Below are positions 1-64,000 of a stretch of 64,000 nt of DNA, in pieces (position 1 is the stretch's first letter; each line of letters starts with the position of its first letter). The position numbers and the translations under genes are program-made. The notes beneath the pieces are model-generated. The model saw nothing but the letters and a program-made list of their open reading frames with translations. It made no database searches and had not been told where the DNA came from. The stretch is from Psychroflexus salis (GTDB lineage: Bacteria > Bacteroidota > Bacteroidia > Flavobacteriales > Flavobacteriaceae): assembly GCF_014640175.1 (NCBI RefSeq), contig NZ_BMGL01000001.1, positions 62,001-126,000 of the forward strand, given 5' to 3'.

Positions 1-1820
1 TAAGGTTGACCTGCTACAATACCTTGTGTAGTTGAAGCAATTGGGGTCCAAGCACTTGTGGTAACTTGATCTTGTATTGAATGATCAAAAGTAAACATCG
101 ATGGATTATTGGTACCTGAAGCATCAAATCCATTACTTGCACCACCAGCGCCCGTTATATGCGTATCTTGTTGCCAAGCATCAGCAATGTTTACATTGCC
201 AACAGGCGAAGCTAAAAAGCGAAATGCTCGTGCATCATCACTTCGTTTTGGTATAAATCGCTCAGTGGTGATGTTTCCTGTTACAGTTCCAGAAAAGTTG
301 GCTAATTGACCAGAACCAGATGCGTCGCTTTGAAAGACTAAATCTCCATTGTTTATAATATTTCCCACTAAGTCTAAAATTCCTGAAGAAGTTATATTTA
401 AAGTAGCTCCTAATGCTACTTCTAGGTTATTAGCTACTAAAGTTCCTGTTACATCAATGCTTCCATCAGCAATTAAAATATTATCGGTGGCAGTTGAACT
501 CCCAACAGGATCTGATGGTGACCATGCGCCGCTTTCGTAAGTGAAATCTGGAATTGCTGTAAAAGAATTCCATTTAAAGTTATCAATTGCTGTTTGACCG
601 CCGCTGGAACCTTGTTTAAACTCTATTGTGAATGTACCTGTCTCATTAACTGAAATTTGTCCTGAGTTCTTAGTTACACCTTGTTCAGAAGAGGAAGTAA
701 CAGTTGTTACTAAAGAACCATTTACGTAAACTTCTAAATTAACATCCGTGCTAAAAGCTTGTTGATAATCAAACTCAAATACAGAAATACCTCCACTAAT
801 TGATGAGTTTAAGGTAGCAGCAGAATTGTTTTGTAAAGTTACTGTTTCAGCATCTATATTTATATCTCCTCTTGCATTTACATAATTCCAAGTATTACCA
901 GCAATTCCAGCAAAATTCCCATATTTATATGTACCTGATGTTTCAGGATAATTTACAAAAGTTTCTTCGTTATCATAGTTTATTGGTTCTGGTGTAACTT
1001 CACCTTCTAGGCTAACTGTTATATCTGAAGCTCCACCACCAGATACAGTAATATCATCAGAGTACAAATTGATTGTTAAGCCTGATTTCAATCTCACAAA
1101 AATATCAGTAGCTGTTCCGTCAAAAGATGCAAGTGTTATTGAATTAGAATAGGTACCAGAAACTGTTTCGGCTATCTCGAAATCTGAAGAAACAGGCACA
1201 GAAACAGTAACATCTGAACCATCTAAGTCAGTTCCAGATAAACTAAATGATTGTGGAATGGACGGGCCACTGTCTACTTCATAATCTAAATTAGTTAAAC
1301 TAGCTTGATCTGAAATAAAAACACCGCCTGCGGGACTTGTGTATGTTACATCAAAATTGTCAATATAGATTCTATTAGAACTACTACCATCTCTTTGAAA
1401 AAACTCAACTTCAGTGGTAGCAGAAATACCGTCTATTGTATATGTGTTTCCTGCAACCATATTTACTTGCGCACCACTATCAACTGTATAAGCAGCAGGA
1501 CCAGTTGTTCCAGAAGCGTTAACAATTATTTTAGTAATGGTGACTCCATTATTTGCATAAACTTTAATAGAACCACCTTTTGTAGCATTTTGATAAAGCC
1601 TTAATTGATTACTAAAAATCCCTGGATTTGATGTTCCAGAATTTTTAAATGACCCAAATCCAATATTAGAATCTAGTGAAATACCTGGAGAGTTTTCATT
1701 GAGTCCACTTTCAGCACCAACAGATGCAAAATCATAAGATGTTGTTACCTGCCCCCAACCAACAAAAACAAAAAAACTCAATAAACTAAATAAATAAAAT
1801 CTTAAGTGCTTTTTCATCAT
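1..1820 (-). CDS. Large secreted protein, probable T9SS cargo, 3' end cut by window edge
   Basis: The reading frame is open from an ATG at 1820 to the left edge (606 codons), so only the N-terminal part is present. It begins with two methionines, a short basic stretch and a hydrophobic signal peptide ending near VGWGQ. The rest is rich in Ser, Thr, Gly, Asn and Asp, as in beta-sandwich and beta-solenoid surface proteins of flavobacteria. A stretch near the cut end (SGTVTGNITTERFIPKR) is of a type common just before the C-terminal part of T9SS cargo proteins. No catalytic motif is visible. A C-terminal sorting domain is expected beyond the edge but cannot be seen. A second methionine codon at 1817 could also be the start. 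Confidence 0.8.
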   Translation of the reverse strand, partial: MMKKHLRFYLFSLLSFFVFVGWGQVTTSYDFASVGAESGLNENSPGISLDSNIGFGSFKNSGTSNPGIFSNQLRLYQNATKGGSIKVYANNGVTITKIIVNASGTTGPAAYTVDSGAQVNMVAGNTYTIDGISATTEVEFFQRDGSSSNRIYIDNFDVTYTSPAGGVFISDQASLTNLDYEVDSGPSIPQSFSLSGTDLDGSDVTVSVPVSSDFEIAETVSGTYSNSITLASFDGTATDIFVRLKSGLTINLYSDDITVSGGGASDITVSLEGEVTPEPINYDNEETFVNYPETSGTYKYGNFAGIAGNTWNYVNARGDINIDAETVTLQNNSAATLNSSISGGISVFEFDYQQAFSTDVNLEVYVNGSLVTTVTSSSEQGVTKNSGQISVNETGTFTIEFKQGSSGGQTAIDNFKWNSFTAIPDFTYESGAWSPSDPVGSSTATDNILIADGSIDVTGTLVANNLEVALGATLNITSSGILDLVGNIINNGDLVFQSDASGSGQLANFSGTVTGNITTERFIPKRSDDARAFRFLASPVGNVNIADAWQQDTHITGAGGASNGFDASGTNNPSMFTFDHSIQDQVTTSAWTPIASTTQGIVAGQP

Positions 1821-2070
1821 ATAATTGTTTTAGTTTTTCAAAACTAATGAATGTTAACGAGTTACAAAAAAGCATAGGTTATATTTATGTTATTTTAAAA
1901 TTAAGAAAGAGTTGTTTTTTAGAGAAAAGACGAAGGAACCAAGAACTAAGAAATAAGACAAAAAGATGAAAGGACGAAAAAGACCTAATTGAAAAGACTA
2001 AAACATAGACGTTATCGTTTTGAATGATTAAATTCAAATTTTTGTATCTTTCAATTCTAAAAATAAGGCT

Positions 2071-2937
2071 ATGCAACTTCGGTATTTATTGGTGTTCGTC
2101 TTTTGTATTGGTTTTGTGAATGCTGGTTTTTCACAAAAAAAACAGGCTTACCAACTCTACAAAGCCAATGGTAAAAAAACCAAGTATAAACGCATGCTGA
2201 AAAAAGCACCTACGGCCGATGTGGTTTTGTTTGGTGAGTTTCATAACAATCCCATTAGTCATTGGCTTCAATTGGAATTGATTCAGGATTTACACCAAAA
2301 TGAAATTCAGTTGAGTTTAGGTGCCGAAATGTTTGAAGCTGACAATCAGAGTGCTTTAAACCAATATCTAGCAGGAGAACTTAATTTTAAAAATTTCAAA
2401 GAAAAAGTCCGATTATGGCCAAATTATGCAACCGATTATGCGCCGCTTGTCGATTTTGCTAAACAACATCAAATTGCATTTACTGCAAGCAATATTCCAA
2501 GGCGATTTGCTAGTAAAGTTTACAAAGAAGGGGGTTTTAGAGCTCTGGATTCTTTAAGCACAGAAGAAAAAAATTGGATGGCTCCCTTGCCTATTCCATT
2601 TAATATTGAGCTGAAATCGTATCAAGATATGTTAGCTATGATGGGCGACCACGCTACCGAAGATATTGTAAAAGCACAAGCCATTAAAGATGCTAGTATG
2701 GCGCATTTCATTTTAGCCAACCAAGAAAAAGATAAATTGTTTGTGCATTTTAATGGGGCTTATCATTCTAATTATTACGAAGGTATTGTTTGGTATTTAC
2801 AAACCTATCAGGCAGATGTAGAAATTATGACCATTACCACGGTTGAACAGGAAGATATAAGTGAGTTAGAAGAAATTCATAAAAACATAGCCGACTTTAT
2901 TATTTGTGTTCCAGCAACAATGACGAAAACTTATTGA
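2071..2937 (+). CDS. ChaN-like haem-binding/TIKI-superfamily protein
   Basis: This 288-residue protein has an N-terminal signal peptide (about residues 1-21, ending FVNAGFS). The mature part matches the ChaN/DUF399 family: the motif VVLFGEFHNNPISHWLQ near residue 50, GAEMFEADNQ near 93, and a late HFNGAYHSNYYEGI segment with conserved His residues. ChaN proteins bind haem or iron at the cell surface in other bacteria, and the wider fold includes metal-dependent proteases, so the exact role here is inferred. No lipobox is visible, so it is probably periplasmic and soluble. A possible -7 box, TATCTTTC, lies at 2045-2052. The stop is followed after one base by the start of the nitrilase gene, so the two are probably co-transcribed. 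Confidence 0.85.
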   Translation: MQLRYLLVFVFCIGFVNAGFSQKKQAYQLYKANGKKTKYKRMLKKAPTADVVLFGEFHNNPISHWLQLELIQDLHQNEIQLSLGAEMFEADNQSALNQYLAGELNFKNFKEKVRLWPNYATDYAPLVDFAKQHQIAFTASNIPRRFASKVYKEGGFRALDSLSTEEKNWMAPLPIPFNIELKSYQDMLAMMGDHATEDIVKAQAIKDASMAHFILANQEKDKLFVHFNGAYHSNYYEGIVWYLQTYQADVEIMTITTVEQEDISELEEIHKNIADFIICVPATMTKTY

Positions 2938-2938
2938 T

Positions 2939-3718
2939 ATGCAAAATTTACAATTAGCGATTTTACAAGCCGATTTAGCTTGGGAAAACCCTAAAGAAAA
3001 TTTAGCTTACTTTACCAAAGAAATTTTAAATTTACCTGAAAAAGTAGATGTAATTGTGCTTCCAGAGATGTTTACTACTGGCTTTAGCATGAATGCTGAA
3101 GTACTTGCAGAACCAACAAATGGCAAAAGCCTATCTTGGATGGTGAACATGGCTAAGGAAAAACAAGCTTGTGTTACTGGAAGTTTAATTGTTGAAGAAA
3201 AAGGAAACTATTACAACCGTTTATATTGGGTTTATCCAGATGAAACTTTTAAAACCTACGACAAAAAACACTTGTTTAGTTTGGCCAAAGAAGAAGAAAC
3301 CTACACCGCTGGAAATGAAAAATTGATTGTTAATTACAAAGGTTGGAGGTTTTGCCCTTTAATTTGTTACGATTTGCGCTTTCCGGTTTGGGCAAGAAAT
3401 ACCGAAAATTACGATGTTTTACTTTACGTAGCAAATTGGCCCGAAATAAGAACTTCGGCCTGGAATGCTTTACTTAAAGCACGCGCCATCGAAAATATGT
3501 GTTATTGTGTTGGAGTTAACCGCGTAGGAAAAGATGGTAACAATTATCCGTATAGTGGACATTCTGCTGTTTACGACGCGTTAGGAAACCAACTCACTAA
3601 AAGCGAAAATCATCATCAAGTTTTTACAGAAGTGCATAAGTTGGATTATGAAGTGCTCCAAAAAACAAGAGATAAACTCGGATTTTTAAAAGATCGAGAT
3701 GGGTTTCAACTAATATAA
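2939..3718 (+). CDS. Nitrilase-superfamily omega-amidase (YafV/Nit2 type)
   Basis: This 259-residue carbon-nitrogen hydrolase has the Glu-Lys-Cys triad in the expected places: E43 in LPEMFTTGFSM, K110 in DKKHLFS, and C143 in LICYDLRFPVW. Those contexts and the length fit the YafV/Nit2 subgroup, which hydrolyses 2-oxoglutaramate or 2-oxosuccinamate to the 2-oxo acid and ammonia. This repairs the toxic by-product of glutamine transamination. It has no signal peptide and should be cytoplasmic. The ATG lies one base after the ChaN stop, indicating translation from one message. Its 3' end converges closely (12 bases) on the minus-strand Ig-like lipoprotein gene, with no clear terminator hairpin between them. 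The substrate assignment is family-level knowledge. Confidence 0.88.
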   Translation: MQNLQLAILQADLAWENPKENLAYFTKEILNLPEKVDVIVLPEMFTTGFSMNAEVLAEPTNGKSLSWMVNMAKEKQACVTGSLIVEEKGNYYNRLYWVYPDETFKTYDKKHLFSLAKEEETYTAGNEKLIVNYKGWRFCPLICYDLRFPVWARNTENYDVLLYVANWPEIRTSAWNALLKARAIENMCYCVGVNRVGKDGNNYPYSGHSAVYDALGNQLTKSENHHQVFTEVHKLDYEVLQKTRDKLGFLKDRDGFQLI

Positions 3719-3730
3719 AAAGCCTAAAAA

Positions 3731-5356
3731 CTAATCGGGTAGTGAAATAACATGCGAGTCGTCCCAATTGGCTCTTATTTTTATAGATTGGGTGCTGTAG
3801 TCTACCATTTCGGGCTGTATATTTTGTAAATAATTACCCGAATCCCATTTTAAGTTTTCATTTTCATCGTAAACTACCCGAACGTAATATTCGCCAGGGT
3901 TAAGGTAATTGAATTCAAAAATTTGAGCATTTTCTGAAAACTGTTCGTATTTCACTACATCTTTATCGTTAATAAGCTGAACTAAAATTGGAAAGCTTTT
4001 TATATTTTGTAAAGTCAGCACTAAATTTCCATAATCTGAATATTTTTTAGTCTTCACTTTTATATTTAAGGTATCATTAATTTCATCAAAAAAGCTGGTT
4101 ACTCCACCGGGTAAAACTTGCAATTCGTAGGTTTTATCTTCTTCTTTTTCAAATTCTACTTCTAATTGGTTGGTATAGGTTTTTAAATCGAGTTTAAAAT
4201 CAACTGCAACAGAATCTTTGGTATTCATTAGCATCATGCTGTCTTTTTCAAACTTTGCTAAAGGAACATTTGCCGATATTTTTATAGGATTTTTAAAGTA
4301 AATGCTTCCTTTGGGTTCGTGTGTAATTTTTAAGGAATCGGGAGCTTCTAATTCTTTAGGATACAATGTAAGTGTATCCAATTGTTTTTCATTCTTAAAC
4401 ACAAATACCAAAGAATCTTTTTCGGCAGCAGGCTTAAACCAATAATTTAAAGTGTCGGCATCGTTTTCTTTAACAACTTGGTAAGCAAAATCCGTAGGTT
4501 TTTCACCTAGTAATTCTATGCTATAATTCTTTTCATTAACTACACCACGATAGCCAAAAATCAATTTGTTTAAATTATCTTGTTTAGGTCGCTCAGCTCT
4601 AAATTCTTGTTCTTCTTTAAAAACACTCAGCTGAAAAAATTGCTCATTATCTCGGGGCAAAACAATGGTATCTTGCAAAAAACCAATTTGGTCTTGCGCA
4701 GCTTCAAATTTGTAATTGTTGTTTTTATCTGAAATAGCTATCAATTTATATTGACCCGCTTTCATGTTTTCTAGCTGAAAGGTGTTAGTTGAATCTTGGG
4801 TGTACGAAATATAAGTTGGCAACTTTTGAAACACCACAGAGTCGGAGTAAGCTGTGTCCAATTCATATAACATTACCGAAATGAATTCGTCTGCAATTCG
4901 TTTTTCGGGTTGGTAAAGTTTTCCTTCAATAGAAAGTGAATCGAGGTAGCTTCCAGTAGAAAAAACATATTTATAAAATGGAAATGTATTGCCTTCGTTA
5001 TTATCTTCAATACTCGTTCCAAAGTTAATGGTATAAGTGGTTTCCTTTTGAAGCGAATCTAAGTTAAATTTAATCGAAATGTACTTAGAAGCCAATCCCA
5101 TGGGCATAATTTCAGGCCGAGGCTGAATGGGTGGCGAAAAAATAATTTGGTTTCTAGCGTCTTTTAATTTAATGTACTCATCAAAATTGATGCGCAATTC
5201 TTCAGCTTGAAATAAATTTGAAAAATTCGGTGGACGTTCAGTAACAATTTTAGGCGGATCTTCGTCTATGGGTCCGCCATCTGGTCTGCCGCGTTGCGCG
5301 CAAGCATACACCAAAAGCGAAAAAAACAATAGGGCTAAAAATCCACGGATTCTCAT
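3731..5356 (-). CDS. Ig-like domain lipoprotein (Big_5-type), unknown function
   Basis: This 541-residue protein begins with a hydrophobic segment and a lipobox-like LLVYAC, so it is probably a lipoprotein anchored through that Cys. Residues about 30-130 (DEDPPKIV through YTINFGTSIEDNNEGN) resemble the bacterial Ig-like Big_5 domain often found at the N terminus of flavobacterial lipoproteins. The rest is beta-rich without recognisable enzymatic motifs, and a late segment (GEYYVRVVYDENENLKWDSGNY) is typical of these proteins. Its ATG overlaps the serS stop codon by one base (TAATG), so translation is coupled to serS. The gene is commonly beside serS in flavobacteria, but no function is known to me. 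Confidence 0.8.
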   Translation of the reverse strand: MRIRGFLALLFFSLLVYACAQRGRPDGGPIDEDPPKIVTERPPNFSNLFQAEELRINFDEYIKLKDARNQIIFSPPIQPRPEIMPMGLASKYISIKFNLDSLQKETTYTINFGTSIEDNNEGNTFPFYKYVFSTGSYLDSLSIEGKLYQPEKRIADEFISVMLYELDTAYSDSVVFQKLPTYISYTQDSTNTFQLENMKAGQYKLIAISDKNNNYKFEAAQDQIGFLQDTIVLPRDNEQFFQLSVFKEEQEFRAERPKQDNLNKLIFGYRGVVNEKNYSIELLGEKPTDFAYQVVKENDADTLNYWFKPAAEKDSLVFVFKNEKQLDTLTLYPKELEAPDSLKITHEPKGSIYFKNPIKISANVPLAKFEKDSMMLMNTKDSVAVDFKLDLKTYTNQLEVEFEKEEDKTYELQVLPGGVTSFFDEINDTLNIKVKTKKYSDYGNLVLTLQNIKSFPILVQLINDKDVVKYEQFSENAQIFEFNYLNPGEYYVRVVYDENENLKWDSGNYLQNIQPEMVDYSTQSIKIRANWDDSHVISLPD

Positions 5357-6627
5357 TAGTTAATGATATCAAATCCGGTGTATGGCACTAAAACTTCAGG
5401 AATTTTTATGCCTTCGGGTGTTTGGTAATTTTCTAAAATTCCGGCTAAAACTCTGGGCAAAGCCAAGGCACTTCCGTTTAAAGTGTGCACTAAATGTTTC
5501 TTTTTGTCTTTGGTTTTATATCTAATTTTTAAGCGATTAGCCTGAAAAGTTTCAAAATTAGAAACCGAAGAAATCTCTAACCAACGCTCTTGCGCGGTAG
5601 AAAATATTTCAAAATCGTAAGTAAGCGCCGATGTAAAACCTAAATCTCCACCACATAAACGTAAAATACGATAAGGCAGTTTCAACTCTCGCAAAATTTC
5701 TTTTACGTGAGCCACCATATCGTCTAAAACTTGGTAGGAATCTTCAGGCTTAACTAGGCTTACGATTTCTACCTTATCAAATTGGTGCAAACGATTTAAT
5801 CCGCGAACGTGTGCACCATAAGAACCTGCTTCACGGCGAAAACAGGGTGTGTAACCTGTGCATTTTATTGGCAACTGATCTTCGGTTAATAAATCGTCTC
5901 GAAAAATATTGGTTACTGGAACTTCGGCAGTGGGAATTAAATATAAATCATCTTCCGTTACATGATACATTTGACCTTCTTTATCGGGCAATTGACCCGT
6001 GCCAAATCCAGATGCTGCATTTACCAAATGCGGTACTTGGTATTCGGTGTATCCAGCTTGTGTATTTTTATCTAAAAAATAAGTGATTAAAGCCCGTTGT
6101 AATCGCGCGCCTTTTCCTTTATAAACGGGAAAACCAGCGCCGGTAATTTTATTGCCCAATTCAAAATCGATAAGGTCGTATTTTTGGGCTAATTCCCAGT
6201 GCGGGAGTGCTTTTTTATCCAGCTTAGGAATTTCGCCTTCACCAAAAATCGTTTCATTATCGTCTTCAGAGTTTCCAGCAGGAACACTTGAGTGGGGAAC
6301 ATTAGGAATACTAAACAACAACTCAACTAAAGTTTTGTTTACCGCATCCATTTCTGTTGAAATTTGCTTGGTTTTTAACTTTATACCCGCAGTTTTTTCT
6401 TTTAGAATATTTGCTTTTTGTTGTTCACCATTTTTAAAAAGCATTCCAATTTCTTTGGAAAGCTGATTAGATTCTGCTAAAATCTGGTCTAATTCGGTTT
6501 GCATATTTCGGCGTTGTTCGTCCAATTGAAGCACTTCTGGAAGAACTTTTGAAGCATCGAAGTTTCGTTTTTGAAAAGCTTCTTGGTATGCAGCTAAATG
6601 CTGTTTAATATTTTTTACTTCTAACAT
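5356..6627 (-). CDS. serS: Seryl-tRNA synthetase
   Basis: This 423-residue class II aminoacyl-tRNA synthetase charges tRNA-Ser with serine in the cytoplasm. The N-terminal third (about 1-110) is a charged helical hairpin, the tRNA-binding coiled coil. The catalytic domain follows, with motif 2 seen as FRREAGSYGAHVRGLNRLHQF and motif 3 as LNGSALALPRVLAGILENYQ near the C terminus. The length is normal for the family. A perfect Bacteroidota -7 box lies on the minus strand at 6659-6666, giving a short leader. The gene is translationally coupled to the downstream Ig-like lipoprotein. Confidence 0.98.
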   Translation of the reverse strand: MLEVKNIKQHLAAYQEAFQKRNFDASKVLPEVLQLDEQRRNMQTELDQILAESNQLSKEIGMLFKNGEQQKANILKEKTAGIKLKTKQISTEMDAVNKTLVELLFSIPNVPHSSVPAGNSEDDNETIFGEGEIPKLDKKALPHWELAQKYDLIDFELGNKITGAGFPVYKGKGARLQRALITYFLDKNTQAGYTEYQVPHLVNAASGFGTGQLPDKEGQMYHVTEDDLYLIPTAEVPVTNIFRDDLLTEDQLPIKCTGYTPCFRREAGSYGAHVRGLNRLHQFDKVEIVSLVKPEDSYQVLDDMVAHVKEILRELKLPYRILRLCGGDLGFTSALTYDFEIFSTAQERWLEISSVSNFETFQANRLKIRYKTKDKKKHLVHTLNGSALALPRVLAGILENYQTPEGIKIPEVLVPYTGFDIIN

Positions 6628-6658
6628 GTGGCAAGATTCGTTGTAATGTTGAAAGCCG

Positions 6659-6666
6659 CAAAGTTA
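6659..6666 (-). promoter_or_regulatory. Bacteroidota -7 box for serS
   Basis: On the minus strand the sequence reads TAACTTTG, matching TAnnTTTG exactly, 32 bases upstream of the serS ATG. I see no convincing -33 TTTG at the right distance. Confidence 0.5.
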
Positions 6667-6719
6667 ACAAAAGCATTTTGTTTGTACAGCTATTTTGGCT
6701 TAGTAAAAATTCTAGTAAA

Positions 6720-7115
6720 TTATACGGTATAATTAGCTGCAACTTGATATGCCAATTCGCTTAATTGCTCGTTATTCATTTCTACTTTGTGTTGAAATGT
6801 CATTTCCTTCATGTCGTTCAACGGTATTAAATGCACATGCACATGCGGAACTTCTAAACCTACAACTGCCATACCTATGCGTTTGCAAGCAATGGTTTTT
6901 TCTAAGGCATGAGCTACTTTTTTAGAAAATTTCATCAAATTGATGTAGGCGGCTTCATCTAAATCAAAAATTTTATTTACTTCTTTTTTAGGAATGCATA
7001 AAGTGTGTCCTTTTGCATTGGGGTTAATGTCTAAAAAGGCTAAAAAGTCTTCATTTTCGGCAATTTTATGGGCTGGTATTTCACCATTGATAATTTTAGT
7101 AAATAAGCTTGGCAT
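6720..7115 (-). CDS. HIT family hydrolase (histidine triad)
   Basis: This 131-residue protein has the full length and hallmark of the Hint/HIT branch of nucleotide phosphoramidases. The histidine triad HVHVHLIP covers residues 91-98 (H91, H93, H95), preceded by an N-terminal FTKIINGEIPAHKI and a central NPNAKGHTLCIPKK. It probably cleaves AMP-lysine or similar purine phosphoramidates in the cytoplasm; the physiological substrate is unknown. It is the last gene of the minus-strand run from 12089, three bases after the small barrel gene at 7119. A 92-base gap with a serS promoter box separates it from serS, so serS is probably transcribed separately. Confidence 0.93.
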   Translation of the reverse strand: MPSLFTKIINGEIPAHKIAENEDFLAFLDINPNAKGHTLCIPKKEVNKIFDLDEAAYINLMKFSKKVAHALEKTIACKRIGMAVVGLEVPHVHVHLIPLNDMKEMTFQHKVEMNNEQLSELAYQVAANYTV

Positions 7116-7118
7116 AGG

Positions 7119-7643
7119 TTAAAAGTTTGTGAGAATTCCTAAATTAAATACGGCTTGGTTTAAATCGTTTATAATGTATTTAGATTCTGCAAATAAAAAC
7201 AAGTTGTTCGATATGGCATAACGCAATCCACCACCAAGATTTGCACCGACACCTGAATCTTGCAATTCAAAAAAGTCGATTTCATCGGAGCTAAATCCAT
7301 CTACATCGTTATTTACTTCAGTATAATTGAAACCAGCCAAAGCATATATTTGTAAATTTTTAATGTACACATCGAAGGTATAATGCACATCTGCATTAAA
7401 TAAAATCATGTTGGTTGTAGCTTCAGAAAATTCATTATTACCAAAATTAAGATCCTGTTTTTTAGGCAAAAAGGCAACCACTTCTGGTACTAAAGAAAAA
7501 TTCTCATTAATAATAATTACGCCGCGTAATCCTGCTCCAACACTTTCTATTTCTGTTCCATAAACCGCGCTAACACCTAACTGATTTTGCGAAAAACCAA
7601 AGCTAGCTAACAATATACTAATTCCTAAAATTATATTTTTCAT
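7119..7643 (-). CDS. Small outer-membrane beta-barrel protein
   Basis: This 174-residue protein has a signal peptide (residues 1-18, ending FGFSQ) and then alternating hydrophobic strands typical of a small 8-stranded outer-membrane barrel of the OmpA/porin-like family (for example IYALAGFNYTEVN, LGGGLRYAISNNLFLFAESKY). It ends in an aromatic residue (NLGILTNF), as expected for a barrel assembled by BamA. It has no specific motif, so substrate and function are unknown. The neighbouring gene at 7733 encodes a protein of the same general architecture. The pair may be old paralogues, though obvious sequence identity is low by eye. Confidence 0.78.
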   Translation of the reverse strand: MKNIILGISILLASFGFSQNQLGVSAVYGTEIESVGAGLRGVIIINENFSLVPEVVAFLPKKQDLNFGNNEFSEATTNMILFNADVHYTFDVYIKNLQIYALAGFNYTEVNNDVDGFSSDEIDFFELQDSGVGANLGGGLRYAISNNLFLFAESKYIINDLNQAVFNLGILTNF

Positions 7644-7732
7644 ATAGTAAAAGTAAAGATTATTTAATGAGCTAAAAAATTATCTAAAAACACTAACTTA
7701 ATTTTAATACTACTCTTAAAGTGAAAGCCAAT

Positions 7733-8242
7733 TTAAAAATGAAAGCTCGTTCCCACTCCTACCGATGAATAATTTGGGAAACGAGTATCAGTATACATTT
7801 TTTGATAATACACAAAAAATGAAAGTCGTCCTGAGTTAAACCCAACTTTGGGTTGGTAATAAACTCCACCTTCAATATCGTCTAAACCAGTGCTGTAACC
7901 TAGATCTAACCCAAAGTAAATACTCGAACCAAAATGAAGCTTACCAGCGACACCCGCACGAAAAAAACCTGCATCGGGCAAGGCCAAATTTAAAGAACTG
8001 CTAGATAATTGTTGTTCTCCATTAAAGTTAATGTATCCGCCTGTAAGACCTAAATTTAATATTTCGGCAACATTTATAAAGTAATAGCTAAAGTCTATTC
8101 CGTACACTAAATTTACTGGATCTTCAATATCTTCTGTAGGAATGCCTAAATGCACACTAGCTTCTAAGCCATTTTGCGCTTTAGTTTGTACAAAGGGAAA
8201 TGTAAGTAAACTTAAAAATAAAGCAATTGTGGTAATTTTCAT
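7733..8242 (-). CDS. Small outer-membrane beta-barrel protein
   Basis: This 169-residue protein starts with a signal peptide (cleavage near QTKAQ, residue 22) and continues as a set of short amphipathic strands. It has Gly and aromatic residues at strand ends (YGIDFSYYFINVAEIL, FGLDLGYSTGLDDIEGG) and a terminal Phe (VGVGTSFHF). This is the pattern of a small outer-membrane barrel. It follows the S9 peptidase gene by 12 bases and is probably in the same transcript. No enzymatic motif is visible, and assignment to a named family would need a profile search. Confidence 0.75.
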   Translation of the reverse strand: MKITTIALFLSLLTFPFVQTKAQNGLEASVHLGIPTEDIEDPVNLVYGIDFSYYFINVAEILNLGLTGGYINFNGEQQLSSSSLNLALPDAGFFRAGVAGKLHFGSSIYFGLDLGYSTGLDDIEGGVYYQPKVGFNSGRLSFFVYYQKMYTDTRFPNYSSVGVGTSFHF

Positions 8243-8254
8243 GTGTAGTATATT

Positions 8255-11065
8255 TTATTTGTCTGTTAAATCGTAACCTAAATCTTTTGCTTTTTTAATT
8301 CTAGGCAAACCTTGTTTCATCCAAACAGGTTGGGCTTCGTCTTTTAAAAAGTGATCAAAAAACTGCATCATTCTTATGGACAAATCTTGTTTGTTTTTCA
8401 TTTTCCGCAAATTGTGCGCTTCGTTGTTATACACCAATAACCAAGCAGGTTTTTGCAAACGCCTTAAACCCATAAAAAATTCGATTCCCTGGTAATAGGG
8501 TACAGCTCCGTCGGCATCATTATGCATAATTAAAACAGGGGTAGTTATTTCGGGAATACCAAATAAAGGAGAATTCTCTATGTATAAGTCTACATCTTCC
8601 CAAAGTGTTGTACCGATTCTACTTTGCGTGCGTTCGTATTGAAACTGTCTACTTAATCCTGAAGCCCAACGAATTCCGCCATAAGCAGAAGTCATATTAC
8701 TTACGGGTGCGCCACTTCCCGCAGCTGCAAATTTATCGGTTTTGGTAATAAGATGTGCTACTTGATAACCGCCCCAAGATTGACCCTGAATGGCAAGTTT
8801 ATCTGAGTCTACATAAGGTAATTTTTCCATAGCTTCCACTCCCGACAAAATACAATTTTCTGCACTTGCGCCGGGTTTTCCTTGTTGATAAACAATGTCA
8901 GGCACAAAAACCAAATAATCATTACTTACTAAATAACTCATATTTACAATCGATGCGCTGGGTTGTGGTGAAATATAGCGGTGTAAATTATCACTGCGTT
9001 TTTCATAAAAATAAGTAATCATGGGATATTTTTTGCTTTCATCGAAATTTTCGGGTTTATACAACAAGCCTTGCAATTTAGTTCCATCGTAAGCTTCCCA
9101 ATTTACCAATTCAACATTTCCCCATAAAAAATCCTGTTGTTGTGGATTTATATGGGTAATTTGTTCATGTTTTTGGTTTGAATTCAACACATAAACATCT
9201 GGATATTTTTTAAAATCTTGTTTTCTAAAAACGAGTTGTTCTGCTGCTTCTGCTTTTGCTAAACCGATTAATGAATGTGCATCTTTCTTCACCAACACAC
9301 GAATTTCTTTATTGTTTTTTAAACTGAATAAAGCTTCTTGTTTGGTATATTTTCCGAAAGAAGTTAAAAGCAATTCGTTTTGATAATAACTAGCTAAGTT
9401 AGGGTCTTCAGGATCTAATTGCAGTGTTCGAAGTTGCTCAAAATGAGCTCTTCCGTTCGTTAACTTTTCAGGCTGTTTATTACCTGATAAATCTAATTGC
9501 CAAACATCAAACTCATCGTAAACTAGGGCTTCATTATTTGCAGTAAAGCCACCAAAACCGTAAGCTCTAGGTGCACTTGGCGTATCGTTTTCTTCATCAA
9601 AAAAATTGATAGCTAAATCCTTTGTAAGACTCTTTTTTTCTTGACTCGCCAAGTTTACACTCCACCAATTTTTATCATCGGTATTATAATAGAGTGCAAA
9701 TTTTCCATCTGGTGACAAATAAGGTCTTTGTGCTAAAGCTTCAAGTACAATGGTTTTTTCTCCTGTTTCAGCATTTACAAGGTACCAATCGGTTAACCAA
9801 GGATAACTCCAAGAACGTTGTAAACGGTAAGCTTCATCGGTGTAGCCTAAGATCCATTTTTGTTGTTTGTCTTTATCAAAATAAATACCATCTAATTGCT
9901 TATCTTGAAGATGGACTAGTCGATTTTCAGCTAAATTATAATACGAAACAAAAGCTTCATTTTCTAGCTGTTTAGCTCTTGCTTTTTGCTCAGGCTGAAT
10001 GCGCTGATCTTTATACGTCCAAACATCTACTTCTGGTATTTCATCTTTTAGTAAAGTGGTATCTATTTTAAAATCGGGGATGGGTTTTGAATAAAAATAC
10101 AAACGCTCTTCATTTTCTGAAAAACTTGGCTTTTGATAGGTGCTCACCTGCCAATTTTCACGCAAATTAAAACCCGTTGTATCGGTTACTTGTGTGATTA
10201 ACTTTTGATTGAAATGCAATAACTCATACTGAAGTGAATCTTTTTCAGTAGAATCTTTTGCCGCGTAGAAAGCAAGATTTTCCCCTGTATTTGATGCACT
10301 TACCTTCTGATAACGGTAATACGAAGAATCGATTACTTCTTCTTTTAAATTAGAAATATCGTACTTAAAAATGCCTAAGGCTGCTTTTTTCTTGCCTTTT
10401 GTTTTGGTAAAATAAAAGTGGTTTGCACTTTTAGGTAGTTCAATTTCATCAACTTGAAAAACACTGTCTCTTTGTTGGGTTGATAGATTATAAACAATAG
10501 CATAATCTGCTTTTTCGTTGAGTGGTGTTTTTTCTTCTTCTTTCTTTTTTTTCTTCTTCCTTCTTTTTTTTAAAGTGTTCTCTTGCTTGGCTTTTTGCTT
10601 TTTGTCTTTATATTTTTCTATAACTACCCAAGCTTCAGCTTCTTCGGGAATGTGAAACTTTTTTACCGCTTCGATGCTATCGATCAATGTTTGTTTTTCT
10701 ACACTGAAAATTTTCAATTTAGGTTTGGTCTGCTTTTCTTTTTTTACTTCTCGCTTTTTTTGGTTGCGGATGCTATCGTAATGCGGTTGTTCTAAAAACA
10801 CAATAAACTTTTCGTCCTGTGTAATTTGTGCATCAGTTCCATTAAAAAATTGTTTCGAAAAGTTTTTAGTAAGCAAATCGATTTGTAAGTAGCCATTACT
10901 CCTTCCTGTAGTAGTTTTAACTTCATTCAGCAAAATGTTGCCTTTTGCGCTTATTTTGGTTTCTGAAATGCGTTTCCATAAATCGTAATCATCATGTGTA
11001 ATTGCTCTTTTTTCTTGTGAAAATGCAATAGAACATAGGCTAAAAAAGAAAAGGAAATACTTCAT
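8255..11065 (-). CDS. Prolyl oligopeptidase family S9 serine peptidase, secreted
   Basis: This 936-residue exported peptidase has a signal peptide (residues 1-16) and a long N-terminal beta-propeller-like region. A C-terminal alpha/beta hydrolase domain starts near residue 670. The catalytic triad can be placed as S763 in GQSWGGYQ, D852 in NDADGAVPY and H884 in NEAHNL. These are the S9 hallmarks, close to the dipeptidyl/acylaminoacyl peptidase group. It probably degrades peptides in the periplasm. Unusual for the family is a Lys/Glu-rich insertion around residues 160-180 (KKRRKKKKKKEEEK), encoded by a polypurine tract at about 10530-10580. Upstream lies the NTF2-like gene, two bases away. The specific substrate is not deducible. 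Confidence 0.92.
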   Translation of the reverse strand: MKYFLFFFSLCSIAFSQEKRAITHDDYDLWKRISETKISAKGNILLNEVKTTTGRSNGYLQIDLLTKNFSKQFFNGTDAQITQDEKFIVFLEQPHYDSIRNQKKREVKKEKQTKPKLKIFSVEKQTLIDSIEAVKKFHIPEEAEAWVVIEKYKDKKQKAKQENTLKKRRKKKKKKEEEKTPLNEKADYAIVYNLSTQQRDSVFQVDEIELPKSANHFYFTKTKGKKKAALGIFKYDISNLKEEVIDSSYYRYQKVSASNTGENLAFYAAKDSTEKDSLQYELLHFNQKLITQVTDTTGFNLRENWQVSTYQKPSFSENEERLYFYSKPIPDFKIDTTLLKDEIPEVDVWTYKDQRIQPEQKARAKQLENEAFVSYYNLAENRLVHLQDKQLDGIYFDKDKQQKWILGYTDEAYRLQRSWSYPWLTDWYLVNAETGEKTIVLEALAQRPYLSPDGKFALYYNTDDKNWWSVNLASQEKKSLTKDLAINFFDEENDTPSAPRAYGFGGFTANNEALVYDEFDVWQLDLSGNKQPEKLTNGRAHFEQLRTLQLDPEDPNLASYYQNELLLTSFGKYTKQEALFSLKNNKEIRVLVKKDAHSLIGLAKAEAAEQLVFRKQDFKKYPDVYVLNSNQKHEQITHINPQQQDFLWGNVELVNWEAYDGTKLQGLLYKPENFDESKKYPMITYFYEKRSDNLHRYISPQPSASIVNMSYLVSNDYLVFVPDIVYQQGKPGASAENCILSGVEAMEKLPYVDSDKLAIQGQSWGGYQVAHLITKTDKFAAAGSGAPVSNMTSAYGGIRWASGLSRQFQYERTQSRIGTTLWEDVDLYIENSPLFGIPEITTPVLIMHNDADGAVPYYQGIEFFMGLRRLQKPAWLLVYNNEAHNLRKMKNKQDLSIRMMQFFDHFLKDEAQPVWMKQGLPRIKKAKDLGYDLTDK

Positions 11066-11067
11066 AA

Positions 11068-11559
11068 TTAATGATCTAATAATTCGGTTAAGCTTAATTG
11101 GTCTGCCTTATTTTTTAATTTTGCTACTTCTTTAGCTAATTCATTCGGGACAATTAGCGATAGTACGTAATGCTGAATTTTCCACTGGTTATTTTCAAGA
11201 ATTAAAACACCAGAACCTCGGCAAACGCCAAGATGATTCGAGTTTAAAACTTCATCGAACCAAGCTGTTTTTCCATCAGAGCTAATTTCGATATTACGTT
11301 GAACGGGAATAAACTCCCAAGCGGGAGCACTATTAAAATGGGTTTTTGCAAAGGTTTTAAAATCGTTTACCGACCAGCGTTCACTGGCATCGGTCCCCAC
11401 AAAATAGGCATCTTCTGTAAAGTGTGAAAAATAAGATTCGAAGTTGGCAGCTGCAGCAGCTTCATGCCATTGATTTAGCTGTTGGTCTACATTCTGTTGC
11501 GCCACAGCAAAACTAAGTTGCAAAAGAAAAAAAAGACTAGCCATATATTTTAAGCTCAT
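11068..11559 (-). CDS. Secreted NTF2-like/SnoaL-fold protein
   Basis: This 163-residue protein has a signal peptide (residues 1-20, ending SFAVAQ). The mature part has the NTF2-like cone-fold pattern: an N-terminal helix LNQWHEAAAAANFESYFSHF, the segment TEDAYFVGTDASERWSVNDF, and late strands (GVLILENNQWKIQHYVLSL). Flavobacterial proteins with this FVGTDASERW-type segment are annotated as nuclear transport factor 2 family or DUF4440-like. The fold is used for small-molecule binding or scaffolding, and no catalytic residues can be assigned. It starts with a one-base overlap of the upstream lipoprotein stop and leads into the S9 peptidase, so the three genes form an operon. Confidence 0.8.
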   Translation of the reverse strand: MSLKYMASLFFLLQLSFAVAQQNVDQQLNQWHEAAAAANFESYFSHFTEDAYFVGTDASERWSVNDFKTFAKTHFNSAPAWEFIPVQRNIEISSDGKTAWFDEVLNSNHLGVCRGSGVLILENNQWKIQHYVLSLIVPNELAKEVAKLKNKADQLSLTELLDH

Positions 11560-12089
11560 TATAAATTTAGATTAGGCATTTCGATAAATGCTTCATTTAA
11601 TTGAATATTCAAATTGTAAAAATCCACTGGAACTTCGTTGGCTGTTTTAAACAACTTATCGTAATCTATGTGTTGTTTTTTAGCTAATTGATTTAAAACA
11701 CTCACTTTGGTATGCAATACTTTAATCCGAGACTCAATGGGTTTAATCCTAAACGCTTTAGGCACCGTCTTCAATAAAGAATCGCTCACTCTTAAAATAC
11801 TCGGTGCATTTGTAATTACATCGTTTAAACTGTAAGCTTTCATTCGTTTTATTTCGCTTTCCATGGCTACGTAAATCATCCATTTTTCAACTACTGCTTC
11901 AGCTTTAAGGCTTAGTTTTATTTCTTGTTCAGGATATTTTATGTTTCGACTTAAAACACTGTCTTGCTTTCGAGTTAAACTATTTTGCTGATTTTCATTT
12001 TCTGTTGTTTTAGTGTCTTCACAAGCTAATAACAGACTGAGCATGAACATGAAAAGAAAATATATTTGAAATTTAGCAAACAACTTCAT
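11559..12089 (-). CDS. Hypothetical lipoprotein
   Basis: This 176-residue protein has an N-terminal hydrophobic helix and a lipobox LLLACEDTK (Cys near residue 23), then an Asn/Gln/Thr-rich linker and a largely helical body. I do not recognise the family, and no catalytic motif is visible. It is the first gene of the minus-strand run toward the S9 peptidase and overlaps the NTF2-like gene by one base (TAATG). The shared export signals of these three products suggest a cell-envelope role. No convincing promoter box is visible in the 150 bases between it and the divergent threonine dehydrogenase gene. Confidence 0.7.
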   Translation of the reverse strand: MKLFAKFQIYFLFMFMLSLLLACEDTKTTENENQQNSLTRKQDSVLSRNIKYPEQEIKLSLKAEAVVEKWMIYVAMESEIKRMKAYSLNDVITNAPSILRVSDSLLKTVPKAFRIKPIESRIKVLHTKVSVLNQLAKKQHIDYDKLFKTANEVPVDFYNLNIQLNEAFIEMPNLNL

Positions 12090-12215
12090 GGAATAGGAAT
12101 TTTAGGCTAATTTAAAACATTCTAAAAACTTACATCACAAAACATTCAAAATTAAGTATTAAACATATTTTAGGCGGAATTTTAAGAATTTATCATTAAT
12201 AAGTCCTATTATCTG

Positions 12216-12223
12216 TATTTTTG
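12216..12223 (+). promoter_or_regulatory. Bacteroidota -7 box for threonine dehydrogenase gene
   Basis: The sequence TATTTTTG matches TAnnTTTG and lies 16 bases upstream of the ATG at 12240. No clear -33 element is seen. Confidence 0.45.
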
Positions 12224-12239
12224 TAGAAAATAAAAATTA

Positions 12240-13196
12240 ATGAAGCCAAGGATTTTAATAATAGGTGCTTGTGGTCAAATAGGAAGTGAACTTACTTTAG
12301 CACTTCGAGAAAAGCATGGTAATGATCATGTAATTGCGAGCGATATACGAGAAGGAAATCAAAGTTTTATAAACTCTGGTCCATTTGAAATACTCGATGC
12401 TACTAACTACGATGCTTTAGAAGATATCGTTTTACATTATGATGTAAATGAAATTTATTTGATGGCTGCAATGCTTAGTGGCACCGCAGAAAAGTTTCCA
12501 ATGAAAGCTTGGAACTTAAATATGAATACGCTTTTTAATGTGCTTCAATTAGCGAAAGACAAAAAAATAAATAAAGTATTTTGGCCTTCAAGTATAGCCG
12601 TATTTGGGCCCACTACTCCGAAAGAACATACACCACAACAAACCATAATGGAACCTTCTACAGTTTATGGCATTAGCAAGCAAACAGGAGAACGTTGGTG
12701 CGATTATTACCACAAACGCTATGGTGTAGATGTAAGAAGTATTCGGTATCCAGGATTAATAAGCTACAAAACACCGCCAGGTGGTGGCACTACAGATTAT
12801 GCTATCGAGATTTTTCATGAAGCTATTCGTGAAAAAAAATATACTTCTTTTTTAAGTGAGAACACTGCTCTGCCAATGATGTACATGGAAGATGCTATTC
12901 GAGCAACAATAGCAATTATGGAAGCACCAAATACAAATATTAAAATTCGATCTTCGTATAATTTAGGTGGAATTAGTTTTACACCTAAAGAAATTGCCGC
13001 AGAAATACAAAAGCATATTCCAGAGTTTAGCATTAATTATAATACTGACTTTAGACAAGCAATTGCTGACTCTTGGCCTTGTAGCATTAATGATGAAAAT
13101 GCTTTTTTAGATTGGAATTGGAAGCATCAATTTGAATTGAAAGACATTGTAAAATCTATGCTTAATGGCATAAACAAGTTGAGTACAACTGATTAA
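12240..13196 (+). CDS. tdh: SDR-type L-threonine 3-dehydrogenase
   Basis: This 318-residue protein is an extended short-chain dehydrogenase of the UDP-galactose-epimerase fold. The NAD-binding GxxGxxG is at G9-G15 (GACGQIG), followed by ASDIR, and the catalytic Y143-xxx-K147 is in STVYGISKQ. A conserved RYPGLISYKTPPGGGTTDYA segment follows. This length and these segments match the short-chain-type threonine dehydrogenases of flavobacteria, which oxidise L-threonine to 2-amino-3-ketobutyrate; that product is then cleaved to glycine and acetyl-CoA. The zinc-dependent type is unrelated. The gene appears monocistronic, as no 2-amino-3-ketobutyrate ligase gene is adjacent. Confidence 0.9.
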   Translation: MKPRILIIGACGQIGSELTLALREKHGNDHVIASDIREGNQSFINSGPFEILDATNYDALEDIVLHYDVNEIYLMAAMLSGTAEKFPMKAWNLNMNTLFNVLQLAKDKKINKVFWPSSIAVFGPTTPKEHTPQQTIMEPSTVYGISKQTGERWCDYYHKRYGVDVRSIRYPGLISYKTPPGGGTTDYAIEIFHEAIREKKYTSFLSENTALPMMYMEDAIRATIAIMEAPNTNIKIRSSYNLGGISFTPKEIAAEIQKHIPEFSINYNTDFRQAIADSWPCSINDENAFLDWNWKHQFELKDIVKSMLNGINKLSTTD

Positions 13197-13256
13197 TATC
13201 ATTGTTTTAAATTCATGTTTTTTGAATATTTGTGTTGAAAACAAATACCTAAGACC

Positions 13257-13676
13257 ATGAAACCAAGCGTTCCCGTATCGAAAATAATGACCAAAAATTT
13301 AGTAAAGTTAAATGTAAAAGACACACTTACTAAAGCAGAATCCTTATTTAAAAAGCATAAAATAAGACATATTCCTGTTGTTGAAGGAAGTAAAATTATC
13401 GGCATGTTAAGTTATACCGATTTACTCAGGATTTCGTTTGCTGATGCTACTAACGATGATGGCAACGAAGTAGAAACCACTATTTACGATATGTTTTCTT
13501 TAGAACAAGTAATGACTAGTCAAATAATATCTTTACAAATTAATAATCATGTAAAAGATGCTGCAGAAATTTTTACTAAAGCAGAATTTCATGCCCTACC
13601 TGTATTAGATGAAGATAAACTAGTAGGTATTGTAACAACTACAGATGTAATTAAGTACATGTTGAAGCATTACTAG
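13257..13676 (+). CDS. Two-CBS-domain protein
   Basis: This 139-residue protein consists almost entirely of a CBS pair: VSKIMTKNLVKLNVKDTLTKAESLFKKH with IRHIPVVEGSKIIGMLSYTD, and later EQVMTSQIISLQ with FHALPVLDEDKLVGIVTTTDVIKYML. Such stand-alone CBS pairs bind adenine nucleotides and sense energy state; the partner is unknown. It has no signal peptide and should be cytoplasmic. It sits alone between the threonine dehydrogenase gene and a convergent protease gene, and ends at a strong bidirectional terminator at 13781-13816. Confidence 0.9.
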   Translation: MKPSVPVSKIMTKNLVKLNVKDTLTKAESLFKKHKIRHIPVVEGSKIIGMLSYTDLLRISFADATNDDGNEVETTIYDMFSLEQVMTSQIISLQINNHVKDAAEIFTKAEFHALPVLDEDKLVGIVTTTDVIKYMLKHY

Positions 13677-13780
13677 TAGTTTGAATTACTTTTTTTATCT
13701 CTCTAATACCAAGGGATTCTTAATATTCATATCGATATTATACATCCAAATTAGTACTATAAATATATATTTCTATAAAA

Positions 13781-13816
13781 CAAAGAAAGCCCAGCAATAT
13801 TGCAAGGCTTTCTTTG
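13781..13816. terminator. Bidirectional hairpin terminator
   Basis: An 11-base perfect inverted repeat (CAAAGAAAGCC and GGCTTTCTTTG, 14-base loop) lies between the convergent CBS and protease genes. It can serve both strands because A- and T-rich tracts flank the GC core. Confidence 0.8.
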
Positions 13817-13843
13817 TTAAATAACACAAAATTGGTTGGTTGT

Positions 13844-16114
13844 TTAATGTACAATTAATTTTTGGGTAGTAGTTACTTTTGTTTCTGCATCGGTTAATTT
13901 TACTAAATAAATACCCGCATTTACTTGATTTAAATTGATAGTTGTTTCGTTTAAACCAGCGGTTCCTTTTGTAATTAACTTTCCTGTTATATTAAAAACT
14001 CTGAAATCTATTTGATTTGCTGATGTGTTTGAAATATAAACAGTCCCATTAGTTGGATTAGGGTATAATTTCACACTGTTATTCAGTTCAAAAGTATCCT
14101 GACTTAGTGTAATAAAATTATTAAAGTTTACCGATTCTGAAGATTCAAAATCACCTCCACTTATAATAACCTCACCCGTATTGGTTTCTAAGCTGTAGCT
14201 ACCATTTCCAAATCCACAACAAATACCATCTCCAAATTCATCAAAAATGGTAAAGGTGTAACAGTCATCATTATTTAGGTTAATAGTTTGATTAAATGGA
14301 TTATCACCACTACCATATGGACCACCACTTTGAACTACTGCACCAGAAGAGTTGGTTACTTCCCAAGTAGTTTCACCCGGATAATTATCAAAGTTAATGC
14401 TAAGCTCTATGTCATTTCCAACCGATTCTGCTACTTCAAAACTAGTAATAGACTGGTTGTTATTTAGGTTTTCGTCGCCTGCTAAATCTACATCAACTGT
14501 AAATTCATTCTCTTCAACTTGTAGGCTATATTCAGGCACGATTAAAATTTCTATTTCACCTGGCAAAAGTGTTCCACTCCAGTTAATTGTTATTGGAGCG
14601 TCGTTGTTAAAAGCATAATCTACATTTAATGCAGTAATGCTGTTGTTACCTGCATTAATTAACACAATTTCTGGGCTAACACTATCAGCACATACTTCAT
14701 CTAATCCATTAACGCTAACTGAAACATCGGTATCAAGTAATTCCATTGCTGGAAAAGAATCTAAAGTAGTTTGTCCTGTGTTATTAGGGTCTAGCCAGTT
14801 ACTTAATCGTGAGCTATTGGTAGTTCCAAAATTCCAAGAAGTTGCAAAGCGACCGTAAAAATCTGATTGACCATTGTTGGATGTGCCTGAACAAGCAGCA
14901 CCTCCACCAGCTAATTGCCCAATAATTCTTCCATTTTGGTCGAATAATGCAGAACCTGACGAACCTGGTTCGGTAACTCCATCTTCCCAATTATTAACCA
15001 GCCACATTTGCATTGACGGATCTCCATTAAAACCGATTACTCCTTGCGTTGCGCCATCATTATCGCGACAAATTTTCATAATATCTCCACTCGGGTGATG
15101 AATCCCTACTTCAAAATCTGGGTTAGTATTACTTCGATCCCAACCAGCCCAAACTAAATCCCAAGCATCTGGTAAATTAGGTGTAATTTCTAGTAAAGCC
15201 ATATCAGACTTTGTATTGCTAGCTCTTAATATGGCTCCACTTGCTGTCTGATTAAAGGTTCCATTTTGAGAATTATTAAAAGATGCGCAAACAGGATTTG
15301 GACTCGTCCAATTAAAACGGAAAGCCCAGCTTCCAACACCGCCACCCAAACAATGATTTGCTGTTAAAAAGTATTGAGCTCCGTTATTAGCAGTATTGTT
15401 TATTAAAGTACCTGTACAAAAACCACTTCCTCCAACTACCGTCATAGCAACTGATTTTTTTAGATGGTTTTTTAAATCTTCATAATCATCGCCAATAGGA
15501 CAATCTACATCTAAATTACAATCTCCAGAATCGTTTATTGCTTTTTGAATACTTTCATTTTCTGTATACGAACGGTAACCATGTACTACTTGACTAATGT
15601 TTAAATCGCCCTGTCCTAGGTGTGCTTTTGGCTCTAAATATTCTATGGTAACTTCTTCACCTTCAACTAACCAAGAACCAAAAACTTTTTCATCGGTATT
15701 TTGGGTATGTGTATAAGCACCCAATAAATCGGTTCTTTCTTTGTTATAAAAATAAAGCTTTCCTCCTTGTGGGATATAAAACTTATCGAAAATGAAATTT
15801 AATGTTTTTGCTCCTTCAGATTTAAAACTAATTAACCAAATTCGGTCTCCACTGGGTAAGGTTTCCCACACTCCTGCATTATCTAAACCGTAACTTACAG
15901 AATGTTCATAACCAAATCGCCATGGAATATCATCGCGTTGATCATTTATTTCATCTTCATTTTGCAATTTTTTTAAATCAAATTCAGGAAGTTGTATAGG
16001 GTTTACACCTTCAACACCAAGCTTCCAACTTATTGGTTTTCCTTCATTTGTAACCTGCGCCCAAGAAAAAGTAACTGTAAGCGCAAAAATTATGGTAAAT
16101 AAATTTTTATACAT
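13844..16114 (-). CDS. T9SS-exported trypsin-like serine protease
   Basis: Starting at the ATG at 16114 gives a clean signal peptide (MYKNLFTIIFALTVTFSWAQ). The upstream in-frame extension lacks that character, so I reject the earlier start. After a pro-region, the S1-type catalytic domain shows GSGFCTGTLINN, the His in LTANHCLGG, the Asp in KSDMALLEI and the Ser in PGSSGSALFDQ. This is similar to lysyl endopeptidase-like enzymes. Beta-sandwich domains follow, including a GDGICCGFGNGSYSL segment. The end is a classic T9SS type A sorting domain (LYPNPTNGTVYISN through TQKLIVH). The protein should cross the outer membrane and be attached or released there. Cleavage specificity cannot be read with certainty. 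Confidence 0.92.
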   Translation of the reverse strand: MYKNLFTIIFALTVTFSWAQVTNEGKPISWKLGVEGVNPIQLPEFDLKKLQNEDEINDQRDDIPWRFGYEHSVSYGLDNAGVWETLPSGDRIWLISFKSEGAKTLNFIFDKFYIPQGGKLYFYNKERTDLLGAYTHTQNTDEKVFGSWLVEGEEVTIEYLEPKAHLGQGDLNISQVVHGYRSYTENESIQKAINDSGDCNLDVDCPIGDDYEDLKNHLKKSVAMTVVGGSGFCTGTLINNTANNGAQYFLTANHCLGGGVGSWAFRFNWTSPNPVCASFNNSQNGTFNQTASGAILRASNTKSDMALLEITPNLPDAWDLVWAGWDRSNTNPDFEVGIHHPSGDIMKICRDNDGATQGVIGFNGDPSMQMWLVNNWEDGVTEPGSSGSALFDQNGRIIGQLAGGGAACSGTSNNGQSDFYGRFATSWNFGTTNSSRLSNWLDPNNTGQTTLDSFPAMELLDTDVSVSVNGLDEVCADSVSPEIVLINAGNNSITALNVDYAFNNDAPITINWSGTLLPGEIEILIVPEYSLQVEENEFTVDVDLAGDENLNNNQSITSFEVAESVGNDIELSINFDNYPGETTWEVTNSSGAVVQSGGPYGSGDNPFNQTINLNNDDCYTFTIFDEFGDGICCGFGNGSYSLETNTGEVIISGGDFESSESVNFNNFITLSQDTFELNNSVKLYPNPTNGTVYISNTSANQIDFRVFNITGKLITKGTAGLNETTINLNQVNAGIYLVKLTDAETKVTTTQKLIVH

Positions 16115-16276
16115 GTTATATTTTTTTTTGCAATCTAATCTAATGATTTCAAAAAACGAAATCAGTTTAGATTTTAACATTAACAAATCTGTATTTACAA
16201 AAGATTAACAGTTTAAATTTATTAAAAGCTTGTAACAAAAACACTTCCGAACAGTCTTATAAATAAAGTTATCTTT

Positions 16277-16978
16277 ATGATTGATATTAAAGACTTACAC
16301 AAATCCTACAAAATAGGCAAAAACTCCTTACATGTACTAAAGGGAATTAATTTTAACGTAAAAGAAGGAGAATTAGTTTCAATCATGGGTTCATCAGGTT
16401 CTGGAAAATCTACACTTCTTAATATTTTAGGCATTTTAGATGAAGCTGATTCCGGAAGTTATCACTTAGATGGTGTTCCGATCAAAAATTTAAATGAACG
16501 CATAGCGGCAAATTACAGAAATAAATTTTTAGGTTTTATTTTTCAATCTTTTAACTTAATCAATTACAAGTCGGCTTTAGATAATGTTGCTTTACCTTTA
16601 TATTACCAAGGTATTTCTAGAGGCGAACGCAATGATAGAGCCATGAGTTATCTTGAAAAAGTTGGCTTAGCAGAATGGGCAGAACATAAACCCAACGAAC
16701 TTTCGGGTGGACAAAAACAACGTGTTGCTATAGCTAGAGCTCTAGCTAGCCATCCAAAAGTATTACTTGCAGACGAATTAACAGGAGCATTAGATACAAA
16801 AACTTCTTACGAAATAATGGATTTAATTCAGCAAATTAATGACGAAGGCAAAACCATATTAGTTGTAACTCACGAAGAAGATATAGCACAAATGACAAAA
16901 CGTATTGTACATTTAAAAGATGGTGTCATAATTAAAGACGAAAAAGTAGAACAAGTAAGAGCGCTTGAGCATGTTTAG
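16277..16978 (+). CDS. ABC transporter ATP-binding protein (MacB/LolD type)
   Basis: This 233-residue ATPase has Walker A GSSGSGKST (38-46), Q-loop FQSFNLINY, signature LSGGQKQRVAIARAL, a Walker B region and H-loop VVTHEEDI. The Walker B/D-loop stretch reads LLADELTGALD, where the common form is ADEPTGALD; the catalytic Glu is retained. The length and the following two FtsX-like permeases, adaptor and TolC genes indicate a tripartite MacAB-TolC-like machine that exports from the periplasm or inner membrane outward. The gene overlaps the next ATG by 8 bases, so translation is coupled. The exported substrate (peptide, lipid or drug) cannot be told. Confidence 0.95.
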   Translation: MIDIKDLHKSYKIGKNSLHVLKGINFNVKEGELVSIMGSSGSGKSTLLNILGILDEADSGSYHLDGVPIKNLNERIAANYRNKFLGFIFQSFNLINYKSALDNVALPLYYQGISRGERNDRAMSYLEKVGLAEWAEHKPNELSGGQKQRVAIARALASHPKVLLADELTGALDTKTSYEIMDLIQQINDEGKTILVVTHEEDIAQMTKRIVHLKDGVIIKDEKVEQVRALEHV

Positions 16979-18212
16979 TCTAGAACGTTGGCAAGAAATA
17001 TTTGAAACCATTAGTAAAAATAAACTCCGTACTTTTTTAACAGGAGTTTCGGTTGCATCTGGTATTTTTATATTGATTATATTATTAGGAGTTAGTGAAG
17101 GCATGCAAAATGGAATTGAAAAACAGTTTCAAAATGATGCCTCTAACATTATTAATATTTATCCTGGAACAACTACCCTAGAATATAAAGGCTTAAATCC
17201 AGGAAGAAGGATACAGTTTACCAACGAAGATTACGAACTTGCCTTAAGCGGAAAAGAAAAAGTAGAATACAAGTCTGCAGATTACCAAATTTGGAGCCGA
17301 TTAATTTCTTACAAAAAAGAATTTGGCAGCTATCGAATTCAAGGTGTAATGCCCGATTTTCAATATTTAGAAAATGCTTCAATTATAGAAGGACGATACA
17401 TCAATGAAACTGATTTAAATCAACTAGAAAAGCATATTGTAATTGGGAATCGTGTAAAAAAAGATTTGTTTAAAGATGAATCATCACTTGGTAAATATGT
17501 AAGTTTAGGAGGATTAAATTTCAAAGTAGTTGGCGTTTACACCGATCCTGGGGGCGACCGAGAAGAAGCAAGAGTTTACATTCCTATTACAACAGCACAG
17601 GTTGTGTTTGGTGCTGGAAATAACATACGTTCTATGGGTTTCACCTTACCTAAAATAGATAATTATGATGAAGCACTAGCCGAGTCTAACCAATTTACTG
17701 CTGAAATTGAACGCCAATTAAAAGCAAAGCTTTTAGTTAACCCTTTAGATACAAGCGGAATATACATTAGCAACAACATTGAAAACACTAAAGAAATTTA
17801 CTTACTCATCTCTTCTATGAAGCTATTTTTCTGGTTTGTAGGTATCGCCACTTTATTAGCAGGAATTATAGGGGTGAGTAATATTATGCTAATTATTGTA
17901 AAAGAGCGCACCAAAGAAATTGGTATTAGAAAAGCTTTAGGTGCCAAACCCATGTCTATAGTTGGAATGGTTTTACACGAATCCATTTTTGTAACTGCAT
18001 TTTCGGGAATAATGGGTTTAATTTTTGCACTGGGTTTACTAGAATTTTTTGGCCCAATGATAGAACTAGACTTTTTAGTAAACCCTTCAGTAAATTTCAA
18101 TATTGCATTAAGCACAGTCATTATTTTAATTGTAGCAGGAGCAATTGCTGGATTTTTTCCAGCTTGGCGTGGCGCCAAAATTAAACCTATAGATGCCTTA
18201 AGAGACGAATAA
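16971..18212 (+). CDS. ABC transporter permease (MacB/FtsX type)
   Basis: This protein of 413 residues from the ATG at 16971 (a TTG two codons earlier is possible) has the MacB architecture. An N-terminal membrane segment (FLTGVSVASGIFILIILLGVSEG) is followed by a large periplasmic MacB_PCD domain (about 60-270). Three membrane helices then carry the FtsX domain, including the coupling segment IIVKERTKEIGIRKALGAKP that contacts the ATPase. It ends with the family tail GAKIKPIDALRDE. It probably forms a heterodimer with the next gene product, which is a paralogue with the same layout. The next ATG begins one base after the stop codon. Confidence 0.93.
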   Translation: MFSLERWQEIFETISKNKLRTFLTGVSVASGIFILIILLGVSEGMQNGIEKQFQNDASNIINIYPGTTTLEYKGLNPGRRIQFTNEDYELALSGKEKVEYKSADYQIWSRLISYKKEFGSYRIQGVMPDFQYLENASIIEGRYINETDLNQLEKHIVIGNRVKKDLFKDESSLGKYVSLGGLNFKVVGVYTDPGGDREEARVYIPITTAQVVFGAGNNIRSMGFTLPKIDNYDEALAESNQFTAEIERQLKAKLLVNPLDTSGIYISNNIENTKEIYLLISSMKLFFWFVGIATLLAGIIGVSNIMLIIVKERTKEIGIRKALGAKPMSIVGMVLHESIFVTAFSGIMGLIFALGLLEFFGPMIELDFLVNPSVNFNIALSTVIILIVAGAIAGFFPAWRGAKIKPIDALRDE

Positions 18213-18213
18213 T

Positions 18214-19473
18214 ATGTTTAGTAGAGACAAATGGAATGAAGTTATCGAATCCTTATCGTCTAATTTATTTAGAACGGTACTTACTGCTTTTGGTGTATTT
18301 TGGGGAATTTTCATCTTAGTAATTTTACTTGCTGCTGGAAATGGTTTAGAAAATGGGGTGAAACAAATTTTCTCAGGCATTTCATCCAATTCTATGTTTA
18401 TGTGGACACAAACCGCATCAAAACCTTACGATGGACTTCCTAAAGGAAGACGCTACAACTTTGATTTAGACGATGTAACTGCTATAAAGCAAAAAGTAAA
18501 TGGTTTAAAATACGTTTCACCTAGAAATCAACTTGGTGGTTTTGGGGGCGACAACAATGTAGTTCGAGGTTTAAAAAATGGGGCTTTTAATGTGTATGGA
18601 GACTATCCAGATATACAAGAACAAGAACCTATGAAAATTTTAAGGGGCCGATTCATCAATCAAAATGACATAGAAAATAAACGAAAAGTTGCTGTAATTG
18701 GTGAAGGAGTTTTAAAAGAACTTTATAAAATTGATGAAAATCCGCTGGGGACTTATATTAAAATTCAGAGTGTAAATTTTATGGTGATTGGTGTTTACAA
18801 AAAACGCGGTTTTGGTGGCGGAAATGCAGAAGAAGACCAAAAACAAATTTACACTCCATTCACAGCCTTTTCGCAAGCTTTTAATTATGGCGAAGTTGTA
18901 GGATGGATGGCCATAACAGCTAAAGATAATTTTTCAATTACCAACTTAAAGGAAAACATTTTCGACATTATAAAAATAAATCATCGCATTCATCCAGAAG
19001 ATGACCGTGCTATCGGGAATTTTGATTTATACGAACAATTTTCTAAAATTCAAGGTTTATTTATCGCTTTAAATGCAGTAGCTTATTTTGTGGGAATTTT
19101 AATCTTAATCTCTGGTGTAATTGGAATAAGCAACATTATGTTAATTGTTGTAAAAGAACGCACTAACGAAATTGGTGTACGTCGTGCATTGGGAGCAACA
19201 CCTTGGAATATTCGCGGACAAGTTTTGTTCGAATCTGTATTTTTAACTCTAGTTGCTGGAATGGCAGGAATTGTATTTGCAACGGGCATTTTATCAATTA
19301 TAAATAAAGTTCTCCCGAAAGATAGCGACATTCCTTTTGTTAACCCTAGTGTAGACTTACCAACCGTAGTAACAGCCTTAATTATACTTGTAATCGCTGG
19401 ATTATTTGCAGGCTTTATACCAGCACAAAATGCCATAAAAATAAAACCTGTAGATGCCTTAAGAACTGAATAA
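18214..19473 (+). CDS. ABC transporter permease (MacB/FtsX type), second subunit
   Basis: This 419-residue protein is a paralogue of the preceding permease: same N-terminal helix (VLTAFGVFWGIFILVILLAAGNG), periplasmic MacB_PCD domain, coupling segment VVKERTNEIGVRRALGATP, and tail NAIKIKPVDALRTE. The periplasmic part carries Gly-rich loops (GGFGGDNNVV, KKRGFGGGNAEEDQ) not seen in the partner. Two different permeases next to one ATPase suggest a heteromeric inner-membrane unit. The gene lies one base after the first permease and 30 bases before the adaptor gene. Confidence 0.93.
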   Translation: MFSRDKWNEVIESLSSNLFRTVLTAFGVFWGIFILVILLAAGNGLENGVKQIFSGISSNSMFMWTQTASKPYDGLPKGRRYNFDLDDVTAIKQKVNGLKYVSPRNQLGGFGGDNNVVRGLKNGAFNVYGDYPDIQEQEPMKILRGRFINQNDIENKRKVAVIGEGVLKELYKIDENPLGTYIKIQSVNFMVIGVYKKRGFGGGNAEEDQKQIYTPFTAFSQAFNYGEVVGWMAITAKDNFSITNLKENIFDIIKINHRIHPEDDRAIGNFDLYEQFSKIQGLFIALNAVAYFVGILILISGVIGISNIMLIVVKERTNEIGVRRALGATPWNIRGQVLFESVFLTLVAGMAGIVFATGILSIINKVLPKDSDIPFVNPSVDLPTVVTALIILVIAGLFAGFIPAQNAIKIKPVDALRTE

Positions 19474-19503
19474 AAATCATAAGATCTAATAACAAATAAC
19501 ACA

Positions 19504-20628
19504 ATGAAAAAAGCGCTAACTATTATTGTTCTATTAATTATAGTATTCCTATTTGGGGGATCCTTGTATTATCTGTATCAAAAAAACCAAGAAAGCCCAG
19601 AAGTATTTAAAACAGAACGAGCTTCTAAAGAAACCATTATTAAAAAAACGGTGGCTACCGGAACACTAATTCCTAGAGAAGAAGTAGAAGTAAAACCTAA
19701 CATTTCTGGTATTGTAGACAAACTTCTAGTAAAACCAGGCGATACTGTTCAAGTTGGCGATTTAGTAGCCCAATTAAAAGTGGTTCCAAACATCAACAAT
19801 TTAAACTCAGCCAAAAACCAATTAAGACAAGCAAAAATTAACTTGAACAACGAAAAGAAGATTTTTAATCGTCAAAAAGAATTGTTTGAAAAAGGAGTAA
19901 TTTCTGCAAATGACTACGATTTAGCACAAAACTCTTTCGCTAATGCAGAACAAAACGTGCTAGCCGCCGAAGAAAATTTTGAAATCATTCAAACTGGAAC
20001 TTCAAAAGATGCAGGAAATGCAGCAACTACAGAAATTAAAGCCCGTATTTCGGGTATGGTTTTAAGCGTTCCTATTAAAGTTGGAAACCAAGTAATTGAA
20101 GCCAATAACTTTAATGAAGGAACAACTATTGCTACCATTGCTAAGGTAGACGATATGATTTTTGAAGGCAAAGTAGACGAATCTGAAGTAGGCAAAATTA
20201 AAGAAAATCTTCCTTTAGAAATTACTGTGGGTGCAATCGAAAACACTACTTTCGATGCTGTTTTAGATTATATTGCACCGCAAGGAATTGAAGAAAATGG
20301 AGCTGTTCAATTCGAAATTGAAGGCAGCTTAAAAGAAACTAAAGGTATTTTTATACGCGCAGGTTTAAGTGCAAACGCATCTATTATTTTAGAAAAACAA
20401 GAAGATGTTTTAGCCATAAAAGAAGCTTTAGTGCAATTTGATAAAGAAACCAAAGCTCCATTTGTAGAAGTTGAAGTTGGCGATCAAAAATTTGAACGTC
20501 GTGATATTGAATTAGGCCTAAGCGATGGGATTAATGTTCAAATAAAATCTGGAATAGATGAAAATGACAACATAAAAGTTTGGAATAAAGTAGAAGAACC
20601 TATTTCACAAGGCCGAAGAAGAAGATAA
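19504..20628 (+). CDS. Periplasmic adaptor subunit (MacA/HlyD family)
   Basis: This 374-residue membrane-fusion protein has one N-terminal transmembrane helix (about 5-25), then a biotinyl-lipoyl half-motif (VEVKPNISGIVDKLLVKPGDTVQVGDLVAQL). A helical hairpin rich in Asn/Gln/Lys follows (about 95-160), then the second lipoyl half (EIKARISGMVLSVPIKVGNQV) and beta-barrel domains. It ends in a basic RRRR. It should bridge the permeases to the TolC-like channel encoded next. The gene order matches MacA-MacB-TolC systems, although here the adaptor follows the permeases. Confidence 0.94.
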   Translation: MKKALTIIVLLIIVFLFGGSLYYLYQKNQESPEVFKTERASKETIIKKTVATGTLIPREEVEVKPNISGIVDKLLVKPGDTVQVGDLVAQLKVVPNINNLNSAKNQLRQAKINLNNEKKIFNRQKELFEKGVISANDYDLAQNSFANAEQNVLAAEENFEIIQTGTSKDAGNAATTEIKARISGMVLSVPIKVGNQVIEANNFNEGTTIATIAKVDDMIFEGKVDESEVGKIKENLPLEITVGAIENTTFDAVLDYIAPQGIEENGAVQFEIEGSLKETKGIFIRAGLSANASIILEKQEDVLAIKEALVQFDKETKAPFVEVEVGDQKFERRDIELGLSDGINVQIKSGIDENDNIKVWNKVEEPISQGRRRR

Positions 20629-20654
20629 GTTGCATCTACACAAATTTTAATCCT

Positions 20655-22100
20655 ATGAAAATTATATATAATTTTATTCTTACAGCATTTCTATTAGCAA
20701 CTAGCTCAACTTTTTATGCACAAGAAACACCACAAAAATGGACATTAGAAGCTTGTATACAACACGCTCTCGAAAACAATATTAGCGTAAAACAAACGCA
20801 ATTAGATGTAGAAAACGCGGATATTGATATAAAAGAAGCGATTGGCAATTATTTGCCTACCTTGAATGTTGGTGCCAACAACCAATGGGTGTCTGGTTTA
20901 ACCCAAAACATTACAACTGGTATTTTAGAGCAGCAAGTAAATCGTAACTTCTCGGTTAACGCAACGTCTAGCGTACCTATTTTTAATGGATTAGCTAACT
21001 TACGGCAGTTTGAACGTGCAAAAATTAATCGCTTAGCCAGCACATACAACCTCAACCAAATTAAGGATGATATTTCTTTAGCTGTAGCTAACTCCTATTT
21101 GCAAGTATTGGTTAGCAAGCAAAGCCTTATTGTTCTAGAAGAACAAAATAAAGTAACCCAAGAACAATTAAAACAAACGCAAGCCTTGGTTGATGTTGGT
21201 TCAATTCCTGAAGGAGAAATACTAGAAATTAGAGCTCAAAATGCAGATGAATTAAGACAAATTGCTATTGCGCAAAACGATGTACAGGTTAGCTTAATTG
21301 GTCTCGCTCAAAATCTATTAATTAAAGATTACGAAAATTTTGATATTGCAGACGAAGATTACGACATTCCTATCACTGAAATTTTAGAAAAAACTCCATC
21401 TGAAATTATTGAAAAAGCAAAACAAGAACGCTACGAAATTTTGGTAGCCGAACAAGATGTAGAATTAGCACAAAAAGATTTAGAATTAGCTAAAAGTCAA
21501 TATTACCCTAGTTTAAATGCCTTCTTTAACTTCAACTCTAGAGAATCGAACAGAGAAAATGTAATTTCTAGTGGAATCGACCCAAACAATCCGACTGAGA
21601 CTATTGGTATTGTGCAAAACACAGGAGACGAAGTAGTTCGTCCTAATTTCTTGCTAGAAACCGTAAGTGCTGACCCGTTTTTCGATCAATTAGAAAACAA
21701 TTATGGTTACGCTTTTGGATTACAATTAAACATTCCTGTATTTAATGGATTTTCTGTACGAAATCAAGTAGCTAGAAGTCGAATTAACGTAGAACGAAGC
21801 GAATTTCAATTAGAACAAATTGAATTGAATTTAGAATCGAATGTTTATCAGGCTTATTTAGATGCACAAGGCGCCGCAAAAGCATATGAAGCAGCTTTAC
21901 AGGCAGTAGAATCGCAACAAACTGCTTTTGATTATGCACAAGAGCGTTTCGAAGTGGGTATTTCTAACGGCTTTGAATTTACCCAATCTAAATTTAGATT
22001 AACCAATGCAGAAAACCAATTAATCCAAGCGAAATATAATTTTATTTTTCAAATAAAAGTATTAGAATTATTTTTTGGTATTCGCCCTGTTGAATATTAA
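20655..22100 (+). CDS. TolC family outer-membrane channel
   Basis: This 481-residue protein has a signal peptide (to about residue 22, FYAQ). The two OEP repeats typical of TolC follow: WTLEACIQHALENNISVKQTQLDVENADIDIKEA in the first half, and KARYNFIFQIKVLELFFGI-type sequence at the end, with long helical stretches between. Trimers form an outer-membrane barrel and periplasmic tunnel, completing the efflux machine encoded by the preceding four genes. The adaptor stop is 26 bases upstream. The tsaB start follows 15 bases after this stop, so tsaB may ride on the same transcript. Confidence 0.94.
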   Translation: MKIIYNFILTAFLLATSSTFYAQETPQKWTLEACIQHALENNISVKQTQLDVENADIDIKEAIGNYLPTLNVGANNQWVSGLTQNITTGILEQQVNRNFSVNATSSVPIFNGLANLRQFERAKINRLASTYNLNQIKDDISLAVANSYLQVLVSKQSLIVLEEQNKVTQEQLKQTQALVDVGSIPEGEILEIRAQNADELRQIAIAQNDVQVSLIGLAQNLLIKDYENFDIADEDYDIPITEILEKTPSEIIEKAKQERYEILVAEQDVELAQKDLELAKSQYYPSLNAFFNFNSRESNRENVISSGIDPNNPTETIGIVQNTGDEVVRPNFLLETVSADPFFDQLENNYGYAFGLQLNIPVFNGFSVRNQVARSRINVERSEFQLEQIELNLESNVYQAYLDAQGAAKAYEAALQAVESQQTAFDYAQERFEVGISNGFEFTQSKFRLTNAENQLIQAKYNFIFQIKVLELFFGIRPVEY

Positions 22101-22115
22101 CCCGAAACAAAAAAT

Positions 22116-22793
22116 TTGGCAAACATACTTCACATAGAAAGTGCAACAACTAATTGTTCTGTAGCTTTATCGAACAAGGGAAGTGTACTTGCTTTAAAAG
22201 AAATCAATTCGGCTAATTACAGTCATGCTGAAAATTTGCATGCGTTTATTGAAGCCGTTTTAGGAGAAGCTGAAATACATATGCACCAACTCGATGCAGT
22301 TTCAATTAGCAAAGGACCTGGTTCATATACAGGTTTACGTATTGGAGTTTCGGCTGCTAAAGGTTTAGCTTTTGGCTTACAAATTCCCTTAATTTCTGTA
22401 GGAACTCTCCAAGCTTTGGCGCTTCAACTTAAAGTAAAATCTGGTTTAATTATACCTATGCTAGATGCCAGAAGAATGGAAGCTTACACACAGGTTTTTT
22501 CAGCTGAACATGAATATTTAAGCCCTGTTGAAGCCACAATTTTAGTATCAAATTCATTTGAAGCTTTTTTAGCCAAAAACAAAGTGAGTTTTATAGGTTC
22601 TGCAGCTTCCAAATTTGAAGAAATATGTTTGCATCCCAATGCTAGTTTTTATACATCTTTAGTACCTTCAGCTAAGGAACAAGCCAAAATTGCATTTCAG
22701 AAATTTCAACAAGAAAAATTTGAAGATACGGCATATTTTGAACCCTTTTATTTAAAGGATTTTGTTGCAGGAAAACCTAAAAAACTTGTTTAA
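22116..22793 (+). CDS. tsaB: tRNA threonylcarbamoyladenosine biosynthesis protein TsaB
   Basis: This 225-residue ASKHA-fold protein acts with TsaD and TsaE to place the threonylcarbamoyl group on A37 of ANN-decoding tRNAs. Typical segments are ILHIESATTNCSVAL at the start and SISKGPGSYTGLRIGVSAAKGLAFG near residue 65-90. The only start that preserves the conserved N terminus is a TTG at 22116, with no ATG nearby; this rare start may keep expression low. The gene follows the TolC gene by 15 bases and ends at a strong bidirectional terminator. Confidence 0.93.
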   Translation: MANILHIESATTNCSVALSNKGSVLALKEINSANYSHAENLHAFIEAVLGEAEIHMHQLDAVSISKGPGSYTGLRIGVSAAKGLAFGLQIPLISVGTLQALALQLKVKSGLIIPMLDARRMEAYTQVFSAEHEYLSPVEATILVSNSFEAFLAKNKVSFIGSAASKFEEICLHPNASFYTSLVPSAKEQAKIAFQKFQQEKFEDTAYFEPFYLKDFVAGKPKKLV

Positions 22794-22810
22794 AATTAAT
22801 TAGTTTAAAT

Positions 22811-22848
22811 AAAAAAAGCTGCTTCAATTAATTGGAGCAGCTTTTTTT
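22811..22848. terminator. Bidirectional hairpin terminator
   Basis: A stem made of AAAAAAAGCTGCTTC and GGAGCAGCTTTTTTT (one G-T wobble) sits between the convergent tsaB and mscS-family genes. Confidence 0.85.
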
Positions 22849-22865
22849 ATTAAATATAGATAAAT

Positions 22866-23705
22866 CTAGTTTTCTTTATCCATATTGTATAAGTGTACAT
22901 CGCGTTGTGGGAATGGGAAAGAAACACCATTGGCTTCTAATTCGGTTTTCAATTTTTCAATAAAATCGAAATGTAAGTCCCAAAAATCTGATGTTTTGGC
23001 CCAAAAACGAACAGATAAATCTACCGAATTATCACCTAATCCAGTTACAACAACAACTGGTGCAGGGTCTTTTAAAGTGCGTTTATCTTTATTTAAAATG
23101 TCTAATAACACTTCTTTAGCTTTCTGTATATCACTATCGTAAGAAATTCCTACAGGAACCACATCTCTACGCGTTGGCTCGTAACTGTAGTTAGTTACTT
23201 TATTGTTTGATAACTGACCGTTAGGTATAACAATACGCTGATTGTTAATTGTAGTTATTTTTGTGTAAAAAATACTGATTTCTGTAACTGTTCCAGATTC
23301 TCCTTGAGCATCGATAAAATCACCTACTTTAAAAGGCTTCAATACAATAATTAAAACACCGCCTGCAAAGTTAGAAAGCGATCCTTGAAGTGCTAAACCA
23401 ATTGCTAAACCAGCGGCGGCCAGTATAGCAGCAAAAGAAGTAGTTTCTATACCAAGCTCTGTTATAACAGCAATAATAAGTAGAATTTTCAAAGCGATGT
23501 TAATAATGCTAATGGCAAAACCACGAACGCCAGGATCTACTTCACGCTTTTCCATAACTTTCTTAACTCTTCCGGTAATAAACTTAATTGCCCACCAACC
23601 CAAGATTAGTGTTATCAAAGCACCTACAACACTAGGCAAATAATCAATTAAAGTCTGAAGTCCTTCTTTGGCAAATGTTGATAAATTTTCTACTGATTCA
23701 TTCAT
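22866..23705 (-). CDS. Small-conductance mechanosensitive channel (MscS family)
   Basis: This 279-residue protein has the size and layout of a minimal MscS. Three N-terminal membrane helices include a pore-lining TM3 rich in Gly/Ala (FAAILAAAGLAIGLALQGSLSNFAGGVLI). The cytoplasmic beta domain follows (FKVGDFIDAQGESGTVTEISIFYTKI, IPNGQLSNNKVTNYS) and then the C-terminal cage. It opens on membrane tension to release solutes during osmotic downshock. The last residues are PFPQRDVHLYNMDKEN, typical of the family. It is probably transcribed alone or with the region upstream of metG's 3' end, 37 bases away. Confidence 0.95.
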   Translation of the reverse strand: MNESVENLSTFAKEGLQTLIDYLPSVVGALITLILGWWAIKFITGRVKKVMEKREVDPGVRGFAISIINIALKILLIIAVITELGIETTSFAAILAAAGLAIGLALQGSLSNFAGGVLIIVLKPFKVGDFIDAQGESGTVTEISIFYTKITTINNQRIVIPNGQLSNNKVTNYSYEPTRRDVVPVGISYDSDIQKAKEVLLDILNKDKRTLKDPAPVVVVTGLGDNSVDLSVRFWAKTSDFWDLHFDFIEKLKTELEANGVSFPFPQRDVHLYNMDKEN

Positions 23706-23742
23706 TTTAGTTAATTTGTTTAGTTAGTTACAATTAGCAATA

Positions 23743-25806
23743 TTAAGAAATAATTTTACCATTTTTAACATCATTTTTATCCGTATTCAAAAAAATTAAT
23801 TTTCCATCGGTGTTTTCTGTCATTAAAATCATGCCTTCGCTAAGTACACCTCTTAATTTAACAGGCTTTAAATTAACAACTACGGCTACTTTTTTTCCAA
23901 GAATTTCATCTGGAGTATAGTGCTCAGCTATGCCAGAAACTACACTTCGTATATCGATGCCTGTGTCTACTTTTAGATGCAAAAGTTTTTTGGCTTTTGC
24001 AATTTTTTCGGCAGAAACAATAGTTCCTACACGCATATCTAATTTAGTGAAGTCTTCAAAATCGACTTCTTCCTTGGCAGGTTCGATTGCAGTAACTTCT
24101 TCAGCATTTTCTTTTTTGATAGCTTCTAATTTATCGAGTTGCGTTTGCATTTCGACATCTTCAACTTTAGTAAAAAGCAATTCAGCTTGATTTATTTGAT
24201 GGCCTTCTTGGAGTAAGTCTTCAGCTTCAGCTAAATCATTCCAATAAATTTTACCCATTTGATCTTGATTTAGCATTTGGCGTAATTTCTCGCTAGTAAA
24301 AGGCAAGAATGGTTCTGCAATTACAGCTAAAGCTGATGCAATTTGTAAACCAACATACATTATGGTAGCTGTTCGCTCTGGGTCTGTTTTAGCTTTTTTC
24401 CATGGCTCTTCATCTGCTAAATACTTATTTCCTAAGCGCGCTAAATTCATCATTTCAGCTTGCGCTTCTCTAAAACGGTATTTTTCTATAGAGTTCCCAA
24501 TTGTAGTTGTAAATTTTTTAATTTCCTGAAGTACGCTAATATCAATGGCTTCAAAATTAGTTTTAGTTGGAACTTTTCCAGCATAATATTTATTGGTTAA
24601 GACCACTACTCTATTTATAAAATTACCAAAAATACCGACCAATTCAGAATTGTTTCTAGTTTGAAAATCCTTCCAAGTAAAGTCGTTGTCTTTCGTTTCT
24701 GGTGCGTTAGCGGTTAAGCAATAGCGTAAAACATCTTCTTTCCCAGGAAAATCTTCTAAATATTCGTGCAACCACACTGCCCAATTTTTTGAAGTTGAAA
24801 GTTTTTGTCCTTCTAAATTTAAAAACTCGTTAGCAGGCACATTATCGGGTAAAATATAACTGCCTTCAGCTTTCAACATTACGGGGAAAATAATGCAATG
24901 AAACACAATATTATCTTTTCCTATAAAGTGAACCAGTTTAGTTTCTTCGTCTTTCCAGTAAGGCTCCCAATCTTTATTTTCGCGTTTTGCCCATTCTTTT
25001 GATGCAGAAATATATCCAATAGGCGCATCAAACCAAACATACAACACTTTTCCTTCGGCTCCTTCAACCGGAACGGGAATTCCCCAGTCCAAATCGCGAG
25101 TTACTGCTCTAGGACGTAAACCATCGTCTATCCAAGATTTACATTGCCCATAAACATTGGGTTTCCAATCTATTTTATGGTCTTCTACAATCCATTTTTG
25201 TAACCAATTACTGTATTGATCTAGCGGTAAATACCAATGTTTGGTTTGTTTGGTAATGGGTTTGTTTCCAGTAATGGCCGAAACTGGATTTATGAGTTCA
25301 TTAGCACTAAGCGAAGTTCCACATTTTTCGCACTGATCGCCATAAGCTTCTTCTTTGCCACACTTTGGACACGTTCCCGTTACAAATCGATCGGCTAAAA
25401 ACTGTTTAGCTTCTTCATCATACAACTGCTCAGAAGTTTCTTCAACAAATTTGTTGTTTTTGTATAAATTTTTAAAGAATGATGTAGCCGTTTCGTGATG
25501 TACTTTTGCAGAAGTTCTGGAGTAATTATCGAATCGAATTCCGAAATCTACAAAAGATTTTTTAATAATTCCGTTGTATTTATCAACCACATCCTGTGGC
25601 GAAACTCCTTCTTTTTTGGCTTTTATAGTAATAGGCACACCGTGTTCGTCGCTTCCACATACAAAAAGCACATCTTCTCCTTTTAGTTTTAAATAGCGTG
25701 CATAAATATCTGCAGGAATATACACGCCAGCTAAGTGACCAATATGAATTGGACCGTTGGTGTAAGGCAAAGCCGCAGTTATAGTATAACGTTTGGGTTG
25801 ATTCAT
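23743..25806 (-). CDS. metG: Methionyl-tRNA synthetase with C-terminal tRNA-binding domain
   Basis: This protein of 687 residues from the ATG at 25806 (another ATG two codons earlier) charges both initiator and elongator tRNA-Met. It shows the HIGH-type motif [10 protein letters not shown], a zinc knuckle [18 protein letters not shown], and the KMSKS-type loop as KLSTSKNW, the normal form in this subgroup. The last 110 residues (from about [20 protein letters not shown]) are an EMAP/Arc1p-type OB-fold tRNA-binding domain that dimerises the enzyme. A -7 box TACCTTTG lies at 25824-25831 on the minus strand. Only about 10 bases separate it from the start, so the leader is very short. Confidence 0.97.
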
Positions 25807-25823
25807 GTTCAAAATTTATGGCG

Positions 25824-25831
25824 CAAAGGTA
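25824..25831 (-). promoter_or_regulatory. Bacteroidota -7 box for metG
   Basis: The minus strand reads TACCTTTG followed by GC, an exact match to TAnnTTTG. It lies 17 bases upstream of the preferred metG ATG and implies a nearly leaderless message. Confidence 0.55.
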
Positions 25832-25989
25832 GGTATTTTTTAAGATTGTGCATATGCAAGATATGGCTAGCTTGGTGAATTAGATGAAATGTGTAAAAAC
25901 ATTTCTTTGAAAGTTAATCTTGAATAAATAAGTAAAATTTAGAAAAACAATTTTGCCAAAGCATTAAGTAAAAACCGTTTAAATTAAGC

Positions 25990-25997
25990 TAAATTTG
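25990..25997 (+). promoter_or_regulatory. Bacteroidota -7 box for hemE
   Basis: TAAATTTG followed by C is an exact TAnnTTTG match, 13 bases before the first possible ATG and 22 before the preferred one. Confidence 0.55.
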
Positions 25998-26019
25998 CAA
26001 ACTGAATTAAATGCAAATT

Positions 26020-27045
26020 ATGTTTAAGAACGATTTATTTTTACGCGCTTTAAATGGTGAAACGGTAGAGCGACCACCAGTTTGGATGATGCGTCAAGCT
26101 GGAAGATATCTACCCGACTTTATGAAGTTGAAAGAAAAATATGATTTTTTTACACGTTGCCAAACTCCAGAGCTAGCTACCGAAATAACCGTAATGCCCA
26201 TACACCAAGTAGGAACCGATGCTGCCATTTTATTCAGTGACATATTGGTTATTCCACAAGCTATGCAAATTGAAGTAGAAATGAGACCTGGTATTGGCCC
26301 ATGGTTACCCAACCCAATTCGCAATAAAAAAGCGGTTGACCAAGTGGTTATTCCAGATGTTTATGAAGAATTAAACTACGTTTTTGAAGCTATAAAAATG
26401 ACCAAAAAGGAATTGAATAACGAAGTTCCTTTAATTGGTTTTGCAGGTTCTCCTTGGACTATTTTGTGTTACTGTGTGCAGGGCCAAGGCTCTAAAAACT
26501 TCGATAAAGCCAAAGAATTTTGTTTTACCCAACCCGAATTGGCGCACCAATTATTGCAAAAAATAACCGACACCACGATAGCTTATTTAAAAGCAAAAGT
26601 TGAAGCTGGAGTAGATGCTGTACAAGTCTTCGACTCATGGGGCGGAATGCTTTCGCCAACCGATTATCAGCTTTTTTCTTGGAAATATATGCAGCAAATT
26701 ATCGATGCTTTAAAAGATGAAATTCCAGTTATTGCCTTTGGTAAAGGCTGCTGGTTTGCTTTAGACACCATGGCTAAATCGGGTGCTGCTGCTTTAGGAG
26801 TAGATTGGACCTGTTCTGCAAAAAATGCTCGCTATTTAACCGGTGGAAACATAACTTTACAAGGTAATTTCGATCCTTCTCGATTATTTTCTCGACCTGC
26901 TGAAATCACCAAAATGGTGCATCAAATGATTGATGAGTTTGGTAAAGACAAATACATCGTGAATTTAGGACATGGGATTCTGCCTAATATTCCCGTTGAA
27001 AATGCCAAAGCTTTTGTAGATGCCGTTAAATCTTATAAAAGCTAA
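26020..27045 (+). CDS. hemE: Uroporphyrinogen decarboxylase
   Basis: This enzyme decarboxylates the four acetate side chains of uroporphyrinogen III to give coproporphyrinogen III in haem synthesis. The N-terminal signature [15 protein letters not shown] is intact, and the chain includes [12 protein letters not shown] and ends near [24 protein letters not shown] take [11 protein letters not shown] at 26020 as the start because it matches the usual N terminus; an ATG three codons earlier is also possible. No other haem genes are nearby. A -7 box sits just upstream at 25990. Confidence 0.96.
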
Positions 27046-27062
27046 ATTAGTTAAATTCAAAA

Positions 27063-27452
27063 ATGAAACTTCAACATTTTAGAAATACAACTTTTACAAA
27101 ACTCTTCTGGGGTTTTATAGGATTGTATTTTCTAAACATTGGTGTAGATACTTCCGATATTAACTCCAATTTAATTCCAGAAGACCTTTCGCTTAACGAA
27201 CAGGAAAGTATTGTAGAAATCATAGTTGAAAAAGTTTTTAACTACGGTAATGTAATTAAGGAACAAGATGATGAAGACACAGAAGATTATAGCAAAAAAA
27301 GAGTTTCTAAAATAGATTTAAGCCCTCTTAAAAATGAATTTAATGAAGATGTTTTAATAATTTTCTTAACATTTAAAAATAATTTTAACTCTTGTAAATC
27401 CAGTTTATCTGAAGCTCATTATTATCTAGAGAAGCCACCCCCCAAAGTTTAA
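27063..27452 (+). CDS. Hypothetical protein, flavobacterial, possibly exported
   Basis: I do not recognise a functional family for this 129-residue protein. The N terminus is basic, then hydrophobic (FTKLFWGFIGLYFLNIGVDT), like a signal peptide or membrane anchor. The middle is acidic (EQDDEDTEDYSKK) and the end is Pro-rich (EKPPPKV). It lies 17 bases after hemE and 57 bases before the HAEPLYIDL barrel gene. The GLYFLNIGVDT-type segment resembles small proteins found beside that barrel in other flavobacteria, to my recollection. A role as an envelope partner of the barrel is an inference from position only. Confidence 0.65.
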   Translation: MKLQHFRNTTFTKLFWGFIGLYFLNIGVDTSDINSNLIPEDLSLNEQESIVEIIVEKVFNYGNVIKEQDDEDTEDYSKKRVSKIDLSPLKNEFNEDVLIIFLTFKNNFNSCKSSLSEAHYYLEKPPPKV

Positions 27453-27509
27453 TTTATTACGCCGTTTTTTAAAACTATCTTAATAACAAATTTTAATAAA
27501 TTAAACTAC

Positions 27510-28367
27510 ATGGAGTCTAAATCTATTTGGGTAATTGTTTGTGTACAATTACTCGCAATTACATTATATGCGCAAGAATATAAATCTATTAAAGACAGCC
27601 TTTATATCGATGAAATAGAAGCTAAAAATGAAACTGTAAAAATTCTTCACGCCGAACCACTTTATATCGATTTAATTCGAGACTTAGGCGCTCGAAAAGG
27701 AGAAAAAGAATGGAATGTAGGCCTTAGCTTAACCGATAATTTACAATTTGATGCCTACGAAGCACTAGTAGAGTACGAATGGGCACCAATTAACCGACTA
27801 GGTTTAGAAGTAGAATTACCATTTACTTTTTACAGCCCTTTAAACGGAACTGCTAATTCAAATTTACCTTCTAACCGCTTAAATAGCCTAAAAATTGCTG
27901 GTCAATGGTCTTTTTATGTAAATGAAAAAATTGCCACTTCGATGGCTGTAGGCTACATAAACGAATTTATATTTAATGATTTTGGTAACTTTGGTAAACC
28001 ACTTATTAATGGGAATGTTTATAATCCTTTTTTGATTGCTGCAAAACGCTGGGGAAATAATTTTCATTCGCTATTATATACAGGGCCTAGGATTGAACAA
28101 AATTTTAGCAACAATCGATTTAGAACCAGTTATGAAGCCAATACCAGTTTTCATTATATGATTACGGGTACGCGAAATTTTATTGGTGTTGAATTTAATA
28201 AAGAAATTTATAAAACTGATTTTGATATGACAATAAGACCTCAACTTCGGGTTGGTATTGCTGAAAATTTATTAATCGGAATTGTTGCCGGTATTCCCAT
28301 TAATAGAGAAAACGAAAGGCTAAGCTCATTTTTACGACTTATTTGGGAACCTAAGCATAAGTTTTAA
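27510..28367 (+). CDS. HAEPLYIDL-family outer-membrane beta-barrel protein
   Basis: This 285-residue protein has a signal peptide (ending LYAQEYKS, about residue 21). After a short linker comes the segment HAEPLYIDLIRDLGARKGE, which marks a family conserved in flavobacteria. The rest consists of alternating strands (WNVGLSLTDNLQFDAYEALVEYEWAP, RLGLEVELPFTFYSPL) ending FLRLIWEPKHKF, consistent with an outer-membrane barrel. No function is known to me. It follows the small hypothetical gene. Its 3' end overlaps that of the convergent AtoE-type gene by four bases. Confidence 0.75.
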   Translation: MESKSIWVIVCVQLLAITLYAQEYKSIKDSLYIDEIEAKNETVKILHAEPLYIDLIRDLGARKGEKEWNVGLSLTDNLQFDAYEALVEYEWAPINRLGLEVELPFTFYSPLNGTANSNLPSNRLNSLKIAGQWSFYVNEKIATSMAVGYINEFIFNDFGNFGKPLINGNVYNPFLIAAKRWGNNFHSLLYTGPRIEQNFSNNRFRTSYEANTSFHYMITGTRNFIGVEFNKEIYKTDFDMTIRPQLRVGIAENLLIGIVAGIPINRENERLSSFLRLIWEPKHKF

Positions 28368-29722
28368 AAAACAAAATACAATGAAGTCATAAAAATTAAA
28401 CTACCAACAATAAATATCAATAAGGTATAAGGAAAAATTTCGTGGGCTTTTAATTTTGTAATTGCTAATAAAGGTAATGCCCAAAAGGGTTGGAGCATGT
28501 TAGTTATTTGGTCTCCATAAGCTAGAGCCATAATCATTTTAGGTAAGTCAACCCCTAATTTTAATGCAGACTCTATGGCTATAGGACCTTGCACAGCCCA
28601 TTGTCCGCCACCACTAGGCACAAAAATATTAACTAATCCTGCACTAAAAAAAGTAAGAATTGGTAAGAACTCTTCGTTGGCAAAATTACTAAACAAATTA
28701 GCAATTTCTGATACTAAACCACTGTCTTTCATTATTCCCATAATACCAAAATAAAGTGGAAATTGAATTAAAATTCCACCAGCCCCACGAATAGCTTTTG
28801 CTAAGGCCTGCTTAAATTGAAATATGCTTGTGTGTAAAATAAAACCTAAACCAAGCATTAAAAAATTAAGCATATTAGGAGTTAATTGTAATTTTTTTAA
28901 ATCGCTACTATATTGAACAACAAAAGCTAAAATTAACAAAATCCCAAATCCAATACCAACCCACGGAGAAGATTCTAAGCCATGTATAGTCGTAGATGAT
29001 ACTTGATTTTCTTCGGCTACAAATCGGCTTTTTAGGTTTATTTCATCAGCTTGTTTCTGCTTAGCTAACCACCAAAAAAACAATGGTATTAATAGTAATA
29101 AAGTTGTAAAAACAATTAAATTTTCAAGACTAAAAATAGTTTGCGATGTAGATACATAAGTAGGTAGGTTACTGCCAATTGCTTGCCATTTTTCATCAGC
29201 AAATAAACTTGGCAAGTGGTTTATTTCGGCTACTTTTAAAGGAGCAGATCCGCTCATGCCGCCGTGCCATGCCATCATACCGACATAACCAGCAGCTCCT
29301 AAAAGTGGGTAATTTAAAGTAAAGCCCTCAACAACTGATTTTTCTCCAATTTTACGTACCAATAAAGCACCAAATATGAGACACAACCCCCAATTAAAAA
29401 AAGAGACAACCAATGTAAAAAAACTAACCCAAATAACTGCTGTTGTTGTATTGTAAATAAATCCAGTTAAGAAATTTAAGAGTTTCTGCACAGGTTTACT
29501 TAAAGCTAAAATATGGCCTAAAACCAAAATAAACATCATTTGGTAGGCAAATACCAACAGCGCTTCATTCCAAATTCCGTTTTCCCAATAACTTAAAATA
29601 GCTATAAAATGGTTTTCATCTGTTGGTGGTGAAGTAAATATTAAAGCTAAAACTATGCTTAATAGGGTTAACAATATAGCAAGTGCAAAAGGTGTAGGGA
29701 GTAATTTTTCTAGCTTCTTCAT
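28364..29722 (-). CDS. Short-chain fatty acid transporter (AtoE family)
   Basis: This protein of 452 residues, starting MKKLEKLLPTPFALAILL at 29722, is an inner-membrane carrier of the AtoE family with about 12 hydrophobic helices. It includes family segments near FFNWGLCLIFGALLVRKIG, GYVGMMAWHGGMSGSAPLKVAE and FVPSGGGQWAVQGPI. Members are thought to take up butyrate or acetoacetate, so the substrate is inferred from family. A -7 box TAAATTTG on the minus strand at 29745-29752 falls between this start and an earlier ATG at 29743, which supports the later start. Confidence 0.9.
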   Translation of the reverse strand: MKKLEKLLPTPFALAILLTLLSIVLALIFTSPPTDENHFIAILSYWENGIWNEALLVFAYQMMFILVLGHILALSKPVQKLLNFLTGFIYNTTTAVIWVSFFTLVVSFFNWGLCLIFGALLVRKIGEKSVVEGFTLNYPLLGAAGYVGMMAWHGGMSGSAPLKVAEINHLPSLFADEKWQAIGSNLPTYVSTSQTIFSLENLIVFTTLLLLIPLFFWWLAKQKQADEINLKSRFVAEENQVSSTTIHGLESSPWVGIGFGILLILAFVVQYSSDLKKLQLTPNMLNFLMLGLGFILHTSIFQFKQALAKAIRGAGGILIQFPLYFGIMGIMKDSGLVSEIANLFSNFANEEFLPILTFFSAGLVNIFVPSGGGQWAVQGPIAIESALKLGVDLPKMIMALAYGDQITNMLQPFWALPLLAITKLKAHEIFPYTLLIFIVGSLIFMTSLYFVF

Positions 29723-29744
29723 AAGGCATAAATGCAATTCCATT

Positions 29745-29752
29745 CAAATTTA
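29745..29752 (-). promoter_or_regulatory. Bacteroidota -7 box for the AtoE-type gene
   Basis: The minus strand reads TAAATTTG, an exact TAnnTTTG match. The implied transcript start leaves a leader of roughly 15 bases before the ATG at 29722. Confidence 0.5.
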
Positions 29753-29813
29753 ATAACTAAAAAAACATGAAACAGACTTCTTCTAAATTTTTCAATGAAA
29801 TTAAATAAAAACG

Positions 29814-29821
29814 TACTTTTG
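29814..29821 (+). promoter_or_regulatory. Bacteroidota -7 box for the ClC gene
   Basis: TACTTTTG is an exact TAnnTTTG match lying inside the longest possible reading frame of the ClC gene. If it is used, translation must begin at the downstream ATG at 29846. Confidence 0.45.
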
Positions 29822-29845
29822 AAGCTTCAAAAAACAAAGCAAACC

Positions 29846-31627
29846 ATGTTGAAATCTGCTAAAATTAATCTGCATTTACTTCGATTAAAAAACAGGTATT
29901 TTAGTCAACAACAGTTTCTAATTTTTTTAAGTGTTCTTATTGGTTTTACTTCGGGCTTAGTGGCCGTTATTCTTAAAAACTTAAGTTATTTTATTCAACA
30001 ATTACTGAAAGGAAAATACTTAGCAACCTACCATAATTCCTACTATTTTATTTTTCCATTATTAGGTTTAGCTTTGGTTTATATAATAACCAATTACGTA
30101 TATAAACGCCAAGTTGGCCAAGGAATAGTAGTTACTTTGTATGCTATTTCTCGTAAAAAAGGGATTTTAGAACGTTTTCAAAATTACGCATCCTTTATTA
30201 CGGCTCCTTTAACCGTTGGTTTTGGTGGTTCAGTAGGTTTGGAAGCGCCAACGGTAGTTACAGGCGCATCTTTAGGCTCTAGATTATCGCGCTATTTTAA
30301 AATGAACCAAGCAGCACGAACACTTTTAATTGGCTGTGCTGCTGCTGCTGCTATGTCCAGCATATTTAAAGCACCTATTGCAGGAATAATTTTCGCCATA
30401 GAAATTTTTAGTTTAGACTTGACATTGGTTTCTATGATTCCCTTACTTACGGCTTCTGTTTCAGCTATATTAACATCTTATTTCTTCTTTGGTAATGACA
30501 TTATTTTAAATACAGTTTTAGAAGACGAATTTAATATATCAGATGTTGGGTTTTATATATTTTTAGGCTTGTTCTCCGCTTTTGTCTCCTTGTATTTTTC
30601 GAAATTATATTTTGGGATTTTTAAGCTGTTTAAAAAAATAAACAGCAAATGGGTACGCATGCTAGTTGGTGGTGTAATTTTAGGAATACTCATTTTTATT
30701 GCCCCTGCTTTATACGGAGAAGGTTACGACGTTATTAATGCTTTGTTACAGCAAGAATACAAGTTAGCCTTAGGTAATAATTTTTTTAATACATATTTAA
30801 ACCAACAGTTATATGTAATTTTATTTTTGGTAATTGTTTTTATATTTAAATCTATTGCAACTTCTGTTACTATTGCTGCAGGCGGTGTTGGTGGGATTTT
30901 TGCTCCAGTTTTATTTATGGGCAGCGCCATGGGCAATGCTTTTGCACTTATGGTAAATACTTTAGGGTTTAAACAGATATCGGTTACTAATTTTACTTTG
31001 GTTGGTATGGCTGGTTTAATGGCTGGAATTATGCATGCTCCGTTAACGGCCATTTTCCTTATTGCTGAAATTACTAGTGGTTATGGTTTGTTTATACCCT
31101 TAATGATTACAGCTGGAATTTCGTTTTTTATTACATCTCAGTTTCAACCACATTCGGTATATACTATTGAGTTAGCTCAACGTGGAGATTTATTAACGCA
31201 TAACAAAGACCAAAGTGTTTTAACCTTAATGGACATTAGGCAAGAAATTGAAACAAATTTTATCCCTTTAAATATCAATTATAATTTAGGTGAAATTGTG
31301 AACAAAGGAGTAATAAATTCATCTAGAAATATCTTTCCTGTTGTCGATAAAAACAATATATTTAAAGGTGTAGTTTTGCTGGACGATATCCGCACTATTA
31401 TGTTCGATCAAAAATTATATGAAGAAGTACAGTTAATAGATATCATGCAACAAGCACCAGAAATAATCGATTTAAAAAATTGTACGATGAAGGACATCAT
31501 GCAAAAATTTCAAAACAGAAATGCATGGAATTTACCAGTTGTTGAAGATGGGACTTACAAAGGTTTTGTTTCTAAATCAAAACTACTTACTGCATACCGA
31601 CAAAAATTAATTGAATTAAGTGTGTAA
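29846..31627 (+). CDS. ClC-type chloride channel/transporter with CBS domains
   Basis: The protein has 593 residues from the ATG at 29846; an in-frame ATG at 29795 would add 17 residues but lies upstream of a promoter box. About ten membrane helices form the ClC core, with the filter segments GFGGSVGLEAPTVVTGASLGS (the gating Glu followed by APT rather than the common GPT) and AAGGVGGIFAPVLFMGSAMGNAF. The final 130 residues hold a CBS pair (IFPVVDKNNIFKGVVLLDDI, NLPVVEDGTYKGFVSKSKLL) that can regulate opening by nucleotide binding. Whether it is a channel or a Cl-/H+ exchanger is undecided. Confidence 0.92.
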   Translation: MLKSAKINLHLLRLKNRYFSQQQFLIFLSVLIGFTSGLVAVILKNLSYFIQQLLKGKYLATYHNSYYFIFPLLGLALVYIITNYVYKRQVGQGIVVTLYAISRKKGILERFQNYASFITAPLTVGFGGSVGLEAPTVVTGASLGSRLSRYFKMNQAARTLLIGCAAAAAMSSIFKAPIAGIIFAIEIFSLDLTLVSMIPLLTASVSAILTSYFFFGNDIILNTVLEDEFNISDVGFYIFLGLFSAFVSLYFSKLYFGIFKLFKKINSKWVRMLVGGVILGILIFIAPALYGEGYDVINALLQQEYKLALGNNFFNTYLNQQLYVILFLVIVFIFKSIATSVTIAAGGVGGIFAPVLFMGSAMGNAFALMVNTLGFKQISVTNFTLVGMAGLMAGIMHAPLTAIFLIAEITSGYGLFIPLMITAGISFFITSQFQPHSVYTIELAQRGDLLTHNKDQSVLTLMDIRQEIETNFIPLNINYNLGEIVNKGVINSSRNIFPVVDKNNIFKGVVLLDDIRTIMFDQKLYEEVQLIDIMQQAPEIIDLKNCTMKDIMQKFQNRNAWNLPVVEDGTYKGFVSKSKLLTAYRQKLIELSV

Positions 31628-31630
31628 ATT

Positions 31631-31873
31631 ATGAAACTTAGCATTAAAATACTTTTTTACATCATTATATTAAGCATAGGAACTGGAACTTATTTTCATT
31701 TTGAAGGCGAATTAAGACTAAGTGAAGTTATAATTGGTATTTCGGTACTCGCAGCGGTATTTATATTAATGCCTTTATTTTTAATACACCGCTGGAAAGG
31801 AAAAAAATTAAGCGATTACACCCTAACTAAAGAAAATCTGGATAAAATGAGAAATAAAGGTGTAGATAAATAA
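31631..31873 (+). CDS. Small two-helix membrane protein
   Basis: This 80-residue protein has two hydrophobic segments (ILFYIIILSIGTGTYF and VIIGISVLAAVFILMPLFLI) and a charged C-terminal tail (HRWKGKKLSDYTLTKENLDKM). It starts three bases after the ClC stop, so it is co-transcribed and may be translationally coupled. I do not recognise a function; it resembles the small membrane proteins often found after transporters in flavobacteria. Confidence 0.7.
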   Translation: MKLSIKILFYIIILSIGTGTYFHFEGELRLSEVIIGISVLAAVFILMPLFLIHRWKGKKLSDYTLTKENLDKMRNKGVDK

Positions 31874-32111
31874 CATTTTTTCACTGCTGTGTAAAGAAAA
31901 AATTACAGCCGAAGGTTCATAGCTAAAGACTAGTTGGATTTGTCGCGCTTTAAAGTAAAATTAAAAATTACTTCAAGCCAGTTAATGCAATAAGCTTAGT
32001 GCTTTATTTAATTTAAACTAATCTGTAGAGTTATAATTACTGATTTTGATCAGCAAAATCGATATAACTTTCTCTAAATCAATATTTTTTTTTAAAATAA
32101 ACATACATAAT
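31874..32111. other. AT-rich intergenic stretch with one inverted repeat
   Basis: No coding sequence is evident. The only structure I see is GATTTTG-ATCAG-CAAAATC at 32042-32060, a 7-base inverted repeat with a TGATCA core. It lies 52 bases before the -33 element of the cold-shock gene and could be an operator or simply a weak hairpin. Confidence 0.35.
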
Positions 32112-32142
32112 AGTTGCAGCATTTATATATTGTGTATGTTTG
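32112..32142 (+). promoter_or_regulatory. Promoter of the cold-shock gene
   Basis: GTTG at 32112-32115 and TATGTTTG at 32135-32142 are separated by 19 bases, the normal -33/-7 arrangement for the Bacteroidota housekeeping sigma factor. The ATG follows 31 bases later. Confidence 0.65.
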
Positions 32143-32173
32143 CATTATATTTAAATTATATTATTATTACATT

Positions 32174-32371
32174 ATGGAAGGTACAGTAAAATTTTTCAAT
32201 GAGTCTAAAGGTTATGGATTCATTACAAACGAAGAAACCGGACAGGATATCTTTGTTCACGTAACAGGATTGAATGGCGAAAACATCGCAGAAGGTGACC
32301 GCGTAGAGTACAATGAACAAGAAGGAAGAAAAGGAATGAACGCTACAGATGTACGCGTGATTTTAGAATAA
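32174..32371 (+). CDS. Cold-shock domain protein
   Basis: This 65-residue CspA-family protein carries RNP1 in KGYGFI (12-17) and RNP2 in DIFVHV (25-30). These beta-barrel proteins bind single-stranded RNA and melt secondary structure. The ATG at 32174 is the family start (MEGTVKFFNESKGYGF); the 20 upstream in-frame codons overlap the promoter and are not coding. A good promoter is 32 bases upstream and a terminator 29 bases downstream, so the gene is monocistronic. The leader is too short to hold the long thermosensor known from Escherichia coli cspA. Confidence 0.96.
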   Translation: MEGTVKFFNESKGYGFITNEETGQDIFVHVTGLNGENIAEGDRVEYNEQEGRKGMNATDVRVILE

Positions 32372-32399
32372 CATATATTATTTTATTTCAAGCCTTACA

Positions 32400-32430
32400 A
32401 AGCGCTCTTCAAAAGAAGGGCGCTTTTTTT
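32400..32430 (+). terminator. Hairpin terminator of the cold-shock gene
   Basis: The stem AAGCGCTCTTC / GAAGGGCGCTT with an AAAA loop (one mismatch) is followed by a run of T residues. Confidence 0.85.
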
Positions 32431-32454
32431 ATACACAAGATTAAACACAAGTCC

Positions 32455-32462
32455 TATATTTG
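32455..32462 (+). promoter_or_regulatory. Bacteroidota -7 box for the DUF3109 gene
   Basis: TATATTTG followed by C matches TAnnTTTG exactly. It lies 88 bases before the ATG at 32551, giving a leader of about 80 bases. Confidence 0.45.
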
Positions 32463-32550
32463 CAATGCCGTTTGCTAATTAAAAATCTTGCAGCAATGCC
32501 AAAACAAATAAGCTGCAGCATAAATAAGATATTCAAATTGCTATAACCTG

Positions 32551-33153
32551 ATGTTTCAAATAAAAAATACTTTAGTTTCTGAAGAGATTCTTGAAAACGA
32601 TTTTACTTGTAATCTTTCTGCATGTAAAGGCGAATGTTGTGTAGCTGGTGAAGCTGGTGCACCTGTTACAGCTGAAGAAGCTAATAAATTAGAAGAAGTT
32701 TACGAAAAAGTAAAACCTTATATGCGTAAAGAAGGCATTTTAGCTGTAGAAGAACAAGGTAAATATGTAAATTCTGCATTCGATGCTAACGAACTTGAAA
32801 CACCATTGGTAAACGGAAAAGAATGTGCCTATGTTCGCTTTGATGATAAAGGTACCGCATTATGTGCTATTGAATCGGCTTACCGAGATAAAAAAATTGA
32901 TTTCAAAAAACCTATTTCTTGTGCTTTGTATCCCATTCGTATACAAAAATTATCATCCTTTGAAGCTGTAAATTACGATCGTTGGGATATTTGCACTCCA
33001 GCATGTAGCTTGGGTAAAGAATTACAAATGCCCGTTTATAAATTTACGAAAACGCCATTAATTGAAAAATTTGGAGAAAATTGGTATGCAGAGTTAGAGC
33101 TTGTTGCAAAAGAATATAAAAAATTCAAAAAAAGTAAACCCAATTTTAAATAA
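32551..33153 (+). CDS. DUF3109 family Cys-rich protein
   Basis: This 200-residue cytoplasmic protein belongs to DUF3109. It has a cysteine cluster C20-NLSACKGECC (C20, C25, C29, C30), and later a Cys in CALYPIR and Cys residues in the CTPACSLG segment. These Cys patterns resemble the YkgJ-type zinc or iron-sulfur binding families, so metal binding is likely but the role is unknown. The gene stands between a cold-shock gene and a stretch of dead sequence, and no operon partner is apparent. Confidence 0.88.
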   Translation: MFQIKNTLVSEEILENDFTCNLSACKGECCVAGEAGAPVTAEEANKLEEVYEKVKPYMRKEGILAVEEQGKYVNSAFDANELETPLVNGKECAYVRFDDKGTALCAIESAYRDKKIDFKKPISCALYPIRIQKLSSFEAVNYDRWDICTPACSLGKELQMPVYKFTKTPLIEKFGENWYAELELVAKEYKKFKKSKPNFK

Positions 33154-33163
33154 ATTAGAATTG

Positions 33164-33510
33164 CACTTCAGTGCCAAGTGGCTCAACTTGATTACTCTTT
33201 AAATCGATAATTTTAAAATAATAGTTAAGTGCTTCTCTTTTATTAAAAAGTATAGCCGCTCTGTGCTTATCTGTAAACCTAAATAGTTTTTTTATACTTA
33301 CGTTCTTGTAATTATGCTTAGATGCATAATTGCCTTCACCATTATCGATAATGTTTAATTAAACTCCTTTTGTTATTTTTTTACATGAAAACTTAGTTTT
33401 TTTTATTTATCGGACGAAGATAAACCATGCCTAATAGCATTTTCTACAAATAATTGAAGTAATAATGGTGGAATTTTAATTTGAGACAACAAAAATGTGC
33501 AGGAATTTCA
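33164..33510 (-). pseudogene. Remnant of a LytS-type sensor histidine kinase (ATPase domain)
   Basis: Read on the minus strand, this stretch shows the ATPase part of a LytS/YehU-type kinase in broken frames. From 33489 downward it encodes SQIKIPPLLLQLFVENAIRHGL, matching the N-box region (PPLLLQPFVENAIxHG). After a stop and a frame change come LNIIDNGEG (G1 box) and then KREALNYYFKIIDLKSNQ, ending PLGTEVQF. Stops occur after SSSDK and before LNIID. The sensor and dimerisation parts are missing. It is clearly not functional. The response-regulator remnant lies just upstream in the same direction. Confidence 0.75.
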
Positions 33511-33554
33511 AAAAGCACATTTATAGCAGTATAAGAAAGATGAAATTAATTTGC

Positions 33555-33755
33555 TATAAAAAAGAAATCCATCAATTTTAGGCATTTGTACATCTAAAAA
33601 TACAGCATCAACATTCTTATTCTTAAATAGGAAATAGCAAACTCTGCATCAGTAAAACCCTTCAATACAATAACATCTTTTCAGAAGTTATTTAATTCTC
33701 AAACTAAGCTTTTAATTGCTTTGGCTTTATCGTTTGTAATTATAGTCTCCATCAT
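33555..33755 (-). pseudogene. Remnant of a LytTR-type response regulator receiver domain
   Basis: On the minus strand the sequence starts MMETIITNDKAKAIKSLV, then hits stops and a frameshift, and resumes as NKNVDAVFLDVQMPKIDGF. The latter is the phosphoacceptor region of a receiver domain (VFLDIQMP). The DNA-binding LytTR half is absent. Together with the kinase remnant downstream this is a decayed two-component pair. The start is typical of LytTR regulators, though the usual acidic pair after strand 1 (for example IEDE) reads ITND. Confidence 0.7.
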
Positions 33756-33948
33756 ATTTGTGAAAAATATACACCATATGCAAACAAAAATTAATACAAC
33801 CAAAATGGGTTTGTATAACACGACAAAAAAATTGTATAATCAGGTACTTTTAAAGCATAAAAATCTAAGTTTCGCAATAAGTAAGCTAAAGTTTCATAAT
33901 ACAAAGATTTATCTTATTTTCGCCAACTGATTCAAATAAACATATAAA
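33756..33948. other. AT-rich gap before the PpiD gene
   Basis: I see nothing coding here. A possible promoter-like TATTTTCG lies near 33915-33922, but it departs from the consensus. Confidence 0.3.
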
Positions 33949-36033
33949 ATGGCGATTTTAAGTAAGATAAGACAAAGAACTGTAGTGTTAATAGGAGTTA
34001 TTGCACTTGCTTTGTTTGCATTTGTGCTTGCCGATGTTATAAACCAAGGTGGGTTTTCTGGAGAAAAGCAAACTTCAACCGTGGGTGTAATTGGCGATGA
34101 AAAAATTGAACAAGAAACTTTTGCAAGACAGGTTGAAAATTATCGAAACCAGCTAGGGGCTAATGCTTCAACTATGCGCGCAGTAAATCAAGTTTGGGAT
34201 GCACAAGTAAACCAAACCATCCTAAAGCAAGAATTTGAAAAACTAGGCTTACAAGCTACTCGTGCTCAAATTTTAGACTACTTAGAAGACCAACTTGCGG
34301 GCAATCCAAGTTTTTCAAACGAAGACGGTTTATTTAGTGAAAGCAAAATGGTGGAATATGTAGCAAATATTAAAGAAACTAATTTACAAGAATACCAAGC
34401 TTGGCAAAAATATTTAGAAGATATTGAAGTACAGATTTTAACAGATTCGTACTACAATATGATTCAAGCTGGACTTAATGTTACTTTATTTGAAGCTGAA
34501 CGAATCTATAAATTAAACAACGATAATTTAAATTTAGAATTTGCTTACGTTGCTTATGAAGATGCAGAAGATGTTAAAGTTAGCAAGTCAGACATTAAAG
34601 ATTACATCAATAAAAACAAAGAACGCTTTAAGCAAGATGCTAAAGCAGATATCGAATATGTGTTTTTTGAAGAAGTACCTTCAAACGAAGATGATGCTAA
34701 TGTACAAACCGCAGTAAAAACGCTAATGGGTGAATTTAAAACGACTTCAAACAATGAAGAGTTTATCAATCTCAATTCAGATTCACCTTACCAAGCTCGT
34801 TTCCAATTTGAGTACGATTTAAAATCAGATTTTAGCGAACAGTTATACAATTTAAATCAAGATGAAGTTTACGGTCCTTACAAAGAAAACGAAAGCTGGA
34901 AGTTAAGTAAGCTTATTGAAATAAAAACCATTGCAGATTCTGCAGATGTAAAGCATATTTTAATCACTTTTGAAGGTACAAGAGTAGACCCAGAAGTAAC
35001 CCGAACTAAAGAAGAAGCAAAACAATTAGCCGATAGTTTGTTTAGCGAACTAAACAAAAACAAAGCTCAATACGCACAAATTGCCGAAACTTTTTCTGCA
35101 GATAAGCAAAGTGGTGCAAAGGGTGGTGAACTTGGAACACTTAAATTTGGAAATCTATTTGGAGGAGACAAAGAATTTAATGAAAAGGTTTTTACAGCTA
35201 AAAATGAAAGTTTACAAGTAATTGAATCAGATTTTGGATACCACATAGTACACGTATCTAACTTAACTGAACCTAAAAAGGCAGTTAAAATAGCTTCATT
35301 AAGCCAAAAGGTGCTACCTTCGGATAAAACATCAACAACTATTTACAGAGAAGCTTCTAACTTTTTACTAGATAGTAGAGAAAAAGATTTCGATGAATTA
35401 GCAAAAGAATATGGAGTAGATATTAAACCCATTAACGGCATAAAACAACTGGAAGAGCGCATTACTGGTTTAGGAGTACAAAGACCAATTGTAAAATGGG
35501 CATTCGAAAAAGATACAAAAGCCGGAAATACTGAGTTTTTTGAAATCACAGAAGGATTTGTAATTGCAAAACTTGTAAAACGAAATGAAAAAGGTTTACA
35601 ATCTGTAGAACAAGCATCTGCTGCTGTCACTCCAATTTTAAAGAAAGAAAAACAAGCAAAAAATATAATAAGCAAGGCCAAAGCAAATTCCTTAGAAGAT
35701 TTTACAACGCAATTTGGAGTAGATAAAAAAAGAGCTACTGCCGTTAATTTAGAAAGCCCTATGCTTACAGGAGTTGGCCAAGAACCAGCCGTGGTTGGTG
35801 CTGCTTTTGGACTAGAAGAAGGTACAACAAGCGCTCCAGTTAAAGGAGAAAAAGGCGTTTTTGTGGTAAAGCTACTTAAACGAAACGAAGCTCCAGCTTT
35901 GCCTTCTTACACAGGTATTGCTAAAAAAGAAACAGAAGAGCGATTAAAAAACATACGTGGTCAAAATTCTAAATTGCTTAAAGCACTTAAAGAAACAAGA
36001 GAGATTGAAGATAATCGTGCACGTTTTTATTAA
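33949..36033 (+). CDS. PpiD-like periplasmic peptidyl-prolyl isomerase/chaperone
   Basis: This 694-residue protein has one N-terminal transmembrane helix (about 12-30, VLIGVIALALFAFVLADVI), a SurA-N-like helical region (60-190), and a central parvulin domain (about 335-440, VKHILITFEG through YHIVHVSNL). A long C-terminal helical part follows. This is the PpiD layout: membrane-anchored and facing the periplasm, assisting folding of secreted and outer-membrane proteins leaving the Sec channel. In an organism with T9SS and many barrels such a foldase would be well used. It ends at a terminator at 36057. Confidence 0.93.
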   Translation: MAILSKIRQRTVVLIGVIALALFAFVLADVINQGGFSGEKQTSTVGVIGDEKIEQETFARQVENYRNQLGANASTMRAVNQVWDAQVNQTILKQEFEKLGLQATRAQILDYLEDQLAGNPSFSNEDGLFSESKMVEYVANIKETNLQEYQAWQKYLEDIEVQILTDSYYNMIQAGLNVTLFEAERIYKLNNDNLNLEFAYVAYEDAEDVKVSKSDIKDYINKNKERFKQDAKADIEYVFFEEVPSNEDDANVQTAVKTLMGEFKTTSNNEEFINLNSDSPYQARFQFEYDLKSDFSEQLYNLNQDEVYGPYKENESWKLSKLIEIKTIADSADVKHILITFEGTRVDPEVTRTKEEAKQLADSLFSELNKNKAQYAQIAETFSADKQSGAKGGELGTLKFGNLFGGDKEFNEKVFTAKNESLQVIESDFGYHIVHVSNLTEPKKAVKIASLSQKVLPSDKTSTTIYREASNFLLDSREKDFDELAKEYGVDIKPINGIKQLEERITGLGVQRPIVKWAFEKDTKAGNTEFFEITEGFVIAKLVKRNEKGLQSVEQASAAVTPILKKEKQAKNIISKAKANSLEDFTTQFGVDKKRATAVNLESPMLTGVGQEPAVVGAAFGLEEGTTSAPVKGEKGVFVVKLLKRNEAPALPSYTGIAKKETEERLKNIRGQNSKLLKALKETREIEDNRARFY

Positions 36034-36056
36034 AAAATTATTTTTCTAAATAGTAT

Positions 36057-36088
36057 AAAAAACCCGTTCGAAAAGTTCGGGTTTTTTT
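36057..36088 (+). terminator. Hairpin terminator after the PpiD gene
   Basis: AAAAAACCCG and CGGGTTTTTTT form the stem around an 11-base loop, followed by the T run. Confidence 0.85.
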
Positions 36089-36165
36089 AGTTCGTTACAG
36101 TTAGCTAAAATTATTTATATGGCAAGATCACACTGTTAATCATTAATAAGACCACATGCAATGCT

Positions 36166-36173
36166 TATCTTTG
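36166..36173 (+). promoter_or_regulatory. Bacteroidota -7 box for gltX
   Basis: TATCTTTG is an exact TAnnTTTG match, 16 bases before the gltX ATG. Confidence 0.5.
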
Positions 36174-36189
36174 TAAAAAATACTAAAAA

Positions 36190-37707
36190 ATGAATTCTAA
36201 AGTACGCGTACGTTTTGCTCCAAGTCCTACAGGTCCTTTGCATATTGGTGGTGTAAGAACAGCCTTATATAATTATCTTTTTGCTAAAAAGCACAAAGGC
36301 GACTTTATACTTCGCATTGAAGATACAGACCAAAGTAGATATGTTGCAGCTGCAGAAGATTATATAATTGAAAGTTTAAATTGGTGTAGAATACCATTTG
36401 ATGAAGGCCCAGGGAAAGAAGGTAATTACGGACCTTATCGACAAAGTGAGCGCAAAGAATTATATCAAAAATATGCACAAGAATTAATTGAAAATGGAAA
36501 TGCATATTATGCCTTCGATACACCCGAAGAACTCAATCAACTTAGAAGTGTATATGAGGCTAAAGGAGAAAAATTTAGCTACGGACCCACAACACGAAAC
36601 GAACTTAATAACTCCTTACACCTTACTGCAGAAGACATTCAAGAGCGATTAAACAAGCAATTAGATTATGTAATTCGTTTTAAAACACCAGTAAATCGTT
36701 CGTTAAATTTTAAAGATGAAATACGAGGTTATATAGAAGTAGAAACTGATAATTTAGACGATAAGATTCTATTTAAAAGCGATGGAATGCCAACTTATCA
36801 TTTAGCGAATATTGTAGACGATTACCTCATGGAGATTTCTCACGTAATTCGTGGAGAAGAATGGCTACCTTCTTTGCCTTTACATATTTTATTATACGAA
36901 GCTTTTGGTTGGAAAACTCCAAAATTTGCACACTTACCCTTAATTTTGAAGCCTTCGGGTAAAGGAAAGTTAAGTAAACGCGATGGCGATAAAGAAGGTT
37001 TTCCTGTGTTTCCATTAAATTGGAAAGACCCTCATACTGGAGAAACAGCTATAGGATATAGAGAAGAAAAATACTTGCCAGAAACGGTAATTAATATGCT
37101 TGCATTCCTTGGTTGGAACCCAGGTACTGACCAAGAGCTTTTTAAATTAGAAGAGTTAGTAGAAGCTTTTCAAATTAGCCAAGTAAATAAAGCTGGAGCA
37201 AAATTCGATATTCAAAAAACAAAATGGTTCCAGCAACAATACATGCACGAAGCTCCTATTGATTATTTAATACAAGAATTTTTACCTATTCTTCGCGAAA
37301 AGGGAATAGAAAAAAGTAATGCTTATATTGAAAATGTAATTGAAACTGTTAAAGAACGAGCCGTATTTGTTACAGATTTTTGGGAGCTAAGTTGGTTTTA
37401 TTTTTCAGCACCTTCAGGCTTCGATAAAAAAGCTAGTACAAAAGCATGGAAAGAAGATACTGATTTATTAATGCAAGAATTAATAGTAGTTTTAGAAGAA
37501 ATTAAAGATTTTTCTGAAGATAACTTAAAGGCAAAAGTAAAGCCATGGATTGAAGCTAAAGGCGTTGGATTTGGAAAAGTAATGCAACCCTTGCGTTTAG
37601 CTTTAGTTGGCGCTATGCGTGGACCTGATGTGTTTCATATTGCCAGTTCTGTAGGACAAACTGAATGCATAAATCGAATTCAATTTGCCATGAAAGAATT
37701 GGGCTAA
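36190..37707 (+). CDS. gltX: Glutamyl-tRNA synthetase
   Basis: This 505-residue class I synthetase has the HIGH-type motif in RFAPSPTGPLHIGGVRTAL and the KMSKS-type loop as KLSKRDGD. It charges tRNA-Glu. Whether it also charges tRNA-Gln cannot be decided from this window, because no glnS or gatCAB is present here. The length and the C-terminal anticodon-binding region (from about residue 370) are normal. It ends before a strong terminator shared with the convergent ATP synthase operon. Confidence 0.97.
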   Translation: MNSKVRVRFAPSPTGPLHIGGVRTALYNYLFAKKHKGDFILRIEDTDQSRYVAAAEDYIIESLNWCRIPFDEGPGKEGNYGPYRQSERKELYQKYAQELIENGNAYYAFDTPEELNQLRSVYEAKGEKFSYGPTTRNELNNSLHLTAEDIQERLNKQLDYVIRFKTPVNRSLNFKDEIRGYIEVETDNLDDKILFKSDGMPTYHLANIVDDYLMEISHVIRGEEWLPSLPLHILLYEAFGWKTPKFAHLPLILKPSGKGKLSKRDGDKEGFPVFPLNWKDPHTGETAIGYREEKYLPETVINMLAFLGWNPGTDQELFKLEELVEAFQISQVNKAGAKFDIQKTKWFQQQYMHEAPIDYLIQEFLPILREKGIEKSNAYIENVIETVKERAVFVTDFWELSWFYFSAPSGFDKKASTKAWKEDTDLLMQELIVVLEEIKDFSEDNLKAKVKPWIEAKGVGFGKVMQPLRLALVGAMRGPDVFHIASSVGQTECINRIQFAMKELG

Positions 37708-37824
37708 ATCAATTAACCTGAAATTGATCTTCTGAGTTTTTGAATATAAACACATATACTTAATCAAAAATGATAACAGAAGTTACTTACATTCTTTTTA
37801 AACATACTTAGAACATAATTTTAT

Positions 37825-37859
37825 AAAAAAAGCTTCAGACTTATCTGAAGCTTTTTTTT
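37825..37859. terminator. Bidirectional hairpin terminator between gltX and atpG
   Basis: The stem AAAAAAAGCTTCAGA / TCTGAAGCTTTTTTT with a 5-base loop lies between convergent genes and can stop transcription from both sides. Confidence 0.88.
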
Positions 37860-37935
37860 ATAAATAACATATATAAAGTTTGCTTGAAAGACGCAAGACT
37901 AAATATACGCAAGTCTTGCACAAAAACAAACAAGA

Positions 37936-38808
37936 TTAATCGCTTAAAGCTTCTGCTCCAGCAACAATTTCTAGTATTTCGTTAGTAATAGCAGCCTGAC
38001 GAGCTTTATTGTAAGACAATTTCAAGTCGTCTCTAAGCTCTTTTGCATTATCGGTTGCTTTGTGCATAGCAGTCATTCTCGCTCCGTGTTCTGATGCAAT
38101 GGAATCGCGTAAAGCCTTAAACAATTGCATTTTTAAAGACTTAGGAATAAGTTCTTTAATAATCTCTTGTTTTTCTGGCTCAAAGATATAATCAACTTGA
38201 GAAGAATTAAAGTCAACCTCTTGTTGTTCTTGCTTAATGGGTAAAAAATCTTCCGTTAAAACAATTTGAGTACCGGCATTTTTAAAGTGGTTATAAATCA
38301 GAACAACTTGGTCGTAAGTCTCTGTTTCAAAATCGTTCATGATTTTTTCAGTAAACTCTGCCACTTCTTGGTAAGTTAATTTATTTACCATCTCTTCATT
38401 ATGGTAATCAACTATATAACTTTTAGCATTTAATACTTCGTATGCTTTTTTCCCAATACATGCTAAGGAAATACTTTCATTTTTAAAGCGACCAGTAGCT
38501 AAGTTTTTAACTTGTTTTACAATATTAGAATTGAAAGCTCCAGCTAGGCCTTTATTAGAAGAAATAGCAATAATTAAAACGTTCTTTACATCTCTTTGAA
38601 CGGTAAGCGGGCTATCGCTTTGGCCATCTAAAGATGCACTTAAATTTTGTAGAAGTTCTGTAAGCGTATCTGCATATGGACGCATTTTTGTAATTGCATC
38701 TTGAGCCTTACTCAACTTAGCAGCAGAAACCATTTTCATGGCACTTGTAATCTGCATAGTTGAACCTACCGAACTGATTCTATTTCTTAATTCTTTTAAA
38801 TTTGCCAT
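37936..38808 (-). CDS. atpG: ATP synthase F1 gamma subunit
   Basis: This 290-residue protein is the central rotor shaft of F1. It starts ANLKELRNRISSVGSTMQIT, and the C-terminal helix (SEHGARMTAMHKATDNAKEL, then YNKARQAAITNEILEIVAGAEAL) carries the family signature. It is the last gene of the porW-to-atpG transcription unit, 33 bases after atpA, and ends before the shared terminator at 37825. Confidence 0.97.
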   Translation of the reverse strand: MANLKELRNRISSVGSTMQITSAMKMVSAAKLSKAQDAITKMRPYADTLTELLQNLSASLDGQSDSPLTVQRDVKNVLIIAISSNKGLAGAFNSNIVKQVKNLATGRFKNESISLACIGKKAYEVLNAKSYIVDYHNEEMVNKLTYQEVAEFTEKIMNDFETETYDQVVLIYNHFKNAGTQIVLTEDFLPIKQEQQEVDFNSSQVDYIFEPEKQEIIKELIPKSLKMQLFKALRDSIASEHGARMTAMHKATDNAKELRDDLKLSYNKARQAAITNEILEIVAGAEALSD

Positions 38809-38841
38809 TACGCTACTTTTTTACAGGTAATAAGTAATCAA

Positions 38842-40422
38842 TTATTCCGCATATTTAGATGCAGCTTCTTTAGCTACCTTCTCCAATACATCTGTAATTT
38901 CATCGGTAATTTTACCTGACTTTAATACATCTAGCTCTTTGCGATACTGTGCATCTAATAGAGACAAGTAATCTTTTTCGAAAGCTTTGATATCTTCAAC
39001 AGGAACTTTGCGCATTAAGTTTTTAGTTCCAGCATAAATAACCGCAATTTGTTTTTCAACAGGATACGGGTCTGATTCTGCTTGTTTTAGAACTTCAACA
39101 TTGCGTTTTCCTTTTTCAATCGTATTCATTGTAGCAGCATCTAAATCTGATCCAAATTTAGCAAAAGCTTCAAGTTCTCGATACTGAGCTTGATCTAACT
39201 TTAATGTTCCTGCTACTTTTTTCATAGACTTAATCTGAGCGGAACCACCCACACGAGATACAGAAATACCTACGTCGATAGCTGGGCGAACCCCTGAGTT
39301 AAATAAGTCTGAAGTTAAGAATATTTGTCCATCGGTAATCGAAATTACGTTTGTTGGAATATAAGCAGATACATCTCCTGCTTGCGTTTCGATAATTGGT
39401 AAAGCTGTTAACGATCCACCACCTTTTACTTTTCCTTTCAAAGATTCCGGTAAATCATTCATTTCAGCAGCAATTTTATCATCATTGATAATTTTTGCAG
39501 AACGTTCTAATAAACGAGAGTGTAAGTAAAACACATCGCCAGGATATGCCTCACGTCCTGGAGGTCTTCTAAGCAATAAAGAAACTTCACGGTAAGCAAC
39601 AGCTTGTTTAGACAAATCATCGTAAATAATTAATGCAGGACGACCAGTATCTCTAAAATATTCGCCAATTGCAGCACCCGCCAAAGGAGCATAAACTTGC
39701 ATTGGAGCTGGGTCTGATGCATTTGCAGCGACGATAGTTGTATACGCCAAGGCACCTTTATCTTCTAACAATTTAGCAATTCCTGCAACGGTAGATGCTT
39801 TTTGTCCTACTGCAACATAAATACAATAAACAGGCTCACCTGCATCGTAAAATTCTTTTTGGTTTAGAATGGTATCGATACAAACAGCTGTTTTTCCTGT
39901 CTGGCGATCGCCAATAACCAACTCACGTTGACCACGACCAACTGGTACCATAGCGTCTATCGATTTAATTCCAGTTTGCATAGGTTCTGTAACAGGCTCA
40001 CGGTAGATTACCCCTGGAGCTTTTCTTTCGATGGGCATCTCGAAGGTTTCGCCTTCAATAGCACCTTTTCCATCGATAGGAGTTCCTAAAGTATTAACTA
40101 CTCTACCTGAGATACCTTCTCCAACTTTAATAGAAGAAATTAATTTGGTACGTTTTACAACATCCCCTTCATTAACTCCAGATGATGAACCTAATAGAAC
40201 AACACCAACGCTATCTGCTTCAAGGTTTAAAACCATTCCGCGTAAACCGCCTTCAAATTCTACTAATTCGCCGTATTGTACGTTAGTAAGTCCATATACA
40301 TTGGCAATACCATCACCTACACGAAGTACTGTTCCTACTTCGTCTAAGGAAGCTTCTGATGTAAAACCAGATAATTGTTTTTTTAAAATTGCTGATATTT
40401 CAGCAGGTTTAATTTCTGCCAT
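38842..40422 (-). CDS. atpA: ATP synthase F1 alpha subunit
   Basis: This 526-residue protein is the non-catalytic nucleotide-binding subunit of the F1 hexamer. The P-loop is GDRQTGKTA, and the family signature [17 protein letters not shown] is present. The N-terminal barrel includes [19 protein letters not shown]. It sits between atpH (36 bases upstream) and atpG. Its catalytic partner atpD is not in this cluster but 11 kb away. Confidence 0.98.
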
Positions 40423-40458
40423 AACTTTTATATTAAATCGGTATGTTTACCTATAACT

Positions 40459-40992
40459 TTATTGATTAATTAATTCTCTTTTTAATTTTTGTAATTGTGT
40501 GGCAACACTTGCATCGTACTGGAAATCTTTAAGGTTTAAAACAAAACCACCTAGTAAATCTGGATTTACATGAGTAGATAATTCTGCTTCAGCACCTGTA
40601 AGTTCTTTTATTTTTGCTTGTATTTCCTTTTCTTGGTCTAAACTTAATGCTACAGCGGTTGTTACATCTGCATGTTGAATGTTGTTTGCAAGCTCAACTA
40701 TTTCAACAAAAGATTGGGCTACTAAACCTAGTAGTTGAATCCTACGATTAACCGTAAGTACTTCCATTAATTTCAAGGATTGATCTTGTAAAGATTTAAA
40801 AACAGCCTGAACAACATCTAATTTTTTTTCGGCTTCAATAATTGGGCTTGCCAGCACCGTACGAAGCGACTTATGAGCAGCCATAGTTGCAACTATAAAC
40901 TGCATATCTTCAAAGATAAGCTGAGTGCTCTGTTCCTCTTCAGAAATACTGAAAAGTGCTTTAGCATAACGATTTGCAGCAGATTTACTCAT
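40459..40992 (-). CDS. atpH: ATP synthase F1 delta subunit
   Basis: This 177-residue protein joins the peripheral stalk to the top of F1. The N-terminal six-helix domain starts SKSAANRYAKALFSISEEE, and the C-terminal domain contains LGGFVLNLKDFQYDASVATQLQKL, the family signature region. It follows atpF by 9 bases. Confidence 0.96.
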   Translation of the reverse strand: MSKSAANRYAKALFSISEEEQSTQLIFEDMQFIVATMAAHKSLRTVLASPIIEAEKKLDVVQAVFKSLQDQSLKLMEVLTVNRRIQLLGLVAQSFVEIVELANNIQHADVTTAVALSLDQEKEIQAKIKELTGAEAELSTHVNPDLLGGFVLNLKDFQYDASVATQLQKLKRELINQ

Positions 40993-41001
40993 AATTAAGT
41001 A

Positions 41002-41496
41002 TTAATTAAGTTCAACTTCCTTAAGCATTTTATCTACTAATGCTTTTTGTGATTGCTCATCTTTAAGTTCTGATTGAAGTACTTTTTCTGCAATTTTAAC
41101 AGACAACAAACCTACTTGAGACTTCAGTTCTTTAATGGCCAATTTCTTTTCAGACTGGATAGTAGCCTGTGCTTTTAAAATCATTTCTGAAGATTTTTTG
41201 GCTGCTTCTTCGGTAGCCTCATCCATTAAACGCTTTTTCATAGTCTGAGCATCTCGCAATATCTGGTCGCGTTCTTCTCTAGCTTCATTTAGCATTTTCT
41301 TGTTATCTTCTTTCAGATTCATCATTTCTTCTTTAGCACGATCTGCAGCTTGAAGCGAATCATTGATTGTTTTCTCGCGCTCATCTACTGCCATCATAAT
41401 GGGTTTCCAAGCAAATTTAGTTAAAAGAAAAACCAATATTAAAAAAACAATAATTTGCCAAAAAAACAATCCAAAATCTGGTGTTATTAGTTCCAT
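41002..41496 (-). CDS. atpF: ATP synthase Fo b subunit
   Basis: This 164-residue protein has one N-terminal membrane helix (FGLFFWQIIVFLILVFLLTKFAW) and a long charged coiled coil. It dimerises as the peripheral stalk. Position (after atpE, before atpH) and length are standard. Confidence 0.97.
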   Translation of the reverse strand: MELITPDFGLFFWQIIVFLILVFLLTKFAWKPIMMAVDEREKTINDSLQAADRAKEEMMNLKEDNKKMLNEAREERDQILRDAQTMKKRLMDEATEEAAKKSSEMILKAQATIQSEKKLAIKELKSQVGLLSVKIAEKVLQSELKDEQSQKALVDKMLKEVELN

Positions 41497-41572
41497 ATGT
41501 TAAGTCTTACTAATTTTTAATAATAACAATCATCTTTAGCCAATCGCTAAAGATGATTGTTAGTTTCATTTG

Positions 41573-41815
<243 letters not shown>

Positions 41816-41827
41816 TTAAAATTAAAA

Positions 41828-42928
41828 TTAATGATGCTCATGCTCTTCTACTGCCATTCCAATAAATAGTGCCGATAACATCGTAAATATAAATGCTTGT
41901 AAAAAAGCAACTAGTAATTCCAAAACTGATATAAACAATGCAAATGGAACAGATATACCTGCAACTCCTGCATTCTCTAAAATAAATATTAAACCAATTA
42001 AACTCAATATAATGATATGTCCCGCAGTGATGTTAGCGAACAAACGAATCATTAATGCAATTGGCTTTATAAAAACACCTAAAACTTCAACTATAGCTAA
42101 AATAGGTTTTACCCAACCAGGAATACCTGGCATCCAAAAAACGTGTCTCCAATAATCTGAAGTACCGTTAATTAATATCAATGCTAAGGTAAATAAACCT
42201 AAAGCAATAGTAACTGAAATATTACCGGTAACATTTGCTGCACCTGGAAGTAAACCTAACAAGTTTGTTATCCATATAAAGAAGAAGACCGTAAGTAAGA
42301 AAGGCATAAAGCGCATAAACTTTTTCTCACCTATCTGTGGTCTTGCTATCTCATCTCTTACAAATAGAACTAATGTTTCCATCATATTATTAAATCCTGA
42401 TGGCGCTTGATTAGATTTCTTATAATGCTTAGCTAATTTTCCAAAAATTAAAAACATTAAAATAACGCTTATAAATATAGCTGCAACATTTTTGGTAATC
42501 GATAAATCTAATGGTGCTATTCCATTTAATACGTGATGTTCTTCATCGAAGATAACTTCTGTTTCCCCTTCGTTTAATTTATATATGGTCTCGTGAGAAT
42601 TGACAAAACGCATACCATTTTTTTCAACAATTTCCTTAGCTTCTGCATCGTGATGAAATTCACTAGACATAAAAGCAACTAAACCAGCATCCGTGTAAAG
42701 TATAACTGGTAATGGTAGTGTAACAGAAATTTCGTTATAATCAAAAAAATGCCACCCATGCGAATCGCCAATATGATGCATAATCATATCAGTAGGATTG
42801 AAATCTTTACTTGAGTCACTTTCACTAGAAAAGGAAAAAGATGTGGCTGTAACCAAAAACATAAAAGCAATAAAAAAATGCTTAAAACAATCTACTTTTA
42901 ACATGGATTTCAATAGCTTAAATTTCAT
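41828..42928 (-). CDS. atpB: ATP synthase Fo a subunit with N-terminal extension
   Basis: This protein of 366 residues from the ATG at 42928 includes a signal-peptide-like segment (FKHFFIAFMFLVTATSFSFS) and then a periplasmic extension of about 100 residues rich in His and acidic residues. The Fo a membrane core follows. The essential Arg is in PIALMIRLFANITAGHI. This long N-terminal extension is usual in Bacteroidota AtpB. A -7 box TACATTTG at 42942-42949 lies between this ATG and an earlier one (42973), which excludes the earlier start if used and suggests atpB can also be transcribed separately from the upstream genes. Confidence 0.95.
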   Translation of the reverse strand: MKFKLLKSMLKVDCFKHFFIAFMFLVTATSFSFSSESDSSKDFNPTDMIMHHIGDSHGWHFFDYNEISVTLPLPVILYTDAGLVAFMSSEFHHDAEAKEIVEKNGMRFVNSHETIYKLNEGETEVIFDEEHHVLNGIAPLDLSITKNVAAIFISVILMFLIFGKLAKHYKKSNQAPSGFNNMMETLVLFVRDEIARPQIGEKKFMRFMPFLLTVFFFIWITNLLGLLPGAANVTGNISVTIALGLFTLALILINGTSDYWRHVFWMPGIPGWVKPILAIVEVLGVFIKPIALMIRLFANITAGHIIILSLIGLIFILENAGVAGISVPFALFISVLELLVAFLQAFIFTMLSALFIGMAVEEHEHH

Positions 42929-42941
42929 ATAAAATTCGGTG

Positions 42942-42949
42942 CAAATGTA
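42942..42949 (-). promoter_or_regulatory. Internal Bacteroidota -7 box before atpB
   Basis: The minus strand reads TACATTTG followed by C, an exact TAnnTTTG match, 14 bases before the preferred atpB ATG. It would give the ATP synthase genes their own promoter within the porW-bactofilin-atp unit. Confidence 0.5.
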
Positions 42950-43065
42950 TGTTTTTATAATATAAAAAAACACATTTTTTACAAAAAAAAAAAGCTTGCC
43001 TTATGCATCAAAAATAAGTGATTAGAAACGAAGTTAAACAAAAAATATAATAATAATGGAAAGCG

Positions 43066-43455
43066 TTAATTTTTTGAATAAATCGAATTTAATATACCGA
43101 TGGCGGTAACAACTTCGTAAATCAAAAAAATAAAGTAGGGTAAGAAGAAAAACATAATAGCTGCAAAATTTGGTTTTGCATCTGCCATAAATCCAGGAAG
43201 TAAAAATAAAAAACTGGCTAAACCTTTTATAAGAATTAGACCCATAAAAGCAAATCCAACTTTATCCTTTGCGAAATCATGAACAAGTTTAAGCAATGCT
43301 ACTACCGCAAAAGTACTTAACATAAAAAACAAAGCAATACCTTCTATAGCATTATAACTTGTAAAGTCTGTTGTTTGCGTTATTAATAAAAGCAGCAAAT
43401 AAATAGCAAAGTTGGCAAATAAAAGCTGAATAGCCTGTTTCAAGTAAAAATTCAT
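43066..43455 (-). CDS. Small four-helix membrane protein of the atp cluster
   Basis: This 129-residue protein has four hydrophobic segments (residues about 5-25, 36-58, 68-90 and 100-125), with Phe-rich helices (FFFLPYFIFLIYEVV). It sits between atpZ and atpB, where many bacteria encode AtpI. Flavobacterial proteins of this size and position are placed in an uncharacterised family (I believe DUF6168, not checked). A role in assembling the c-ring or in Mg2+ supply is inferred from position only. Confidence 0.75.
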   Translation of the reverse strand: MNFYLKQAIQLLFANFAIYLLLLLITQTTDFTSYNAIEGIALFFMLSTFAVVALLKLVHDFAKDKVGFAFMGLILIKGLASFLFLLPGFMADAKPNFAAIMFFFLPYFIFLIYEVVTAIGILNSIYSKN

Positions 43456-43456
43456 A

Positions 43457-43699
43457 TTATTCTAGAAATCGTTTTAAAGCAATGATTACATGTGTTATGG
43501 CTACTGTAACACCTATTAAAGATAAGACTACCGTAAACCAAGGAAAAGAACTTGTGTGTTTTTGGTCTAAAAAAACACCTAGCCATATAGCTCCACCAAT
43601 AATGATTGTCATCTGTAAAGCTAATCCCGTAAAAAAAGCCCAGTTTTTATGCGGTTTGTTCTTTTTTTCCGGTTTGTTTTTGTCTTTCTTTTTGTTCAT
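43457..43699 (-). CDS. atpZ: AtpZ/AtpI family ATP synthase accessory protein
   Basis: This 80-residue protein has a very Lys-rich N terminus (NKKKDKNKPEKKNKPHKNW) followed by two membrane helices separated by a short loop (LALQMTIIIGGAIWLGVFLDQK and WFTVVLSLIGVTVAITHVII). This is the AtpZ/AtpI pattern. These proteins help Fo assembly in other bacteria. Its first 53 bases overlap the end of the bactofilin gene in a different frame. No alternative start after that overlap would keep the first helix intact, so the overlap seems real. It ends one base before the next gene's ATG. Confidence 0.85.
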   Translation of the reverse strand: MNKKKDKNKPEKKNKPHKNWAFFTGLALQMTIIIGGAIWLGVFLDQKHTSSFPWFTVVLSLIGVTVAITHVIIALKRFLE

Positions 43700-44069
43700 T
43701 TAAGGATTTTACGGCACCTTTCATTTTACAAGATGCATTAAAAATAGCTCCAGGCTCAACGGCAAGTTTATCGGTAACTACCTTACCTTCTACTACTGCA
43801 GTAGACTTTAATGAAAGGGTAGCATTTACATTAATTTCTCCTGAGAATTTCCCTTCAAAATCAGCATATTCACATTGAATATTGCCTTCCACATAGCCTG
43901 TTTTACCAATTACAACTTTTCCAGCTGTAGTTATACTACCTTCTACTTTACCTTCTATTCGAAAACTTCCTTGCGAATCTATATCGCCTTTAAATGTAGT
44001 GCCTTGAGCAATTTTGTTTTGCTCTTTAGTTAAGTCTTCTGTTTGTTTGTCTTTCTTACTTCCTAACAT
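43647..44069 (-). CDS. Bactofilin (polymer-forming cytoskeletal protein)
   Basis: This 140-residue protein has a disordered N terminus and a bactofilin beta-helix (about 25-115), with repeated short strands such as TFKGDIDSQGSFRIEGKVEGSI and GYVEGNIQCEYADFEGKFSGEI. A charged tail follows (KERQKQTGKKEQTA). Bactofilins polymerise without nucleotide and scaffold envelope machinery. The gene starts three bases after the porW stop, and its tail overlaps atpZ by 53 bases, so it is tightly embedded between a secretion gene and the ATP synthase genes. Confidence 0.93.
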   Translation of the reverse strand: MLGSKKDKQTEDLTKEQNKIAQGTTFKGDIDSQGSFRIEGKVEGSITTAGKVVIGKTGYVEGNIQCEYADFEGKFSGEINVNATLSLKSTAVVEGKVVTDKLAVEPGAIFNASCKMKGAVKSLNEQKERQKQTGKKEQTA

Positions 44070-44072
44070 GCC

Positions 44073-46634
44073 TTACTGTATTTTTAAATATTCATCGAGT
44101 CTTTTATGCATTTGTAAAATGCTATAATTTTCTTTTGAAATGGGAAAATAATCCCATTCTTTTAGAGCAACTTCGTTTTCAACTAACAACTCAGCCATTC
44201 CTTCGGTGCCAAGTTTACTTTTTAGTCCATGCAATAATACAAAATTATATGTATTGTTATAAATATCTACAGAAAGCTGGACTTGATCGTATGCTAGTTT
44301 TTGTAAACCTTCTTTTATTTGAAGTTTAATTTGCTCTAGCTCTTCTAATGGATAATCATCATTTTTGAAATAATATACTAACTTAAACTTATCTTGATTA
44401 GTATCGAGCTTAAATTTTGTATTTCGCATTGAACTAAGATCATTTATTAATTCTTGGGCTTTTTTGCCTTCCTTTGTTTGTGGATGGTCTAAAGCCAGCT
44501 GTTCTAGCGCTTCTTTATAGTCGGCAAATCCAAACATTCTACCGGTTACTTGTGCTTTTAATAATTTAAATTTAGGCAACATAGGGGTTGTTGTAAATTG
44601 GTTTTCCCAATATTGGCAAGCTTCCAAAAGACCGTTTAATTCCTGTTTTTGAAATTTCTTATATAATCTTGCGTATACACGGCTTGGGCTGTTTTCATCA
44701 TCTCGAAGGCTTCTTGGATTTAAAAGAATTTCTGCATACCGAGAGTCGGGATGTTCATTAATAATATTTTGCTTCCAATAGTTTACTTGAGCTTCATTTT
44801 CTAAATTTCTATAAGCTAGATATAAGTTATACTTTGCGGGTAGGATTAATTTTTCGTCGGTCTTTTTAAATTCTAATAATCGAATAAATCGCTCTATTGC
44901 TAATTCGTTTTCTTTAAACTTCTCTTTATAGATTACCCCGAGTTGGAAATAGGCATAAGAGCGTTCTCCCGCTATACTATCTATTAGTTGTTCGTCGCTT
45001 GGAATTTCAGCAATATAAGTTTGTGGATCGAACTGTGGATCATTAAAAATTTCGCCTTCATCATCTTTATTGGTTTCTTGTTCGTCTCCGTTATTCGTCG
45101 CTTTTTTACCTTCTAATCGCCAGTTATCTGCTAATTCAATATCACCCCAAACTTTCTTAAACTTTGATTTACCACTAGAAATTTTAGCTTTGTTGTAAAA
45201 ATAAAATTCTTCGCCTCCAGCATTAGTTTTCATCCCACCAGAATTAGCATTTGTTCCAAAACCACCGATTTGTGGAGCAGCTACATTTGCAAATCGTTCT
45301 TCTCTTTTTTGTTGTGCAAATAAACTTTTGGCTTCTTCTTTTAATCGGTCGGTATATTTTTCAAAAAAGACAAGACGTTGTGCATCATTCATTTCAACTA
45401 AATCTAAAATACTATCCGTTTCAGTTGCAATATCTTCATATTTTATTACTTCGTCTAAATTTTCTCTTTTCTTTTTAATCAACCTAAACTCGCGGGTGCT
45501 TTGGTCTAAGTTGGTCATTGTACTATCGTAGTAAAAACCAGCGGTTTTGTAAGATGCCTTATCGAAATATATTTCGGCTAAATTTAAATAATCTCGCGAA
45601 CGCAAATACATACTTTCTGGCTGCTCTCGCAAAGATTTATCGTAATAACGAATAGCTAAATTAGTCGAATCGATTTTAAGGTAATGTTCGGCAAATTCGA
45701 AAAATAAATAATCTAAATAATCTCGGTTTTCCCAGTTTTCATCTAATTCTTGAAAATAAGTTTGTACATATGTACTATCTTGGGCTTGAAAATCTTTGTT
45801 TTTAAAAATCCCCATTAACGAATGCATCATGTAATCGCGTGGTGGTTTGCGTTTAAAATCAATAACACGCTTAAAATTGGCATTGGCTGAATCTTTATTT
45901 CCGATTTGGTTATACAACTGTGCAGTAATGTAAGTCCATCTCGCTTTTTCGTCGTAAGTTTCAACTAAGTTAGAAGCAAGTTGTAAAGGTTCTATTGCTG
46001 CATCATAATTTTCTAATTTAATCTGAATAGCAGCAATACTAGAGTAAATTTCAACTAAATCTTCAGGTAAAATTAACGAATTAGTGGATAAAATTTCTTG
46101 CAATTTTGCCAGTGCAATTTCATCATAATTGAGCCGCATATTGGTTTTTTGTAACCATATTTCGGCCCGTGTAATAATTTCAGAATCTGGATAATGATTA
46201 ATAATAAAGTTAAAAGCATCTTTAGCAGGAATGTAACGCTGGTCGTAATAACGCGCAATACCTAATAACAAATAAGCTTCATCTACTTGAAAATTATACT
46301 CTCTACCTCCCATAAACATAGAATGTTTTTGGATGCCTTTGGTTGCTTTTAATTCTGCATTTCCAAAGTATTGATTTAAAGGTACCGTATCACTTCGTTC
46401 TGGCGGCAATGGCAACATTCGTTCAATGCTAAGCACATCGAAATAATTATCGGGTGTTTGCTGTTTTACATCTTGAATGCCCTTTTCAATCTCAATATTG
46501 CCATGGTACAAAATATTGTAGTAGGTGGTCATTGCATGAAAATTCCTATTCACAAATTTGTTTTTCTTTCGTGAACATCCAACAATTAACAACAAAAAAA
46601 TTAATGATATAAGACCAAATTTATACTTCTGCAT
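44073..46634 (-). CDS. porW: T9SS/gliding motility TPR lipoprotein PorW (SprE)
   Basis: This 853-residue lipoprotein (lipobox LLLIVGCSRKK, Cys near residue 20) begins the mature chain with KNKFVNRNFHAMTTYYNILYHGN and is filled with TPR-like helical repeats. It contains an Asn/Gly-rich and Lys/Glu-rich insert in the middle (about 465-545). These are marks of PorW/SprE, an outer-membrane lipoprotein needed for T9SS secretion and gliding. It fits the T9SS cargo genes elsewhere in this window. It heads the minus-strand unit that continues into bactofilin and the ATP synthase genes. Confidence 0.9.
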   Translation of the reverse strand: MQKYKFGLISLIFLLLIVGCSRKKNKFVNRNFHAMTTYYNILYHGNIEIEKGIQDVKQQTPDNYFDVLSIERMLPLPPERSDTVPLNQYFGNAELKATKGIQKHSMFMGGREYNFQVDEAYLLLGIARYYDQRYIPAKDAFNFIINHYPDSEIITRAEIWLQKTNMRLNYDEIALAKLQEILSTNSLILPEDLVEIYSSIAAIQIKLENYDAAIEPLQLASNLVETYDEKARWTYITAQLYNQIGNKDSANANFKRVIDFKRKPPRDYMMHSLMGIFKNKDFQAQDSTYVQTYFQELDENWENRDYLDYLFFEFAEHYLKIDSTNLAIRYYDKSLREQPESMYLRSRDYLNLAEIYFDKASYKTAGFYYDSTMTNLDQSTREFRLIKKKRENLDEVIKYEDIATETDSILDLVEMNDAQRLVFFEKYTDRLKEEAKSLFAQQKREERFANVAAPQIGGFGTNANSGGMKTNAGGEEFYFYNKAKISSGKSKFKKVWGDIELADNWRLEGKKATNNGDEQETNKDDEGEIFNDPQFDPQTYIAEIPSDEQLIDSIAGERSYAYFQLGVIYKEKFKENELAIERFIRLLEFKKTDEKLILPAKYNLYLAYRNLENEAQVNYWKQNIINEHPDSRYAEILLNPRSLRDDENSPSRVYARLYKKFQKQELNGLLEACQYWENQFTTTPMLPKFKLLKAQVTGRMFGFADYKEALEQLALDHPQTKEGKKAQELINDLSSMRNTKFKLDTNQDKFKLVYYFKNDDYPLEELEQIKLQIKEGLQKLAYDQVQLSVDIYNNTYNFVLLHGLKSKLGTEGMAELLVENEVALKEWDYFPISKENYSILQMHKRLDEYLKIQ

Positions 46635-46690
46635 GCATTTTACTTGTGTATTGCTAACTCAAAAATTTAAGTATTAGTATAGCGTAAGCG

Positions 46691-46698
46691 CAAAAATA
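46691..46698 (-). promoter_or_regulatory. Bacteroidota -7 box for porW
   Basis: The minus strand reads TATTTTTG followed by CG, an exact TAnnTTTG match, 57 bases before the porW ATG. Confidence 0.5.
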
Positions 46699-47146
46699 GG
46701 TTTATTATCTTAAAAACGAAGCAGAAGCCAAAAAATTCAAAAAGAAGCATTTTTTCTTACAAAAGATATTAGCGTGCTTGCTTCGGCAAGCTCAGCACAG
46801 ATGTTTCAGTAGGCTCAGCAAAGCTGCTCTAGCTGACTAAACACAAGCGTTTCGAACCTTCAACATGCCTTGGGCAAAGCTACTTGGCACTAGCCACTAT
46901 AAGAAAAGGAGACCAGACTTTCTTATCCATCTTACCAAATCTAACAAATAATATCATAAAGAAAGTTTTTAGTTTAGATGTATCGAAATGCTTAAAAACA
47001 AGATGGATTTTAAAGTATAACAGCTCAAGTTTTTCTATGTTTATAATTAAAACAAGTCTTTTTCTTTTAATTGGACACGAATGAAAAAGAAGTATTAATC
47101 TCACTACAATTTTTAAAGTGATTCTGTATTTTTACATAAAAAGAAT
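46699..47146. repeat. Intergenic region with a repeat-like, GC-richer island
   Basis: Most is AT-rich and non-coding. A GC-richer island at about 46771-46890 stands out. It contains the perfect hairpin GCTTGC-TTCG-GCAAGC (46776-46791) and two copies of GCTCAGCA (46790-46797 and 46813-46820). Similar strings recur as dispersed repeats in flavobacterial genomes as far as I recall, so this is probably a repeat copy or a decayed gene end. Short open frames here lack any family resemblance. Confidence 0.4.
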
Positions 47147-49171
47147 ATGGCGAATTCAGGAAACCAACTTCAGTTTGCAACGAGTCCATACCTACTTCAA
47201 CACAAGGACAATCCTGTTCACTGGCGGGAATGGAACGAAGAAACCTTAGCTTTAGCAAAAGAAGAAAACAAAGTTTTGCTAATTAGCGTTGGCTATGCAG
47301 CTTGCCATTGGTGCCATGTCATGGCACACGAATCTTTTGAAGATAAAGATGTTGCTAAAATTATGAATGCACATTTTATTTGTATAAAAATCGATCGTGA
47401 AGAACGACCAGATATCGATCAAATTTATATGGATGCTGCACAAATTTTAACTGGTCGCGGGGGTTGGCCTTTAAATGCATTTGCCCTACCCAACGGGAAA
47501 CCCTTTTATGCAGCCACTTATTTTCCAAAAGAAAACTGGAAAAAAGTATTAAAGAATATTGCAAAAGCCTATCGAGAAAATTATGATCAATTGGCTGAAA
47601 CAGCAGAAAAATTAACAGCTGGAATTCAGGCATATGATGCCTATGAATTTGCTCCCGAAAAACCTACACCTGTTACAAAAAGCGATTACCAAGATATGTT
47701 GGTAGGATGGCAACAATATATCGACACCAAAAAAGGTGGTTTTAAAGGTGCTCCAAAATTTCCTATGCCTAATTCATGGCAATTTTTAATACAATACTAC
47801 TATTTTACAAAAGAGCAATCTACTTTAGAAGCTTTAAATTTACATCTCGATGAAATGGCAAAAGGCGGAATTTACGATCAAATAGGTGGTGGTTTTGCTC
47901 GTTATGCGGTAGACAATCGTTGGTTTTTACCTCACTTCGAAAAAATGCTATACGATAATGCTCAACTGGTAAGTTTATATGCCAATGCTTATAAAATACT
48001 TCCTAAAAAACATTACCAATTGGTAATTGAAGAAAGCTTGAGTTTTATTGAAAGAGAACTAACCCATGAATCTGGAGGCTTTTATGCTTCATTAGACGCT
48101 GATAGTGAAGGAGAAGAAGGAAAATATTACATATGGGAAGAAGAAGAATTGCAAAAACTTATTGCTCCTAGAGATTGGGAATGGTTTAAAAAATATTACC
48201 AAATAAACAAAAAAGGAAATTGGGAAAATGGGAAAAACATTTTGTTTACAATCCAAAGCCCTAACCAATTTGCTAAAAGTGAAGGTTTTGAAGAATCCGA
48301 TTTCATCAATAAACTTAATTTTTATAAACAAAAATTACTCAATGTACGATCTAAACGCGAACGGCCTGGCTTAGACGATAAAATTTTAACTTCGTGGAAT
48401 GCACTTATGTTAAAGGCTTATGTAGATGCTGCAACTGCTTTACAAAATAAAAATTACTTGTTAAAAGCTGAAAAAAATGCTGACTTTTTGTTTCAGCATA
48501 GTTGGAATAAAAAAACCCTTTACAGAAACTTCAAAAACGGAAAAGCAAGTATTCCAGGGTTTTTAGATGATTACGCCTTACTAATTGAAGGGCTTTTAGC
48601 CTTATATCAGGTAAACTTTAATTTAAAGCACCTAAATTGGGCTAATGAATTAATTGAAATTTGTATTCGTGATTTATATGTAGAAAAAACAGGTTTGTTT
48701 GCATACACTTCAAAAAATAGCGAGCAACTAATTGCTGAAAAATTTGAAATGAACGACAATGTTATTCCTGCGGCAAATTCTTCTTTAGCGAAATCTCTTT
48801 TCCTTGCTGGCCATTTACTTACTGAAGAAAAATACATACATGCCAGTGAACAAATGTTGGCGCATGTTAAACAAAAAATATATAAATCTGGACCTTACTT
48901 TGCCAATTGGTCAATTTTGAGTGGCTGGCTAGCCAATTCATTTAAAGAGGTTGCAATTATGGGAAAAGATGCTGCACAACGCAATTTTGAATTGCAAAAA
49001 AACTACTTTGGCAATGCTGTTTTTTTAGGAGGGAACAAAGAAAATTTGGCTTTATTACAGGGCAAACTTCCTAAAAATAACAACAGCATATTTTATGTTT
49101 GCGAAAACAAAACCTGCCAGCAACCAACAAGCGATTTAAATGAAGCTATTAGGAAAATTATAGAACGCTAA
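47147..49171 (+). CDS. Thioredoxin-domain protein, DUF255/YyaL (SSP411) family
   Basis: This 674-residue cytoplasmic protein has an N-terminal thioredoxin-like domain whose active-site CHWC is C53-xx-C56 (VGYAACHWCHVMAHESFED). An (alpha/alpha)6-barrel of the kind found in glycoside hydrolases and epimerases follows (TSWNALMLKAYVDAA, then IPGFLDDYALLIEGLLALYQ). The family is widespread from bacteria to the human protein SPATA20, but its biochemical function is not settled. The start matches the family N terminus (NQLQFATSPYLLQHKDNPVHW). It has no operon partner: porW diverges and an isoaspartyl peptidase gene converges. Confidence 0.93.
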   Translation: MANSGNQLQFATSPYLLQHKDNPVHWREWNEETLALAKEENKVLLISVGYAACHWCHVMAHESFEDKDVAKIMNAHFICIKIDREERPDIDQIYMDAAQILTGRGGWPLNAFALPNGKPFYAATYFPKENWKKVLKNIAKAYRENYDQLAETAEKLTAGIQAYDAYEFAPEKPTPVTKSDYQDMLVGWQQYIDTKKGGFKGAPKFPMPNSWQFLIQYYYFTKEQSTLEALNLHLDEMAKGGIYDQIGGGFARYAVDNRWFLPHFEKMLYDNAQLVSLYANAYKILPKKHYQLVIEESLSFIERELTHESGGFYASLDADSEGEEGKYYIWEEEELQKLIAPRDWEWFKKYYQINKKGNWENGKNILFTIQSPNQFAKSEGFEESDFINKLNFYKQKLLNVRSKRERPGLDDKILTSWNALMLKAYVDAATALQNKNYLLKAEKNADFLFQHSWNKKTLYRNFKNGKASIPGFLDDYALLIEGLLALYQVNFNLKHLNWANELIEICIRDLYVEKTGLFAYTSKNSEQLIAEKFEMNDNVIPAANSSLAKSLFLAGHLLTEEKYIHASEQMLAHVKQKIYKSGPYFANWSILSGWLANSFKEVAIMGKDAAQRNFELQKNYFGNAVFLGGNKENLALLQGKLPKNNNSIFYVCENKTCQQPTSDLNEAIRKIIER

Positions 49172-49383
49172 GCTATGTAATTGTATAGTAGTAAAGACAT
49201 CTATGCTTAAAGAAAATACAACACAGACTTTAATGGAATAACACATAAGATTACACAGAAATAGCATTAATGAATCTATTTTTTGAAATTGATCTATAAA
49301 TAAAACTAATTTCTATACCTCTTAAATTATTTCCAATTCCTTAAATTTTCGGAATTTAAAGATGAGTCATACAAAATGTGCTA

Positions 49384-50448
49384 CTAATTTTGCTGAAACA
49401 TCCCTATTTTCAATTCACCATCCGCATTCATTTGGGCTCTGTACATCCCAGGTGTATTAAATTCCATTACAACATTCCCTAAATGGTCTATACCAACAAT
49501 ACCACCTCTACCACCTAAGTTGCTAAGTTTTTCTTGAATTACAATTTTAGAAGCTTGTTCCAAACTTAAGTTTTGGTATTGCATTAAAGCAGAAATATCG
49601 TAAGCAACCACGTTTCGTATAAAAAACTCACCATGTCCTGTCGCTGAAATTGCACAAGTAAGGTTATTGGCATAAGTACCAGCGCCGATAATCGGTGAGT
49701 CGCCAATGCGTCCATATTTTTTATTCGTCATTCCTCCTGTAGATGTGCCAGCCACCAAATTGCCTTCTTGGTCTAAAGCGACGCAGCCTACAGTACCGTA
49801 TTTATTATTTTGAAGGAGTTCATCTTTAAAATAAAAAGCCGTTTGCTCACTTTCTTTGCTACGTTGCAAAGATGCTTTTTTACCATCGGTATGGAAATAT
49901 TCGTTTTCTACTAATTCTATTCCCTGCATTTTTGCAAAAACTTCTGCTCCTTCTCCACTCAATAGCACATGTTCAGAATTTTCCATAACTTTAAACGCAA
50001 GGTTTATGGGGTTTTTTACCCTAGTTACACTAGCAACTGCCCCCGCATTTAAACTACCTCCATGCATAATGGAAGCATCTAATTCATTTATTCCGTCGGC
50101 ATTAAAAACAGCTCCTTTTCCAGAATTAAACAAAGGGGAGTCTTCTAAAATATTAATCGTATGCATTACAGCTTCTTCTGCTTTACCGCCACTTGCCAAA
50201 ATTTCATGACCAACACGAATCGCTTCTTCAAGTTTAAGTTCGTACATTTTTTGTAGTGAATCGCTCATGTTTACCTTGCGAATTACACCTGCACCACCAT
50301 GTAATGCAATTCCAAATTTGGCAGGCTGTTGTTTTAATTCGTCTACGGTTTCTTGCTGATTAATAATTTGGTTTTGTACATCTTTTTGCTGCTCAACACA
50401 ACTAAAGAATAAAAAACCGAATGTTAAGAAAAGATATACTGACTTCAT
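49384..50448 (-). CDS. Isoaspartyl peptidase/plant-type L-asparaginase, lipoprotein
   Basis: This protein of 354 residues from the ATG at 50448 is an Ntn-hydrolase that autocleaves to expose a catalytic Thr: T219 in KYGTVGCVALD. It also has IALHGGAGV and a STGGMTNKKYGRIGDSPIIGAGTYA segment. It hydrolyses beta-aspartyl dipeptides and sometimes asparagine. The N terminus is a signal with a lipobox (FLFFSC, C17), so it is probably a lipoprotein in the cell envelope. An ATG at 50481 is upstream of a near-consensus -7 box (TATCTTTA, 50464-50471, minus), which favours the later start. The 212 bases after it hold nothing I recognise. Confidence 0.92.
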   Translation of the reverse strand: MKSVYLFLTFGFLFFSCVEQQKDVQNQIINQQETVDELKQQPAKFGIALHGGAGVIRKVNMSDSLQKMYELKLEEAIRVGHEILASGGKAEEAVMHTINILEDSPLFNSGKGAVFNADGINELDASIMHGGSLNAGAVASVTRVKNPINLAFKVMENSEHVLLSGEGAEVFAKMQGIELVENEYFHTDGKKASLQRSKESEQTAFYFKDELLQNNKYGTVGCVALDQEGNLVAGTSTGGMTNKKYGRIGDSPIIGAGTYANNLTCAISATGHGEFFIRNVVAYDISALMQYQNLSLEQASKIVIQEKLSNLGGRGGIVGIDHLGNVVMEFNTPGMYRAQMNADGELKIGMFQQN

Positions 50449-50559
50449 AAAGAATATTTTTTTAAAGATAAGCCAAATCAATTAGCTAATAAAAGACTCT
50501 TCCTTAAAAAGTTTCAATTTATTAACATAACAAGTAGATTTTTAATTTATTTATAAAAG

Positions 50560-50567
50560 TACTTTTG
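50560..50567 (+). promoter_or_regulatory. Bacteroidota -7 box for the marC-family gene
   Basis: TACTTTTG followed by CG is an exact TAnnTTTG match, 22 bases before the ATG at 50590. Confidence 0.5.
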
Positions 50568-50589
50568 CGCGCAATTTTAGCAAAAAGAA

Positions 50590-51162
50590 ATGGAATTTAA
50601 TTTGAAAGAGATTTTTACAGCTGGTATGATTTTATTTGCTGTAATAGATATAGTGGGTAGCGTGCCCATTATAGTAGATTTACGTAAAAAAGTAGGTCAC
50701 GTACAAAGTGAAAAAGCCACCATTGTTGCCTGTGCTTTAATGATTGCTTTTTTATTTATTGGCGAGAGTATTTTAAATTTAATTGGTATCGATGTAAACT
50801 CGTTTGCAGTTGCTGGGGCTTTTATCTTGTTTTTTTTAGCCATTGAAATGATTTTAGGTATTCAACTTTATAAAGACGATGCTCCAGAAACAGCCGCCAT
50901 CGTCCCTATTGCTTTTCCTTTAATTGCTGGAGCAGGAACCATGACCACACTATTATCGATGAAATCTGAATTTGAAACGCAAAACATTATTGCAGCGGTA
51001 GTTATTAATAGCATTATTGTATATGCCGTATTAAAGTCGACAAAATTAATTGAACGTGTATTAGGAAATCAAGGAATCGCTGTAATACGTAAAATATTTG
51101 GTGTAATTTTGTTAGCCATTGCTGTAAAATTGTTCACAGCTAATATTCAAAATTTATTTTAA
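50590..51162 (+). CDS. MarC family integral membrane protein
   Basis: This 190-residue protein has about six hydrophobic helices. It includes the family features IDIVGSVPIIVDLRKK near the start, FLAIEMILGIQ in the middle and IPLVAG-type AFPLIAGAGTMTTLLSM. The MarC/UPF0056 family is found widely, was once linked to antibiotic resistance, and its function remains unproven. The stop is followed after one base by a small membrane protein gene. Confidence 0.92.
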   Translation: MEFNLKEIFTAGMILFAVIDIVGSVPIIVDLRKKVGHVQSEKATIVACALMIAFLFIGESILNLIGIDVNSFAVAGAFILFFLAIEMILGIQLYKDDAPETAAIVPIAFPLIAGAGTMTTLLSMKSEFETQNIIAAVVINSIIVYAVLKSTKLIERVLGNQGIAVIRKIFGVILLAIAVKLFTANIQNLF

Positions 51163-51163
51163 T

Positions 51164-51373
51164 ATGAAGTATTTTATTTATTTCTTGATGCTTTTTGCAG
51201 TTGGCATGATGGTATTATCGGCAAGTTTAATCGATTTTAAGGAAGTATTTGGAGCAGAAAGTCAGTTTGGAAGTATTGGGTTTATGGCTTCATTTATTGT
51301 GCTAATTGTACTTGTTATTTTATTGGCTTCTAAGAAAGTTAAGGAAAAGTACGACCAAATCCATGCTGAATAA
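51164..51373 (+). CDS. Small two-helix membrane protein
   Basis: This 69-residue protein consists of two hydrophobic segments (YFIYFLMLFAVGMMVLSASL and IGFMASFIVLIVLVILLAS) and a charged tail (KKVKEKYDQIHAE). It starts one base after the marC-family stop, so translation is coupled. I do not recognise a family. It ends before the bidirectional terminator at 51404. Confidence 0.68.
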   Translation: MKYFIYFLMLFAVGMMVLSASLIDFKEVFGAESQFGSIGFMASFIVLIVLVILLASKKVKEKYDQIHAE

Positions 51374-51403
51374 AAATCGCATTAAATTGAGTATTGCAAA
51401 GCA

Positions 51404-51440
51404 TAAAAAAAGCCTAAGTAAATTCACTTAGGCTTTTTTT
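51404..51440. terminator. Bidirectional hairpin terminator
   Basis: AAAAAAAGCCTAAGT and ACTTAGGCTTTTTTT form a long perfect stem between the small membrane gene (plus) and atpC (minus). Confidence 0.88.
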
Positions 51441-51459
51441 AAATATATAACTGTGTAAA

Positions 51460-51735
51460 TTAATCGACAAGTACAATTACTTTATTTTGATTAAGCTCGA
51501 CAACACCGCCATCGATAGGAAAGATTTTCTTTCCACCTTCATCTTTAAATAAGTCTTTTACATGGTCTGAAAGTTCAACATTACCCGCTAGTTTAATTCC
51601 ACCTTTTTTCAAAACAGAAACAACAGGAGCGTGATTATTAAGCATCTGAAATTCTCCATTAACGCCTGGGACGCTAACTTCATTAACTTCGCCACTAAAT
51701 AAAACTTGTTCTGGACTTACTATTTCTAAATGCAT
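51460..51735 (-). CDS. atpC: ATP synthase F1 epsilon subunit
   Basis: This 91-residue protein corresponds to the N-terminal beta-sandwich of epsilon (HLEIVSPEQVLFSGEVNEVSVPGVNGEFQMLNNHAP). The C-terminal helical hairpin that acts as a brake in Escherichia coli is missing, as is common in Bacteroidota. It is 15 bases after atpD and ends at the shared terminator. Confidence 0.95.
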   Translation of the reverse strand: MHLEIVSPEQVLFSGEVNEVSVPGVNGEFQMLNNHAPVVSVLKKGGIKLAGNVELSDHVKDLFKDEGGKKIFPIDGGVVELNQNKVIVLVD

Positions 51736-51750
51736 AGTTCGATTATAAAA

Positions 51751-53265
<1,515 letters not shown>

Positions 53266-53303
53266 TTAATTTTATTGAAAATTTTAATCAGAATTTCGAG
53301 TTG

Positions 53304-53311
53304 CAAATATA
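53304..53311 (-). promoter_or_regulatory. Bacteroidota -7 box for atpDC
   Basis: The minus strand reads TATATTTG followed by C, an exact TAnnTTTG match, 45 bases before the preferred atpD ATG. Confidence 0.55.
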
Positions 53312-53382
53312 TATCTTTTAAAAAAACTATAAACTCACTTTTTCGTTTTTATTTTATTAGGAATTTTCTCACAAAAAATGTG

Positions 53383-55230
53383 TTATTCCACAGTAACCGA
53401 CTTAGCTAAATTTCTTGGTTGATCTACGTTTTTACCTAACATTACAGCAATGTGATAAGACAATAACTGTAAAGGAATGGTAGTTAACAAAGGTGTTAGT
53501 GCTTCAAAAGTGTCGGGAATAGTAATGGTATGGTCTGCAATTTGGCTTACTTGCTCGTCTCCTTCGGTTACAATAGCAATAATTTTTCCTTTTCTAGACT
53601 TAATTTCTTGTACATTACTTACCACTTTTTCATAATGTCCTTTTTTAGTTGCAATAACTACAACTGGCATTTCTTCGTCGATTAAGGCGATGGGGCCGTG
53701 TTTCATTTCTGCCGCAGGGTAACCTTCTGCATGAATGTAAGAAATTTCTTTTAATTTTAGCGCGCCTTCTAAGGCAACAGGAAAGTTATAACCTCTTCCC
53801 AAATACAAACAATTGCGTGAGTTTTTATAATGGTTTGCCACTTCTAAAATATGCTCATTCGATTGAAGCGCTTTTTCTATTTTAGAAGGAATAAGATCCA
53901 TTTCTCGCAAATACATATGGAAATCTGAATTATTTATACTTCCTTTTTCTTTGCCTAATTTAAGCGCAATAAGTGTAAGGATAGTAATTTGAGTTGTAAA
54001 TGCTTTAGTAGATGCTACCCCAATTTCTGGGCCAGCGTGTGTATAAGCACCGGCATCGGTTACTCTAGAAATAGAAGAACCCACTACATTACAAACACCA
54101 AAAACAAAAGCTCCGTTTTCTTTGGCAAGTTTAATGGCTGCCATTGTATCGGCAGTTTCTCCACTCTGCGAAATAGCAATTAACACATCGCCCTTACCAA
54201 TAACCGGATTTCGGTATCTAAATTCGGATGCATATTCAACTTCTACTGGAATTCTAGCCAAATCTTCAAATATATATTCGGCTACTAATCCTGCATGCCA
54301 CGAAGTTCCGCAGGCAACAATTATAATTCGGTTGGCATTTAAAAAACGATTTAAATGATCGTCTATACCAGACATTTTAATAATTCCTTCGTTAACCAGC
54401 ATTCTACCACGATAGGTATCTTCGATGGCTGAAGGTTGTTCATAAATTTCTTTCAACATAAAGTGCTCGTAACCACCTTTTTCAATTTGGTCAAGATTCA
54501 TTTGTAGTTTTTGCACATATGCGTCTACCAAGTTATCGTTTTTAATTTCACGAACACGTACGTCTCTCCCTAATCGAACAACGGCCATTTCTCCATCTTC
54601 TAGATAAATAGCATTTTTAGTAAATTCGATAAATGGCGAAGCATCCGATGCAATAAAGTATTCGTCTTCTCCCACACCAATAGCTAATGGGCTTCCTAAA
54701 CGCGCAACCACCAATTCGTTGGGTTTCTTTTTATCAAAAACCGTAATAGCATAGGCACCTATAGCTTGGTTTAATGCAACTTGCACAGCTTTTCCTAGCT
54801 TTACTCCTTCATTTTTTTGCACATCTTCTATTAAGTTAATTAAAACTTCGGTATCGGTGTCTGATGAAAAGCTGTAGCCTCGGTTGATCAATTCCTTTTT
54901 AAGCGATTCGTAGTTTTCAATAATTCCATTGTGAATAATTACTAAATCGCCCGAATTAGAAACATGTGGATGAGAGTTAATATCGTTGGGTTCGCCATGC
55001 GTTGCCCATCGAGTATGGCCGATGCCTATATGTGCTTCGGTATTAATTTCAGATTTGCATTTAAGGTCAAGTTCGGCAACTTTTCCTTTGGTTTTGCATA
55101 ATTTGATTTCATCATTATTGAATAAAGCAATGCCAGCACTATCGTAACCACGATATTCTAGGCGCTGCAAACCATTTACAATAATAGGATAAGCGTCTCG
55201 CCTCCCTATATATCCAACAATTCCACACAT
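53383..55230 (-). CDS. glmS: Glucosamine-fructose-6-phosphate aminotransferase (isomerising)
   Basis: This 615-residue enzyme makes glucosamine-6-phosphate from fructose-6-phosphate and glutamine, the first step toward peptidoglycan and lipopolysaccharide amino sugars. The N-terminal glutaminase has the catalytic Cys2 (MCGIVGYIGRRDAYP). Two SIS domains follow (ACGTSWHAGLVAEY, ISQSGETADTMAA; LGRGYNFPVALEGALKLKEI), and the end is PRNLAKSVTVE. No glmS ribozyme is evident in the 12 bases separating it from the upstream DUF4270 gene. Confidence 0.98.
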   Translation of the reverse strand: MCGIVGYIGRRDAYPIIVNGLQRLEYRGYDSAGIALFNNDEIKLCKTKGKVAELDLKCKSEINTEAHIGIGHTRWATHGEPNDINSHPHVSNSGDLVIIHNGIIENYESLKKELINRGYSFSSDTDTEVLINLIEDVQKNEGVKLGKAVQVALNQAIGAYAITVFDKKKPNELVVARLGSPLAIGVGEDEYFIASDASPFIEFTKNAIYLEDGEMAVVRLGRDVRVREIKNDNLVDAYVQKLQMNLDQIEKGGYEHFMLKEIYEQPSAIEDTYRGRMLVNEGIIKMSGIDDHLNRFLNANRIIIVACGTSWHAGLVAEYIFEDLARIPVEVEYASEFRYRNPVIGKGDVLIAISQSGETADTMAAIKLAKENGAFVFGVCNVVGSSISRVTDAGAYTHAGPEIGVASTKAFTTQITILTLIALKLGKEKGSINNSDFHMYLREMDLIPSKIEKALQSNEHILEVANHYKNSRNCLYLGRGYNFPVALEGALKLKEISYIHAEGYPAAEMKHGPIALIDEEMPVVVIATKKGHYEKVVSNVQEIKSRKGKIIAIVTEGDEQVSQIADHTITIPDTFEALTPLLTTIPLQLLSYHIAVMLGKNVDQPRNLAKSVTVE

Positions 55231-55242
55231 AATATATTAGTT

Positions 55243-56814
55243 TTAGTTAATTTCGGTAAGCTGTATTTTTAGTTTGATTCGTTTTTCTTCGTCTTCTTCA
55301 GATGTGTTACTTCCGTGTAAAACAGTACCTTTTGTAAATTGGGCTGTTTGCCTAAAAATAGACTCTATTTGGTTATCGGTTGTTTGTGCTTCAACACTTC
55401 CTGTAGCATTTACATTATCCGTAACCATAAGGCCTAGTTTGGCATTGGTTGAATCTTGTGTAATAACTTGGTTTATGTAATCTGTAATTCGTAGTCGGTA
55501 GCGTAAGCCCAAACTATCTACATTCATCAATGGACCTAAATGGCTTACTCTAGATGAAGCAGGTAAAGTTCCTGCAGTTCGGTCTCGAATGTAATCGATT
55601 AAAACTTCGTTATTATCTATATTAAAAACTATAATTCGGTTAACTCGATTAATCGAATCGGTTGCTTCTTCGTTTAAGTATAAATCGATTTGGGCATCGT
55701 TTACCAATACATTTCGGTCTCTTAAGTCTTGTAACTCGTCTGAAACTCCATCGGCATCAGAATCAGGTCCTGTAAACAATTCCATTACACTATAATATCC
55801 GGCTCCTCCTTTTAAATAAAGATTTTCGTCGCCTTCTTCAAGGTTTGGATTACTAGCGTCTACTGTAAAGCTATCGTCAAAAAGGTTTACATTAATGCCT
55901 TCAAAATTTAAGTTAAAACGATTCCAATTGGTTTCAAATTCTGGCTCTTCTTCTTCATTAGTTACAAAACCTTGGCGTTGGGTTTGGTAATGTAGGGTAA
56001 CACCTGCATCGTCATTATTTAAATCGAAATGCATGGACGCTCCATCTTGACCAATTCGTTCTACTTCTATATAAAGGCCTCTAAAAAAGTTAACAAAGTT
56101 GGCGTTACTAGCCAATTCTGGACTTCCAATTTTATCTAAAATTACTTCATTAAATAAATCTACTGGCAGGTTTAAGCGAATACGAGGCGATAAAGAAAGC
56201 GTGTCGACAGATTCTGTTCCACTGCGTTGCACTAAAGATAATGGCGTGGTATAATCGGCTAAATCGATGGGCTCACTTTCTGCAATGGGTGTAGATTCTA
56301 TATTGGGTAAAAACTCAGGCAATTGATCTGAGTAATAGCTTTGCATTTCGGTAAAATCTCCATCTGGGCCGGGATTTAAGTTTCTTAAAAACTGGTTTGA
56401 GCGGTAAACTTTTAGCACAAATTCTCCACTCCCGTAAACTGAATCGAGTTCATAAACATTTTCTTCTACCAGTCTACTAAAAAAGGGTAAAGTTAAAGTT
56501 ACGCTATCCAGCTGCGGATCGGTTCCAAAATCGTTATTGGTTTGGCTTAATTGTAATTGAGCAAGCACACTAGATTTAAAATCGCCATACACTGGGTCTG
56601 TAAAATCTGCCAAACTATGCATGGTAAAATTACTAGTTTCAACTTGGTTTATGCGTTTGGAATAAGCAATAATATTGTCGGTTTCATAAAGTGGCGGCAA
56701 CTCAATGGTATTGATTAAATTATTGCCAGTTTCCATGAAATCTTCATCGCAGGACCATAAGCTTGCAGATATAACAATTAGGAGTACAAATTTAATAAAA
56801 GGATTTCGCTGCAT
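55243..56814 (-). CDS. DUF4270 family lipoprotein
   Basis: The protein has 523 residues from the ATG at 56814, which follows the upstream stop by four bases; an ATG at 56835 would overlap the upstream gene. The N terminus is a signal with lipobox (ASLWSCDEDF). The body shows features of DUF4270: the early INTIELPPLYETDNIIAYSKR and later AKLGLMVTDNVNATGSVE. The family is confined to Bacteroidota as far as I know, and its role is unknown. It lies between the glycogen-synthase-like gene and glmS in one transcription unit. Confidence 0.88.
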   Translation of the reverse strand: MQRNPFIKFVLLIVISASLWSCDEDFMETGNNLINTIELPPLYETDNIIAYSKRINQVETSNFTMHSLADFTDPVYGDFKSSVLAQLQLSQTNNDFGTDPQLDSVTLTLPFFSRLVEENVYELDSVYGSGEFVLKVYRSNQFLRNLNPGPDGDFTEMQSYYSDQLPEFLPNIESTPIAESEPIDLADYTTPLSLVQRSGTESVDTLSLSPRIRLNLPVDLFNEVILDKIGSPELASNANFVNFFRGLYIEVERIGQDGASMHFDLNNDDAGVTLHYQTQRQGFVTNEEEEPEFETNWNRFNLNFEGINVNLFDDSFTVDASNPNLEEGDENLYLKGGAGYYSVMELFTGPDSDADGVSDELQDLRDRNVLVNDAQIDLYLNEEATDSINRVNRIIVFNIDNNEVLIDYIRDRTAGTLPASSRVSHLGPLMNVDSLGLRYRLRITDYINQVITQDSTNAKLGLMVTDNVNATGSVEAQTTDNQIESIFRQTAQFTKGTVLHGSNTSEEDEEKRIKLKIQLTEIN

Positions 56815-56818
56815 AGGG

Positions 56819-57640
56819 TTAAGCTTCTTCTTCATTTAAAACTTTAGTTAGGTAAAAGTTTTGATAGGCGTTTGAAAATTCTTCTTTAGAAACGTAAGCT
56901 AATGTAGGTAAATTTAAATCTTCAGCACACTTTACAAGCTCTTCTGAAAGTTCTTCTTCGCCCAGTATAACCGCATCAGAATTTCGGATAGCAGTTTTCA
57001 TTAAAGCTTCGAAAGTAGGATTTTTTAACTCATCTACTGCTTCATCTTCAATTCCATCAAACAGAACTTTTTTAATCATGTCTTGGTCTAACGTTCCATC
57101 GAATCTTTGATTGTATATTGAAGTAACTATTTTTGCTTCTTTAAATAAAGGTTCATTTCCGTAATAATTTTTCAAGTACAACGGCACTAAAGCAGATAAC
57201 CAGCCATTTACGTGGATAATATCTGGGCTCCAGTTTAATTTTTTAACTGTTTCAATAACGCCTTTAGCAAAAAATATTGCACGCTCATCGTTATCTTCAA
57301 ACAAAACTCCATCTTCGTCGCTGTAAGTCGCCTTTCGTTTAAAATAATCTTCATTATCAATAAAGTACACCTGCATACGTTCTTTAGGAATGGAAGCCAC
57401 TTTTATAATTAGCGGCATATCTAAATCGTTAATAACCAAATTCATTCCCGATAAACGGATTACTTCATGTAATTGATGCCTTCTTTCGTTAATATTTCCA
57501 AATCTAGGCATAAAAATACGCGTTTGTCCGCCTAATGAGTTTACCATCTTTGGAGCTTCAAAAGACATGGTGGACATTTCATTTTCAGGCAAATAAGGAA
57601 TTACCTCAGAAGATACGTAAAGTATGCGCTTATCATTCAT
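56819..57640 (-). CDS. Glycogen/starch synthase-like protein, GT5 N-terminal domain only
   Basis: The protein has 273 residues from MNDKRILYVSSEVIPYLPEN at 57640; an earlier in-frame start at 57682 lies upstream of the -7 box and is rejected. The fold is the N-terminal Rossmann domain of GT5 glycogen synthases (SPDIIHVNGWLSALVPLYLKN matches the DxxHxHDWxxxL region). Two features differ from active enzymes. The KTGGL motif is absent, with ENEMSTM in its place near residue 19, and the C-terminal GT-B half is missing. Other flavobacteria carry a gene like this at the same place, to my recollection, so it is not simply broken. Binding or regulation rather than catalysis seems likelier. Confidence 0.8.
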   Translation of the reverse strand: MNDKRILYVSSEVIPYLPENEMSTMSFEAPKMVNSLGGQTRIFMPRFGNINERRHQLHEVIRLSGMNLVINDLDMPLIIKVASIPKERMQVYFIDNEDYFKRKATYSDEDGVLFEDNDERAIFFAKGVIETVKKLNWSPDIIHVNGWLSALVPLYLKNYYGNEPLFKEAKIVTSIYNQRFDGTLDQDMIKKVLFDGIEDEAVDELKNPTFEALMKTAIRNSDAVILGEEELSEELVKCAEDLNLPTLAYVSKEEFSNAYQNFYLTKVLNEEEA

Positions 57641-57679
57641 AAGAAATATGATTAGATTAACATTAATAATAAAAACGTG

Positions 57680-57687
57680 CAAATTTA
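57680..57687 (-). promoter_or_regulatory. Bacteroidota -7 box for the GT5-like gene
   Basis: The minus strand reads TAAATTTG followed by C, an exact match, 40 bases before the ATG at 57640. It faces away from the panC box at 57719, so the two operons have divergent promoters about 30 bases apart. Confidence 0.55.
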
Positions 57688-57718
57688 CGAAATTTTATGC
57701 GGATTAAAGGTAAAATAT

Positions 57719-57726
57719 TAGTTTTG
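57719..57726 (+). promoter_or_regulatory. Bacteroidota -7 box for panC
   Basis: TAGTTTTG followed by C is an exact TAnnTTTG match, 23 bases before the GTG start of panC. Confidence 0.55.
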
Positions 57727-57749
57727 CAACCAATTTCTAAAAAACATAG

Positions 57750-58598
57750 GTGTTAATCAATCAAAGCCATAGGCTACAAACTGAGCTTGAAAAAGCAAAA
57801 CAAAAGCAGTACAAAATTGGCTTGGTACCCACTATGGGTGCATTGCACTCTGGGCATTTAGCATTAATAGGCGAAGCTTTGCAAGTATGCGACCTTGCTG
57901 TGGTAAGCATTTTTGTAAATCCGACTCAATTTAATAATTTTTCCGATTTAGAAAAATATCCAAGGCATTTAGAGCATGATGTTTTAAAAATACAAGCAGC
58001 ATATCCAGATACACTTGTGTTTGCTCCAGATGTTAACGACATATACGGAGCGCATGTTGAAGCTGAAAATTTTGATTTTGGCAGCATTACAAAATTTATG
58101 GAAGGCGAATTTAGAACTGGGCATTTTAATGGTGTAGGCACCATTGTTAAACGTTTATTTAACATCGTAAAACCCGACTATGCTTTTTTTGGCGAAAAGG
58201 ATTTTCAGCAACTACGCGTAATTCAGAAACTTGTTGAAATTACGCAACAACCTGTGCAAATTGTAGGCTGTAAAACTCAACGGGAAGCCAGTGGTTTAGC
58301 AAAAAGTTCGAGAAACGAACGCCTAAGCGCGACCCAAAAAGAAGAAGCAAAAATAATTTATGAAGCGCTACAAATGGTAAGCACTAATTTTAAAAAAAAC
58401 AGCATTGCCGACCTAAAAAAACAAGTTGAGTTGCTTTTTAAAGCACAGCCTAATTTTGAATTAGAATATTTTGAAATTGCCGACGTTAAAGATTTAGTAC
58501 CATGTATTAGCAAAAAGCCAAATACGAAATACCGAGCCTTTATCGCCGCTTTTGTAAACCAAGTTCGCTTAATTGATAACCTAGCACTTAATTATTAA
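57750..58598 (+). CDS. panC: Pantothenate synthetase
   Basis: This 282-residue enzyme joins pantoate and beta-alanine with ATP to give pantothenate, the coenzyme A precursor. The HIGH motif is in PTMGALHSGHLALI (H33-x-x-H36), and the KMSKS-like loop is ASGLAKSSRN. The start is a GTG at 57750; no ATG would keep the N-terminal strand. It is followed by panD after 6 bases, so the two beta-alanine-linked steps are encoded together. Confidence 0.96.
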   Translation: MLINQSHRLQTELEKAKQKQYKIGLVPTMGALHSGHLALIGEALQVCDLAVVSIFVNPTQFNNFSDLEKYPRHLEHDVLKIQAAYPDTLVFAPDVNDIYGAHVEAENFDFGSITKFMEGEFRTGHFNGVGTIVKRLFNIVKPDYAFFGEKDFQQLRVIQKLVEITQQPVQIVGCKTQREASGLAKSSRNERLSATQKEEAKIIYEALQMVSTNFKKNSIADLKKQVELLFKAQPNFELEYFEIADVKDLVPCISKKPNTKYRAFIAAFVNQVRLIDNLALNY

Positions 58599-58604
58599 AT
58601 TATA

Positions 58605-58955
58605 ATGTACGTACACGTAGTTAAATCGAAAATACATCGGGTAAAAGTTACCGGTGCCGACTTAAATTATATTGGAAGCATTACCATTGACGAAGATTTA
58701 ATGGATGCAGCTAATATTATTGAAGGTGAAAAAGTTCAGGTGGTAAACAACACCAACGGAGAACGGCTAGAAACTTATGCCATACCTGGGCCAAGAAAAA
58801 GCGGAGAAATTACCTTAAACGGAGCAGCAGCACGAAAAGTTGCCGCTGGCGATGTGCTTATTTTAATGACTTATGCCATGTTAGAGCTAGAAGAAGCTAA
58901 GCAATTTAAGCCTGCTTTGGTATTTCCCAACGAAGAAAACAACCTACTTACATAA
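58605..58955 (+). CDS. panD: Aspartate 1-decarboxylase proenzyme
   Basis: This 116-residue proenzyme self-cleaves between G24 and S25 in [13 protein letters not shown] to form the pyruvoyl group. It then decarboxylates aspartate to beta-alanine for Pan[23 protein letters not shown] is the conserved mid-part. The length is slightly short of the usual 126 but complete. The next gene starts one base after the stop. Confidence 0.96.
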
Positions 58956-58956
58956 G

Positions 58957-59934
58957 ATGCCTAAACTAAAGCTGAAAAAGATAGCCAAAATAAGTTTGCC
59001 CATTATTTTAGGCGCTTTTTTTGTTGGCTTTTCTATTTTTTCTTCTACCGAAGAAGAACGCTATCAAATCTGGCACACCATTACCAACGCCAACCCTTTT
59101 TGGGTTAGTGTTTCTGTAGTTTTAGGAATTTTATCGCATTGGGCTAGAGCTTTACGTTGGAAGTATGCTTTGCAACCCTTAGGCTGTAAACCCAAAACCC
59201 TAAATAGTTTTTTTGCCATTATGTTTGGTTATTTAAGCAATTTGGGCGTACCGCGCTCTGGCGAAATATTACGCGGAGCAAGCTTAGCTTCTTACGAAAA
59301 CATTAACTTCGAAAAATCTTTTGGCACGATTGTAAGCGAACGTATTGTAGATTTAATCGTGCTTATCTTAATCATCGGAATTGCCCTTATTAATCAATCG
59401 CAAGAGTTATTGGCTTTGTTTGAAATCTTTCAAATTAATCCCTTATTAAGCCTATTCATTATGTTGAGTCTCGTGTTTTTATTTTTTATTTTTCTGAAAA
59501 TCTTAAGCTCATCTCAACATGCTTTCATTTTAAAAATTAGAAGTTTTTTTGAAGGGCTTTGGCAAGGCATGCAAAGCATTATACATATGAAAAATAAATT
59601 CGCTTTTGGCTTATACACCTTAGCTATTTGGGGTTTATACATCGCTATCTTTTTTGTAATTAAGTATAGCGTTCCCGAAATGCAAGACTTGGGTTTTGGG
59701 CCACTTTTAGTTGCTTTTATAGTTGGTACGTTTTCTATGTCTTTAACCAGCGGTGGCGTAGGTATTTTTCCTATAGCTGTAGGAGCTGTTTTGTATATGT
59801 ACGGTATTTCTAAAGTATCTGGCGAAGCATTTGGATGGATTTTATGGTCTAGCCAAACCGCACTAACACTTATCTTAGGAATCATTTCTGCAATCTTACT
59901 TCCAATTTACAACAAGAACCAAATTTTTAAGTAA
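58957..59934 (+). CDS. Flippase-like membrane protein (LPG synthase TM region/UPF0104)
   Basis: This 325-residue protein has about eight membrane helices, typical of the lysylphosphatidylglycerol-synthase transmembrane family. It includes ILSHWARALRWKYALQPLG, FGYLSNLGVPRSGEILRGA and a late FSMSLTSGGVGIFPIAVGAVL. There is no cytoplasmic aminoacyl-transfer domain, so it is a stand-alone flippase-like protein, and substrate and direction are unknown. It is coupled to panD (one base apart) and precedes the hydrolase-fold gene by 33 bases. Confidence 0.9.
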   Translation: MPKLKLKKIAKISLPIILGAFFVGFSIFSSTEEERYQIWHTITNANPFWVSVSVVLGILSHWARALRWKYALQPLGCKPKTLNSFFAIMFGYLSNLGVPRSGEILRGASLASYENINFEKSFGTIVSERIVDLIVLILIIGIALINQSQELLALFEIFQINPLLSLFIMLSLVFLFFIFLKILSSSQHAFILKIRSFFEGLWQGMQSIIHMKNKFAFGLYTLAIWGLYIAIFFVIKYSVPEMQDLGFGPLLVAFIVGTFSMSLTSGGVGIFPIAVGAVLYMYGISKVSGEAFGWILWSSQTALTLILGIISAILLPIYNKNQIFK

Positions 59935-59967
59935 ATTAGTTGCCTAAATTACTCAAAACTATCATCA

Positions 59968-61116
59968 ATGAAAAAAATATACTTCCTGCTTATTGGCTTT
60001 ATCTTTATAAGCAATCCACTTAAAGCCCAACACATTTATCAAGATATTGAATCTGAATTTTTAGAGCAAAATAGGAAAATTAAACTACAACTTCCACGTT
60101 CTTACAAAACCAATCCAGATAAGGAATACCCTATTATTTTAGTATTAGATGCCGATTATTTATTCGAACCCATCGGTGGAATGGTAGATTACTTGAGCTA
60201 TTGGGAAGAAGTTCCTGAAGCTATTGTAGTAGGAATAATACAAAATGAAAGTCGTAAAGATGATTTTTTAATCGACGACCAAGACTATTTACCTTCAGGT
60301 CCGGGTGAAGCTTTTTTCGATTTTATTGAATTAGAACTGATTACCTATATCGAAAACAACTACCGCACTACTCCGCTTCGCGTAATTGCTGGACATGGAG
60401 AAAGCGCTAATTTTAGCAATTTTTTTCTGTTTAGAAAAGATCCGCTTTTTCGTGCTTACATCAATTTTAGTCCGTTTTTTACAAAAAAAATGAAAAAAAG
60501 AGTGGTAAGCGGACTATCCAAAACTAATTCGAGAACATGGTACTATTATGCTTTTAGCGAGAACGAACCCCAAGAGCAATTAAGAGCCATGAAAGACCTA
60601 GCCATTGAAGCTGAATTAATTGAAAATTCTAATTTAAACTTCTATACCCATAAATATAAAGATGCCACACATTTTACATCAGTAAGTCAGGGTATTGGCA
60701 GCGCTTTAGAAGAAATTTTTGCTGTTTTTAAACCCATTACTCCCCAAGAATACGACCAAAACTTATACCATGCAGAATCGCCCGTTGTATATTTGGAAGA
60801 CAAGTATTACGATATCGCCACTTTTTTTAATTTAAAAATAGCTATGCGGGTAAACGATCTTATGTTTGCATCGCGAGCAATCGAAGAAAAGAAAAATTGG
60901 GAGGAGTACAAAGAATTGTCCAAATTGGCAAAGAAGCATCAACCCAAAACGCTGCTCAGTAGTTATTTTTTAGCTCGGCATTATCAAGAAATTGGAGAAC
61001 CTAAAAAAGCGCTTAAGTATTATCAAGAAGCTTATGGTTACCAAGCTGTTGGACAGCTAACACAAGATTTAATGCTAATTCGCGCAGAAGAAATTAAAGA
61101 AGTTTTTGGATACTAA
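59968..61116 (+). CDS. Esterase-fold (alpha/beta hydrolase) protein lacking the nucleophile serine
   Basis: This 382-residue protein has a signal peptide (to about residue 21) and an esterase-D-like alpha/beta-hydrolase domain (about 22-260: LQLPRSYKTNPDKEYPIILVLDADYLF, EVPEAIVVGI). A helical, TPR-like tail follows (about 330-375, LARHYQEIGEPKKALKYYQEAYGY). At the elbow, where related enzymes read GHSxGG, this one reads G142-H-G-E-S-A. The nucleophile position 144 is Gly, with a Ser two residues on. Flavobacterial proteins beside radA often have this GHGE form, as far as I recall. It may be a non-catalytic binder, or it may use Ser146. Confidence 0.82.
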   Translation: MKKIYFLLIGFIFISNPLKAQHIYQDIESEFLEQNRKIKLQLPRSYKTNPDKEYPIILVLDADYLFEPIGGMVDYLSYWEEVPEAIVVGIIQNESRKDDFLIDDQDYLPSGPGEAFFDFIELELITYIENNYRTTPLRVIAGHGESANFSNFFLFRKDPLFRAYINFSPFFTKKMKKRVVSGLSKTNSRTWYYYAFSENEPQEQLRAMKDLAIEAELIENSNLNFYTHKYKDATHFTSVSQGIGSALEEIFAVFKPITPQEYDQNLYHAESPVVYLEDKYYDIATFFNLKIAMRVNDLMFASRAIEEKKNWEEYKELSKLAKKHQPKTLLSSYFLARHYQEIGEPKKALKYYQEAYGYQAVGQLTQDLMLIRAEEIKEVFGY

Positions 61117-61119
61117 ATT

Positions 61120-62475
61120 ATGGCTAAAAACAAAGTAGCTTTCTTTTGCCAAAGTTGTGGTGCGCAATACGCCAAATGGCAAGGGCAATGCAATGCATGT
61201 AAAGAATGGAATACCTTAGTAGAAGAAGTAATTACCAAAGAAGAAAAATCTTCTTGGAAAACAACTAGCGTACCCAAAAAAGTTACCCAACCCCAAAAAA
61301 TAAACGATATTGAAGTTGCCCGCGAGCAACGTTTAGTTACCCAAGACCAAGAGCTTAATCGTGTTTTAGGTGGCGGAATTGTACCGGGCTCCTTAATTTT
61401 ATTAGGTGGCGAACCTGGAATTGGCAAAAGCACTTTGTTGCTTCAGGTAAGTTTGCAATTGCCCTATAAAACCTTGTATGTATCTGGCGAAGAAAGCCAA
61501 CAACAAATAAAAATGCGCGGCGAACGCATTACTAGTCAAAGCGAAAATTGCTACATCCTTTCCGAAACCAAAACTCAACATATTTTTAAGCAAGTTGAAG
61601 CCATTGAACCTGATATTTTAATTATCGATTCCATTCAAACTTTGCATACCGATTATGTAGAAAGTTCACCTGGAAGCGTATCACAAATTCGCGAATGCAC
61701 ATCTGAGCTCATTAAATTTGCTAAAGAAACCAACACGCCTGTTTTATTAATCGGCCACATCACCAAAGAAGGCAGCATAGCTGGACCCAAGGTGTTGGAA
61801 CACATGGTAGATTGTGTGTTGCAGTTTGAAGGCGACCGTAACCATGTATATCGAATTTTACGTGCACACAAAAACCGTTTTGGCTCTACCCACGAATTAG
61901 GAATTTACGAAATGTATCACCAAGGTTTACGCCAAGTTAGCAATCCGTCCGAATTATTGGTTTCTCGTGGCAACGAAGACCTCAGCGGCACCGCTATTGC
62001 CGCTACTTTAGAAGGCATGCGCCCACTCATGGTCGAAATACAAGCTTTGGTTAGCTCTGCTGTATACGGCACACCACAACGCTCTACAACAGGCTACAAT
62101 GCCAAACGACTCAATATGCTATTGGCGGTTTTAGAAAAACGAGCAGGCTTTCGCTTAGGCGCGAAAGATGTGTTTTTAAATATTACTGGCGGAATTAGCA
62201 TAGACGACCCCGCTTTAGATTTAGCCGTAGTTGCTGCCATTTTATCTTCTAACGAAGATGTTTCTATTTCAAGGAAAAGTTGCTTTGCAGGCGAAATTGG
62301 CCTTGCCGGCGAAATTAGGCCTGTAAGTCGTGTGGAACAACGCATTTTAGAAGCTGAAAAACTCGGTTTTGAAAGCATTGTTATTGCAAAAGAAAGCAAA
62401 TTACCAAAAAGCAACTACCAAATACAATTGGTGCGTGTTGCTAAAATTGAAGATGTAGTGGATTTTTTGTTTTAG
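61120..62475 (+). CDS. radA: DNA repair/recombination protein RadA (Sms)
   Basis: This 451-residue RecA-like helicase acts in branch migration and processing of recombination intermediates. It has the C4 zinc finger (C10, C13, C24, C27), Walker A GGEPGIGKST (about 96-105), the RadA-specific KNRFGST, and a C-terminal Lon-protease-like domain (GGISIDDPALDLAVVAAILSS). Length and motifs are standard. It starts three bases after the hydrolase-fold gene and ends the panC-to-radA series. Confidence 0.97.
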   Translation: MAKNKVAFFCQSCGAQYAKWQGQCNACKEWNTLVEEVITKEEKSSWKTTSVPKKVTQPQKINDIEVAREQRLVTQDQELNRVLGGGIVPGSLILLGGEPGIGKSTLLLQVSLQLPYKTLYVSGEESQQQIKMRGERITSQSENCYILSETKTQHIFKQVEAIEPDILIIDSIQTLHTDYVESSPGSVSQIRECTSELIKFAKETNTPVLLIGHITKEGSIAGPKVLEHMVDCVLQFEGDRNHVYRILRAHKNRFGSTHELGIYEMYHQGLRQVSNPSELLVSRGNEDLSGTAIAATLEGMRPLMVEIQALVSSAVYGTPQRSTTGYNAKRLNMLLAVLEKRAGFRLGAKDVFLNITGGISIDDPALDLAVVAAILSSNEDVSISRKSCFAGEIGLAGEIRPVSRVEQRILEAEKLGFESIVIAKESKLPKSNYQIQLVRVAKIEDVVDFLF

Positions 62476-62503
62476 ATTATTATAAATACACACCCACCTT
62501 AAT

Positions 62504-62519
62504 CCTCCCTCTAGGGAGG
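62504..62519. repeat. REP-like palindrome
   Basis: CCTCCCT-CT-AGGGAGG is a perfect 7-base stem with a 2-base loop, unusually GC-rich for this AT-rich window. It lies directly before a decayed REP-associated transposase, which fits a REP/RAYT pair. ACCCACCTTAAT precedes it, as in other flavobacterial REP-like units I recall. Confidence 0.6.
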
Positions 62520-62533
62520 AAATTGTAGGATAG

Positions 62534-62761
62534 TTGGTCATAACTGATGAAAACTACCGCTATTTTCTGAAAAAATACGAATATTACATTAGCTCGTTTG
62601 TTGAGACATTTTGTTATTGCCTGATAACCAATTATTTTCATTTGTTAATTCGAATAAAAGATGAACAACAAATTGAAGAAGGGATGCAATTTAAAATGAA
62701 GAAACAAAAATCTAAAAGCCTTCAATAAAAAATACAACCGAAAAGGAAGCTTGTTCATGCG
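62534..62761 (+). pseudogene. Remnant of a Y1 (REP-associated, RAYT) transposase
   Basis: The first frame reads ITDENYRYFLKKYEYYISSF, then VETFCYCLITNYFHLLIRIKDEQ. The latter is the HUH region of Y1 transposases, normally CYCLxPNHFHLLxR. The first His of the HUH pair is changed (NYFH). A frame change and internal deletion follow, and AFNKKYNRKGSLF, the later conserved block of RAYTs, appears at 62718-62756. The N terminus and the catalytic Tyr are absent. It is a dead copy beside its own type of palindrome. Confidence 0.75.
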
Positions 62762-63110
62762 GGTAAATGTGTTTGCCGTGTACGAACTTTGTACTGCTTT
62801 TATTCCGAAAATGCTAGCCAACGGATTTGGACGCGTGGTGAATTTGGTTTCGGGTATACAAGACCAACCCGAACTTTCGCCTTATAGTACTTCTAAAGCG
62901 GCATTGGCTAAATTAACAGAAGATTTGGCTGTAAAATTCGATGATACGAATGTGCGCATTAACGCACTCGACCCAGGTTGGTTGCAAACTGATTTGGGTG
63001 GAGAATATGCTGAGCATCCCGTAGAAGGGGTAATGCCCGGCGCACTACAACCCGCACTCGTGGAAAACGATGGCCCTAACAGGAAAACTTTTTTTGCTTT
63101 GGATGAATAG
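62762..63110 (+). pseudogene. Short-chain dehydrogenase remnant lacking the NAD-binding half
   Basis: About 116 codons encode the C-terminal half of a classical SDR: VNVFAVYELCTAFIPKML, GFGRVVNLVSGIQDQPELSPYSTSKAALAKL (with the Y-S-T-S-K catalytic pair), VRINALDPGWLQTDLGG and a final KTFFALDE. The N-terminal Rossmann part with TGxxxGxG is missing. The frame runs without interruption from the transposase block GSLFMR into this part, so the junction near 62761 looks like a deletion scar that fused the two remnants. With no proper promoter or N terminus it should not make a working enzyme. Confidence 0.78.
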
Positions 63111-63143
63111 TAAAATTTAGTTTTTTAATTAAAAAACGAGCAT

Positions 63144-63178
63144 AAAAAAAGCCGTTTCAACATTGAAACGGCTTTTTT
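63144..63178. terminator. Bidirectional hairpin terminator
   Basis: GCCGTTTCA and TGAAACGGC with a 4-base loop, flanked by A and T runs, form the terminator of the minus-strand tRNA-Ala and can also stop plus-strand transcription of the SDR remnant. Confidence 0.85.
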
Positions 63179-63254
63179 GGTGGAGAATATCGGATTCGAA
63201 CCGATGACCCCTACGCTGCCAGCGTAGTGCTCTAGCCAACTGAGCTAATTCCCC
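63178..63254 (-). tRNA. tRNA-Ala (anticodon GGC)
   Basis: Read on the minus strand, GGGGAAT pairs with ATTCTCC as the acceptor stem (one G-T pair). The D-loop is AGCTCAGTTGGCTAGAGC, the anticodon arm is CTACG-CTGGCAG-CGTAG with GGC at the anticodon, and the T arm contains GGTTCGAATCC. The discriminator base is A and a CCA end is encoded. It decodes GCC and GCU. The terminator lies immediately after the 3' end, so it is a single-gene transcript or the last of one. Confidence 0.97.
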
Positions 63255-63695
63255 ATTACAATTGAAGTTAAGAACTTTTATATTCATTCCTGCTTTTGTG
63301 CTCTAGTTCCGTCAAGCTGCCCCTTGACGAGAATTCTCGGAAAAACAAAAAGAATTTGAAAAAAATTCTTTGGTTTTTACGAAACCAACTTAGCTAATTA
63401 TCTCTTTTAATAAAAGTTAAGAACTTTCTAATTATTTCTTTAAGCAAAACAAATATAAGTGTATTTTAAAAATGAAGAAAGTAAAAGCTTCAAGAAATTT
63501 GATTAGGTTGAAACTATTCGATGAAAGATGAATCAAATTTAAATTACATTCCAATTTTACAGTCTACATAATGGTTGTATTTATAAATCCGCAATTTTCA
63601 CATTTTCATATTGCTTCATCAACACATTAATCCATAAGGACATTTTTAAATTAGCAAATTATCAAATTTTCACAGTACATTTCTAAATTAACCAA
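63255..63695. repeat. Non-coding region with direct and inverted repeats beside tRNA-Ala
   Basis: No gene is evident. A 14-base direct repeat AAGTTAAGAACTTT occurs at 63265-63278 and 63414-63427, 149 bases apart; its core (AAAGTT-AAG-AACTTT in the second copy) is itself nearly palindromic. Between the copies lie a hairpin CGTCAAG-CTGCCC-CTTGACG (63310-63329) and an overlapping 12-base palindrome CGAGAATTCTCG (63328-63339). The remainder is AT-rich without visible structure. Confidence 0.5.
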
Positions 63696-64000
63696 TTAAT
63701 GGACAATCAATTTTTTAACCACAGAAGTTTCATCAGTAAGGAGTTTTATTAAATAAATTCCGCGAGAAAAATCTTCAACAAAAACTTGAGTTAAGTTTTC
63801 TTTTGGATGCAACTCTTTTTTTAAGCTTCCGTTGATGGTAAATATCTGGATTTTATTTATGGCTAGTTGGGTTTCAACAAAAAAACTACTGCCTTTACGA
63901 ACTGGGTTTGGGTACATTTCAATAGGTATAGCTTCAAAAATCGAATTAGAAAGCGTGGTGGCTTGTAATAGAAATTCATCTACCGTCCAACGGGTTGCTT
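63696..64000 (-). CDS. C-terminal end of a T9SS type A sorting-domain protein, 5' part beyond window
   Basis: The frame is open from the right edge to a stop at 63696 (about 100 codons visible). The last 75 residues form a type A sorting domain: MYPNPVRKGSSFFVETQ, KIQIFTINGSLKKEL, DFSRGIYLIKLLTDETSVVKKLIVH. This directs export across the outer membrane by the T9SS. The preceding visible part (TRWTVDEFLLQATTLSNS) looks like the end of an adhesion or lectin-like beta domain. The enzymatic or binding part is outside the window. Confidence 0.85.
   Translation of the reverse strand, partial: ATRWTVDEFLLQATTLSNSIFEAIPIEMYPNPVRKGSSFFVETQLAINKIQIFTINGSLKKELHPKENLTQVFVEDFSRGIYLIKLLTDETSVVKKLIVH

Follow-up and report, generated by a model that had tools for sequence, protein, structure and literature searches.

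Does a protein that has the fold of an esterase, but not the serine that attacks the ester, still cut its ligand, or does it bind it? This question is raised by a gene in the window, by which we mean the whole stretch of 64,000 nucleotides of Psychroflexus salis DNA that was analyzed (host genome, 2.87 Mb). The features of this gene and its product are the following:

59968..61116, + strand: exported esterase-fold protein without nucleophilic Ser, 382 aa (open reading frame, PF00756, structure model)
59968..60027, + strand: probable signal peptide, residues 1-20, then Gln21 (read from the sequence; model helix 2-15)
60391..60411, + strand: degenerate nucleophile elbow GHGESAN, residues 142-148 (sequence, alignment)
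60565..60567, + strand: Glu200, presumed triad-acid column after strand 7 (fold position, alignment)
60670..60672, + strand: His235, catalytic-His column after strand 8 (model, alignment)
60742..61113, + strand: helical TPR-like tail, residues 259-382 (DSSP of the model; weak TPR matches)

The original prediction of an exported hydrolase-fold protein with Gly at the nucleophile position was borne out by the reading frame of 382 aa, its PF00756 match, and the GHGES motif from residue 142, which places Gly144 (60397-60399) at the Ser position and Ser146 as the next Ser. The PF00756 profile ("Putative esterase") matched residues 29-172 with an E value of 1.1e-10 and 42.2 bits, above the gathering score of 22, and all 29 members of set A1 matched it as well (E up to 0.05). 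The putative signal peptide, judged by eye from the sequence, ends in AQ, and Gln21 was conserved in 187 of 190 family members. An AlphaFold2 model built from 29 sequences had a normal fold (mean pLDDT 91.8, pTM 0.84), in which strand 134-143 enters the elbow, 190-197 precedes residue 200, and 223-230 precedes His235. The model thus has the order nucleophile, acid, base, which an excerpt of PMC7034887 gives for the hydrolase fold.

The added TPR-like tail that had been predicted held up as a helical region, since residues 259-380 were all-helical in the model and a full-length structural match to 4W9R included the tail, whereas its sequence support as TPR was weak (TPR_12 on residues 323-356, E 0.0012, best 19.4 bits against a curated cut-off of 30.1). 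Such a tail was not peculiar to the window protein and was also found on Ser-bearing PF00756 relatives. The closest named relative of the protein was from Psychroflexus planctonicus (74% identity). Comparison of the window gene with its nearest relative gave a pN of 0.15 and a pS of 0.73 (dS saturated); the gene is under purifying selection.

The nearest solved structure was 4W9R, the uncharacterized Coch_1243 of Capnocytophaga ochracea (VIA Z 37.1, 356 aligned residues, 28% identity, rmsd 5.1), and the fold is therefore already known. Like the window protein, 4W9R has a helical tail and an elbow without Ser, but in the alignment its residues 144 and 235 are Glu and Val, which makes it more degenerate. 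It figures among homodimer docking targets in an excerpt of PMC5030136. The esterase domain is shared with 3GFF, 2QM0, and 3C87 (PF00756-type serine hydrolases: IroE-like, BES, and Fes), which matched with Z values of 26.3, 28.2, and 22.8 and rmsd values of 5.6, 3.2, and 2.3 over 269, 240, and 215 aligned residues, respectively. By alignment, 3GFF (GHSFGG) and 2QM0 (GHSLGG) differ in having Ser at the elbow. The relatives L117, L119, L216, and L230 also combine an esterase domain with a TPR tail, but they have a GHSxGG elbow and lie on the opposite side of a supported branch (see below).

Residue 144 across the family and its history

The main count comprised 190 full-length members, which are distinct sequences but related and not independent. 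Before this count, 20 of 210 rows were left out, namely 12 Ser-type relatives (L117-L128), two pieces of the broken locus L026, and six short or partial tandem copies. The elbows of these copies were GHGKSSN in L154_1, GHSEMAN in L163_5 (Ser at 144), GYEKSVN in L164_3 (Glu), GYKHSAS in L165_6 (Lys), and GDDNFTD in L166_6, with none in L154_3.

Among the 190 members, position 144 was occupied by Asp in 113, Gly in 63, Asn in 10, Glu in 2, Ser in 1, and Thr in 1. Close homologues with GHSxG, which would have spoken against the original prediction, were sought; 189 of the 190 members had no Ser at 144, and it was likewise missing from all 101 distinct orthologues of an initial survey. Since Ser is missing in nearly all members, its absence is a property of the whole family. 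Ala, Val, His, Tyr, Arg, Cys, Lys, Trp, Ile, and Leu did not occur at 144 among the 190; Replacement by Ala would be the simplest way to lose a nucleophile, and Ala and Val codons are one base away from those of Asp and Gly; both residues were still unused. The sole full-length member with Ser144 (L172, 1847-2992, - strand; elbow GHSFTAN) kept the acid and the His at the usual locus and, from its sequence, is an apparent regain of the triad.

The GHGE wording proved far less general than the absence of Ser. The pair Gly144-Glu145 occurred in 44 of the 190 members, Glu145 being present in 44 of the 63 Gly144 members versus none of the 113 Asp144 members, in which residue 145 was mostly hydrophobic. 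In the window's genus, 24 distinct readable members (leaving out G009, which is broken, and G026, which is split over contig ends) had Asp in 17, Asn in 5, and Gly in 2, the latter being only the window protein and its nearest relative (L002). Conservation of GHGE in homologues was thus not found; within the genus the wording is local to these two proteins, and Gly-Glu arose elsewhere in the family too. Four residues after the nucleophile place, Asn148 was present in 179 of 190 members, and outside relatives mostly had Leu there. This nucleophile+4 place is able to contact ligands in this fold according to an excerpt of PMC7034887.

A tree was built, with the elbow columns removed, from 102 of the 190 members, which had been thinned at 72% identity, together with 29 of 32 outside PF00756 rows; of the three rows left out, two (L233_1, L234_0) were pieces of family members and one (L224_5) was a distant relative. 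The Ser-less family formed one side of a branch with an SH-aLRT of 97 against the 29 outside relatives, in a tree made by a quick method with SH-aLRT and no bootstrap and with several long outside rows. Ser was present at the elbow in 28 of the 29 outside relatives, and Ser versus not-Ser took three changes over the whole tree. The simplest account of these is one loss at the family's base, another outside the family (L226), and the regain inside it (L172). Inside the family, position 144 took 17 parsimony changes over the 102 rows, 13 among Asp, Gly, and Asn and 4 to Glu, Ser, or Thr. For the base of the family, an Mk model gave Asp 0.42, Ser 0.24, and Gly 0.22, whereas parsimony favored Gly first. 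Since the two disagree, an Asp ancestor is not claimed. The Gly144 of the window is one of several independent exchanges, in this case probably from Asn.

The TPR matches of the Ser-bearing L117 and L216 exceeded the Pfam cut-off, and those of L119 and L230 fell slightly short of it. Since Ser-bearing relatives have the tail, it probably predates the disappearance of Ser. Two other Ser-bearing PF00756 proteins (L225 and L232, of the same genus) lacked a TPR match and matched the starch-binding CBM_20, weakly in L225 and slightly above the cut-off in L232.

Locus, neighbors, and distribution

The neighbors of the gene in the window are the following:

57750..58955, + strand: panC and panD, further upstream, often conserved (domain matches)
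58957..59934, + strand: flippase-like gene (PF03706), usual upstream neighbor (domain match)
61120..62475, + strand: radA, usual downstream neighbor (domain make-up)

The last of these is a gene that we take to be radA from its domain make-up. The order panC, panD, flippase-like gene, esterase-fold gene, radA recurred with variations in the examined Flavobacteriaceae loci. When genes within 350 bases were counted as direct neighbors, the flippase-like gene lay directly upstream in 164 and radA directly downstream in 146 of the 190 members. Of the 199 Flavobacteriaceae genomes sampled, 182 had a family member (elbows were read in only part of them), with a best E value of about 1e-72 or lower in each, while Ser-type relatives scored 1e-31 to 1e-40. 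Twelve of the 17 genomes without a member are 2.2 Mb or smaller, and the rest reach up to 3.4 Mb. No match to the gene was found in G004, a genome of the window's genus in which the gap between flippase-like gene and radA is 68 bases, or in G030, where it is 22 bases. Since the gene is absent from these genomes yet common elsewhere, it is widespread in Flavobacteriaceae but dispensable. Its stable placement between the two neighbors, as originally predicted, stood as the usual locus and did not extend to these two genomes.

An obligate partnership with the flippase-like gene was rejected, as the flippase was found in 197 of the 199 genomes versus 182 for the family. One genome (G116) had the esterase-fold gene and no flippase match, another (G028) had the gene on a different contig from an adjacent flippase-radA pair, and in a third (G374) gene and flippase were apart. 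By position only, the flippase-like neighbor is a candidate partner.

Several genera had tandem duplicates of the gene near the flippase-like gene and radA (L156-L162, L030/L155, and others). One tandem copy had a GH[DN]xMGN elbow in L030 and L156-L162, and L163-L166 had an additional copy that was shorter and diverging. In G009, a one-contig genome of the window's genus (locus L026), the gene was disrupted by two stops. Downstream of radA, the window contains at 62751-63110 (+ strand) the C-terminal half only of a short-chain dehydrogenase (PF00106, profile positions 105-192). Its N-terminal half was not seen by eye in the three + frames back to radA, and the piece looks like a gene remnant.

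Binding or catalysis

The reading that we favor, and consider likely, is that the family consists of non-catalytic, periplasmic binding or scaffold proteins, that is, Ser-less pseudo-hydrolases. An essential catalytic residue is absent across a family homologous to enzymes, as is expected of pseudo-hydrolases, which would in addition have a binding function and no catalytic activity. Of the two possibilities named in the original prediction, a pseudoenzyme that binds rather than cuts is the better supported half, and for the family as a whole, given that Ser144 occurs once in 190 members. The ancestor of these Flavobacteriaceae proteins would have had a PF00756 esterase domain (IroE/Fes-like) with a TPR-like tail and would have lost the nucleophilic Ser, in the simplest case by a single event at the root of the protein family. 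Covalent ester chemistry would have gone with it, and the pocket of the former active site, in which Asp61, Gln92, Arg96, Asp99, Asn148, Ser168-Pro169, acid 200, and His235 are conserved, may now bind a ligand or partner. The TPR-like tail may supply protein contacts, the solved relative having been treated as a homodimer.

A nucleophile elbow has a positive phi, which Asp, Asn, and Gly accommodate better than other residues do. The predominance of these three at 144 may reflect a strained elbow turn that tolerates them once Ser chemistry is unneeded, and the pattern fits a position kept for its shape rather than for chemistry. A turn that is kept while its chemistry is not would explain why chemically unlike residues exchange at this position. 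Against this reading of the elbow stand the 4 of 17 changes that led to Glu, Ser, or Thr, and L165_6, a short copy that has diverged and carries Lys, does not follow it. The pairing of Gly144 with Glu145 may mean that an acid at the tip of the elbow is useful for binding, although independent pairs are few.

The other two presumed places of the triad were largely kept. His was present at 235 in 180 of 190 members and in 28 of 29 outside relatives. Column 200 had Asp or Glu in 177 of 190 members versus only 9 of 29 outside relatives, so that it is assigned as the presumed triad acid by its location behind strand 7 of the fold. The His was kept in 109 of 113 Asp-type and 60 of 63 Gly-type members (Fisher p 0.70; rows related), and the acid in 105 of 113 and 60 of 63 (Fisher p 0.75; rows related). 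Since both are kept alike in the two types, they serve no chemistry that needs Asp144; they are either structural or ligand-binding, or water-activating. The His was lost in 10 of the 190 members and both residues in 5. Joint loss of His with Gly144 was not seen among independent pairs, which were few. Ser, acid, and His were all lost in L116, L190, and L192, a deep branch away from the flippase-like gene and radA; since 4W9R also lacks Ser and His, the protein persists without the triad. The strand-end loops on the active-site face had a mean entropy of 1.47 bits versus 1.89 on the opposite face in the Ser-less family, and outside relatives likewise had 1.90 versus 2.46 bits. This conservation, equal in kind in outside relatives, points to an important pocket and not to a new one.

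Since most members retain His235 and the acid, residual chemistry is possible, and we regard it as an unlikely alternative that the Ser nucleophile was given up while catalysis was kept, most members then being periplasmic hydrolases that use an Asp nucleophile or are driven by His and acid without a nucleophile. If this were true, the exchanges to Asn and Gly would be repeated and natural, and the window's GHGES and the GHSFTAN of L172 would be natural mutants at one conserved locus. Its first form, a triad of Asp144, acid 200, and His235 with the Gly and Asn forms, including that of the window, secondarily dead, would resemble the Asp-His-Asp triad typical of haloalkane dehalogenases and epoxide hydrolases. 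Asp144 in 113 of 190 members, the complete set of Asp, acid, and His in 102 of these 190, and Asp as the likeliest state at most nodes from the window to the family base all favor this form. However, Asp-to-Asn and Gly/Asp exchanges recur with His and acid retained, the 63 Gly-type members include a well-supported clade with Gly in 22 of its 23 rows (SH-aLRT 99), and the window protein itself has Gly144 where the dehalogenase/epoxide hydrolase type has Asp at the elbow. We therefore rate this form as improbable. Its second form, in which His235 works with acid 200 to activate water without a nucleophile and residue 144 is free to vary, draws on the retention of both residues whatever 144 is, but is countered by the members that have lost the His or both, and is given an equally low probability.

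A very unlikely reading is that a carboxylate is needed for ligand or metal binding and has moved, so that the acid is Asp144 in some members and Glu145 in others, including the window protein. An acid at 144 or 145 occurred in 159 of 190 members, and the distribution of Glu145 between Gly144 and Asp144 members given above is what would be expected. Of 7 independent pairs, 1 to 3 showed Glu145 changing the same way and none the opposite way; however, the pairs are too few (median p 0.25) for this to be more than suggestive, and 31 of 190 members had no acid at either place. The shifted nucleophile Ser146, the other possibility in the original prediction, is opposed by conservation and has very little probability left: a hydroxyl residue was found at 146 in 161 of 190 members, but these were Thr in 141 and Ser in only 20, the others being Met in 25, Gly in 2, and Ala in 2, and within the window's genus 17 of 24 members had Met; moreover, in the elbow (GxSxG) the nucleophile+2 place belongs to the small residue and is not the apex. 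A decaying pseudogene, which the disrupted copy in G009 and the absences from G004 and G030 might suggest, is refuted for the family by members in 182 of 199 genomes, the open frame, and a pN far below pS, and we see practically no chance of it.

Parallels and meaning for the family

The non-catalytic binding protein that we favor has parallels elsewhere. Neuroligins and other cholinesterase-like binding proteins carry Gly or Asp in place of the Ser and are not known to have a TPR tail. MPT51 of mycobacteria is a non-catalytic relative of antigen 85 in the same wider fold family, and it is not known to have a TPR tail either. In kind, the Ser-less family may be regarded as a bacterial counterpart of the neuroligins, which differ in being eukaryotic and of another hydrolase family; homology is claimed for the fold only. 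An excerpt of PMC5385555 terms a neuroligin-type protein a "catalytically inactive ligand-binding esterase," and in an excerpt of PMC2661963 the esterase active site of CtCE2 also serves binding, with activity kept there. Literature searches, which covered mostly journals outside subscription, returned no paper on the Ser-less family or its Ser-less nature.

The family is a widespread group of exported esterase-fold proteins without the nucleophilic Ser, whose members Pfam nevertheless scores as esterases, and caution is called for, as such genes should not be counted as hydrolases. At a largely fixed locus, it offers a natural series at the catalytic site (Asp, Gly, Asn, Glu, Thr, and one Ser), which allows a direct test of what the elbow is kept for once catalysis is lost.
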